41,103 bases of DNA. Source: an uncultured Hyphomicrobiales bacterium (GTDB taxonomy: Bacteria > Pseudomonadota > Alphaproteobacteria > Rhizobiales > Devosiaceae). The notes below the pieces were generated by a model, which was not told the origin of the DNA, searched no databases, and saw only the letters and a program-made list of their open reading frames with translations. Every line of letters starts with the position of its first letter. The first letter of the stretch is position 1. Positions 1 to 41,103 of this stretch are shown piece by piece. The position numbers were made by a program, and so were the translations under genes. The stretch covers positions 1 through 41,103 of the forward strand of contig CAIKKY010000011.1 of assembly GCA_903828145.1 (NCBI GenBank). Direction: 5' to 3'.

Positions 1-130
1 AGCCGATCTTGCCCGCCACCGACACCACGGCCGCCCAGCGGGACGGATACTCCCCGCCATGCTCCTGCACCATCCGCACCGCTCGGGCGCGGACCTCACC
101 TGAAAACTTGTTCGTCGTCTTGCTGGTCAT
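1..130 (-). CDS. IS3-family transposase OrfA, N-terminal part
   Basis: The minus-strand frame starts with ATG at 130 and reads [20 protein letters not shown], continuing to a [11 protein letters not shown] stretch at the edge. This is the helix-turn-helix N-terminus of IS3-family OrfA proteins, which bind the IS ends and are fused to OrfB by programmed frameshifting. Only about 43 codons are in the window, so intactness cannot be judged. A purine-rich GGATGGAG lies just before the start. Confidence 0.85.
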
Positions 131-180
131 GCTCCATCCTACTCAGGAGTTGGAGCCTCCGACAAACCCGGTGCGGTTCA
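1..180 (-). mobile_element. IS3-family insertion sequence, left-end portion (cut by window edge)
   Basis: The outer end of the element lies at 180. Read on the minus strand it begins TGAACCGCACCGGGTTTGTC, a typical IS3-family terminal repeat, followed about 50 bases later by the orfA start. The body runs off the left edge. The bases beyond 180 are manC coding sequence, so the element sits inside that gene. Its end resembles the copies at 40513 and 41009 (TGAA, then GC, CC, GTTT and GGA at matching places), as expected for left and right ends of one IS type. Confidence 0.85.
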
Positions 181-292
181 GTATCCCATCGGGGATGCTG
201 TTCCAGCAGGGCAGGAACTGCTTAGGTCTAGCCGAGCGTGACATTGGCCACAATCGGGTGCCTTGCCCGTCGACAAGAACTGTTGAGACCAT
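181..292 (-). pseudogene. manC: Mannose-1-phosphate guanylyltransferase, N-terminal fragment interrupted by IS
   Basis: From ATG at 292 the frame reads MVSTVLVDGQGTRLWPMSR followed by ARPKQFLP. This is the N-terminal nucleotide-binding signature of mannose-1-phosphate guanylyltransferases (usual form GGxGTRLWPLSR..PKQF), which make GDP-mannose, the precursor of GDP-fucose. The first glycine of the signature is aspartate here. The gene stops being recognisable at 180, where the IS3 end begins; family members are about 350 to 480 residues. The remainder may lie beyond the IS, outside the window. An in-frame ATG at 304 is an alternative start. The neighbouring fcl and gmd remnants belong to the same pathway. 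Confidence 0.8.
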
Positions 293-556
293 GGCACCGT
301 ACATCGATGACCTGCAAATAACTGGATACGACTCCTCCCGGCAGACAGTCGGTGGTTGGCCAGGATGCCCACTAACCGAGGTGTAGCCACGCTGAAAGCG
401 CTCGCCAACCCCATGCGACACTTACGGTCTTTCGCTCCGGGCGCGACCTCGGCGACTGGATCGGACTGGTGCCCGAGCATAACTCGCCGGGGCGGCAAGG
501 AGAAGCTGCCCAGAATCAGCAAGGTAGGGAACCACTACTTTCACCAGTCGCTCGTA
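293..556. other. Degenerate spacer without recognisable gene
   Basis: This stretch separates the manC start from the point where fcl homology ends. All frames are short and none resembles the expected middle or end of GDP-L-fucose synthase. It is most likely decayed or rearranged fcl sequence; I cannot show this from the sequence alone. Confidence 0.5.
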
Positions 557-796
557 GGCCGGGTAGGTGTTGTTGGAGTGGATGCCGCCCACCTTGGCGG
601 CTGCGAGGATCACCGCGTCGGGGCGCGCCTCGGCCATGAAATCACCCACCGCGGCCCGGTCGGTCAGGTCTAGGTCCGCGCTCGTGCGGGTGATCAGCGC
701 TACATCGTCGCGCCGCGCCAATCTGCGGCAGATCGTGCCGCCCACCATGCCCCGATGGCCCGCCACGAAGATCCTTTGTCGGCCCTGCCGGTCCAT
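557..796 (-). pseudogene. fcl: GDP-L-fucose synthase, N-terminal fragment
   Basis: From ATG at 796 the frame gives about 80 residues typical of GDP-4-keto-6-deoxymannose epimerase/reductase: [13 protein letters not shown] (the Rossmann GxxGxxG NADP site), then [12 protein letters not shown]-like sequence, then [16 protein letters not shown]. Homology stops after NNTYPA near 557. The following frame stays open to 422 but no longer resembles the family, and the catalytic SSCIYP and YxxxK regions are not found. The full protein is about 310 to 320 residues, so roughly three quarters is lost. It lies 28 bases after the FkbM gene and is distal in the same operon. Confidence 0.8.
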
Positions 797-824
797 ATGT
801 CTGTCACCTTGTGCCCGAATCGCC

Positions 825-1526
825 CTAACGGAAAAACCCGTATTCTTGTCCCGCGTCAGATACGAAATACAGCGTATAGCCGGCAGCGCGCAGGGCATCG
901 ACAACGCCTCGGGTTTGGCCATTGCTGTATCCGAACATCCCGTGATGGAATTCGATGCAAAGCTGCCGGGGCAGGATACCTTTGGCGATCATGTCGGGCA
1001 CGGCATCGTATTCCGACCCCTCGATATCCATCTTCAAGAGGTCGATGGTCTTGCCGCCATCGCCGGTGTCGGCGAGGATTTCGTCCAGCGCCTTCACCGG
1101 CAACTCGACGATGTCGGTTTCGCTGTCGCGTGCGCCGGTGGTGTAGGACACATGCGCCGCTTTAGGCGGCGCAGAGAAGCGCAGGGTCCGCGTCTTGTCC
1201 GACAGGCCAACGGGAAAAAACCGGAACCGATCGGGGGGGCCGGCCCGCTGAACCCACCGCACGCTGCGCGGTGTCGGATCGAACGCCTTTACGCCGCAGC
1301 CGAAGCGTTCGATGAGTGCTAGATCGAAGCTGATGTCATCGCCGATCCCGAAGCAATAGACGCAGCTGTCGGGCGTCAGGGAGTCCTTTAGGACCGGCCA
1401 GCCACCGTACTCCGACCCCAGAAAGACGTAAGCGACGGAGCGGTCGGGGCGGTGCAGCGGTGGGCGCAGATGACGCTTCACGCGCCGCAGGGCCCTTCGC
1501 GCAAGCGTGGTCAATGACTGTACCAT
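825..1526 (-). CDS. FkbM-family methyltransferase
   Basis: A 233-residue SAM-dependent methyltransferase of the FkbM family, probably O-methylating a sugar of the polysaccharide. Visible marks are a [19 protein letters not shown] stretch (motif I region), a VKAFDPTP strand end, and [12 protein letters not shown], the family's hallmark, about two thirds along. The ATG at 1526 is chosen because GGAAAGGA lies just upstream; a GTG at 1556 would overlap the gmd stop. It sits between the gmd and fcl remnants and is intact although both neighbours are broken, so it may still act on another sugar. The acceptor cannot be predicted. Confidence 0.85.
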
Positions 1527-1552
1527 GGGAGCGTCCTTTCCGGGCGGATGCG

Positions 1553-2733
<1,181 letters not shown>

Positions 2734-3291
2734 TCAGTCTGCGGTGGTTGCCTTTGGTCGGGGGCGGGTTGGAACAGCGGGGGTTCCGCTGCAGATCATG
2801 CCCGGCGGTAGATCGGACACCGCCGTCGAGCCGATGGTGAGAACGGCGCACGACCCCACCGTGACCCCCGGCGCCACCCGCGTCATCGCACCAAGCCAAC
2901 ACCCTTGTTCTAGGGCGATGGGCGCGGTGATAAGGTCGAAGGAGTTGCGCGACCAGTCATGGCTTCCGGTGCACAGGTAGGCGCCCTGGCTGACGCAGAC
3001 ATGCGCGCCGATCTCGACGGTGGCGAGGTTGTCGATCCAAGCGTCTTCGCCGATCCAGCTGTGATCCCCGACAACCAGCCGCCAGGGAAATTTCACCCGA
3101 ACCCCGGGCTTGATGACCACTCCCTTGCCGATGCGGGCGCCGAAGGCGCGGAGGATCGCGATCCGCGGGCCTGAGCCGGGCAAACGGGATGCGACGGCCA
3201 GGATGCTCGCGAGGGTCCACAGCGCCTCAACCCACGCCGGCCGTCCACGATAGAACGCGGAGTTGGTGAAACGATCCAGTCGTTGCGTCAT
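2734..3291 (-). CDS. WcaF-like sugar O-acetyltransferase (left-handed beta-helix)
   Basis: A 185-residue acyltransferase of the hexapeptide-repeat superfamily, close in layout to colanic acid acetyltransferase WcaF. An N-terminal helical part (LDRFTNSAFYRGRPAWVEAL) is followed by hexapeptide turns (ARIGKGVVIKPGVRVKFPW, IGEDAWIDNL, VEIGAHVCVSQGAYL) and the active-site region CTGSHDWS, whose histidine is the expected catalytic base. It should transfer acetyl groups to a repeat-unit sugar in the cytoplasm. Its start overlaps the stop of the upstream glycosyltransferase by four bases, showing translational coupling. Confidence 0.87.
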   Translation of the reverse strand: MTQRLDRFTNSAFYRGRPAWVEALWTLASILAVASRLPGSGPRIAILRAFGARIGKGVVIKPGVRVKFPWRLVVGDHSWIGEDAWIDNLATVEIGAHVCVSQGAYLCTGSHDWSRNSFDLITAPIALEQGCWLGAMTRVAPGVTVGSCAVLTIGSTAVSDLPPGMICSGTPAVPTRPRPKATTAD

Positions 3292-4331
3292 GGCCGAAGG
3301 CTACCGAAGAAGGATTTCAGTTTCTCGATGCCATACGCCCTGACAAACGCCTCGGTGTCGACCCGCCAGTCCGCAAGTCCGCAACGATCGGTTGGCAGCA
3401 CCTCGGCCGCCGACTCGATGGAGCGGTAGACGCGGCCACCGTAGTCGCGCACGAAGCCGCAGCTGGACCGGTACGACGCCAGGGGCGGCACGCCCAGGGC
3501 CATCGCCTCTAGGATCACGTAGGGCATCCCCTCCGATTTGGAGGGAAAGAAGAAGATGTCGTAGGCCCACAGGCATCTAGCGCGATCCTCGAACGCGACT
3601 GGCCCGCCAAGGGTCACCTTGTCCCCGAGCGATTGCCGCGCGATTTCGGTGGCAAGGGTGTCGGCATAGGCGGCGTCCTCGACCTGGCCATCGATGCGGA
3701 AAACCATGTCCGCGTAGGCATCCGGTGCCGACCGCCTGAGATGCGCCGCGAGGTCGATCATCGCCATTTGGTTTTTCTTCGGCGCGATGCGCGACATGTA
3801 CCCGACGACGACCGGCCCCGTACGGGCATGTCGTAGCGGCAGGTGGTCACGCACCGCAAGGATATCGGCCGGCACGCCGTTGGGAATGACCTCGACCAGG
3901 CGCGCGTTGGGAAACAGGGCCCGGGCCTTGCGCGCCTCGGCCGGGTTCAGCGTATGAACGTAAAGCAGACCGATCCGCGCCAGCGCATTCAGTGCCTTCA
4001 GCGCGGCCCGCTTCATTCCCGCCCGGCCGTTCCGCAACGCCCACCGGTCCAGCATGCCATGCGGGCAGAGCACCACGATCCGGCCGCTTAGCAGGCCTAG
4101 CGCCGCCATCGCCAGGCAGAAAGGCGTGAACATGTCGTCGATATGCCAGGCCCGGTCACGTCCGACCAAGGTGGACAGAATTCCGACCGGGAGCAATCGG
4201 CTGCCGGCCAGCAATCCGTCGTCCGTCTCTCGGGCGAGGAGCTTTGGCGACGACGCGGCAGCGGAAAACTCCTTTACCGCGGTCGCCAATCCGAACGCCG
4301 ATGGAGTGAAGCTGTTCATGATGAAGATCAA
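3288..4331 (-). CDS. Glycosyltransferase family 4 (GT-B)
   Basis: A 347-residue retaining GT-B glycosyltransferase. The N-terminal half carries the acceptor domain (WHIDDMFTPFCLAMAALG, CPHGMLDRWAL). The C-terminal donor domain starts near residue 175 (VVVGYMSRIAPKKNQM) and contains the family E-x7-E motif as EGMPYVILEAMALGVP near residue 265. The mention of HG followed by basic residues is typical of enzymes building repeat units. The donor and linkage cannot be inferred. It overlaps both the upstream and the downstream gene by four bases (ATGA type), so it belongs to one translationally coupled run. Confidence 0.88.
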   Translation of the reverse strand: MIFIMNSFTPSAFGLATAVKEFSAAASSPKLLARETDDGLLAGSRLLPVGILSTLVGRDRAWHIDDMFTPFCLAMAALGLLSGRIVVLCPHGMLDRWALRNGRAGMKRAALKALNALARIGLLYVHTLNPAEARKARALFPNARLVEVIPNGVPADILAVRDHLPLRHARTGPVVVGYMSRIAPKKNQMAMIDLAAHLRRSAPDAYADMVFRIDGQVEDAAYADTLATEIARQSLGDKVTLGGPVAFEDRARCLWAYDIFFFPSKSEGMPYVILEAMALGVPPLASYRSSCGFVRDYGGRVYRSIESAAEVLPTDRCGLADWRVDTEAFVRAYGIEKLKSFFGSLRP

Positions 4332-5455
4332 CTACTCTTGCCCCGCACCGATCCTAGCGATCCGACAAGGGTCACGAAATCCTGCCACTGGCGTGCCTTG
4401 GAGTACCTCTGGCGGATCATGTCCCACCCGGCGCGGGCAATGGTCGCGGCTTTCTCGGGTTTATTCAGGTAGTGCTGCACGCGCGCTAGCGCCCCGTCGG
4501 TATCGCGATACGTGACATGGGTTTCCCCGTCGACGAACCCGTCGGGGTAGTCGCCTTCGTCCGAAATCATCAGCGCCCCGGCCGACAGCGTTTCGAAGCA
4601 GCGCATGTTGCCTCGATCGCGCCCGGCGATATCGATGGCCATGTTGAGGACGATCCGGGCGTTTCCAAGCAGGTCGAACATGTCCCGACCAAATGTTGGA
4701 GGTTTGGCGAAGCGGCGCACGCTGAGCGGTCGCCGGACTTTTGAGAATGGGGGAAAAAGGCCAAGCGGCGTTGTTTCCGCCAGCCTGGTGTGGCGGGAAT
4801 TGAGAAGCCGGAAATCTGCGCTAAAGCTCTGGTTCGCCGCTGTGCGGGACACGTCCTCGATCAGTCGGGCGCGCTTTTGGTGATGTCGAGAATAGGTGCC
4901 AGCGAAGAACAGATCGCAGCGCCGTTCGGGCCAGGGTACATACCCCGTCACGTCGGTCTGTGTCTCGTAGGACGGACTCAGGTAATATGTTCGCAGCCCG
5001 GCTTTTGCATGGTTCGCGTTCAGCGTTGGAAAGTTCGAGACGATAGCGTCGAAATGGTGCACCCCGGTGCCGACGATTTCGGAGCCAAGCCAGCCGATCT
5101 TCAGGCGAACACAGCCCGGCATTCGGCCCAAAAAGATCTTGGAATGGCGGGTGGCGTTGGTGGAATAGAACACATCTGCCCCGTGTTCTTCAATCTGGGC
5201 AAGCAGAATATCGTCGGCTGACGTGTCTTGGGGCATGCCGCGCGACAGAGCCCAAAGTCGCAAACCGTCTTGGTGCTGCGGAAAGCAAAGTTGCCCATCC
5301 GGATTGTCGCCAATGCAGGGAGCAAGGATCTGTGCCTGTGGCACATCGGCAAGGATCATCGCCGTGGCGGCGTCGGCGCCGTCGCATTGGGACAGCGCCG
5401 GGCCGAGCCGCGCCAGATGTGCGGGATAGATGTTTGCGACCTGGAAAACCTTCAT
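4328..5455 (-). CDS. Glycosyltransferase-like protein (CgeB/GT group 1-type C-terminal domain)
   Basis: A 375-residue protein likely to be a GT-B glycosyltransferase. The C-terminal part, from about residue 180, has the features of the glycosyl-transferase group 1 subtype found in CgeB-like spore and polysaccharide proteins: CDLFFAGTYSRHHQKRARLI, FDLLGNARIVLNMAI, GNMRCFETLSAGALMISD and a helical tail. The middle part (IGWLGSEIVGTGVHHFDAIVS) resembles an acceptor-domain strand. Donor and acceptor are unknown. The gene starts with ATG at 5455, 105 bases after the acyltransferase gene, and is coupled to the following GT4 gene. Confidence 0.75.
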   Translation of the reverse strand: MKVFQVANIYPAHLARLGPALSQCDGADAATAMILADVPQAQILAPCIGDNPDGQLCFPQHQDGLRLWALSRGMPQDTSADDILLAQIEEHGADVFYSTNATRHSKIFLGRMPGCVRLKIGWLGSEIVGTGVHHFDAIVSNFPTLNANHAKAGLRTYYLSPSYETQTDVTGYVPWPERRCDLFFAGTYSRHHQKRARLIEDVSRTAANQSFSADFRLLNSRHTRLAETTPLGLFPPFSKVRRPLSVRRFAKPPTFGRDMFDLLGNARIVLNMAIDIAGRDRGNMRCFETLSAGALMISDEGDYPDGFVDGETHVTYRDTDGALARVQHYLNKPEKAATIARAGWDMIRQRYSKARQWQDFVTLVGSLGSVRGKSS

Positions 5456-5559
5456 CTACACCCCCATACCGACGACCCGCTGCAGCAGTCCTTTCGGGCC
5501 TCTTGGCCTGCGCCGTGCCGCCGCGCCGGACACGTGCATGGGGAGGGGGCAGCGCAGGG

Positions 5560-6630
5560 TTAGGCCCTTGCGCTGCCGGTGCTGGCGACGCCCAGTCGCG
5601 ACCGCATCTTTCGGCGCAGCGGCATATCGAACCATGAGACGATCAGCGGGCTCAGGCCTAGCAAGGCCAGCACGACGAAGGCGACCGTGAGGCCCAGATC
5701 GACACCGACAACCCGGTGCGCCCCCTTCGCTATGTTCAGCAGCGGCAGGTGGATGGAATACACGCAAAAGGAAATCCCCCCAAGATAGCTGGCCAGGAAT
5801 CGCCAGCGCGACGGAACCTCGGCCCGATAGGCCCAGATCAACAGGATAGGAGTCAGGACGACGATGAACACGGCGTCGAAAAGCGCCCGATGGTCGCCGG
5901 GGTCAATTGACAACGCCGCCAACAGGAGAAGGGGTGGGGCGAAAAACGTAGCCCGCGTCATTCGCGAAACCTGATGGCGCACCCGGAACATCAGCACGCC
6001 GAGAAAGAACGAGAAAGCCACCCTTGGAATTCCATAGCCGACGGCTTCCCAACGGAACCCCTCGCTCCCATCGCCGATCAAGGAGATCCCGAACACCAAC
6101 GCAAGGCATGACACCAGCGCGACGATCGCGGTCACCCTGACGGTCAACCAGACGAAGATCCCGGCGAACAGCATGTTGACGGCCAATTCGAGGAAGAGAG
6201 ACCACGACGGCGGGTTGAGCGGAAAAAGATTGCTCGAAATCGCTGAGCCCGGCGTGGGAAGGAAGAACAGAGAGAAGCCAAGGGAATAGAAGACATCGCT
6301 CGGCACGACATCCCGCATCTGTCCGACTAACACACCGACTAGCGTAGCAAGCCCGCCCAAGGCAATGCCCAAGATGTAAAGAGGAAAGAACCTGATCGCC
6401 CTGGCCACGACGAATTTCCCGAACCCCAGGCCCGCCGCCAACCTCTCTGAGTACGAGAGCGCGATCACGAAACCGCTCAAGGCGAAAAAAACGTCGACGG
6501 CCAGATAGCCGCTTACCATTAAGTCATGGCCGGTCACCTGGCCGCTATGGAGCATCAGCACGGCAAGCGCGGCAACGCCCCTCAGGAGTTCAAGCGAATG
6601 GAGTGTTTTTAGCGGTACTGTGGAAACCAT
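5560..6630 (-). CDS. Membrane acyltransferase, family 3 (OafA/NodX type)
   Basis: A 356-residue integral membrane acyltransferase with about ten hydrophobic segments. The family signature is at the N-terminus: LHSLELLRGVAALAVLMLH with the R/H pair, then GYLAVDVFFALSGFVIALSY and RAIRFFPLY. Such enzymes O-acetylate surface polysaccharides, moving acetyl groups across the inner membrane. The protein has no C-terminal SGNH domain and ends in a basic tail. It begins with ATG at 6630, 60 bases after the polymerase gene. It and the WcaF-like enzyme suggest the polymer carries acetyl groups at more than one place. Confidence 0.9.
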   Translation of the reverse strand: MVSTVPLKTLHSLELLRGVAALAVLMLHSGQVTGHDLMVSGYLAVDVFFALSGFVIALSYSERLAAGLGFGKFVVARAIRFFPLYILGIALGGLATLVGVLVGQMRDVVPSDVFYSLGFSLFFLPTPGSAISSNLFPLNPPSWSLFLELAVNMLFAGIFVWLTVRVTAIVALVSCLALVFGISLIGDGSEGFRWEAVGYGIPRVAFSFFLGVLMFRVRHQVSRMTRATFFAPPLLLLAALSIDPGDHRALFDAVFIVVLTPILLIWAYRAEVPSRWRFLASYLGGISFCVYSIHLPLLNIAKGAHRVVGVDLGLTVAFVVLALLGLSPLIVSWFDMPLRRKMRSRLGVASTGSARA

Positions 6631-6690
6631 GTTCGAGACGTGTCTTGTTAAAGTGATATTGACCGAGCGGGCCTGATGCGCCTGTCAGCA

Positions 6691-7947
6691 CTATTTGTCC
6701 GTCGCGCGCATTCGGGATGGCTTCGCGCTGCGGTACTTTCGCCTGTCCCGCGACAAGGCGAATCCCAGAGCCAGGAAGATGAAATACTCCGCCGATCCCC
6801 AAAGGGCGCCAGAGAACAGGATGGATATAAAGAAGTAGATCAGCAGCGTTTTCACTGTCTGGAAATGGGCGCGTTCATGGAGCAGCGTGTTCCCGAGCAT
6901 GCGCACGTTGAGCGCAACGAAGATCGCCAGGCCGAAGACGCCCATGGCCATCGCACTTTCGATGAAGAGATTGTGCGGATATAAGCCGACGCCGAGCTTG
7001 GGATCGATGTAGAAGGCGCCGAAGATCGGCTGTTCGAGAAACGAGTTCCAGCCCGACCGCATCAGGAATAGACGCGCCTCCGAAGAGCCGTCGGACAACT
7101 CGAGGCCGTCGGTGAAGCGGGACAGGACGTTCTGGAACAGGTCGCCTTGCGGCCCGTCCAAGGCAAGGTAGCCAACGCCCACCACGATGTTGAAGATCAG
7201 CACGCGCGGGCGAGACAGCGACACATATGCGATTGCGAGGAGAAGTGCGACGATCGGACCGCGGGAGTTGGCTAGCAGCGTCGCGAAGATCCCGATCGCC
7301 AGCCCGGCGAAGGCGAGGAACCGCCAGAGCGCTCGACGGTCGATCTCGAACAGGCTGATCAGGCTGACCAGCACTACCACGCCGGAGACCCGCCCGATCG
7401 TGATCGGGTTGAGCGCCTGGAACATCAGGCGATCGAGCTCATAGCCTTGGTCGGCCCATGGGTTGTAGTCCAACCCGAGGTTCCGGGCGATCAGGACCAG
7501 CACCAGGAAGGTCAGGCCGAAAACCAGCATCATCTGGCGCAGTTGCCGTTCGTCCAGGCAATGCACCCGGGCTACGGCCGCCAGCGTCGGGAAAACGACC
7601 ACCATCACGAAAAACAAGATTGCCGTTCCGGCGCCGTCGATCGACTGGACCTGCCAATCCCAGACCAGGCGCACGAAATACGCGGCAAGAAAGAACATCA
7701 GCAAGCGGTCGACGTGTGTGAAGTTACGAACCCGGTTGCCGAACAGCAACAGCATTAGGCTGAGGACGAAGAGCGCGGCGCGGAACGGTTGCGAAAGGAC
7801 TTGCGAATCGAGGTTCAGAAGCGTGACCGCAACGGCGACCAGCGGATAGCCAAGAACGGTAAGGGTGATGATGAGGCAGACGAGCGTTGCATAGGATAGC
7901 CGCAACCGCCCGTTCCGCGCCCGCACGCCTGCGTCCGGTTTGCTCAC
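6691..7947 (-). CDS. wzy: O-antigen/exopolysaccharide polymerase, Wzy-like
   Basis: A 418-residue polytopic membrane protein with some eleven or twelve hydrophobic segments and a large periplasmic loop containing SEARLFLMRSGWNSFLEQP followed by LYPHNLFIESAMAMG. The PHN..E pattern is the hallmark of the Wzy/WaaL (O-antigen ligase) domain. In a locus with its own Wzx flippase it most likely polymerises repeat units on undecaprenyl diphosphate at the periplasmic face. GTG at 7947 overlaps the previous stop by four bases (GTGA). A second member of the same superfamily is encoded at 20029-21378; the division of work between them is not clear. Confidence 0.87.
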   Translation of the reverse strand: MSKPDAGVRARNGRLRLSYATLVCLIITLTVLGYPLVAVAVTLLNLDSQVLSQPFRAALFVLSLMLLLFGNRVRNFTHVDRLLMFFLAAYFVRLVWDWQVQSIDGAGTAILFFVMVVVFPTLAAVARVHCLDERQLRQMMLVFGLTFLVLVLIARNLGLDYNPWADQGYELDRLMFQALNPITIGRVSGVVVLVSLISLFEIDRRALWRFLAFAGLAIGIFATLLANSRGPIVALLLAIAYVSLSRPRVLIFNIVVGVGYLALDGPQGDLFQNVLSRFTDGLELSDGSSEARLFLMRSGWNSFLEQPIFGAFYIDPKLGVGLYPHNLFIESAMAMGVFGLAIFVALNVRMLGNTLLHERAHFQTVKTLLIYFFISILFSGALWGSAEYFIFLALGFALSRDRRKYRSAKPSRMRATDK

Positions 7948-8927
7948 GGGGCCGAGCGACGGTTAGCGACCCTGCGCACCGCCTTAAGGACGCTCTCGGG
8001 GAGGTGGCGCCGCGCGCGTTCCCACACTGCGATCATCACGCGCCAATAGAGGATCCTGGCGCGCAACAGCAGCACATTGCGCGGGGCCGCCGCGGGCGCC
8101 AAGCCGCCGGCGGCGTAGCTTTTTTCCGGCGGCGTGACGGTGCGGGCCAGGTGGAAGGCCTCCGACCCGGTGTGCACCGACTTGTTGTTCCAGCGAAAAA
8201 GCTTCGGCCAATCGTAGTGCAGATCCGACTGGTAGTTCTCGAACAACTCCTTGGGGTCGGTTTCGGCGCTGTCGTCGAAATCGTTCGGAAACTCGTCCTG
8301 CACGCGGTTCATGGTGACGGTGACGCAGCGGCTGGTGGGTAAGCAGGCCAGTTTTGGGGGGACGATGCCCGGATCGGCGGCGACGTCGCGAGCGAGGTAG
8401 GCCTCGAACCGGTTGGGGTTCGTCAGGTCGTCCCGGCTTTCGAGGTACTCACGTACGAACTCGGCCCGGTAGACCGAGGCGCTGACCTCCCACGGGTAGC
8501 GCCAGTATTCGTTGCGTGCCTGCCGCCAATCCCACAGCAGGAGATCGCCGCTCTCCTCGACATCGGGCACGAAGCGTATGTTCGTGCCAAGCCGAAGGCT
8601 GAAGCCGAAAACCAACGGGTCGCGGTGCAGGGTGCGGATTGGCGTGTTCAGGTCGAAATAGTCCTTGAACACGACATCATCACAGCCAAGTAGCACATAG
8701 CCCTTGGCCTTTTCGACCGTGGACTTTAGATCGCGCTGAAAAGCGGTTTCCCGGACCCAATCGACGTCGGGGTGGCGTGCGATCAACCTGTCGTAGCTGA
8801 TCCCTCGCGAGCTGGTGTAAAGGACGCTGATGTCGCCTGCTTTGAGGCCCGCATAGTGCATCAGGCTTTCAATGAACGCTTCCAACTGAAGCGGCCGGTC
8901 TTTCGAGAAGCAGATTGCTCTCAACAA
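7944..8927 (-). CDS. Glycosyltransferase-like protein, GT-A fold suspected
   Basis: A protein of about 327 residues that I cannot place in a named family with certainty. Its N-terminus, RAICFSKDRPLQLEAFIESL, and the later VEKAKGYVLLGCDDVVFKD fit a GT-A nucleotide-sugar-binding domain with a DD metal site near residue 85. A conserved-looking WRQARNEYWRYPWEVSASVYR block follows. The basic C-terminal tail may help membrane contact. The start is unsure: TTG at 8927 is favoured because AGGAAGGA precedes it by a good distance; a longer frame opens at 8954. It is coupled to the polymerase gene by a four-base overlap. Confidence 0.65.
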   Translation of the reverse strand: MLRAICFSKDRPLQLEAFIESLMHYAGLKAGDISVLYTSSRGISYDRLIARHPDVDWVRETAFQRDLKSTVEKAKGYVLLGCDDVVFKDYFDLNTPIRTLHRDPLVFGFSLRLGTNIRFVPDVEESGDLLLWDWRQARNEYWRYPWEVSASVYRAEFVREYLESRDDLTNPNRFEAYLARDVAADPGIVPPKLACLPTSRCVTVTMNRVQDEFPNDFDDSAETDPKELFENYQSDLHYDWPKLFRWNNKSVHTGSEAFHLARTVTPPEKSYAAGGLAPAAAPRNVLLLRARILYWRVMIAVWERARRHLPESVLKAVRRVANRRSAP

Positions 8928-8966
8928 GGGATGTCCTTCCTGCGCATCACGCAATCGCGGCGCGCG

Positions 8967-9878
8967 TCAGTCATAGTAGTAGGTTATGTCTGCGGCATGC
9001 CATGCCTGCCATGCCCTGACATCGTCGTCAGCAAGACCGCGAGACAGGATGCTGGTGATCATGTCGGTCGGGAAATCCTGCGGATACCCGTGAAGCGGCG
9101 ACAGGTCTCCGTCCATCCACGCAGCGTTCAAGGCGTCCATGAACCGGTGCTGGATCAGCTTCTTGCCGTAGTACTCCGGGGTTGAGCGGGCCGGCACGGC
9201 CCACCCCTGGTGGACGCACCGCCGTTCGGTCTTGGCGAAGGAGAGGCCAGGATGGGCGGCGGCGAAACTCAGGGCGGCGGCAAATTGTGAACGTTCGTCG
9301 CCTAGTCGCTTGGCCTGGGACACGGCGCTCAGCCAGTAGTCGCGGCGGAATAGGGCGAAAGCCACGATCCAGATCGTGCGGGCGGCCTCGGCCAGATCAT
9401 TGTCCATCGCGAAGAACTCGATGCCGGGACCAAGCGGAGCGGCGCTGCGCTCTGTCACGTGATGCGCGGGGTTGCTCCACCATAGCTTGCAGATCGCCGT
9501 GTTCTTTTCAGCCAGGTGCGGCACTAGCGTGGTCAGGTCGACGTGCCGCGACAACCAAGCGTCGTCCTCAAGCACAAGGGTGTAGTCATGGGGATCCTTG
9601 TCGATCTCGGCCACCCAGAACCTCGGGGCCGACGGATACCGCTCCGCGATCTCGGAGAATTTCTCCTCTCGCAGTAGCGCCATCTTGCCGTCATCCGCAC
9701 CCGAGGACCGGATTTCGACATCCGGGTGTAGGGCCCGGATCCGGTCAAGATGTGCGCGTTCGGTGCCGTCGTCCAGTACGACGATCCGGTCGTAGCCCTG
9801 CAGGTTGAACCGGATACTGCGGATGCAACGGTCCAGGTAGAAGGGCCGCGCGAAGGATTTGATGTAGACGTTGGTCAT
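8967..9878 (-). CDS. Glycosyltransferase-like protein (GT-A type)
   Basis: A 303-residue protein with N-terminal VYIKSFARPFYLDRCIRSIR and RIVVLDDGT, the usual opening of GT-A glycosyltransferases, and an acidic metal-binding motif in YTLVLEDDAWLS near residue 105. A later segment (GIEFFAMDNDLAEAARTIWI) may form the acceptor side. It should add one sugar to the lipid-linked repeat unit in the cytoplasm, but donor and linkage are unknown. It starts with ATG at 9878 right behind the DUF268 gene. Together with the gene at 7944 it may form a pair of related, poorly classified transferases. Confidence 0.7.
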   Translation of the reverse strand: MTNVYIKSFARPFYLDRCIRSIRFNLQGYDRIVVLDDGTERAHLDRIRALHPDVEIRSSGADDGKMALLREEKFSEIAERYPSAPRFWVAEIDKDPHDYTLVLEDDAWLSRHVDLTTLVPHLAEKNTAICKLWWSNPAHHVTERSAAPLGPGIEFFAMDNDLAEAARTIWIVAFALFRRDYWLSAVSQAKRLGDERSQFAAALSFAAAHPGLSFAKTERRCVHQGWAVPARSTPEYYGKKLIQHRFMDALNAAWMDGDLSPLHGYPQDFPTDMITSILSRGLADDDVRAWQAWHAADITYYYD

Positions 9879-9881
9879 CCG

Positions 9882-10622
9882 TCAGCCAGTCTTGCGAAGA
9901 TGAAAGCAGCCGCAGCCATAGGTTTGCGCATCGAACTCTGTCGCGGCCGGGTTTCGAACGAAACTGCGGTCGTCGCGGACCAACGCTGTCTCGACCACGT
10001 CAAAACTGGGGAACATCTCAAGGATTTGGTCGTGGCCGTAGATGCGGTGGGAATTGAAGACAATCCGAGCCCGTCCCACGGGGACGACCATCAGGAGGTG
10101 GCCTCCTGGCCGGACGACCCGACACAGTTCAGCAGCAGCGTCCATGTCGCCGCTCACATCGATTGGGTCGCCATAGCGGCCTAGTCCCACGTGTTCGATC
10201 GTATGCATGCAAGAGAGCGACTCGATTGAAGCGTCGTCAAAGACCAGCCGCGTCAGGTCTGCCTGTCCGCAAAGCAGGTTGTCGAGCTGGAGGGGCGTTA
10301 CACGGAAGTCATAGAAATCAGTCGGAACAGTCGCCGAAAGGGTCGTGCAGAAATTCAGCGATGAGGAAATATCAACGTGCTTGCTGGGGGCATAACCGGT
10401 GACCATCCGGACAGCCCACGCCACGTGGTAAAGGTAATGCGCATCATAGGCCGTCGTTGCAGTCGCCTCCCAGAGTGAAGGCATCCTTTCGCCCCAGTTG
10501 GCACTAGGGAAACGGTCGCCACCGCGCGCGGCTTCGTCTGCCTTGAAATGTCGCCAATCCTTACGGAAACTGGCGAGAAGGCGGGGCAGCGCGACTGCCT
10601 TTTTCAACTTGCCGAAAATCAT
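9882..10622 (-). CDS. DUF268-type methyltransferase-like protein
   Basis: A 246-residue protein resembling the DUF268 family, a methyltransferase-like group often found in polysaccharide loci. The region ASIESLSCMHTIEHVGLGRY with GDPIDVSGDMDAAAELCRVV and RPGGHLLMVVPVG corresponds to the acidic and post-motif parts of class I SAM methyltransferases. The N-terminal part contains ADEAARGGDRFPSANWGERM, typical of the family. It may methylate a sugar, but enzyme activity of this family is poorly known to me. It overlaps the Wzx gene by four bases. Confidence 0.72.
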   Translation of the reverse strand: MIFGKLKKAVALPRLLASFRKDWRHFKADEAARGGDRFPSANWGERMPSLWEATATTAYDAHYLYHVAWAVRMVTGYAPSKHVDISSSLNFCTTLSATVPTDFYDFRVTPLQLDNLLCGQADLTRLVFDDASIESLSCMHTIEHVGLGRYGDPIDVSGDMDAAAELCRVVRPGGHLLMVVPVGRARIVFNSHRIYGHDQILEMFPSFDVVETALVRDDRSFVRNPAATEFDAQTYGCGCFHLRKTG

Positions 10623-11947
10623 GTGCTGGAACTCCTATGTTCTCGATGCGAGGTGATGAACCAGACGAGAGCAGAGGCTGCGCCGATCACGTTGACAATG
10701 ACGTAGGCCATCGCGGCGCCAACTAAACCCCAGGCGGATATCGCGGCAGGAAGTACGGCGATTGTTATGGAAAGAGATAGGAGATTCACCCAAAGGATCC
10801 AGCGTGTCTGACCCAAGCTGACCCAATTCGTGTAGCCGACGTTAAAGACGGTGTTCAGCGCCACCCCAATCAGCAGCCAAGTCAACGGGTGCTCTACCGC
10901 CTGGGCGAGCGCCGGATCGCCCAGCCAGAACGACAGCGCCGCCGTTCCGACAAGGGCGTAAACGCCCCCGAGGACGGCGACCAACGCTAGGACGGTCGCC
11001 AACAGGTTGCGGATGGCCCTGAGGCGGCGGTGGCTGTCGGCGTCGATCGAGACCAGGATCGGCATCACCGAGGTAAACAGCGGATAGGTGATCTGCAACA
11101 CGCCGAAGGCGAGGCCGACGGCGATACTGTAGACCCCGAGGTCCTGGACCGGCATCAGGACGCTGACGAAGAACCGATCGATCTGGGTCGTCGCCACGCC
11201 CATCATCACCAGCACCGTCATCGTGATCGAGAATTTTAGCGTCACCCGCACTTCGCGCAGGTTGAAATCGATGGCCCGCCTGCGGGACGGCATGAACCGC
11301 CATGCCGCGATCGCGAGGGCGAGTGTCTCGAGGAGCGACACGCCGACGAAGAAGGTCAGATAGCCCAAGACGGATCCGGTTTGCTTCACGGCCAGGACGC
11401 CAAAGCCGACCTTGGCGATCACCGCGGTGGAGCGGATCACGTTTAACAATACGTGCTCCTGTATCGCCAGAAGCGCCCCACGGTAGATCGAAGCCGGCAG
11501 CGTTACGACGAACAAGATAACGGCGAAGGCGACGCTGTAGGGCACCATTTCCTGGGCCTTCGGCGAGGTGTTCAGCCAGATGTCCGCGATCCACGAGGTG
11601 AACGGCAGTACACTGGCCCCGATGATGATCGCGATCCCCCAGTACAGGCCTTCGTAGCCGCGCAGCAGGGAAGCGGCGCGGACGCCGCCGTCCGCCTCGT
11701 TGGTCCAGCGATGGGCAAACTCGCGCACCAACGCTTGGGAGATGCCGACATTCAGCATCATCATCAGCACGACCATGAGGTTGACGAAGGCGACCAGGCC
11801 CCAGAGTTCAGGCCCAAGCATGCGGATCAACACCGGGATCGCTAGCAACGGGACAAGCGCGTTGATCGCCGCCCCCCCGTAATTGGCGCCCAGGTTCCAC
11901 ACCAGGCGAGACCGAAATAAGTTCAGGACGGTGTCTCTCATGGTCAT
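10619..11947 (-). CDS. wzx: Wzx-type lipid-linked oligosaccharide flippase
   Basis: A 442-residue integral membrane protein of the polysaccharide-exporter branch of the MOP superfamily. It has about twelve to fourteen hydrophobic segments and the family's N-terminal pattern: NLGANYGGAAINALVPLLA, IRMLGPELWGLVAFV and NVGISQALVREFAHR. It should move undecaprenyl-diphosphate-linked repeat units to the periplasmic face for polymerisation by the Wzy-like protein. Start choice is between ATG at 11947 and ATG at 11941; neither has a strong ribosome site. The gene follows the small methyltransferase gene by about 50 bases. Confidence 0.9.
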   Translation of the reverse strand: MTMRDTVLNLFRSRLVWNLGANYGGAAINALVPLLAIPVLIRMLGPELWGLVAFVNLMVVLMMMLNVGISQALVREFAHRWTNEADGGVRAASLLRGYEGLYWGIAIIIGASVLPFTSWIADIWLNTSPKAQEMVPYSVAFAVILFVVTLPASIYRGALLAIQEHVLLNVIRSTAVIAKVGFGVLAVKQTGSVLGYLTFFVGVSLLETLALAIAAWRFMPSRRRAIDFNLREVRVTLKFSITMTVLVMMGVATTQIDRFFVSVLMPVQDLGVYSIAVGLAFGVLQITYPLFTSVMPILVSIDADSHRRLRAIRNLLATVLALVAVLGGVYALVGTAALSFWLGDPALAQAVEHPLTWLLIGVALNTVFNVGYTNWVSLGQTRWILWVNLLSLSITIAVLPAAISAWGLVGAAMAYVIVNVIGAASALVWFITSHREHRSSST

Positions 11948-11996
11948 GATTGCGGTGTGGTCGCTCTCGTCCCAGTGGGCCCCGAAGGACGGCCGA

Positions 11997-12590
11997 TCAG
12001 GCCTTGGCCGTCACGATCAGCGCATCGTTGCGGGTCGACAGCTCGGCCCACGGGGCGTGCTGGGCCACACAGGCGCGAACCGCCGCCACAGTCGGATAAC
12101 CGGGATCGCGTCCGAACAGGCGTGCATCGTCGATAATGACGACATGGCCGGCATCGCCGAGCGCAAAGATGGTTTCAAGCTCCTGCATGATCGGGGTCAC
12201 CAGATCGGCGGACGCCGTGATCCCGCCGGAGTAATGGCCATCCAGCCAGAAGATTGCGGGACCGTCCAGCATCGCGATGGCGTCGGCGACCTTCTCGCCG
12301 CTGTCGCCCCGCAGAAGGACAACGCTGTTCTCTCCCGCGAACCTATCGGTCGCGCGCTGGTAAAGCTCTTCGCTCAGCTCGATGCTGATGATCCGGTCGA
12401 ACCGACCAAGCATGGCAGCGACCATGTCGCCCAAATAGGTGCCGGTCTCTACTAGGGTGCCGGTCCCGTGGCGGTCTGCAAGTTCGCGGATCAAGGCCTG
12501 CTTGTCGGTGTGGTCGGCGGGGCTGGGCAGAAGGCCCACGCGCTGCAACACTCTGCCAACAGTCCGTTTCATCATCGACGAGGCCGCCAT
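11997..12590 (-). CDS. Class I SAM-dependent methyltransferase-like protein
   Basis: A 197-residue protein with TGTLVETGTYLGDMVAAML (motif I with a glutamate-threonine-glycine turn), RIISIELSEELYQRA (acidic residue after strand 2), VVLLRGDSGEKV and AIFWLDGHYSGG. These fit the class I methyltransferase fold of small sugar methyltransferases in glycan loci. The start at ATG 12590 is preferred over a longer open frame because GGAGAACGAC precedes it and the extra upstream residues are low-complexity overlap with the aminotransferase gene. The acceptor is unknown. Confidence 0.75.
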   Translation of the reverse strand: MAASSMMKRTVGRVLQRVGLLPSPADHTDKQALIRELADRHGTGTLVETGTYLGDMVAAMLGRFDRIISIELSEELYQRATDRFAGENSVVLLRGDSGEKVADAIAMLDGPAIFWLDGHYSGGITASADLVTPIMQELETIFALGDAGHVVIIDDARLFGRDPGYPTVAAVRACVAQHAPWAELSTRNDALIVTAKA

Positions 12591-12624
12591 GTCGTTCTCC
12601 GCTGTCGAATTGATCGATGTGAGG

Positions 12625-13746
12625 TCATTGCGCGCCGAAGCGCTGCAGACCGTCGATGACGGCCGCGATCTGCATGTTGCTGATCTCCGCGGACATCGGT
12701 ATCGCAAGGTTCCGGGTCGCAAGCTTCTGCGCCTCGGGGAAGGCGTTGGGGGCGTGACCCATATGGGCATAGCATGGCAATTGGTGCAGTGCGCGCGGGT
12801 AGTTCACCGAGGTCTGGATTCCGGCCCCTTTCAGATGAGCGATAAGGTCATCCCGCCGGTCGCATCCGACGACATATAGGTGCCAGACATGCGACACGCC
12901 CTCCGCGACCCCCGGCAGGTCAAGCCAGGTCAGATCCGACAGGCCCCGCGTATAGGTTTCCGCGACCTCCTGTCGGCGCGCGGTCCAGTCTGCAAGATGC
13001 GGCAGCTTGACGTTGAGGATCGCGGCCTGCAGTCCGTCGAGGCGGCTGTTGATGCCCTCGATCTCATGGTCGCCCTTCCGAATGCCGCCGTGGCGCGCGA
13101 ACATGGCCATCCGCCGGGCCATGCCGGCGTCCGCGGTGGTCACGGCACCCGCGTCGCCCATCGCGCCCAGGTTCTTGCCGGGGTAGAACGAGAACGTCGC
13201 CGCTGCACCGAACGTCCCTACCTTGCGGCCGCTGATTTCAGCCAGATGCGCCTGCGCGCAGTCCTCGACCACCCAGAGACCGTGTTTGTCGGCCAGGTCG
13301 ATGATCTCAGGCATATCCGCCGGGTGGCCGTACAGATGCACCGGGATGATGCCAACGGTGCGGTCCGTGATGACCTCGGCAATCTTCGCTGGGCTTAGAG
13401 TATACGTGATCGAATCGATGTCGCAAAACACCACCTTGCCGCCCGCCTGGGTCACAGCCTCGCTGGTTGAGATCCACGTCATGGCGGGCACGATGACCTC
13501 ATCCCCCGGTTTTAGACCGAGCGCGACCAGCGCGATGTAGATCGCGTCGGTCCCGTTGGCGCAGGACACGCAATGGCGGGCGTCCATGGCCGCGGCGAAG
13601 GCTTGTTCAAAAGCTTCTACCCGTGGGCCGCGGATGAATGCCGACTCCGCGATGACCGATGCAATGGCCGCGTCCAGCTCCGGCCTCAGGTTCAGGTACT
13701 GCTGATGAAGATCAGCAAACGGGACGTTCATGCCGCTTGGGGCCAT
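12625..13746 (-). CDS. DegT/DnrJ/EryC1/StrS sugar aminotransferase (WbpE/WlbC-like)
   Basis: A 373-residue PLP-dependent aminotransferase acting on a nucleotide keto-sugar. The cofactor-binding parts are clear: CANGTDAIYIALVALGL, IIPVHLYGHPADMPEI, VVEDCAQAHLA and the catalytic lysine in FSFYPGKNLGAMGDAGA. The C-terminal YPRALHQLPCY is the substrate-side motif of the family. Next to a WbpB-like dehydrogenase and a WbpD-like acetyltransferase it most likely aminates C3 of UDP-2-acetamido-3-keto-glucuronic acid. ATG at 13746 has AGAGGAAAAGG upstream; an in-frame ATG five codons later is possible. Confidence 0.9.
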   Translation of the reverse strand: MAPSGMNVPFADLHQQYLNLRPELDAAIASVIAESAFIRGPRVEAFEQAFAAAMDARHCVSCANGTDAIYIALVALGLKPGDEVIVPAMTWISTSEAVTQAGGKVVFCDIDSITYTLSPAKIAEVITDRTVGIIPVHLYGHPADMPEIIDLADKHGLWVVEDCAQAHLAEISGRKVGTFGAAATFSFYPGKNLGAMGDAGAVTTADAGMARRMAMFARHGGIRKGDHEIEGINSRLDGLQAAILNVKLPHLADWTARRQEVAETYTRGLSDLTWLDLPGVAEGVSHVWHLYVVGCDRRDDLIAHLKGAGIQTSVNYPRALHQLPCYAHMGHAPNAFPEAQKLATRNLAIPMSAEISNMQIAAVIDGLQRFGAQ

Positions 13747-13797
13747 GTACCTTTTCCTCTTATCATAGGGGGCCGGGGTATTGAGGCAAAATGCGCA

Positions 13798-14271
13798 TCA
13801 AAGCCGCCGCACCAGTCGGGCAGGGTTGCCGGCATAGATGCCGCGTTCGGCGATGTCGCGTGTCACGACGCTGCCGGCGCCGATGACGGCCCCATCACAG
13901 ATCGACACGGGCAGGATGGTCGCGTTCGATCCGATGGAAACGTTGTTGCCGATCTCGGTGGATCGCCAAAGGTCCTTCCGGCCGCGCGCCGGACCACCCG
14001 TCTCGAACAGGTCATTGATGAACATGACCCCATGGGCGACCACGCAGTCGGCCCCGATGGTGACCAGTTCGCAAATGAAGCTGTGCGACTGGATGCGGCA
14101 GCGATCGCCGATCCTGACTCCGGATTGGATTTCAACGAAGGGCCCAACGAAAACATCGTCGCCCAGCGTGCAGCCATAGATGTTCACGGGCTCGATCACC
14201 TTCACGCGCTTGCCGAAGGTAACGTCGCTGATGCCGACCGACCCCAAGCCAGGCTGGCCTTTTTCAGTCAT
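13798..14271 (-). CDS. Hexapeptide N-acetyltransferase (WbpD/WlbB-like)
   Basis: A 157-residue left-handed beta-helix acetyltransferase. Repeats run from VTFGKRVKVIEPVNIYGCTL through GDDVFVGPFVEIQSGVRIGD to GNNVSIGSNATILPVSICD. The motif HGVMFINDLFETGG contains the region equivalent to the catalytic asparagine/histidine of WbpD, and the C-terminal AGNPARLVRRL is usual for nucleotide-sugar acetyltransferases. It should acetylate the 3-amino group formed by the aminotransferase, giving a UDP-2,3-diacetamido uronic acid. The ATG at 14271 overlaps the stop of the dehydrogenase gene by four bases. Confidence 0.88.
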   Translation of the reverse strand: MTEKGQPGLGSVGISDVTFGKRVKVIEPVNIYGCTLGDDVFVGPFVEIQSGVRIGDRCRIQSHSFICELVTIGADCVVAHGVMFINDLFETGGPARGRKDLWRSTEIGNNVSIGSNATILPVSICDGAVIGAGSVVTRDIAERGIYAGNPARLVRRL

Positions 14272-15356
14272 CCGCTGCGCCCCAGGCGACTAAGCGAAGG
14301 CTCGAAGCGCAGCATGACCTCTCTCTTCGTCTCTACCGACTCGTAGATCGCGTTGATCAGTTCGAGGCTGCGGCGCCCTTGCAGTCCATCGACTAGGTTC
14401 GGGCTGGTGTCGCGCAGGGCGCCAACCACATGGTCGTAATAGGCCTTGTGACCGAACCCGTAGACGTTCGGCGGGTTGGTCGAGAAGTTTTTGAGCACGT
14501 CATCGTCCGAGGCGTCCGTTTCGACGAAGTTCCAAGTCTTCATCTCGTTGACCGCGAACCCCCCGATTTCGACCGAACCCTTTTCCCCGAGGATCGAGAT
14601 CGAGCCCTCAAGGTCTTTCGGCCGCGCGGCGGTGGTCGCCTCGATGATCCCCAGCGCCCCGTTGCGGAACCGCAGAACGACGGCGGCGGTGTCCTCGGCC
14701 TCGATGTCGGCAAGTGCCGTGCGTGAAATCGCGTAGACGCTGCTCACGTCGCCCAGCATCCACTCCAGCAGGTCAATATGGTGGCTAGCCTGGTTGGTCA
14801 GCACGCCACCGTCCATGGCCCAAGTGCCACGCCACGGGTCCTGGTCGTAATAGGCCTGGGGGCGACACCAGCGTACGCGTACCGTGCCCATCACCAGCTT
14901 GCCGAAGCGCCCCGCCTCCAGCGCCTCGCGGAGTTTGACCACCGGCAGGTTGAACCGGTTCTGCTTAATGACGAAAAGCTTCACCCCGGCGGCGTCGCAG
15001 GCCGCGATCATGCGATCCGCGTCGGCAAGCGTCAGCGCCATCGGCTTTTCCACCACGATGTGCGCGCCGTACGGGGCCAGCGAGATGGCGTGGCGGGCGT
15101 GGTTGCCGCTTTCGGTCAGGATGGTGACGACGTCCGGCTTCGCCTCGCGCATCATCTCGTGCATGTCGGTGAAGGCTGCAACGCCATACTTGTCGGCGAT
15201 GACGCGGGCCTTGTCTTCGGAGAGGTCACATGCGGCGCAAAGCTCGGCGCCGGCGATCTGGCCTTCGCCCAGCAACTGCGAATGGCGGACGCTGATCCTT
15301 CCGCAGCCAAGCAGGGCAACCCGCAAGGGTCGGTCGGTGGTGCTCTGGTCGTCCAC
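14268..15356 (-). CDS. Gfo/Idh/MocA nucleotide-sugar dehydrogenase (WbpB/WlbA-like)
   Basis: A 362-residue NAD-dependent dehydrogenase. The N-terminal Rossmann motif is LRVALLGCGRISVRH; the family EKP motif appears as HIVVEKPMALTLADADRM; the catalytic region reads GGVLTNQASHHIDLLEWMLG with the expected histidine pair. In WbpB/WlbA this enzyme oxidises C3 of UDP-GlcNAc-uronic acid. Its grouping with aminotransferase and acetyltransferase supports that role. The 6-dehydrogenase that supplies the substrate (WbpA type) is not in the window. GTG at 15356 is the start; AAGGA lies eight bases upstream. It is the first biosynthetic gene after the regulator. Confidence 0.87.
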   Translation of the reverse strand: MDDQSTTDRPLRVALLGCGRISVRHSQLLGEGQIAGAELCAACDLSEDKARVIADKYGVAAFTDMHEMMREAKPDVVTILTESGNHARHAISLAPYGAHIVVEKPMALTLADADRMIAACDAAGVKLFVIKQNRFNLPVVKLREALEAGRFGKLVMGTVRVRWCRPQAYYDQDPWRGTWAMDGGVLTNQASHHIDLLEWMLGDVSSVYAISRTALADIEAEDTAAVVLRFRNGALGIIEATTAARPKDLEGSISILGEKGSVEIGGFAVNEMKTWNFVETDASDDDVLKNFSTNPPNVYGFGHKAYYDHVVGALRDTSPNLVDGLQGRRSLELINAIYESVETKREVMLRFEPSLSRLGRSG

Positions 15357-15414
15357 TCGTCTAATCCTTCAACTGCATGATGTCTGGTTGGTGAACGGGT
15401 CGGGGGCAGGACCG

Positions 15415-15786
15415 TCAGCTTGCGTCCAAGCCCACGTCGGTGCTGGCGCGGCTTTCGCGGCGGAGCTCTTCGATTTCCGCCCGCAGCGCGTCGTATTCTT
15501 CTAGCATGCGTTCGAGGAAATGTTTCGTGATCGCTGCCTTCTCGGCGATCCCCTTGGGCGTCAGCACATAAGCGTAGCGCCGCTTGTCTTCGCTGGCTGT
15601 GAAGTTGCCCAGCTTGACAAGACCTTTGTCGACGAGTGCTTTCAGAACGTAATGAACGCTTCCGGTGCTGATGCCGACGGCCTGCGCCAGATCACGTTGA
15701 GACATTTCTGGGTTCTTCGCGAGCAAGCGCAAAACGCGGAAGCGTACTCCATCCTTAATTGTTTTTTGCTGGCCAGCCAAAGTCAA
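15415..15786 (-). CDS. MarR-family EPS-associated transcriptional regulator (copy 1)
   Basis: A 123-residue winged-helix protein resembling the EPS-associated MarR-type regulators. The DNA-binding domain spans about residues 12 to 75: RVLRLLAKNPEMSQRDLAQA, then VGISTGSVHYVLKALVDKGL as the recognition helix region, then a wing rich in KRRYAYVLTPKGIAEKA. A coiled-coil-like tail (LEEYDALRAEIEELRRE) may dimerise. It is first in the long minus-strand operon and probably controls it. The start is a TTG at 15786 with no convincing ribosome site. A paralogue lies at 17326 and their upstream regions share an arrangement of motifs. Confidence 0.85.
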   Translation of the reverse strand: MTLAGQQKTIKDGVRFRVLRLLAKNPEMSQRDLAQAVGISTGSVHYVLKALVDKGLVKLGNFTASEDKRRYAYVLTPKGIAEKAAITKHFLERMLEEYDALRAEIEELRRESRASTDVGLDAS

Positions 15787-15797
15787 GCAGGTCTATA

Positions 15798-15874
15798 GCT
15801 ACCGCACAAGGACTGCGAATGGAGCCTTGCTAGTACGGTTCGGCAGCAATAGTTCATACCGCTCATGTGTGAAC
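15798..15874 (-). promoter_or_regulatory. Candidate promoter/operator of EPS regulator copy 1
   Basis: Two elements recur upstream of the second regulator gene. One is the ten bases GCTACCGCAC (plus strand) at 15798-15807. The other is an imperfect inverted repeat GCTCA-TGTG-TGAAC at 15861-15874. They are 53 bases apart, against 54 at the second gene. The inverted repeat is a plausible operator for these dimeric regulators. Which part is the promoter core is not clear from sequence. Confidence 0.5.
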
Positions 15875-16016
15875 GATTAGCAGCTCTCTGCGCTTGCGAA
15901 AAGCCCGAATGTCTGAATCCTTAAGCGTGTCGCGCGCCCGTCCGGAACACATTGTCTTGACGTCAGCATGCACGACGTGGTGCGCGAGAACGTCGTCATA
16001 ACCGCCTTGCTAGTAC
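15824..16016 (+). repeat. 13-bp direct repeat GCCTTGCTAGTAC, two copies 180 bp apart
   Basis: Identical copies lie at 15824-15836 and 16004-16016. Both contain a short self-complementary CTAG core. The intervening bases show no gene. The pair could be a duplication left by an insertion and excision, or binding sites; no function is assigned. Confidence 0.5.
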
Positions 16017-16309
16017 CACGGTGTGTGTGGCGAAGTGGCATCGCCACCGTCAGCCCGTTCCCCCTGTGTAGCCCTCGACCTCCACACTCGTTCGCGATTG
16101 AAGAAATGCATGGAACGGATCGATAGACGCGTCCTGAACCTGGTGGCCCAAATGGCTATTCAGCAGCCTGTCCGCTAATGAGGTCAAAGACGCGCGCGTA
16201 TACCCATCAATGCCACGGCCCACGTGCCGATCAAACAGGCCGGATACATCAGCGACTTCCGCTTTCCACGCACGAACTCACTTGCGATCAGCAGCCGGTC
16301 CATACATTT
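15875..16309. other. Intergenic region without recognisable gene
   Basis: Apart from the second copy of the 13-bp repeat I see no convincing coding frame, RNA gene or terminator here. A minus-strand frame that continues from the ParB-like relic down to 16184 has lost similarity to that family and is probably read-through after a frameshift. Confidence 0.5.
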
Positions 16310-16738
16310 GGGACAGATCCCATGCAGCAGGTTGATCCGGCCATTGATGGTTGAAAGGTTCACGTTGAAAGCGCGGCCCAGCCGTTCCTTGCTGACACCT
16401 TTGTCGGTGGCGCGGCGCAGCATGTGATGCTCCTGCACCGTGGAGAGCCGATCAAATCCTCGGCGATCAGGCAGGGGGTGGTGTCCCGGCCAAATTCCTT
16501 CAGCGCCAGCACCGGCAGATTGCCGTCGAGCAGAAGAAACCCGCAGTATCAGGATCCGGCTTTGCTGACTGATAGCGGCTCAATCAGGCCAGTTTCCGCG
16601 ATGGAGGACGCGATCTGTTTGAACTAGCGCGTCGTCATCGCCCCAGCAGGTACCTTCTCGATGGCATCAGCTCAGCGTGATATGGAAGGTCTCAAAGTCG
16701 AACCCGAGCGTCAGGTTGAGCGGTACGATAGGGCTCAT
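16310..16738 (-). pseudogene. ParB/RepB-like partition protein remnant
   Basis: Pieces of one RepB/ParB-like protein can be followed across frames and stops. An ATG at 16738 begins MSPIVPLNLTLGFDFETFHI; after a frameshift comes EKVPAGAMTT, an in-frame stop, FKQIASSIAETGLIEPLSVS, another stop, LLLDGNLPVLALKEFGRDTT with PCLIAED, then a junction to DRLSTVQEHHMLRRATDKGV and ERLGRAFNVNLSTINGRINL, ending in LLHGICP near 16310. The residues expected between CLIAED and DRLSTVQEH are deleted. Such proteins carry an N-terminal CTP-binding ParB domain and a helix-turn-helix. With at least two stops, a frameshift and a deletion it cannot make a working protein. It suggests past contact with a plasmid or integrative element. 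Confidence 0.78.
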
Positions 16739-17325
16739 CGTCCACGGGCGGTGCGAACGCGCCGGGATAGAGGGATTTGACGGTGCTTTTGATCGTTCAT
16801 GGAGGATCCCGTTCAGGCGGTCTCAGCGCGGTCGGCGAGGTTTTCACGCAGGCTTATTGCCGCCTCAGCCAATCGCATAGATGGGGTCAGCTCGTCGCTT
16901 ACTCGGAGATCACTCGTCGGTGCCAACATCTCGCGAAGTCATGAAGTCCACAACGCAAAGGTGCACCTGCCGGTCACGCCATGCTACCTGTCGATAGGTT
17001 CGGATGTTCGATAACGCCGCTTCTCACTCGCGGAACGCAGATAACGGCGTCTGGCAAGCTTCCCTCCGGACCTAGGGGTGGTCACTGACACTCAATGCAA
17101 GCCGCTCAAGTGTTTGCTGCCTAAGGGCCAAGCCAGCATGACTTAAAGTGACACATGTCCACATCCACAACGCTCCACTTGGCCTTGAAATTAAAGGCGA
17201 TGACGTTCCGATTCGAACCGGACAGTCGCCAGGTAAATCCGACATCAACTATGCCATTTACCGCAATTGTTAGGCCATCAATTCTCAAAATGCGAAGCCG
17301 ACTATTACGCGCACCGCAGACCCCG
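16739..17325. other. Degenerate region upstream of the ParB-like relic
   Basis: Short minus-strand tails such as LAEAAISLRENLADRAETA (ending near 16817), and a frame reading TVKSLYPGAFAPPVDDEPYR that runs into the ParB-like start, look like ends of lost genes, perhaps of the same mobile or partition locus. I cannot name them. From about 16900 to 17325 I see nothing coding. Confidence 0.4.
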
Positions 17326-17697
17326 TCACTGCCCTTCCCCATTCGGGATCAAAGGGGAGAACAACTTGATCTCCTTCTCGACCGCCTCAATCTCCGCCCT
17401 CAGCGCCTCGTATTCGGCCATCTTGCGCATGAGGAACCTGCCGGTCAGTGCAGCCTTCTCTGAAAGCCCATGCGGGGTTAGAATATACATGTAGCGCAGC
17501 TTGTTGTCGGAGGCCCGAAAGTTGTCGACCTTGACGTGCCCCTTGTCGACCAGGGCGCCCACACAGTAGCTAATGCCACCAAGACTGACGCCGAGGCGTG
17601 ACGCGAGTTCCCTGAGGCTCACCTTCGGGTTCTCGGACAGGATACGAAGGACCCTGAAGCGCAGGTCTTCTTGGTTATGGCGTGAGATCGCGGGCAT
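17326..17697 (-). CDS. MarR-family EPS-associated transcriptional regulator (copy 2)
   Basis: A 123-residue winged-helix regulator, the same length as the copy at 15415 and clearly related to it: RVLRILSENPKVSLRELASR, LGVSLGGISYCVGALVDKGH, a wing with LRYMYILTPHGLSEKAALT, and a C-terminal coiled coil AEYEALRAEIEAVEKEIK. The GVSxGGxxYC pattern is typical of the EPS-associated MarR-type group. It is a lone minus-strand gene separated from the next operon by degenerate DNA; its original partner operon may have been replaced. ATG at 17697 is the start. Confidence 0.85.
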   Translation of the reverse strand: MPAISRHNQEDLRFRVLRILSENPKVSLRELASRLGVSLGGISYCVGALVDKGHVKVDNFRASDNKLRYMYILTPHGLSEKAALTGRFLMRKMAEYEALRAEIEAVEKEIKLFSPLIPNGEGQ

Positions 17698-17731
17698 GAG
17701 AGGGGTTGTGGCCTAAAGCGGGTGCGACATG

Positions 17732-17809
17732 GCTACCGCACGGCACCTAAATCGGTTCCAAGCGTTTCCAGACGAATCTGATCATGTCTTTGTGCGTTCA
17801 CGTTTGAAC
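17732..17809 (-). promoter_or_regulatory. Candidate promoter/operator of EPS regulator copy 2
   Basis: GCTACCGCAC (plus strand) at 17732-17741 and a perfect inverted repeat GTTCA-CGTT-TGAAC at 17796-17809 match the arrangement before the first regulator gene. Conservation of two motifs and of their spacing, in otherwise different sequence, points to a common control system, probably autoregulation. Confidence 0.55.
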
Positions 17810-18224
17810 AGTTGCGCAGGTTTCCCAACCTACTGCAAGCGCAATTGAGCAATGCGTCTCTATCCATCGACGAATTGAAACGGGACCTCAGTTCAGTCAT
17901 CGGGGTCCAAGCCACCCTACCCCGATCCGAGCGACACGAGAACGGGCTTCAAGTCGCCCTGCAGCACCTCAGGGCTCCGGCGACTGCATTGCGCGCGGTA
18001 CGCGGCCTGGTTCCGTTTCGAAGGAAGCAGGCACCATTCCCGATCAGTATTCCGAAACGGTGACCTGGCGGGACCGTCTGTTCGTCCACCATACCCGGGG
18101 CCGGTTAAGCGGGAGGCAAATACAGCGGACCGAGCTCACTGGTGTCCGCCGACGGGGGCGGGGGCGGCCACAGGCCGCAATTGGCGGCCATGATTGGAAA
18201 ACTCGAAGCCCAATTCGCACTCGA
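17810..18224. other. Intergenic region, no recognisable gene
   Basis: This GC-rich part between the second regulator and the AT-rich leader contains one plus-strand frame of 83 codons (17812-18063) with no ribosome site and no resemblance to a family I know. I regard it as non-coding. Confidence 0.5.
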
Positions 18225-18400
18225 ATCCAATTGTTTAGTAGAATAAAGGTGATAATATTACCGCTAATAAATATTAATAGAATTATTAATAAGAAATTAA
18301 GAAGCGCCCCTTAAATTCAAATTCATTGTGAATAGAATATATAAAGTTGCAAAGAAACGTCATATTAAATCCTTATATGAAATAGCATCGATGTGACTGG
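18225..18400 (+). promoter_or_regulatory. AT-rich leader upstream of the WecA-like/NusG-like operon
   Basis: Base composition changes sharply here to runs of A and T. It holds inverted repeats ATTAATA-GAAT-TATTAAT at 18273-18290 and ATTCA-TTG-TGAAT at 18321-18333. The second resembles the arms of the repeats before the marR genes but has a three-base spacer. In alphaproteobacteria such AT-rich EPS promoters are often bound by MucR/Ros-type zinc-finger silencers; binding here is inference. Confidence 0.5.
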
Positions 18401-18427
18401 CTAAGATTGTTCTCCTGTAGCGAAAAC

Positions 18428-18436
18428 GGGGGGGGG
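18428..18436 (+). repeat. Homopolymeric tract of nine G just before a start codon
   Basis: Nine consecutive G residues end eight bases before the GTG start at 18445 and form part of its ribosome-binding region. Tracts of this length are prone to slipped-strand changes, which would alter the Shine-Dalgarno spacing. No variation can be seen from one sequence. Confidence 0.7.
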
Positions 18437-18444
18437 TAAAGATC

Positions 18445-19581
18445 GTGCATGCTGGAAATGTCGGCGCCGCGGCCTTATCGGCTACCATATCGGCAGTGAT
18501 CGGCGCGGCAATTATTGTCTACGCTAAGGGCGCTCCGCAATTCGGTGTTCGGGACGAGGATGCAGTTGCACGCCAAGCCTCACATACCACGTCCGCGCCG
18601 CGGCTTGGTGGTTTGGGTATTTTTGCAGCCTCTGGCTTAATGCTCCTGCTCTCGCCCACCGCTCTCATGCCGCGCTACGGCCTGTTTTTGCTCGCACTGG
18701 CGCCCGTGTTTTGCGTCGGCCTTATGGAAGACATGGGACGCAAAGTCAGTCCGACGATAAGGCTCCTCGTAATGCTAATTTCGAGCCAGTTTATAATCAG
18801 CATGCTCGGGGTCCATATCATGCGCGACGAGGCGTTGGGGCTTACCGGCTACCTCTCACGTCCAGAATTCGGTATTCCCATGACCCTGTTACTTACGGCG
18901 GGGATGACGAACGCCATCAATATGACCGACGGCATGCACGGCCTTGCCGGCATTGCCGCGCTTTTCGGTTGCCTGGGGCTTGCTCAGATTTCAGACATTT
19001 CCGGCAATCCTGAGCTCACACGCGTGTGTTGGATCCTCGCAGGCGCACTTGTTGGCTTCCTGCTCCTCAACTATCCGCTCGGGAAGATATTCCTCGGAGA
19101 CTCTGGCTCTTACACAGTGGGATTTGTACTCGGCTGGCTCGCAGTATCCCTGCTCTACAGGGCAGAGAGCGCCTCCATTTGGGCGGTCGGCCTCGTACTG
19201 TTCTGGCCTATAGCCGATATTCTTTTGACAATCCTGCGACGGCTTGGCACTCGGCGGCACGCGATGAGTGCCGACAGGCTTCACATTCACCAGCTCATTC
19301 GGCGCTGCCTCATCATCGCCAGCAGCTCCCCGTACATTCGGCGCAACGCCAATCCAATCGTAACCGCCATTATTCTGCCAGCAATGCTCATCACGACAAT
19401 GCTCGGCGTATGGCTCTGGAATAGGCCTCGCGAGGCCCTGTTCACCTTCTTCTCGGCCTTCGTACTCTACGTGCTGGCGTATTGGGCCATACTCTGGCTT
19501 GCAAAACGGCTTCGCAGGAGCCGTGTCTTAGCCACTAAGAAGCCAAGGTCGCCGCCTTATCAGTCGGTCGGGAAGTCCTGA
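18445..19581 (+). CDS. Undecaprenyl-phosphate sugar-1-phosphate transferase (WecA/MraY superfamily)
   Basis: A 378-residue polytopic membrane enzyme that should start repeat-unit synthesis by moving a HexNAc-1-phosphate to undecaprenyl phosphate. Superfamily motifs are all present: SAPRLGGLGIF (near residue 50), a VGLMEDMGRKVSP acidic loop, NAINMTDGMHGLAG, IFLGDSGSYTVGF and RRHAMSADRLHIHQL with the HxH of the WecA branch. About ten hydrophobic segments are visible. It is the only initiating transferase in the window and thus the likely first enzyme for the polymer. The GTG start follows the nine-G tract; no better ATG is in frame nearby. Confidence 0.9.
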   Translation: MHAGNVGAAALSATISAVIGAAIIVYAKGAPQFGVRDEDAVARQASHTTSAPRLGGLGIFAASGLMLLLSPTALMPRYGLFLLALAPVFCVGLMEDMGRKVSPTIRLLVMLISSQFIISMLGVHIMRDEALGLTGYLSRPEFGIPMTLLLTAGMTNAINMTDGMHGLAGIAALFGCLGLAQISDISGNPELTRVCWILAGALVGFLLLNYPLGKIFLGDSGSYTVGFVLGWLAVSLLYRAESASIWAVGLVLFWPIADILLTILRRLGTRRHAMSADRLHIHQLIRRCLIIASSSPYIRRNANPIVTAIILPAMLITTMLGVWLWNRPREALFTFFSAFVLYVLAYWAILWLAKRLRRSRVLATKKPRSPPYQSVGKS

Positions 19582-20138
19582 TGGCCGCCAAGTCATGGTT
19601 CCTCGTCCAAGTGAAGCCTAACGGGTACAATCTCGCTGCGAGAAACCTCTCCAGGCAGGGCTTTGAGCTCTTTGCACCGCGCGAGGCTGTGACGCGACGG
19701 GTAGGGGTTCGCTTCGTTACGCGCCGTGAGGCGATGTTTCCAGGCTACCTCTTTGTCGCCTTCGATCCGGCTTCCGGGGCATGGCACAGCGTCAACTCGA
19801 CTTATGGCGTCGCCCGCCTCGTCAGCTTCACCGCCCAAGCGCCAGCACCTGTCCCCGACGCACTAGTTGCCGCCCTTCAGGCGCGATGTGAAGTGGCCAG
19901 CGATATGCTCATGGCCCGCGCCTTCGTCCCCGGCGAAGCTGTCGCGTTCAAGGCCGGTCCCTTCGCAGATATAGTCGGCAAGATAGAGAGGGTCCTGCCC
20001 GACAGGCGGGTTCAAATCCTCATCGAAATCATGGGCCAGGTGGGCCGGGTGAGCGCGGAGCCCTCGACCCTGAGGGGAGCGGTCGACGTGGCTTCCGATT
20101 TGGCAGCTCGAGGTGACGGGCGCCTAGTAGGCTCATGA
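19581..20138 (+). CDS. Specialised NusG paralogue (RfaH-like antiterminator)
   Basis: A 185-residue NusG-superfamily protein. The N-terminal NGN domain includes WFLVQVKPNGYNLAARNLSR and QGFELFAPRE, then EAMFPGYLFVAFDP; the C-terminal KOW-like part is VPGEAVAFKAGPFADIVGKI followed by RVQILIEIMGQ. Such paralogues join RNA polymerase at particular loci and help read long polysaccharide operons to the end. The ATG overlaps the stop of the WecA-like gene by one base. No gene follows on the same strand, so it must act in trans, most plausibly on the long minus-strand operons on either side. Its 3' end overlaps a convergent gene by 110 bases. Confidence 0.87.
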   Translation: MAAKSWFLVQVKPNGYNLAARNLSRQGFELFAPREAVTRRVGVRFVTRREAMFPGYLFVAFDPASGAWHSVNSTYGVARLVSFTAQAPAPVPDALVAALQARCEVASDMLMARAFVPGEAVAFKAGPFADIVGKIERVLPDRRVQILIEIMGQVGRVSAEPSTLRGAVDVASDLAARGDGRLVGS

Positions 20139-21378
20139 GCCCTCTGGGTGGCCCAAATCGTCGCCCCCTGCCCCGCGCGGATGATCCGTCCGGCCACGCC
20201 CTGATGCCAAAGGCTATGACGCCGAGCGCCACGGCAACAGTCACAAGCGCCTCACTGCGCAGCGGATAGTCCACAAGGGCATGCACGCCGAGCACGCCAA
20301 TCCCGATCAGGGCAGCAACCGCATGCCGCTCGAGCCGCCTCCATGCGGCGAGCGTCGAGACCAAGAGCGCAACACCAAGGATCAAGACAACGGCGCCAGG
20401 AATGCCTGCCTCAACGAGAAACTCGAGGTAGTCATTATGGGCGTGATTTATATAGGCCGAACTGATGGCGGCCGTCGTCTCTAGCGAACCATAGGCGAGT
20501 GTAAATGTGCCCAACCCCGAGCCAAACGGCAGAAAGGCCAGGACCGCTTGCAGGGATGTTGCCCAGATCTGCGGTCGGCCGAGCGGTGAATTGGGCTCAA
20601 GTTCAAGGATGTTTGACGGATTGAAGGCAAGTACAACGGCCCCGAGGACTAGACTAAGAAGGAGCGCACCCCTAACCAGTCGTCTCATATCAGCCAAGAC
20701 GGCGACGCTCAAAACAAGCGTGCCGGCCGCGAGATAGGCTGCGGCCAGGGAACGCGAAGCCAGCGCGAGGATCACAACCGGCGCCAGCAGTAGCAACCAG
20801 ACCCTGCCGCCGCGGCCGAGGATGGTAAACACCGCCAGCGGCAATGATGCAATCACAAGCGAGGCGAAGTGGTTCTGGTTGGCAAACGTGCCCGCCGCAA
20901 ACTCGAAGCTACCAATGCGCAGACGGAGCATATCGCTGGCCGAGAATTGGAAGAAGGTCAGCGCCAGGTTGAGTGCGACCCCGACGCCGGCGAACCGCAG
21001 CACGACGCGCCAGTCCTGGTCCTCAAGGCTGGAAAAGAGCAGCAGCAACGAGCAGGCGGCAAGCGCCCCCAGAAGCGCAGTGGCCGTGCGTCCGACATCG
21101 AGCGTGCCGGCAAGGTTCAAGCCGCTCGCAAGCCCCGCAGCACTGAGGCCGAGTTGCATGACGGGCACAAGACAATAGGCCGAAACGAGGAGAAGTAGGG
21201 GCCTGATCTCAGGCCTTAAGGCGCGAGGCTCGACAAAGACGAGGCTGAGAAAGGCGAGGGTCCAAAGGGCAAAGGATTCTGGGCGTGTGGTCGCCGATCC
21301 ACCAAGGACCATACCGGCGAGCAGGACGCTTCCGGCAACCGGTCCCCGGAAGCGGCCGAGTAGGTCATCACTGCGCAC
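20029..21378 (-). CDS. O-antigen ligase/polymerase-like membrane protein
   Basis: About 449 residues with eleven or so hydrophobic segments. The Wzy/WaaL signature lies in the large loop: LPFGSGLGTFTLAYGS and then INHAHNDYLEFLVEAGIPG (H-N-x-Y-L-E pattern). An NQNHFASLVIASLPLA segment precedes it. It may ligate or polymerise the polysaccharide; the window also has a Wzy-like protein at 6691. The C-terminal 50 or so residues are rich in arginine and proline and run into the convergent NusG-like gene. Start choice: GTG at 21378 with AAGGTGGAA upstream and an 11-base overlap with the previous gene; an ATG at 21426 is possible. Confidence 0.82.
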   Translation of the reverse strand: MRSDDLLGRFRGPVAGSVLLAGMVLGGSATTRPESFALWTLAFLSLVFVEPRALRPEIRPLLLLVSAYCLVPVMQLGLSAAGLASGLNLAGTLDVGRTATALLGALAACSLLLLFSSLEDQDWRVVLRFAGVGVALNLALTFFQFSASDMLRLRIGSFEFAAGTFANQNHFASLVIASLPLAVFTILGRGGRVWLLLLAPVVILALASRSLAAAYLAAGTLVLSVAVLADMRRLVRGALLLSLVLGAVVLAFNPSNILELEPNSPLGRPQIWATSLQAVLAFLPFGSGLGTFTLAYGSLETTAAISSAYINHAHNDYLEFLVEAGIPGAVVLILGVALLVSTLAAWRRLERHAVAALIGIGVLGVHALVDYPLRSEALVTVAVALGVIAFGIRAWPDGSSARGRGRRFGPPRGLMSLLGARHLELPNRKPRRPLPSGSRAPRSPGPPGP

Positions 21379-22612
21379 GGCGTTCCACCTTGACCTCGAA
21401 TATGTCGACTTCTCCGCGATAGGCATCCTTGCGCAGCAGCGCGTGCCGCCCGGCGGTCAATGTCAGCTTGTGCAGCAGACAGCCGTCTTCTGCAACAAGT
21501 GGCACTTCCGCCCTGAAGAGGGGAGTATCCGATCCCCTTAGGTCAACACTGACCAGCGGCTCAGAACCATCGCAGCCAAGCTCGAGGGCGAGCCCCCTGG
21601 GCGCTGCCAGTCCACGCCGTGCTCCCGATACAACAAGTGTATAGGATCCAGGGGGGAGGAAGAGAAGCTGCGAGACAACGGGTCCAGCGAAAGGACTATC
21701 TGAGAAGCGAACAACTAGTGCAGACTTGCCATCAGAACCTCGCCCCATGTGTGACACGGCGCCCTTCAGGCGCGACAGCGACCAATCGAAGATCCCCACA
21801 GACAGGACCTGGTCGAAGCGTGGATTGGTTACATATTCAACGCCGTCCCCGTCACGCCCATAGGCCGCAAGAAAAAGGCCATAGGCATCTACAATCTGAC
21901 CGGCCTTGACCAGCGCGCCCAAGACGGCCTTAAGACCTTTGTCATCAAATGGGGCGGTCGCTCTATCTTCCTCACCGGCGATGAGTTCGGCCAGTACCAG
22001 GCGACGCACGAAATCCAATCCCCGGGGATCGGCGACCAACCGGCCAATCGCCCAGTCCCGCCATGGTGGCTCGGCACGCAAGGTCGCCTCGAAGGCCGCT
22101 TGGGTTTGAGGCGCGTCGGAAAAGGGCACAATGAGCGGTGCCAGTGCTTCCCTGAGCGAGCCATGGCGACGTAGCAAAACATCTAAATAGCCGAGCGCTT
22201 CCGGGGTACCTCCTGAGGCAATATCAAGCGATAGCAGGCGCCGAAGCGCCATCTGTTCGGAGGGCGCGCGCAAGAGCGCCTCGTGATAAAACTCCCTAGC
22301 GCCCGCCTCATCACCAGCTCGCTCCCGCAGGATGCCCCTGAGGCTTGCCTCGCGCGCGTCACCTGGCGCAAGCCCGCTAAGCCATTCGAGCGCAACTCCG
22401 AGACTAGCATCGGCCTGGCCGACTAGCGCATCAACATGGTCGCCCATAAGGTCAACAATCACGCCGACACGCGCCTCGGTGTTGAGCGGATTCAACGTAA
22501 GCGCGAGCCTAGGATTAGTGGGCGCGATAGAGAAAGATATGCCGGCAAGAACGGAGAGAAGAGCAAGCCCTCCCCCTGGAATACTGCGAAGAAGCCAAAG
22601 ACCAGCTGCCAT
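21368..22612 (-). CDS. Membrane-anchored TPR-like protein of EPS locus, function unknown
   Basis: A 414-residue protein with an N-terminal hydrophobic segment (residues about 10 to 30, LLALSV..-type) followed by helical repeats like tetratricopeptides: SLRGILRERAGDEAGAREFY and HEALLRAPSEQMALRRLLSL. The C-terminal part, from about residue 270, looks like a beta-sandwich (VSQLLFLPPGSYTLVVSG, then TLTAGRHALLRKDAY) and could bind carbohydrate. Proteins of this build sit beside O-antigen ligase-like genes in alphaproteobacterial EPS loci. ATG at 22612 overlaps the upstream stop by one base. A role in assembly at the periplasmic face is inference. Confidence 0.65.
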   Translation of the reverse strand: MAAGLWLLRSIPGGGLALLSVLAGISFSIAPTNPRLALTLNPLNTEARVGVIVDLMGDHVDALVGQADASLGVALEWLSGLAPGDAREASLRGILRERAGDEAGAREFYHEALLRAPSEQMALRRLLSLDIASGGTPEALGYLDVLLRRHGSLREALAPLIVPFSDAPQTQAAFEATLRAEPPWRDWAIGRLVADPRGLDFVRRLVLAELIAGEEDRATAPFDDKGLKAVLGALVKAGQIVDAYGLFLAAYGRDGDGVEYVTNPRFDQVLSVGIFDWSLSRLKGAVSHMGRGSDGKSALVVRFSDSPFAGPVVSQLLFLPPGSYTLVVSGARRGLAAPRGLALELGCDGSEPLVSVDLRGSDTPLFRAEVPLVAEDGCLLHKLTLTAGRHALLRKDAYRGEVDIFEVKVERRAQ

Positions 22613-24915
22613 CAGGCCTCCTCCGGCTCCCCGTCGCGGCCTTTGAGCCTTCGCACCCGGCTCTCATCCTGCCCATAGCCGTAGTAGTACTGATTATGCA
22701 TGTAGCCGTAAGAATAAGTGTACTCGATGCGCTTGGTGTCGAGTTTCGATAGCACACCACCGACCACCTTTGCACCCACTGTGGAGCGCAGTCGCTTGAG
22801 GGCGGCGGCTGCCGCCTTACGCGGTGTCTGGTGTGCAGCGACAAGCAAAATTGTCGCCTCGGCGTGACGGGACAGAATGAGTGTGTCTGCGAGACCCAGC
22901 ACAGGTGGGCCGTCCAGAATGACCATGCCGAAAAGCTTCAGGCATGCGGCCATGACCTCACCCATCCGACGCGACGCGAGTAAGTCTGCCGGATTGGGCA
23001 CCATCGGCCCCGAGCCCATAAAGGTGACATCAATCGATGTGGCAGACTTGTTGAACATCAAGTGGACGTCTTCGGGTGCGATGGTCTTCGTCAGGAGGTT
23101 ACTGAGCCCGATACTGTTGTCGATACCGACCAATCTATGCAGTGACGGGCGCCTCAGGTCGCAGTCAATTACCAGCACTTTCACACCGATGGCGGCGAAT
23201 TCTTCAGCAAGCTTCACCGCCGTCGTGGACTTGGCCTCGTCGGGCTCCGAACTGGTAACGAGTATAGATCGGGGCTCCCCGTCCACGGTGGCGAACTGTA
23301 GGGCCGTGCGCAAAGATCGATATGCCTCTGATAGCGCCGAACGGGGGTCGGCGAGAGCTGCATCCAAGCCGCCGGCCTCAACGCTCGGCAGGACGCCCAA
23401 CACCGGCAATCGCAACTCACTTTCGACCTGGTCAGGCACGTCGAACTTATTATTTAGGAGTTCGAGCACGTAGATAGCAAGCGCAGCGCCGGCAAGCCCC
23501 ATAAGCCCCGCGAGCGCAAGGTTGCGCAGTAAGCTCGGCTCGAACGGGTTCTCAGGCGTCACCGCGTAGTCGACTACATCCATATTGGTCGACCTCAGGT
23601 CAGAGACAACGCCCAACTCGTTCTGCTTGTCGATGAGGCTCTTGTACTGACTGTTGAGCGAGTCAACGTCGCGCTTCAAGATCTGATACTGGATGCTCTT
23701 GTCGCGAAACGCCGTCTGCTGCCTGTCGAGATCGAACAAGGTCGCCCGCAAGTCTCGCTCCTCCTGAAGCTTATTATTGAGCGTGACCCGGATCGATTCG
23801 GAGATCACCCCGATGTCCTTATCCAACTGGGCCTCAAATCCATTAATCTGAGACCTAAGCGTCTTCATCTCCGGAAAGTCCGGCTTGAACGTCTGGCGCT
23901 TCTGGGCATAGTCGGCTTCGAGTTCCGTGAGCTTCTGTCGGGTGTTTTGGATCGCCTCGCTCTCGAGCAACTGCGGCAAATCGGCAGCCTTACCCTCCTC
24001 GATCAACGCCACGAGCCTCTCAGCCTCCATACGATCCTGCGAGGCCTTTGTCAGCGCATCGTTGATCGCCGCAATTTTCGTCGTAATAAGCGATCCGTCC
24101 GCGCCCGCGCTCGTCAGCGCCTCCTGCTTGGCATAATTGACCAAGGCTGTCTCCGCGGCCTCGAGTTTCCGTTTGATGTCGGCGATCTGCTCTAAGAGAA
24201 ATTGCCTTGCGAGATCTGAGGTTTCGATGGTTCGGTCAACTTGCTGGTCCATGAAACTCGCAAGGTACTGGTTAGCAATTGCCGTCGCGAGTTTCGGATT
24301 TCCATCAACAAAGCGGACCTCAAGGAGATTTGTACTCCTCACAAGCGTGACGGTGAGGCCCTCAACAAGCATGCCTGTGGCTCTCTGCTCACGCTCCTCA
24401 AGACTGAACTCCCCGACCAAACCGGCGGTTGGCATGGGCACGACGCGCGCAATTATGTTGCTCAACGCAAACGCCGGCTGTGGGAACAGGAAGTCCTGCC
24501 GCGCGGACAGGTCGAGTGCTGTTGCGACCCGCTTGGCTAAGTCGCGGCTTCGTAATTTCTCGCGCGCAGTCTCTAACAGGCGCGCGTCATTGTTCTGCCC
24601 GATGACATCGAGGTCTTGCAACACGCGCGCAGTTGGAACGAGAATTTCGATGCGAGCAGTCGCCGCGTAGCGCGGCGACTGCATCAGCGTGCCTAGCACA
24701 CCGAGCAGCAGTGCAGACGCAACAACCCCACCAGCTAGCCAGCGGTATCGCATAACAAGCCAGAACAGCTTGAGGAGGTTGAAGCCCTGCGCTTCATCCA
24801 CTCCGTCGACTAACGGCGCGCCATAGGTATTCTCAGTTGACCCGTAACCGGGCCACGACAATTCCCCTCCGCGCGGCACCGATCGATCCACCGGCAGCCT
24901 AGAACCTTCGGTCAA
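22612..24915 (-). CDS. Polysaccharide co-polymerase with BY-kinase domain (Wzc/ExoP-like)
   Basis: A 767-residue Wzc-type protein. A first membrane helix near residue 60 (WLAGGVVASALLLGVLG) and a second near residue 470 enclose a Wzz-type periplasmic domain with long coiled coils. The cytoplasmic tyrosine-kinase domain begins near residue 540 (SALSEAYRSLRTALQFA). Walker A' is VLVIDCDLRRPSLH and Walker B is MVILDGPP. The Walker A reads SSEPDEAKSTT, with alanine where the usual motif has glycine before the lysine. The C-terminus carries eight tyrosines within 17 residues (YTYSYGYMHNQYYYGYG), the autophosphorylation cluster. It sets chain length and links to the Wza-like exporter. The TTG start at 24915 has AGGGAGTGG upstream. 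Confidence 0.92.
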   Translation of the reverse strand: MTEGSRLPVDRSVPRGGELSWPGYGSTENTYGAPLVDGVDEAQGFNLLKLFWLVMRYRWLAGGVVASALLLGVLGTLMQSPRYAATARIEILVPTARVLQDLDVIGQNNDARLLETAREKLRSRDLAKRVATALDLSARQDFLFPQPAFALSNIIARVVPMPTAGLVGEFSLEEREQRATGMLVEGLTVTLVRSTNLLEVRFVDGNPKLATAIANQYLASFMDQQVDRTIETSDLARQFLLEQIADIKRKLEAAETALVNYAKQEALTSAGADGSLITTKIAAINDALTKASQDRMEAERLVALIEEGKAADLPQLLESEAIQNTRQKLTELEADYAQKRQTFKPDFPEMKTLRSQINGFEAQLDKDIGVISESIRVTLNNKLQEERDLRATLFDLDRQQTAFRDKSIQYQILKRDVDSLNSQYKSLIDKQNELGVVSDLRSTNMDVVDYAVTPENPFEPSLLRNLALAGLMGLAGAALAIYVLELLNNKFDVPDQVESELRLPVLGVLPSVEAGGLDAALADPRSALSEAYRSLRTALQFATVDGEPRSILVTSSEPDEAKSTTAVKLAEEFAAIGVKVLVIDCDLRRPSLHRLVGIDNSIGLSNLLTKTIAPEDVHLMFNKSATSIDVTFMGSGPMVPNPADLLASRRMGEVMAACLKLFGMVILDGPPVLGLADTLILSRHAEATILLVAAHQTPRKAAAAALKRLRSTVGAKVVGGVLSKLDTKRIEYTYSYGYMHNQYYYGYGQDESRVRRLKGRDGEPEEA

Positions 24916-24926
24916 GTTGCCACTCC

Positions 24927-25637
24927 CTAGAGAATTCCAGTGGCTCCACGCGCGACGCTGAAGGCCTCTGTCAGATTGCGCCCAAATACCCGCATGCCGG
25001 AGGGGAATGCCACCACAACATCACCGCCGAATAGGCTGACATCGGCTGCCTTACCGGCCCGGATTTGCTCTACGTTATATTGCGCGACATAGTCACGCCC
25101 GCCGGAGGACCTGAACACGTAGACGCTCGCTGGGTCACCAATCCCAGTGAAGTTACCTGCAATGGCAACAAGGCGCAGTAGGCTGGCGCCAGGGGCAAGC
25201 GGATAGGCGCCGGGCTTGGCGAACTCGCCATCCATCGTCACCGTCTGTTCAAGCGTGACCGTAATCTGGGGGTCCTGCAGGTATTTGGACCCATAGAGAT
25301 CCGTGATTGTCGCCTCAACTTCGTCTAGGGTCTTACCGAGAACAAAAACCGGTCCAACTAGTTGAAGTGTGACATTGCCGGCACCGTCGACGGCGGCTGA
25401 CTGGTTAAGATTGTCCACGCCGAATACGGCCAGTTTTACCGTATCGCCCACTCGAACGACGGGCGAAATAACAAGGCCGTCCGCCGGCCCTGGCAACTGC
25501 GTCACCGTAATGAGCCCTGACGTAACTTCCGCACCGGACGGCATGCCCGTGAGCGACGGGCCTGTACCTGCACAGCCGGCGAGCGCCATCGCAACGAGCA
25601 CAATAATCAAGGCCGGCGCCAGAAACGCGCCCCTCAA
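24927..25637 (-). CDS. Outer-membrane polysaccharide export lipoprotein (Wza/ExoF-like)
   Basis: A 236-residue lipoprotein. The N-terminus has a hydrophobic signal ending in the lipobox LAGC (Cys22). The polysaccharide-export domain follows (VVRVGDTVKLAVFGVDNLNQ, then GNVTLQLVGPVFVLGKTLDE), then an SLBB-like part (TMDGEFAKPGAYPLAPGASL). It is shorter than Escherichia coli Wza (about 380 residues), fitting the short alphaproteobacterial forms. It should form the outer-membrane channel fed by the Wzc-like protein. TTG at 25637 overlaps the stop of the phosphatase gene by four bases, with GAGGTGG upstream. Confidence 0.9.
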   Translation of the reverse strand: MRGAFLAPALIIVLVAMALAGCAGTGPSLTGMPSGAEVTSGLITVTQLPGPADGLVISPVVRVGDTVKLAVFGVDNLNQSAAVDGAGNVTLQLVGPVFVLGKTLDEVEATITDLYGSKYLQDPQITVTLEQTVTMDGEFAKPGAYPLAPGASLLRLVAIAGNFTGIGDPASVYVFRSSGGRDYVAQYNVEQIRAGKAADVSLFGGDVVVAFPSGMRVFGRNLTEAFSVARGATGIL

Positions 25638-26446
25638 CGCGCCACCTCTATGGGTCGGATAAACTGCGTTGAGAACCTGAACTTATTCAATGGACGACGA
25701 CCTCCCTGGTCTGACAAGACAAGAGGATGGCCTGCCAGAACGGCTTGTGGATTGGCAACGAAGATGCGCTCCGCCTCTCGCCACCCGACCAGCGCTTCAA
25801 CGAGGCGCCGAGCATCGCCCAAAAGGTGTGGACGTCGTGAGGCATGATGGGCATCAGAAGCAATAAGCCCAACGGCACCCGTCTCGAGCAGCCACCGCGC
25901 AAGGCGCAGCGCCTCTCGTCCGAAAAACCCAACCAGGGACCCCGCCGTCACCTGGAGGTGAGCTCCCAATCCAACATAGCCAATGATCTCTTCAATATGC
26001 CGCCCGGCCCAGAGCAGGCGCTCTGGGTGAGCAACTATCGGGAGGTACCCGGCTTCAATGAGCGCGCCGAAGTAAGCGTCAAGCCGCGGCAGCCTCACAT
26101 CGGCAGGGGGCTCGAGAAGAACATATCGGCCCTCGGCAAGTGTCGGAATTTCCCCACGCTTGAGGCGTGTCTCGACATCACCCGTAATCCGAATTTCCGC
26201 CCCAGTATGAAGGGTGAGCGGAATTGCCGCGCGCGAAAGCTCACATTGAAATGCCGCCACCGCGATCCGTACCGCCTCCGTGGTGTTGTTATACACTCCG
26301 GGCACCACGTGCGGTGTACAGATCGCGTCAGTAATGCCTTCCTCAACGGCAAGGCTGGCGAGTTTCAGGGCGTCTCTCAACGAGCCTGGCCCGTCATCAA
26401 TCTCGGGAAGTAAATGGCAGTGGCAATCGACAATAGCAGCTCGCAC
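25634..26446 (-). CDS. CpsB/YwqE-type PHP-domain tyrosine-protein phosphatase
   Basis: A 270-residue manganese-dependent phosphatase of the PHP superfamily. Metal ligands are visible in VDCHCHLLPEIDDGPGS at the N-terminus, AICTPHVVPG near residue 45, HTGAEIRI, IVAHPERLLWAG near residue 145 and LIASDAHHASRRPH near residue 195. CpsB-like enzymes remove phosphates from the tyrosine cluster of Wzc-like kinases, and that gene lies two genes downstream. GTG at 26446 is the start: GGAGG ends five bases before it; the nearby ATG at 26448 is out of frame. Confidence 0.92.
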   Translation of the reverse strand: MRAAIVDCHCHLLPEIDDGPGSLRDALKLASLAVEEGITDAICTPHVVPGVYNNTTEAVRIAVAAFQCELSRAAIPLTLHTGAEIRITGDVETRLKRGEIPTLAEGRYVLLEPPADVRLPRLDAYFGALIEAGYLPIVAHPERLLWAGRHIEEIIGYVGLGAHLQVTAGSLVGFFGREALRLARWLLETGAVGLIASDAHHASRRPHLLGDARRLVEALVGWREAERIFVANPQAVLAGHPLVLSDQGGRRPLNKFRFSTQFIRPIEVAR

Positions 26447-26478
26447 ATGGACCTCCGACGAACGGGCGCCAATACCAG

Positions 26479-26958
26479 CTATTGTAGGCTAACCGGCTCG
26501 GTCTGATTGAGGCCGACAGCAACCGCGGCAAGGGCAGCAACAGTCCCGGCACCCATAGCAAGCCCAAGGCCATCGACGCCTGAACTTCCAGCACCCACTG
26601 GCGCAACCTTTTCAGAAGACACTGCGACGCAGAAACCCTCTGGCGCAGCATTGATCGTCAACAGGCTCGCCGGCGGTACCTGCGCTATGCACAGATCTTT
26701 GAATACGACCTCGGCCTGTCCGTCAGAACCGGTGATGAGAGGAGTGTCAGCCATAACCGAGGCACCGGGCGAGGCGGCAAACATGCCCTGACGCGTGGAA
26801 ACGAGAACCGTACCGCTGGAAGACTCAACAAACCCCTGAGCCTCGGCAACCACGCATACGCACGGCCCTCTATCCGCTACAGACCCCAACGGTTCCGCGT
26901 GTGCCTGAGAAACCATACTGATACAAATACTAGTAATCAAAACGACGCGTGACATCAT
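26479..26958 (-). CDS. Secreted FecR-like domain protein heading the EPS export operon
   Basis: A 159-residue protein with a signal peptide (cleavage likely after SQAHA, near residue 21). The following part, EAQGFVESSSGTVLVSTRQG with GASVMADTPLITGSDGQAEV and a strand ending LTIN, looks like a short FecR-type beta-rich periplasmic domain. A glycine/alanine-rich hydrophobic stretch (LGLAMGAGTVAALAAVAVGL) near the end could be a membrane anchor. Three cysteines may form disulfides. It is the first gene of the minus-strand export block. No known function; a structural or sensing part in the periplasm is possible. Confidence 0.65.
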   Translation of the reverse strand: MMSRVVLITSICISMVSQAHAEPLGSVADRGPCVCVVAEAQGFVESSSGTVLVSTRQGMFAASPGASVMADTPLITGSDGQAEVVFKDLCIAQVPPASLLTINAAPEGFCVAVSSEKVAPVGAGSSGVDGLGLAMGAGTVAALAAVAVGLNQTEPVSLQ

Positions 26959-27374
26959 TCTCTAATTCCCCGACCATCAATGCTTCTACCACAGATTGTA
27001 AGAAAAATGCAACAAAGTCGCTTCGAAACCAAAAACAGGTCAAAAATGTGTCAATGATCCCTACGCAAAGGAAGACCTCAAACGCCAATTCAGCGTCTCC
27101 GCTGGCTTTTCCGAACAGGGGCATTCGAAATGCACAGACCGTCGCTCGCATCTGACCATAGCCAGACGGTGGGTGACCGCAACCCGGGACCCCTTCCGTG
27201 CGACTGTGCCTGATGCGGCCCAAGCTTTTGCGACTTTGCGGCTATGATCTTTGGTTTCGGCACTCGCGGTACGTAGTCTGAGTGTCGAGGCTCAGAGCAG
27301 GTTGAGCCTCGATCAGATCCTCAAAAAAGTGCTACTTGATCCGCTAAGCTCAGGAGCAATCGGAACGGAGAAAG
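26959..27374. other. Intergenic region between EPS export and sugar loci
   Basis: No convincing gene. The minus-strand promoter of the EPS export block should lie here. A TTGACA, readable as a -35 box, is present on the minus strand at 27054-27049 but no clear -10 partner stands at standard spacing. The right half holds the hairpin at 27283-27310. This is the boundary between the polysaccharide locus and the catabolic locus. Confidence 0.5.
27283..27310 (-). terminator. Perfect stem-loop downstream of the cupin operon
   Basis: TCGAGGCTCA and TGAGCCTCGA form a ten-base perfect stem with an eight-base loop, about 65 bases after the cupin stop. No U-run follows on the minus strand, so it is not a classical intrinsic terminator. 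It may block 3' exonucleases or be a remnant of an IS end. Confidence 0.4.
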
Positions 27375-27785
27375 TCACTGCCCCTTGGGCAGGAGCCGGA
27401 AGTCCGGCAAGTCGCGTAACAGGCGCTCAGGCCCGGCCGGCGAATAGACCACAAAGAGCTGCATCGGGCCGCTGCCGGTATTCAGCGTCGAATGAAAGCG
27501 GCTCTCGGGCACGAAAACGGTGCAACCGGGGCCGACCTGCTGCACCTCCGGCACGCCCTCCGGCGTTTCGACCATCTGTTCGCCATGGCCCGAAATCACG
27601 AAGATGATCTCCTCAGCGCCCGGGTGGTTATGCCGGGTATGTCCCTGGCCGGGGGGCAGGTCGACCACACCGCCTGAAAAGCGTACGGCCCCGTTCACCT
27701 CGGGCCCCACCGTAAGCGCCAGCCTGCCCCAGTCGAACCCGAAGGCGTTGACATCCTTGGGGGTAACGAAATTGTTCTCGGCCAT
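27375..27785 (-). CDS. Single-domain cupin protein
   Basis: A 136-residue cupin. Motif 1 reads GHTRHNHPGAEEIIFVISGHGE with the metal-binding HxH and glutamate; motif 2 is PESRFHSTLNTGSGP with the third histidine. It would be a small metal-dependent sugar isomerase/epimerase or binding protein; the C-terminal SPAGPERLLRDLPDFRLLP is common in cupins of catabolic loci. It is the last of three minus-strand genes with the TIM-barrel and Tm-1-like proteins, 20 bases after the former. AAGGAGAGG precedes the ATG. Substrate unknown. Confidence 0.85.
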   Translation of the reverse strand: MAENNFVTPKDVNAFGFDWGRLALTVGPEVNGAVRFSGGVVDLPPGQGHTRHNHPGAEEIIFVISGHGEQMVETPEGVPEVQQVGPGCTVFVPESRFHSTLNTGSGPMQLFVVYSPAGPERLLRDLPDFRLLPKGQ

Positions 27786-27805
27786 TGCTGTGCCTCTCCT
27801 TGAGT

Positions 27806-28642
27806 TTATGCGCCGGTCTTCAGCGCCTTGAAGCCTTCGACCTGCGCCTTGATGGCCAGTTCAACCGGCAGGCGCTCCATGGAACTGGCGCCATAAAAGC
27901 CGTGGCAGCCTTTCACGCAGTCGAGAATGAACCGGGCGTCGGCGGGCATGGCGATGGGCCCGCCATGGCAGAGCACCAGCACATCCGGACGCACGCCGCG
28001 CGCGGCGGCGGCAATCGCCTCGATTTCGGCGGCGCACATATCGAGCGTCTTTGCCGCTTTGGCGCCAATGGCCCCGCCGGTGGTCACGCCCATATGGGCC
28101 ACGATGAGGTCGGCCCCGGCACGCGTCATCGCCACGGCTTCGTCAGGGTTGAACACATAGGGCGTGGTGAGGAGATCCTGCCGGTGCGCCTCGGCGATCA
28201 TATCCACCTCAAGCCCGTAGCCCATGCCGGTTTCCTCGAAACTGACGCGCATCACCCCATCAAACAGGCCAATCGTGGGGAAATTCTGCACACCGGAAAA
28301 GCCCATGGCTTTCAGCTCGGCCAGAAACTGCGGCATCAACACAAAGGGATCGGTGCCATTAACGCCTGCCAGCACTGGCGTGTGCTTCACCACCGGCAGC
28401 ACTTCGAGCGCCATCTCCTTGACGATCTCATTGGCATTGCCATAGGCGAGCAACCCGGCCGCCGAGCCGCGACCGGCCATGCGATAGCGGCCGGAATTGT
28501 AGATGATGATCAGGTCGATCCCGCCGGCTTCCTCGGATTTGGCCGAAATCCCGGTGCCCGCCCCGCCCCCGACAATGGGAATGCCATTGGCCACCATGGC
28601 ATGAAATCGCTTGAGAATGTCGGCACGGGCAAGAGCGGCCAT
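27806..28642 (-). CDS. Phosphoenolpyruvate-hydrolase-family TIM-barrel protein
   Basis: A 278-residue protein of the family annotated as phosphoenolpyruvate hydrolase, which corresponds to the C-terminal half of the plant resistance protein Tm-1. Visible features are [69 protein letters not shown] and [12 protein letters not shown], then a phosphate-site-like VLCHGGPIA and [12 protein letters not shown]. The ATG at 28642 is chosen over the open frame to 28699 because AGGAAG lies seven bases upstream. It follows the Tm-1-like gene by 16 bases, so the two halves of Tm-1 are separate but adjacent genes. The reaction is not established. Confidence 0.85.
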
Positions 28643-28658
28643 CGGGGCTTCCTGACGC

Positions 28659-29846
28659 TTAGGGTTGAGCAATGGCCGAAAAAACGGCCACGGCGGCATC
28701 GGCGAATTCGGGGTCGTTGATATGATAGGGGACGCGGATAACCTGCCGCTGGGCGGTGAGCTTCAGGGTTGATTCCACCGCAGCAAACAGGGCCTGATCA
28801 GCCGCTTCGTCGTAAAAAGCACCACCCACCCGATCCAGCGCCGAGACACCTTTTTCGGGAATCAGCAGACGCACCGGCCCGGCGCAGCGGTTCAGCTTTT
28901 CGGCAATGAAGGTGCCGATGGCGCGGTTTTCGTCAACGCTGGTGCGCACCAGCGTGACATTGGCGTTGTGCTCGTAGATCGCGCGACCCGCAAAGTGCGC
29001 GGGTACGCTGCTGCGCGCCCAGAAATTGATCATGTCGCAGGCGCCCAGCGAGCCCACATAGGGCACGCCCGTGCGGGCGATGCAATCGAGCCGATCCGGA
29101 CCGGCGGGCAGCACGCCGCCAAACAGCAGGTCGGCAATCTCGGTGGTGGTGATGTCGATCACCCCGGCGAGGAGGCCCGAATCGACCAGCATTTCGAGGG
29201 TACGCCCGCCCGTGCCGGTGGCATGGAAGATCACGGGTTCGAAGTCAGCCCTGAGCGCGTCGGCAATGCGGGTGACGCACGCCGTGGTCACCCCGAACAT
29301 GGTCAGCCCGATGGCGGGCTTGCCGTCCTCCACCACGGGAGGGGTAACGCTCATGGCGGCGATCGCCGCTGCGGCGTTCGAAAGCACCACGCGGCTGATG
29401 CGGTTGAGCCCGGCAAGGTCAGTGATCGCGGGCATCATGACGATGTCGGAGACACCGACAAACGGCCCCACATCGCCCGATGCGAGGGTTGAAACCATCA
29501 GCTTGGGCAGCCCGATCGGCAGGGCCCGCATGCCCGCCGTGATCATCGAGGTTCCGCCGCCCCCGCCGATGCCGATGATCCCCGCCACATCACGGCGCGT
29601 GCGGATAAAGGCCTCAAACGCCTGCGCCATGCCGGAAACCGCCACGCCGCGATCTGTACCGCCAAGGAGCCCGGGCGGCCCGAACGCCGCCACCTCGGTG
29701 GCCGCGATATCCGGCCTGATGGAGGGGCTCTGCGTGCCCACATCGACCACCAGCGGATGGGCACCGAGCGCCCGCAACCGATCAGCGAGGAAAGCCAGTT
29801 CCTCGCCCTTGGTATCCGCGGTCCCTGCAACATAGATGCGCTTCAA
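28659..29846 (-). CDS. Tm-1-like ATP-binding protein (UPF0261)
   Basis: About 395 residues matching UPF0261, the N-terminal ATP-binding half of Tm-1. Characteristic parts: [50 protein letters not shown] (nucleotide-binding loop), [36 protein letters not shown] and [20 protein letters not shown]. The start is a TTG at 29846 with GAGGGG six bases upstream; this puts MKRIYVAG at the N-terminus as usual. It diverges from the TetR gene across 122 bases. Function in bacteria is not established; linkage to sugar import and catabolism is the main clue. Confidence 0.85.
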
Positions 29847-29954
29847 AACCGGCCCCTCAGCGCAGATTGTTCTGGCAACGGCGCGCCAAAAACGCGCCAG
29901 CACGACCAACTATAGGCAGAGCCCATGCGCCATTGCAAAGCATTTTGAGATGTG

Positions 29955-29971
29955 CATATCATTTCGATATG
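29955..29971 (+). promoter_or_regulatory. Candidate operator overlapping the TetR start codon
   Basis: A perfect inverted repeat CATATC-ATTTC-GATATG; the last three bases are the ATG of the tetR-type gene. It lies in the divergent region between the Tm-1-like gene and the regulator, the classic place for a TetR operator that represses both directions. Binding is inferred. Confidence 0.6.
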
Positions 29972-30598
29972 ACAGTCTCACTTCCAGACGCCGGTCTCAA
30001 CGAAGCGCGTGGACCGCGGGCCCGCACCCGCAAACTGATGCTCGAAACCGCAGTGGCGCTGATGCAGCAGGGGCAGACCCCCTCGATCAGCGATGTGGCG
30101 CAGGCAGCTGAAGTCTCGCGGGCCACGGCCTACCGCTATTTCCCCACGCAGGCCGCGCTGGTGCATGCGGCGGTGGACGCGGCGCTCGGGCCCATTCTCG
30201 AATGGCAGTCCGAGAGCGATGATCCGGAGACGCGGGTCAAGGAACTGCTGCGCACCTCGATGCCGCGCATTCAGGAGTTTGAGGCCACATTCAAGGCGGC
30301 GCTGAAGCTCTCTCTCGAGCAATGGGCGCGGCGGCAGGCGGGCACGCTGGGCGATGAAGCCCCCTTCAAGCGCGGCCACCGGCTGGAGATGCTGCAAAAG
30401 GCCATCGCGCCACTCGAGGGGCGGCTGCCCCCGGCTGAATTTCAACGCCTCGCGCAGGCCCTGTCGCTGGTTTACGGGCTCGAACTGCTCGTGGTGCTGA
30501 AGGACATGTGGGGGCTCGATTTCGACGGGATCCAGTCGGTGGCCGAATGGGCCGCCGCAGCGCTGGTCCGCGCGAGCCTAGAGGAGGCGCGGGCGTAG
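29969..30598 (+). CDS. TetR-family transcriptional regulator
   Basis: A 209-residue TetR-type repressor. The DNA-binding domain is near the N-terminus: RTRKLMLETAVALMQQGQTP, then SISDVAQAAEVSRATAYRYF as helices 2 and 3, followed by PTQAALVHAAVDAAL. The remaining helical part (ERKR-poor, with EATFKAALKLSLEQWARRQA) would bind a small ligand. The ATG at 29969 is used; the open frame extends further up but lacks homology. It probably controls the divergent Tm-1-like operon and perhaps the ABC operon that starts 353 bases downstream. Confidence 0.88.
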   Translation: MTVSLPDAGLNEARGPRARTRKLMLETAVALMQQGQTPSISDVAQAAEVSRATAYRYFPTQAALVHAAVDAALGPILEWQSESDDPETRVKELLRTSMPRIQEFEATFKAALKLSLEQWARRQAGTLGDEAPFKRGHRLEMLQKAIAPLEGRLPPAEFQRLAQALSLVYGLELLVVLKDMWGLDFDGIQSVAEWAAAALVRASLEEARA

Positions 30599-30951
30599 GT
30601 CAGGGTCTTCGCAATCCAGATTTTCGCGTCGGTCAGGATGCAAAAATGCTAACATGTTAGCTTGACGAGGACGCAAAAGGCGTTGAGACTTTAAGGGCCC
30701 GAAAGGGAAAACCGGATGCGGCGGGTGCTGAGGGGCATCAGGCTGCGGGAGAAGACGGGCCAGACGAACGGCCCCTGATCCCGGCGGATAGGCGGCACCG
30801 GTGGCCTGTTTGAATGCGAACGCGATCCTGTTGGTCCATCGGGCCGCGCGATTTCGGGAGCTGCTGATTGCCCCCGGCACGGAGGAGGGGCTTCGGCGCG
30901 GCGCGAGGATTGGCGCCCGCCGTTGGTGTGAGCACGATAGGGAGAACCAAG
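30599..30951 (+). promoter_or_regulatory. Leader of the ABC transporter operon
   Basis: No gene is seen. The left part holds the palindrome at 30648-30661 followed directly by TTGACG, which could be a -35 element, though no good -10 box stands at the normal distance. The long leader up to the ribosome site (GGGAGAACC before 30952) is GC-rich without a clear riboswitch fold. Confidence 0.4.
30648..30661 (+). promoter_or_regulatory. 14-bp perfect palindrome, candidate operator
   Basis: GCTAACATGTTAGC is fully self-complementary and abuts the TTGACG hexamer upstream of the importer operon. It differs from the CATATC repeat at the TetR start, so a second regulator is likely. The truncated regulator-like gene at 40294 could once have served this site. 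Confidence 0.55.
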
Positions 30952-32262
30952 ATGCGCATTGCAACCAAGGGCATGCTGGCTGGCTTGAGCCTGCTGCTGA
31001 TGTCGGGAACGTCGGCACTGTCGACCGAACTGACCATCTTCTGGGCCGAATGGGACCCGGCAAACTACCTTCAGGAACTGGTCAACCAGTACGAAGCAGA
31101 AACCGGCGTGACGGTGACCGTTGAGACCACGCCCTGGTCCGATTTCCAGACCAAGGCCTTCACCGAGTTCAACGCGCAGGGTTCGGCCTATGATCTGATC
31201 GTCGGCGACAGCCAGTGGCTGGGTGCGGCGTCGGAAGCCGGGCACTATGTCGACCTCACCGATTTCGTGAAGGAAAACGGCGTTCTCGACAAAATGGCGC
31301 CGGCCACGGTGAAGTTCTATTCCGAATACCCGGGCAATTCCGGCAAGTACTGGTCGATCCCGGCCGAAGGCGACGCCGTGGGCTGGTCCTACCGCAAGGA
31401 CTGGTTTGAAGACCCCACCGAAATGGCCAATTTCAAGGCCAAATACGGCTATGATCTCGCCCCGCCCACCAATTGGCAGCAGCTGATCGACATTGCCGAG
31501 TTCTTCTACCGGCCCGACCAGAACCGCTATGGCGTGGCGATCTATACCGACAACTCCTACGACGCCATGGCCATGGGCTTTGAGAACGCGCTGTTCTCCT
31601 ATGGCGGCGAACTGGGCGATGCCTCGACCTACAAGGTGGATGGCATCATCAACTCGCCCAAGGCGGTTGCCGCGCTCGATGCCTACCGGAAGCTCTACGG
31701 CTTCACGCCTCCGGGCTGGGCCAAGACCTTCTTCGTGGAAAACAATCAGGCCATCACCGAAAATCTCGCGGCGATGAGCATGAACTACTTCGCCTTCTTC
31801 CCGGCGCTAATCAATGAATCCTCGAACCCGAACGCCAAGAATACCGGCTTCTTCGCCAACCCGGCCGGCCCGGATGGCGATCAGTACGCCGCGCTCGGCG
31901 GTCAGGGCATTTCGGTGGTCTCCTATTCCCAGAACAAGGAAGAGGCCATGAAGTTCCTGAAGTGGTTCATCCAGGACGATACCCAGCAGAAGTGGGCTGA
32001 TCTGGGCGGTTACACCTGCTCGGCCAAGGTGCTGGAGAGCGAAGCCTTCCGCAACGCCACCCCGTATAACGAAGCCTTCTACCAGACCATGTTCAAGGTG
32101 AAGGACTTCTGGGCGGTGCCGGAATATGCAGAGCTTCTCACTCAGCTGAACCAGCGCCTCTACCCCTCGATCGTGGGCGGTGAAGGCTCGAGCCAGGACG
32201 TGCTCGATGGTCTTGCAGCGGACTGGAAGGCGACCTTCGCCAAGTACGGCCGCGGCATGTAA
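30952..32262 (+). CDS. ABC transporter extracellular solute-binding protein, family 1
   Basis: A 436-residue periplasmic binding protein. The signal peptide is MRIATKGMLAGLSLLLMSG with cleavage probably after about residue 24; the mature start TELTIFWAEWDPANYLQELV and the later AYDLIVGDSQWLGAASEAGH are usual for carbohydrate-binding family 1 proteins. A long C-terminal lobe follows (GGQGISVVSYSQNKEEAMKF). ATG at 30952 with GGGAGAACC upstream is preferred over the longer frame. In the Glp-like layout of this operon it corresponds to GlpV, but the ligand here is unknown; the downstream isomerases point to a sugar, polyol or glycoside. Confidence 0.9.
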   Translation: MRIATKGMLAGLSLLLMSGTSALSTELTIFWAEWDPANYLQELVNQYEAETGVTVTVETTPWSDFQTKAFTEFNAQGSAYDLIVGDSQWLGAASEAGHYVDLTDFVKENGVLDKMAPATVKFYSEYPGNSGKYWSIPAEGDAVGWSYRKDWFEDPTEMANFKAKYGYDLAPPTNWQQLIDIAEFFYRPDQNRYGVAIYTDNSYDAMAMGFENALFSYGGELGDASTYKVDGIINSPKAVAALDAYRKLYGFTPPGWAKTFFVENNQAITENLAAMSMNYFAFFPALINESSNPNAKNTGFFANPAGPDGDQYAALGGQGISVVSYSQNKEEAMKFLKWFIQDDTQQKWADLGGYTCSAKVLESEAFRNATPYNEAFYQTMFKVKDFWAVPEYAELLTQLNQRLYPSIVGGEGSSQDVLDGLAADWKATFAKYGRGM

Positions 32263-32277
32263 CGGCAAATCCGGCCT

Positions 32278-32303
32278 CCCCTTTCGCCCTCGGGCGGAAG
32301 GGG
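32278..32303 (+). terminator. Stem-loop between binding-protein and permease genes
   Basis: CCCCTTTCGCC and GGCGGAAGGGG form an eleven-base stem with one G-T pair and a four-base loop, 15 bases after the stop codon of the binding-protein gene. No U-run follows. Such hairpins often stabilise the upstream message so that the binding protein is made in excess over the permeases. Confidence 0.6.
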
Positions 32304-32445
32304 ATCGCCACGACGGATGAGGGGGGCGCATGCGGCTGACCGCAATGACGGTGCACATCCTCCCCTCGCCCTGATCGCGCCCTGCCCCGCGGGTCTTGAG
32401 CCCCAAAGCACGGCGCGCCGAACAAAGCCTTGGGAGAACAGTGCC

Positions 32446-33348
32446 TTGACCAGTTTGATTGCCACGCTCGACCCCGGGTCGCGCGCCGCCACGCGGGGCC
32501 TCAGCGATATTGCGATCCGGAACCTCTTCGTCATCCCGACGATCGTGTTCCTCATCATTTTCAATATCTTCCCGCTGCTGTATTCGCTTGGCTACTCGTT
32601 CACCGATTTTCGGGCCTCGACCAAGGATCCGGCCAATTTCATCGGCCTCAAGAACTACATGGATCTGCTGTCCGATCCGAACATCTGGTCGAATTTCACC
32701 ATCACCGCGCAATATGTGATCGTGTCGGTCACCGGCCAGGTGATCGTCGGGTTCGGGCTCGCGCTGCTGCTCAACCGCAGCTTTCCGCTCAAGGGCCTCG
32801 TCACCACGTTGCTGCTTCTGCCGATGATGCTGTCCATGGCCGTGGTCGGACTGTTCTGGAAACTGCTCTATGACCCCAATTTCGGCATCATCAACTATGC
32901 GCTGGGCCTCGGAAAATTCGAATGGCTCGCCAACCCGAAATTTGCGCTCTACGCCGTGGCGCTCACCGACGTGTGGATGTGGTCGCCCTTCGTGATGCTG
33001 CTGTCGCTGGCCGGTCTGTCGGCGGTCCCCAAGCACCTCTATGAAGCCGCCTCGATCGATCGCGCCAGTCGGCTCTACACCTTCTTCCGCATCACGCTGC
33101 CGCTGGTGGCACCCATCCTCCTGATCGCGATCATCTTTCGCACCATGGAGGCCTTCAAAACCTTCGATCTGGCCTATGTGATGACCTCGCAGCCCACCAC
33201 CGAAGTGGTGTCGATCCGGCTCTACAAGATGGCTTTTCAGGAGTGGCAGACCGGCAAGTCCTGTGCCCTCGCCTATATCGTGCTGATCATGGTGCTCTGC
33301 ATCACCAATGTTTACGTCAAGTACCTGAACAAAGCGAAGGAACGCTAA
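32446..33348 (+). CDS. ABC sugar transporter permease 1
   Basis: About 300 residues with six hydrophobic segments, starting with IRNLFVIPTIVFLIIFNIFP. The inner-membrane coupling (EAA) motif is seen as LYEAASIDRASRLYTFFRIT, contacting the ATPases. The TTG at 32446 is chosen: it follows GGGAG, and starts MTSLIATLD..; the longer open frame runs through the hairpin region and has no homology. It pairs with the next gene two bases after its stop. Carbohydrate uptake type 1 family. Confidence 0.88.
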   Translation: MTSLIATLDPGSRAATRGLSDIAIRNLFVIPTIVFLIIFNIFPLLYSLGYSFTDFRASTKDPANFIGLKNYMDLLSDPNIWSNFTITAQYVIVSVTGQVIVGFGLALLLNRSFPLKGLVTTLLLLPMMLSMAVVGLFWKLLYDPNFGIINYALGLGKFEWLANPKFALYAVALTDVWMWSPFVMLLSLAGLSAVPKHLYEAASIDRASRLYTFFRITLPLVAPILLIAIIFRTMEAFKTFDLAYVMTSQPTTEVVSIRLYKMAFQEWQTGKSCALAYIVLIMVLCITNVYVKYLNKAKER

Positions 33349-33349
33349 A

Positions 33350-34306
33350 ATGGCCGTCGTCTCTTCCCGCGGCCAGCGCCTGAGCAACCGCGTTGCCATT
33401 GCCGCCATTCTCGTCATCACGCTGGTGTTTCTGGCGCCGATTTACTGGATCGGCTCCACGGCCTTCAAGCCGCGCAGCCTCGCCACCACGTCGCCGCCGA
33501 CCATCGTCTACCAGCCCGAAATCTCACCCATGGTGAAGCTCTTCACCAAACGGGTGCAGCTGAAGCCCAATGAGAAGGTCGATTACGACAACGCCCCTTG
33601 GTGGGAACGGATGATCTTTGATGGCGGCGAGCGCATTTCGCGCACCGGCAAAGGGGCAATCCAGCTCTCGGGCTATCCGGACCGCTTCATCAACTCGCTG
33701 ATTGTCGCCGTCACCTCAACACTGCTCGCGGTGGGTATGGGCACGATCACCGCCTATGGCTTCTCGCGGTTCAGGGTGAAGGGGGAGGCGGACTGGCTGT
33801 TCTTCATTCTCTCCACCCGAATGCTGCCCCCCATCGTGGTCGCCATTCCGATGTTCCTCATGTATCGGGCGGCCGGGCTCAACGACAGCCATGTCGGCCT
33901 CATCCTGCTCTACACCGCGTTCAACGTGTCGTTTGCGGTGTGGCTGATGAAGGGCTTCATCGACGAAATCCCGAAGGAATATGAGGAAGCGGCGCTGGTC
34001 GATGGCTATACGCGGCTCCAGGCCTTCTGGAAGATCGTGCTGCCCGAGGCCGCGACCGGCATCGCAGCAACCGCAGTGTTCTGCTTCATCACGGCGTGGA
34101 ACGAATATGCCTTCGCGCTGATCCTCACCAACAAGAAGGCCCAGACCGCGCCGCCGTTCATTCCCTCGCAGATCGGTTCGGGTCTGCCGGACTGGACCGT
34201 GATTGCGGCCGGTACGGTTCTGTTCCTTCTGCCTGTTGCCATCTTCACGTTCCTGCTCCGCAACCACCTGCTGCGCGGCATGAGCTTTGGAGCGATCCGG
34301 AAATGA
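33350..34306 (+). CDS. ABC sugar transporter permease 2
   Basis: A 318-residue permease of the MalG-like group. An N-terminal helix (ILVITLVFLAPIYWIGS) is followed by a long periplasmic insertion (about residues 40 to 105, with PWWERMIFDGGERIS), then five more helices. The EAA motif is EYEEAALVDGYTRLQAFWKI near residue 205, and SLI..STLLAVGMGTITAYGFSRF marks the permease core. The insertion is characteristic of the GlpQ-like permeases as I recall them. It begins right after the previous stop and overlaps the next gene by four bases. Confidence 0.88.
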   Translation: MAVVSSRGQRLSNRVAIAAILVITLVFLAPIYWIGSTAFKPRSLATTSPPTIVYQPEISPMVKLFTKRVQLKPNEKVDYDNAPWWERMIFDGGERISRTGKGAIQLSGYPDRFINSLIVAVTSTLLAVGMGTITAYGFSRFRVKGEADWLFFILSTRMLPPIVVAIPMFLMYRAAGLNDSHVGLILLYTAFNVSFAVWLMKGFIDEIPKEYEEAALVDGYTRLQAFWKIVLPEAATGIAATAVFCFITAWNEYAFALILTNKKAQTAPPFIPSQIGSGLPDWTVIAAGTVLFLLPVAIFTFLLRNHLLRGMSFGAIRK

Positions 34307-34530
34307 ATATTCGTGTGTTCAACCAGCGCTTTCTTGAGCCCGGCGCCCAGGCGCTGATGATCCTCGGCATCATCTTTTTGTGCCAGCCCTGGATCGAACT
34401 GCTGCACCAGTACTCCGTCACCATCATGCTCATCGGGCTGATTGGCTTCAACATCGCGGTGCATATCCCGGCCCCGGAAAAGACCGTGATCGAGGAAGAA
34501 GCGACCGAGCAGGACCACGCCCATGGCTGA
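34303..34530 (+). CDS. Small inner-membrane protein of the Glp-like ABC system (GlpU-like)
   Basis: A 75-residue protein starting with ATG at 34303, inside the ATGA overlap with the permease stop. It has two hydrophobic stretches, ALMILGIIFLCQPWIELL and VTIMLIGLIGFNIAVHI, and an acidic, histidine-ending tail. In rhizobial glycerol importers the small protein GlpU lies in the same operon, and I equate the two by position and build; the sequence similarity should be tested. Its end overlaps the first ATPase gene by eight bases. Role unknown, perhaps assembly or regulation of the permeases. Confidence 0.7.
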   Translation: MNIRVFNQRFLEPGAQALMILGIIFLCQPWIELLHQYSVTIMLIGLIGFNIAVHIPAPEKTVIEEEATEQDHAHG

Positions 34531-35629
34531 GATCGAACTGCGCCATATCAACAAGCATTTCGGCCCGGACCACGTGATCCGCGATGTGAGCCTGACGGTG
34601 AAGGACCGCGAATTTGTGGTGTTTCTCGGCCCCTCGGGCTGCGGCAAGACCACAACCTTGCGCGCCATTGCCGGGCTTGAGGAAATCGACGAGGGCGACA
34701 TCCTGCTTGATGGCAGGCCGATCCAGGGGCTGCGCGCCGCTGACCGCGACATTGCCTTCGTGTTCCAGAACTATGCGCTCTACCCGCATTTCACCGTCTA
34801 CGAGAATCTGGCGTTTCCGTTGCGCGCCGTGGGCACGGCCCGCGATGCGCTCGACAGCACCGTGCGCTCGGTCGGCAAATCGCTGGGGATCACCCACCTC
34901 CTGAACGCCCGGCCCTCGGCACTCTCGGGCGGTGACATGCAACGCGTGGCCATTGGCCGGGCGCTGGTGCGCCGCCCCAAGGCGCTGCTGCTCGATGAAC
35001 CCATCGGTTCGCTCGATGCCAAACTGCGCGAAACCATGCGGGTGGAACTGAAGCGGCTGCATTTCGAGAACGGCTCGACCTCGATCTATGTCACGCATGA
35101 TCAGGTCGAGGCCATGTCGCTGGCCGACCGCATCGTCGTGATGAATGATGGCGTGTTGCAGCAGGTGGGCACGCCCACCGAGGTCTATCTCTACCCGGCC
35201 AACCTGTTTGTCGCCCAATTCATAGGCTCGCCGGTGATGAACATTGCGTCGGCCACCATCCGCAGCGATGGCGGCCAGGCCAGCGTCACCCTGGACGACG
35301 CCAGTTTCGACATGCCCGCCGACCTCCTCGGTATGCTCGACAAAAAACGGGCCGCCCCTGCCCTGTCGCTCGGCGTGCGTCCCGAGGGCGTGCTGGTGAG
35401 CCATACCGATCAGCCCGGCTATCGCCCGGCCGAGGTCCACCTGATCCAGCCCTATGGCGGGTTCGACATTGTGGACCTGCGCTTCGGCAGCAAGACCCTC
35501 AGGGCCCGGACCAGTTCGGGCTATGTCGACAGGATCGGTGCCCGGGTCTTCGCCCGCATCGCCCCTTCACAGACGCATTTTTTCGACACCCAATCGGGCG
35601 CCTCGCTCGACTTACGGCTAGGCGACTGA
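34523..35629 (+). CDS. ABC transporter ATP-binding protein 1 (MalK/GlpS-like)
   Basis: A 368-residue ATPase. Walker A is GPSGCGKTTT near residue 40, the Q-loop is VFQNYALYPH, the signature is ALSGGDMQRVAIGRAL (aspartate at the variable fifth position), Walker B is ALLLDEPIGSLDAKL and the H-loop YVTHDQVEA. A C-terminal regulatory TOBE-like domain from about residue 240 is typical of the CUT1 family. It is one of two different ATPases in the operon, so the importer is probably powered by a heterodimer. Confidence 0.92.
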   Translation: MAEIELRHINKHFGPDHVIRDVSLTVKDREFVVFLGPSGCGKTTTLRAIAGLEEIDEGDILLDGRPIQGLRAADRDIAFVFQNYALYPHFTVYENLAFPLRAVGTARDALDSTVRSVGKSLGITHLLNARPSALSGGDMQRVAIGRALVRRPKALLLDEPIGSLDAKLRETMRVELKRLHFENGSTSIYVTHDQVEAMSLADRIVVMNDGVLQQVGTPTEVYLYPANLFVAQFIGSPVMNIASATIRSDGGQASVTLDDASFDMPADLLGMLDKKRAAPALSLGVRPEGVLVSHTDQPGYRPAEVHLIQPYGGFDIVDLRFGSKTLRARTSSGYVDRIGARVFARIAPSQTHFFDTQSGASLDLRLGD

Positions 35630-35630
35630 C

Positions 35631-36704
35631 ATGGCCCGCATCCGTCTTGAAAACATCTCCAAGAATTTCGGGCCGCACACGGCGGTCGAAGATCTTGATC
35701 TCGACATCGCCGATGGCGAATTCTTCGTGCTGCTCGGGCCCACCGGCGCTGGCAAGACCACGACGCTGCGCATGATTGCCGGGCTCGACAAGCCAACCGT
35801 CGGGCGCATCTTCATCAACGAGGCCAATGTCAACGACTGGGGCCCGGCTGAGCGCGACGTAGCGCTGGTGCTGCAGCAATATTCGCTCTATCCGCGCCTC
35901 ACGGTGCGCGACAATCTCGCGTTTCCGCTGCGCTCGCGCGTGCGCAACCTGGCGCCGGCGGAGATTGACCAGCGCATCGATTATGCAGCACGCACGCTGC
36001 GCATTACACACCTGCTCGACCGCAAGACTGACCGGCTCTCGGGCGGCGAAATGCAGCGCGTGTCCATCGGCCGCGCCATCGTGCGTGAACCGCAGGTGTT
36101 CCTGATGGACGAGCCGCTGTCCGCGCTCGATGCCAAACTGCGCGAGGCACTGCGCACCGAACTGAAAGACCTGCAGCGGCGCCTGGGGGCAACCTTCATC
36201 TTCGTCACCCATGATCAGGTGGAAGCCATGACCATGGGCGACCGGATCGCCATTCTCAACCGCGGCCAGATCGTGCAGGTCGGTGCCCCGCAGGACGTGT
36301 ATTCCAACCCGCGCGATACGTTCGTAGCGAGTTTTGTCGGCGCCCCCGCCATCAATCTCCTGAAGGGTGAAGTGCAGGGCGGCCGCGCCGTGGTGACACC
36401 CAAAAGCTTCGAACTGCCAGTGGCGGGTCAGGCACCGGGCGCGGGCAGCTATATTTTCGGCATCCGCCCCGAGGACGTGCGGGTCGAGAGTGGCGCGCCG
36501 GTGGAAGGCCGCGTCCATGACATTGAGAACCACGGCATCGAGAAGATCATCACCGTGCGGGTCAACGAGCACTTCGTGCGCGCCAGCATTCCCGCCCGCG
36601 TGGATGTCGCGCTCGAGGAAGTCATCCGCTTCGGCTGGAACGCGGAAAAACTGATCTATTTCGACCCCAGAACGGGGATCAACACCCGGCACCAGATCGC
36701 CTGA
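35631..36704 (+). CDS. ABC transporter ATP-binding protein 2 (MalK/GlpT-like)
   Basis: A 357-residue ATPase beginning one base after the previous stop codon. Walker A GPTGAGKTTTLRMIAG, Q-loop VLQQYSLYPR, signature RLSGGEMQRVSIGRAI, Walker B VFLMDEPLSALDAKL and H-loop FVTHDQVEAMTMGDR are all intact. The C-terminal TOBE-like part contains YIFGIRPEDVRVESG. With the first ATPase it resembles the GlpS/GlpT pair of rhizobial glycerol importers. Both halves look catalytically complete. Confidence 0.92.
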   Translation: MARIRLENISKNFGPHTAVEDLDLDIADGEFFVLLGPTGAGKTTTLRMIAGLDKPTVGRIFINEANVNDWGPAERDVALVLQQYSLYPRLTVRDNLAFPLRSRVRNLAPAEIDQRIDYAARTLRITHLLDRKTDRLSGGEMQRVSIGRAIVREPQVFLMDEPLSALDAKLREALRTELKDLQRRLGATFIFVTHDQVEAMTMGDRIAILNRGQIVQVGAPQDVYSNPRDTFVASFVGAPAINLLKGEVQGGRAVVTPKSFELPVAGQAPGAGSYIFGIRPEDVRVESGAPVEGRVHDIENHGIEKIITVRVNEHFVRASIPARVDVALEEVIRFGWNAEKLIYFDPRTGINTRHQIA

Positions 36705-36719
36705 CAGGGCGGGGTGCCA

Positions 36720-36745
36720 CCCCATGCCCCCCGAGGAGCATGGGG
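36720..36745 (+). terminator. Stem-loop between transporter and enzyme genes
   Basis: CCCCATGC and GCATGGGG form an eight-base perfect stem with a ten-base loop in the 108-base gap after the second ATPase gene. No U-run follows. It may lessen or stabilise transcripts at the border between import and catabolic genes. Confidence 0.5.
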
Positions 36746-36812
36746 CGAGACAGCATCGGCCACGCCTCGCTGAGGGCGCGGCCACAGGACAAAGCCTCTG
36801 GGAGGAGGGACC

Positions 36813-37859
36813 ATGCCGAACAATTACCCCAAACTGCATAACGCCGCCTGGCCGGGCATTGTGGGCAAGGGCGCGCCGGACAGCGAGCCGATCATTGCGC
36901 TCGACACGCTCTTGCGCCTCACCGCCAATGCCGAAGTGGACGGGCAGAAATTCGACGGGATCGACCTGTTCGTCACAGCGCCGCATTTCGATATCGACAG
37001 CGATGCTGGCGCGGTGCGCAAAATGACCGACCATATCGCCAGCTTTGGCCTCAAAGTCGGCTCCTTTGTCGCCCCCATCTGGGGCGGCGCGGGCGGCGGT
37101 TCGGCCATGGGCGACGCCGATGAGGTCAAACGCTTCCTCACCCAGGTGAAGAAAGCCTCAAAGATCGGCCAGCAGATGCGCGAGCTGGGCATTCGCCCGA
37201 CCGGCGGCATCCGCGTCGACAGTTCAGTGGGCGTAGAGGCCTGGGACGCCGATCCCGAAGGCAACACGAAGAAGATCGCCGCCACCTTCCGTGAGGCCGG
37301 CAAGATTGCCGCTGACCACGGCGAATATATCGTCGCCGAAGGCGAAATCTGCTGGGGCGGCATGCATTCCTGGCGCGAAAACGTGAAGCTGCTCGAAATG
37401 GTCGGCATGCCGGGCGTCGTCGGCTATCAGGCCGATATGGCGCATTCCATGCTGTTTGTGCTTGGCGCCAATGCCGAGAAAGACCGGCTCCTGCCCGCCG
37501 ATTTCGAGTGGAGCGACAAGGCCGCGCTCGATGCCGCCTATCACCAGGTGGCCGATGCGCTGCGCCCCTGGACGCTCGATTTCCACGTCGCGCAGAACGA
37601 CGGCACCACCTTCGGTTCGGGCACTCATGAAAAGACCGGCCGCCATTGCCAGATCGACGACCCCAATGGGCGGCTCGATGTGACCAAGCACGCCGGATAC
37701 TGGCTGCGGGACGACAAGGGCACCATTACGAAGACAATGCGCCACATCTGCTGGGATGGCTGCATGTTCCCGAACGCGGTGATGGAGCAGCAGTCCACCT
37801 GGAACAAGGTGCTGGGCGCGATGATCAAAGTGCGCGAAGCCCATGGCTGGCGCGAATAG
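36813..37859 (+). CDS. Xylose-isomerase-like TIM-barrel protein (sugar isomerase/epimerase family)
   Basis: A 348-residue member of the sugar phosphate isomerase/epimerase superfamily, longer than the usual 260 to 290. Likely metal-site residues are in [20 protein letters not shown] (Glu and His), [15 protein letters not shown] (Asp/His), [17 protein letters not shown] and the final half CWDGCMFPN. An insertion with [20 protein letters not shown] may cover the active site. Next to a Gfo/Idh enzyme it may act on a keto-sugar or keto-glycoside, as pairs of these families do in inositol and C-glycoside pathways. Start ATG at 36813 with GGGAGGAGG upstream. Confidence 0.8.
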
Positions 37860-37875
37860 GGCTGAGGGGGAGATC

Positions 37876-39009
37876 ATGACCAAGACCTTGAATGTCGGCA
37901 TGGTGGGGTACGGCTTTATGGCCCGCGCCCACTCCAATGCCTGGGCCAATGTTTCGCACTTCTTCGATACCGGCTACCGGCCGGTGCTGAAGGCGGCCGC
38001 GGCCCGCAACGTGTCCAAGCTTCGCCATTTCGGCGAGCAATGGGGCTATGAGAGCCTTGAGGACGACTGGCGCGCGCTGGTTGCACGGAAAGATATCGAC
38101 GCCATCGATATCTGCGTGCCCAATGATCTGCATGCTGAAATCGCCATTGCGGCGGCCAAGGCCGGCAAGATGGTGCTGTCGGAAAAGCCGCTGGCCCGCA
38201 CCGAGGCCGAAGCCCTGCCCATGGTGGAAGCGGTCGAAAAGGCCGGCGTGCCCAATATGGTCTGGTACAATTACCGCCGGGTTCCGGCGGTGACGCTGAT
38301 CAAGAACCTCGTGGACTCGGGCCGCATCGGCAAGACTTTCCACTACCGCGCAAAATTCCTGCAGGATTGGACGATTTCTCCCGATGTGCCGCAGGGCGGC
38401 GCAGGCACCTGGCGGCTCGATGTCAATGCCGCCGGCTCGGGCGTGACCGGCGATCTTCTCGCCCATTGCCTCGATACCGCCACCTGGATCAATGGCGGCA
38501 TCACCTCGCTGACAGCGATGACCGAAACCTTCATCAAGCAGCGCAAGAGCACCGAAACCGGCCAGGTTGAGGACGTGGGCATCGATGATGCCGCTGCCGT
38601 GCTCACCCGCTTTGCCAATGGGTCGCTCGGCACTTTTGAATCCACCCGCTACGCCCGTGGGCACAAGGCGCTCTACACGCTGGAAATCAATGGCGAAAAG
38701 GGCTCGCTCGCCTGGGATCTGCACGATCTCAACCGGGTGCAGTTCTTCGACCATTCGGTGGAAGGCCAATTGCGGGGCTGGACCAATATCCTCGTCACCG
38801 ATGGCGAGCACCCCTATCTCGGTAAGTGGTGGGTGCCGGGCCTGATCATTGGCTACGAGCATAGCTTCACCCATCAGGTCGCCGATTTCCTCGACGGGCT
38901 GCGCACCGGCAAACCGGCGGCGCCGACCTTCCGCGAGGCGCTCGGCACCAACCGCATCTGCGACGCCATCATCGCCTCGGGCCGCTCTGGCCAGTGGGTC
39001 AACATCTAA
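37876..39009 (+). CDS. Gfo/Idh/MocA-family oxidoreductase
   Basis: A 377-residue NAD(P)-dependent sugar oxidoreductase. The Rossmann motif is [19 protein letters not shown]; the EKP motif appears as [16 protein letters not shown]; the catalytic stretch is [19 protein letters not shown], with an aspartate and histidine in the family positions. ATG at 37876, preceded by GAGGGGGAG, is preferred over the in-frame ATG at 37843, which lies in the previous gene. It probably oxidises a ring hydroxyl of the imported compound, with the two TIM-barrel neighbours working on the keto product. It is not close to the WbpB-like enzyme of the EPS operon. Confidence 0.87.
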
Positions 39010-39059
39010 CCAGGGGCCGGGGCCGCGCGCCCCGCCTCTTCCCTTCGCCGGAGTGCGCC

Positions 39060-39911
39060 ATGAAACTCGGGTTCAACCTGCTGCTGTGGACCTCGCATGT
39101 CACCGAGGCCGAATGGCCGATCATCGAAAAGCTGAAAGCCACCGGCTTCGACGGGGTTGAGGTGCCGATGTTCGAGGGCGATGTCGCCCATTACGAAAAG
39201 CTGGGCCGGCACCTTGCGGCGCTCGGGCTCAAATCAACCGGCATCGGCGTCATGCCGGGCGGGGGCAAGAACGCGCTCTCGCCCGATAAGGCCGAACGCG
39301 CTGCCGCGCTTCAGCACCTCAAATGGCTGATCGACTGCACGGCCGCAATCGGCGGCGATATCGCCGCTGGTCCCTTCCACCAGCCCTTGGGCGAGTTTTC
39401 GGGCCAGGGTCCCACGGCCGACGAAATCGCCCGCTGCGTCGAGGTGCACCAGGCCGCAGCAGACTACGCGGCGCGGCACAGGATCACCCTCGCGGTCGAA
39501 CCGCTTAACCGCTTCGAGTGCTATTTCCTCAATTCGGCGGCGCAGGCAGCGAGCCTCGTGAACAAGGTCGGCGCGCCGAATTACGGCTATCTCTACGACA
39601 CGTTCCATTTCAACATCGAAGAAGACTCGATCACCGCCGTGATCCCCCAGACCATCGGACAAATCAGCCATGTCCATATCTCGGAGAACAATCGCGGCGT
39701 CCCCGGGGCCGGCCATATCGACTTCCAGTCGGTGTTCAACGCCCTGAAAGGTGCTGGCTATGACGGCTGGATGACGATTGAGGCCTTTGGCGCCGCCCTG
39801 CCCGGCCTGGCCGCCGCCACCAAGATCTGGCGGCCGCTGTTTTCGCGCTACGAGGATGTCTACGAAAAAGGCTACGCGCTGATGCGCGCGGGCTGGGATC
39901 AGGCGAAATAG
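39060..39911 (+). CDS. D-tagatose/D-psicose 3-epimerase-like TIM-barrel protein
   Basis: A 283-residue protein of the tagatose 3-epimerase/hydroxypyruvate isomerase type. Catalytic and metal residues line up: the glutamate in ITLAVEPLNRFECYFLN (about residue 148), Asp and His in YGYLYDTFHFNIEED, His in GQISHVHISENNRGVPG, and the second glutamate in GYDGWMTIEAFGAALPG. Such enzymes epimerise ketohexoses at C3 with a divalent metal. ATG at 39060 is used since the frame upstream overlaps the previous gene. It suggests that a keto-sugar occurs in the pathway. Confidence 0.85.
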   Translation: MKLGFNLLLWTSHVTEAEWPIIEKLKATGFDGVEVPMFEGDVAHYEKLGRHLAALGLKSTGIGVMPGGGKNALSPDKAERAAALQHLKWLIDCTAAIGGDIAAGPFHQPLGEFSGQGPTADEIARCVEVHQAAADYAARHRITLAVEPLNRFECYFLNSAAQAASLVNKVGAPNYGYLYDTFHFNIEEDSITAVIPQTIGQISHVHISENNRGVPGAGHIDFQSVFNALKGAGYDGWMTIEAFGAALPGLAAATKIWRPLFSRYEDVYEKGYALMRAGWDQAK

Positions 39912-39928
39912 CATAGGGACAGGAGACG

Positions 39929-40261
39929 ATGATGAAGCGCATGGGACGCATCATCCGGGTGAAACCCGAGCATCTCGAGGAGTATCAGCGCATTCATGCC
40001 GCGGTGTGGCCTGATGTGCTCAAGGTGATCTCCGCCGCGAACATGACCAATTATTCGATCTTCCTCAAAGAGCCGGAAAACCTGCTCTTTGCCTATCTCG
40101 AATATACCGGCACTGATTTCGACGCCGACATGAAGCGGCTTGGAGAAGAGCCCGCGATGCAGCGCTGGTGGACGCTGACCGACCCGATGCAGGAGCCCGT
40201 CGACACCCGCGCCCCCGGCGAGTGGTGGGCCGAAATGCGCAGCGTCTTCTTCCACGCCTGA
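39929..40261 (+). CDS. rhaM: L-rhamnose mutarotase family protein
   Basis: A 110-residue dimeric alpha/beta-barrel protein of the RhaM family: MGRIIRVKPEHLEEYQRIHA, WPDVLKVISAANMTNYSIFL, LFAYLEYTGTDFDADM and a terminal RSVFFHA with histidine. It converts alpha and beta anomers of L-rhamnose or a similar 6-deoxy or pentose sugar. No rhamnose isomerase, kinase or aldolase is nearby, so the true sugar may differ. ATG at 39929 has AGGAG upstream; a second ATG directly follows. Last gene of the catabolic operon. Confidence 0.87.
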   Translation: MMKRMGRIIRVKPEHLEEYQRIHAAVWPDVLKVISAANMTNYSIFLKEPENLLFAYLEYTGTDFDADMKRLGEEPAMQRWWTLTDPMQEPVDTRAPGEWWAEMRSVFFHA

Positions 40262-40293
40262 GCCCGAGCGTGGCGGGCGTTGGGGTGCTGCGG

Positions 40294-40476
40294 TCAGCCC
40301 GGGGCGCCCTCCTTGACCAGATCGCTTTCGCCCTCGCTCAGCACCACGGTCGAGGTGTCGCGGATCACCTCAACGGGTTCATCGGGCGCCAATTTGCCCA
40401 TGCGGGCGAGCAGGGCATGGGCGAGACGCGTGCCGATGGTCCAGGGGTCCTGATAGAACGTGACCTGAGCCCTCAA
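40294..40476 (-). pseudogene. C-terminal fragment of a probable periplasmic-binding-fold regulator (LacI-like)
   Basis: A minus-strand frame of about 55 codons reads AQVTFYQDPWTIGTRLAHAL, LARMGKLAPDEPVEVIRDTS and TVVLSEGESDL before its stop. This looks like the last helices and strands of a LacI-type repressor or a sugar-binding protein. An in-frame stop is met just upstream, near 40480, and the IS-like end at 40513 is close, so the N-terminal part is missing. It lies tail to tail with rhaM and may be what is left of the operon's own regulator. Family assignment is uncertain. Confidence 0.5.
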
Positions 40477-40512
40477 ATCTCATCCAGATTTTGGTGTAGT
40501 CCGCCGCAGTTT

Positions 40513-40678
40513 TGAAGTGCTCCCCGTTTTTGGATCGCCCGGGAGGGGATTTTCCGGGGGTGAACGATCAGGGTGGACGGGATGCCCCTGACGCGTTCAT
40601 GAGCGATATCAGGGGCTTATTCCCGATGGCGCTGTGGGGACGAACTTCGTTGTAGTCCCTACGCCATTCCTCCATCTT
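40513..40678 (-). mobile_element. IS3-family end remnant (right end)
   Basis: The end begins TGAAGTGCTCCCCG at 40513 and is followed by the last part of a transposase OrfB gene on the minus strand. Homology stops near 40678 where the usual DAREKMEEW context is lost. It differs at a few positions from the copies at 40959 and 41009, so it is an older or different copy. Confidence 0.8.
40568..40678 (-). pseudogene. IS3-family transposase OrfB, C-terminal fragment
   Basis: The frame gives KMEEWRRDYNEVRPHSAIGN, then KPLISLMNASGASRPP and stop at 40568. This is the C-terminal end of the integrase-type transposase, just after the DDE catalytic core. Residues before KMEEW (CRQSIDEPSV) do not match the family, so the gene is cut there. 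Confidence 0.85.
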
Positions 40679-40850
40679 CACACTGGGCTCGTCAATGCTT
40701 TGGCGGCAGGATTGTTGGTCATATATCGTGCAACAAGCGCCCAAATAGGCACCTCGCGCTGCACGTACACTTCGCAAGCGCGTCCAGTAACTGTGCGTTT
40801 GACGCGCCAGATCAGGCGCAATTTCGACCTATAATTTATTCAAGGCTATT

Positions 40851-40958
40851 TCAGAACCTTTGCTTCAATCCCTTAGTTGTCTCATCATAGATCGCCCCAC
40901 TGAGATTCGTGTCGATCCCAATGATAGCGCCGGTTAGGTTCGCGCCGGTTAAGTTCGC
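40851..40958 (-). pseudogene. Pentapeptide-repeat protein, C-terminal fragment cut by IS
   Basis: Read from the IS border at 40958, the frame is ANLTGANLTGAIIGIDTNLS, then GAIYDETTKGLKQRF and stop at 40851. The A(N/D)LxG units are the right-handed beta-helix repeats of pentapeptide proteins. Only about 35 codons remain; the start was lost to the IS insertion or lies beyond it. Confidence 0.75.
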
Positions 40959-41058
40959 TGAAGTGCTCCCCGATTTTGGACCGCCCGGGAGGGGATTTTC
41001 CGGGGGCGTGAAGTGCTCCCCGATTTTGGACCGCCCGGGAGGGGATTTTCCGGGGGCG
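40959..41058. repeat. Perfect tandem duplication of a 50-bp IS end
   Basis: Two identical 50-base units at 40959-41008 and 41009-41058, each starting TGAAGTGCTCCCCGATTTTG and ending in CCGGGGGCG. The second leads into the IS body. One end unit standing alone before a full end is unusual. Confidence 0.9.
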
Positions 41059-41103
41059 AACGATCAGGGTGGGCCGGATGCCCCTGACGCGTTCATGAGC
41101 GAT
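41009..41103 (-). mobile_element. IS3-family insertion sequence, right-end portion (cut by window edge)
   Basis: The element starts at 41009 with the same terminal sequence as the 40513 remnant and continues off the window. The OrfB stop is at 41064. Orientation is minus, the same as the IS at the left edge. Confidence 0.85.
41064..41103 (-). CDS. IS3-family transposase OrfB, C-terminal end
   Basis: The last codons read SLMNASGASGPP and stop at 41064, the same ending as the 40568 fragment apart from one residue. The rest of the gene lies beyond the right edge. Confidence 0.8.
   Translation of the reverse strand, partial: SLMNASGASGPP

Follow-up and report, generated by a model that had tools for sequence, protein, structure and literature searches.

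A locus in which the two domains of the plant protein Tm-1 are encoded by separate genes, divergent from an importer and four sugar enzymes, was characterized. We consider it somewhat probable that the locus is one catabolic unit, in which a compound would be imported, oxidized, isomerized and phosphorylated by UPF0261, and the phosphorylated product handled by a PEP_hydrolase-like barrel (PEPH). For this unit, the genes present, their conserved linkage, the folds and the conserved residues were read directly, and the pathway steps were deduced.

Organization of the locus

The window analysed was a whole contig of 41,103 bases, so that any continuation of the operon beyond RhaM would escape notice. 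A sequence-only reading had described the Tm-1 halves as separate neighbouring genes beside a cupin, divergent from a TetR regulator, an importer and four sugar proteins; the Pfam matches bore this out, and all the genes named beforehand were found in their place, each above the curated cut-off. Three genes (the “trio”) were on the minus strand: a cupin (27375..27785; Cupin_2, 51.8 bits), PEPH, a stand-alone TIM barrel (27806..28642, longest ORF to 28699; PEP_hydrolase, 418 bits), and UPF0261, a homologue of the Tm-1 N-terminal part and the proposed kinase (28659..29846, longest ORF to 29909; N and C models PF06792 and PF23189, 190.8 and 295.6 bits against a cut-off of 27). A divergent intergenic region (29847..29968) separated UPF0261 from the plus-strand arm, which began with the TetR-family regulator (29969..30598; TetR_N, 29.9 bits), conserved in relatives. 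There followed a six-part Glp-type importer: a solute-binding protein (30952..32262; SBP_bac_1, 113 bits), permeases 1 (32446..33348) and 2 (33350..34306; BPD_transp_1, 64.5 and 78.2 bits respectively), a 75-amino-acid membrane protein seen in the translation (34303..34530), and ATPases 1 (34523..35629) and 2 (35631..36704; ABC_tran, 112.1 and 111.5 bits respectively). Next came TIMA, a xylose-isomerase-like barrel with a weak Pfam match (36813..37859; AP_endonuc_2, 34.7 bits, cut-off 31.1), GFO, a Gfo/Idh/MocA dehydrogenase (37843..39009; GFO_IDH_MocA, 82.2 bits), TIMB, a tagatose/psicose 3-epimerase-like barrel (39060..39911, longest ORF from 38994; AP_endonuc_2, 147.3 bits), and a RhaM-family mutarotase (39929..40261; rhaM, 111 bits). 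The starts of UPF0261 (29846), PEPH (28642), TetR (29969), the solute-binding protein (30952), permease 1 (32446) and TIMB (39060) probably lie inside the longest ORFs, as revised from the sequence and the lengths of homologues. Since the same TetR/trio/importer block was found again in relatives, the layout is not due to chance.

The solute-binding protein was 79-81% identical to Sinorhizobium plasmid homologues (H61-H64). The 75-amino-acid membrane protein had no Pfam match, and its homologues in relatives occupied the same place; by its position it is putatively DUF2160-like, and the DUF2160 profile (PF09928) gave 0 matches in its own genome and likewise 0 in all 14 controls. A perfect 14-base palindrome, GCTAACATGTTAGC, was present upstream of the importer (30648..30661), though it was not conserved, its 10-base core being absent from both gaps of 66 relatives; a search of 66 relatives likewise revealed no shared TetR operator.

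Putative kinase and sugar enzymes

UPF0261 is, by analogy, probably an ATP-dependent small-molecule kinase. Its AlphaFold model (pLDDT 94.3) had as best bacterial structural match in Foldseek Saro_1862, PDB 9mpy with bound acetovanillone (E 3.6e-34, 34% identity). The 9mpy protein kept 35 of the 49 invariant UPF0261 columns and 21 of the 25 polar ones (the exceptions being T188, E218, N274 and E306), and in fold and conserved polar residues the window protein accords with the Saro_1862 type. MarK is reportedly the published acetovanillone kinase of Novosphingobium aromaticivorans, and Saro_1862 is probably MarK; as 9mpy is Saro_1862, from the species with this kinase, UPF0261 is probably the “missing kinase” of the locus. 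The earlier claim that the locus had no kinase is then probably wrong, and the Tm-1 pair, said to have no settled bacterial role, gains a lead from 9mpy and MarK. The Novosphingobium pathway was likened, in PMC13101465, to one with a kinase, a carboxylase and a phosphatase, and a Brucella UPF0261 gene was among those scored in a mutant screen (PMC2364660).

The sugar enzymes scored below the cut-offs of the rhamnose, inositol, levoglucosan and psicose-epimerase models tested. TIMB scored 138 bits with the ketose 3-epimerase model NF051856 (cut-off 300). Ketose 3-epimerases (tagatose/psicose) have the metal ligands Glu-Asp-His-Glu, and all four matched when TIMB was aligned with PDB 7dz2 and read by eye. 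RhaM scored 58.4 bits with the equivalog TIGR02625 (cut-off 99.6), and no rhamnose-pathway isomerase, kinase or aldolase gene was found among the Pfam matches of the operon; GFO scored 113.7 bits with IolG TIGR04380 (cut-off 355), which does not place the locus in the myo-inositol pathway. With both cut-offs missed, the view that the locus matches neither the rhamnose nor the inositol pathway held. The top-scoring NCBIfam model for GFO was levoglucosan dehydrogenase (313.1 bits, under the NF052479 cut-off of 650), and its best PDB match was 4h3v, followed by 6a3f, identified as a levoglucosan dehydrogenase via PMC10066097, which names 6A3I of the same set. TIMA may be a levoglucosan eliminase or hydratase: its model was moderate (pLDDT 78), and the hydratase AtHYD (8ro4) ranked fourth in Foldseek among many epimerases with near-equal scores. 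In the samples searched, TIMA was seen only in this order: the window's own genome was the single match among 385 genomes drawn from the class and 398 from the phylum (both draws including some genomes of the order), and none was found in plasmids.

Acetovanillone in 9mpy also accords with the import of an aryl glycoside, from which GFO and TIMA would strip the sugar (3-keto oxidation, elimination), leaving the sugar to RhaM and TIMB, the phenol to phosphorylation by UPF0261 and the aglycone to cleavage by the pair. The levoglucosan dehydrogenase score of GFO and the presence of AtHYD among the TIMA matches point the same way, as do an Agrobacterium beta-eliminase, Mn-dependent and acting on 3-keto flavonoid glucosides (PMC10628242), and the class B relatives, which join the Tm-1 pair with a Mo-hydroxylase, a Liv importer and SRPBCC-type proteins, a gene company that suits an aromatic or heterocyclic substrate no less than a sugar. 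However, AtHYD was indistinct from the epimerases in its ranking, the Pfam matches of the operon included no ring-cleavage or aromatic-acid gene, and a sugar-acid dehydratase-family gene was found beside TIMA in L221-L224 and L234, so that we judge the aryl glycoside unlikely. Among the TIMA genomes without PEPH (5), a galactarate/altronate dehydratase-family gene was present in 4 of the 4 neighbourhoods read, and a FucU-type mutarotase was beside TIMA-GFO-TIMB in 3 of them. These dehydratase neighbours support sugar-acid chemistry, whether or not they replace the Tm-1 pair; a simple replacement was ruled out by L234, which has both.

Linkage in relatives

All nine core genes were present in 59 of 80 close relatives, which answers positively the question, set beforehand, of whether the Tm-1 trio travels with the importer elsewhere. 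The importer linkage held for the Tm-1 pair in most close relatives, and the sugar enzymes were seen less widely: TIMA was found in 10 of the 80 and was absent from the stretch read in the other 70 (some stretches being short). Most Mesorhizobium, Rhizobium and Rhodobacteraceae stretches had the trio and the importer without TIMA or GFO in the stretch read, suggesting that the more widespread core consists of trio and importer, with the four sugar enzymes as an extension confined to certain lineages; Sinorhizobium meliloti 1021 pSymA carried all ten core genes by homology, and neither TIMA nor GFO turned up in the 19 kb that were read. There were exceptions: four of the 80 stretches (L005, L012, L038, L054) gave no UPF0261 match, and neither did L125; UPF0261 stood without PEPH beside it in L226 (which, in line with sugar chemistry, had additional Dak1, triosephosphate isomerase and PfkB genes), L250 and L251; L013 and L014 had the trio without importer; four loci (L025, L047, L053, L066) had a different importer; and some relatives had an SRPBCC protein in place of the cupin.

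In 397 sampled genomes of the order, PEPH was present in 29 of the 34 TIMA genomes against a background of 117/397 (Fisher p 2e-12, uncorrected for relatedness). TIMA and PEPH were less than 15 kb apart in 21 of these 29, often in another gene order, and in 5 of the remaining 8 UPF0261 was at most 13.4 kb from TIMA with PEPH on another contig. UPF0261 accompanied PEPH in 116 of 117 genomes, and 17 of the 133 UPF0261 genomes were without PEPH; in one genome (G261) the PEPH/TIMA locus lacked UPF0261, which adjoined TIMB in a second locus. The scarcity of TIMA in close relatives, the 5 of 34 TIMA genomes without PEPH and L225, where TIMA-GFO stood without the Tm-1 pair or importer in the stretch, would suit two independent units side by side, the trio with importer and TIMA-GFO-TIMB-RhaM, merely having a common promoter region in this lineage. 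Against this, TIMA and PEPH occurred together far above background, and the Tm-1 pair and the same sugar enzymes recurred linked in several families, in varied gene orders and with different importers; we regard two units as distinctly improbable. The linkage in close relatives and in other families supports the earlier proposal of one linked, undescribed catabolic unit.

PEPH, proposed pathway and known systems

The best PDB match of PEPH was 2p10 (E 1.5e-124); the profile search gave nothing convincing beyond it (remaining rows E 0.026 or worse) and no sequence relative with established chemistry, and no experimental bacterial function was found in the open-licence literature. By its profile, its lack of a fused output domain (Pfam) and residues H183, T187, H226 and E256, the window protein is of the stand-alone PEP_hydrolase type (PF09370). 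H183, H226 and E256 were kept in 53 of 53 aligned stand-alone barrels, whereas in 13 neighbourhood proteins that fuse a PEPH-like barrel to a sigma-54 activator part (Pfam on L131; part present in 13/13) both His were replaced and E256 was Asp in all 13. The change to Asp is a mild one. From the His pair, kept in stand-alone and lost in fused barrels, and from the presence of UPF0261 in 116 of 117 PEPH genomes, PEPH looks catalytic, and the comparison with relatives suggests an enzyme that relies on the putative UPF0261 kinase. The fused proteins and the name “TIM-barrel signal transduction” might suggest that the trio senses or regulates, controlling an importer and sugar genes unrelated to it; this is very unlikely, as the fused barrels lack both His and the window PEPH has no output domain.

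In the catabolic unit preferred here, TetR would keep both arms repressed in the absence of the substrate or an intermediate, and the importer would bring in a sugar or sugar-derived compound. RhaM may equilibrate its anomers, GFO would oxidize it with NAD(P), and TIMA and TIMB would rearrange the resulting keto or acid compound. The cupin or SRPBCC protein may help in a dehydration or a stereochemical step. UPF0261 would then phosphorylate with ATP, as a kinase of the Saro_1862 kind, and the phosphorylated compound would be the substrate of PEPH, most likely a C-C lyase or a hydrolase. Kinase and PEPH may be an exchangeable end module, combined with various importers and front ends, and may correspond in bacteria to the two Tm-1 domains.

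Plant Tm-1 and Tm-1L have the same two domains as UPF0261 and PEPH (PMC5028733), and UPF0261 matched the fold of the Tm-1 N-terminal structures 3wrw, 3wrx and 3wry (41% identity, Foldseek); the open-licence literature yielded no metabolic role for Tm-1L. It may be proposed, tentatively and with more doubt than for the unit itself, that UPF0261 and stand-alone PEPH form a general kinase-then-lyase module, moved between pathways with different importers (even as an importer-ATPase fusion), of which Tm-1 is the fused form. If so, the virus-resistance gene would have a bifunctional metabolic enzyme as its ancestor and may encode one even now. Both families are common in the order (133/397 and 117/397 genomes), mostly without a named function, and the fusion is tomato Tm-1; if the pair consists of a kinase and a lyase dependent on it, a testable chemistry would be gained for many hypothetical proteins and a metabolic role of Tm-1L would be directly testable. 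In that case TIMA, to date confined to this order in the samples searched, would mark a carbohydrate route new for soil bacteria.

Several known systems resemble the locus in part. In inositol catabolism the kinase IolC acts before C-C cleavage by the aldolase IolJ, an order that is a model for how the UPF0261/PEPH pair may work, although the folds are unrelated and GFO is under the IolG cut-off. The rhizobial glycerol importer GlpSTPQUV has two ATPases, two permeases, a solute-binding protein and a small DUF2160-type membrane protein, a makeup like that of the window importer with its putatively DUF2160-like protein, but the DUF2160 profile gave no match here (nor in the controls), and glycerol kinase and glycerol-phosphate dehydrogenase were absent from the Pfam matches of the operon. 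The levoglucosan pathway, as described in PMC10066097 (LgdA/LgdB1/LgdB2/LgdC), likewise combines a Gfo/Idh enzyme, PF01261 barrels and an ABC importer; the window operon misses the LevoglcsnDh cut-off, has RhaM, UPF0261 and PEPH in addition and has no second Gfo/Idh of the LgdC type. In Tm-1 the two domains are joined, whereas they are separate genes in the window, and virus-helicase binding is a plant trait. Saro_1862, which lends the kinase role at about 34% identity, shares the UPF0261 fold, but its ligand is an aromatic rather than a sugar; the window UPF0261 is nearer to Tm-1 (41% vs. 34%, Foldseek) and is accompanied by PEPH and a sugar-type operon.

Gene content and conservation of the core

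The contig (41,103 bases, the whole of the window) belonged to a 2.95 Mb genome and carried, on the minus strand of its last third, a trio of genes encoding a UPF0261 protein (homologue of the N-terminal half of Tm-1), PEPH (a stand-alone PEP_hydrolase-like TIM barrel) and a cupin. Diverging from the trio were genes for a TetR regulator, a solute-binding protein (SBP), two permeases, a 75-aa membrane protein, two ATPases and four sugar enzymes: TIMA, a xylose-isomerase-like barrel; GFO, a Gfo/Idh/MocA dehydrogenase; TIMB, a tagatose/psicose 3-epimerase-like barrel; and RhaM, of the mutarotase family. All genes that the sequence-only reading had named were present, every Pfam assignment used exceeding its curated cut-off (weakly for TIMA, 34.7 bits vs. 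31.1); the 75-aa membrane protein had no Pfam match. Poly_export, SLBB and CpsB/CapC genes (24927-26446) adjoined the trio, suggesting that the left part of the contig has an exopolysaccharide cluster. A second RhaM-family gene was located elsewhere in the same genome (G000:C29:173397-173699; stretches L220 and L244).

The proposed linkage of trio and importer was examined with a PEPH scan of genome contigs, which confirmed 380 relatives; the 80 best of them were used, a sample of close relatives, chiefly Mesorhizobium, Devosia and Rhodobacteraceae. The core was defined as nine genes, scored by fixed thresholds: the trio, TetR, SBP, two permeases and two ATPases. All nine were present in 59 of these 80 loci (54 of the 63 loci of at least 19 kb), and SBP with both permeases in 67. 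Twelve of the 21 loci missing at least one core gene were stretches shorter than 19 kb. Among the other nine, L013 and L014 had the trio and TetR without the Glp-type importer (SBP, permeases, small membrane protein and ATPases), TetR was not matched in L062 and L076 (the latter also with a weak cupin), and permease 2 was split in two pieces in L002. The remaining four, L025, L047, L053 and L066 (three labelled Mesorhizobium), kept TetR and the trio; the importer genes at the corresponding position scored low, with much less similarity, and so belonged to another importer, apparently through a swap. Across all 80 loci, UPF0261 was not seen in four (L005, L012, L038 and L054).

The core was also found on plasmids of Sinorhizobium meliloti and Rhizobium leguminosarum, near a weak TIMB-like epimerase (96-98 bits), an enolase-superfamily dehydratase, a 2-hydroxyacid dehydrogenase and an M24 peptidase-like gene. 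On pSymA of S. meliloti 1021, the nine core genes and a small membrane protein followed the order of the window. Permease 2 was in one piece in strain 1021; in S. meliloti ml47 it was in two pieces (L112:6391-7346), absent from a gene table known to be incomplete, and may be broken.

TIMA loci and the putative substrate

Of 397 genomes drawn from the order (Hyphomicrobiales/Rhizobiales), 34 carried TIMA; draws from the class (1 of 385) and the phylum (1 of 398) yielded it only in the window's own genome. PEPH accompanied it in 29 of the 34 genomes, vs. a background of 117 of the 397 (Fisher p 2e-12, relatedness ignored), lying less than 15 kb away in 21 of the 29; in five of the other eight, UPF0261, not PEPH, was at most 13.4 kb from TIMA. 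GFO was found in 31 of 36 TIMA stretches read, some of them from the same genome, and the five others (L008, L009, L011, L038 and L173) ended beside TIMA.

Importer and gene order varied among TIMA loci. Three (L157, L236, L240) showed the order UPF0261-PEPH-cupin-TIMA-GFO-TIMB with a Glp-type importer, plus RhaM in L157. In three others (L159, L235, L238), TIMA-GFO stood with RhaM, UPF0261, PEPH and an SRPBCC-type protein, and the importer was a different one; the same set recurred in genomes G208 (L229 with L250) and G068 (L227 with L251) with PEPH on another contig, and L234 resembled L235 except for its Glp-type importer. PEPH lacked an adjoining UPF0261 in L125 and L038/L173, UPF0261 being found elsewhere in the respective genomes (G015 and G261), in G261 beside a TIMB at a separate place. 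This repeated reassembly of the same genes in varied orders argues for one pathway, and the trio, TetR, importer and sugar enzymes of the window very probably form one catabolic unit, in which GFO, TIMA and TIMB would act in sequence, in an order of steps that we infer. A further gene of several TIMA operons, placed after that of the importer ATPase, encoded a conserved product of some 146 aa (cluster c45; L229:17403-17840 and relatives) that matched nothing in Pfam or NCBIfam within the limits set.

PEPH was absent from five of the 34 TIMA genomes. The four neighbourhoods read (L221-L224) carried TIMA-GFO-TIMB with an Rbs-type importer (a Peripla_BP_4 periplasmic protein in L224; ATPase and permease by homology), without UPF0261 and PEPH. 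All four had a galactarate/altronate dehydratase-family gene and three a FucU-type mutarotase, which takes the place of RhaM in the window operon (Pfam on L224, homologues in the rest). The dehydratase as a mere replacement of the UPF0261-PEPH pair was rejected: the L234 operon, which has both pair genes, also adjoins such a gene, pointing to an added step as much as to a replacement. L226 had extra Dak1, triosephosphate isomerase and PfkB genes. This gene content points to a sugar as substrate, with an acid as intermediate and products possibly at the triose level; a sugar-type substrate is distinctly more probable than an aromatic one.

The UPF0261-PEPH pair

UPF0261 was present in 116 of 117 PEPH genomes, the exception being 67% complete, which extends the co-evolution of the two Tm-1 halves already published (PMC5028733). 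PEPH was not found in 17 of 133 UPF0261 genomes, three of which (G039, G139, G190) rest on E ~1e-4 only. Of the 51 UPF0261 genes called in 60 stretches picked by hand from the order, 23 encoded a fusion to an importer-type ABC ATPase domain: L128:7203-9431, by Pfam, and 22 loci alike. In L128 the fusion lay within the operon of a Liv-type importer, together with PEPH, flotillin, a CO-dehydrogenase-type Mo-hydroxylase and Polyketide_cyc2 (SRPBCC-type) proteins. A haloarchaeal plasmid had the order PEPH-cupin-UPF0261, and the plasmid PEPH matches L118 and L120 had no partner annotated alongside. Given these varied settings, the pair is most readily viewed as a module that can be exchanged and is often linked to uptake.

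Fifty-three aligned stand-alone PEPH barrels (262-292 aa) shared 40 invariant columns, 16 of them polar. Thirteen long barrel proteins (L114:6863-8695, L131:12156-13865 and 11 others) all carried a sigma-54 activator part (Pfam on L131, homology in all 13); H183 and H226 were replaced and E256 was Asp in all of them, and T187 was changed in 12. Since the compared columns were picked as those invariant among the 53, and the 13 could stem from a single ancestor, this residue loss counts as a pattern without the weight of a statistical test. It is consistent with a putative enzyme in the stand-alone PEPH and a sensor offshoot in the fused barrels. UPF0261 would phosphorylate, and PEPH would then act on the phosphorylated product, tentatively as a lyase or hydrolase, a role given slightly less than even chances. 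PEPH had no convincing sequence relatives in the PDB beyond 2p10.

Comparison with known systems

No described system with the same gene set was found in the open-licence literature, searched by parts of the set. The window enzymes missed the equivalog cut-offs for levoglucosan dehydrogenase, rhamnose mutarotase, inositol dehydrogenase and psicose epimerase, and were therefore given none of the four names. The likeness of the importer to the glycerol importer is one of gene order. HpeHI, a two-component kinase, was rejected as a model for the pair because it is an ATP-grasp system (PMC12167813), different from UPF0261.

UPF0261 itself is probably a kinase. Its AlphaFold model (46 sequences, pLDDT 94.3) matched Tm-1 (41% identity) and then 9mpy (34%), the record of Saro_1862, a UPF0261 domain protein of Novosphingobium aromaticivorans with acetovanillone bound. 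We infer that Saro_1862 is MarK, the single-component kinase which starts acetovanillone catabolism in that species (cited in PMC13101465). Forty-nine columns were invariant across the 46 sequences; T188, E218, N274, F275, P282 and E306 were among those lost in Saro_1862, which kept 21 of the 25 polar invariant columns and shared 35 of the 49 with the window protein.
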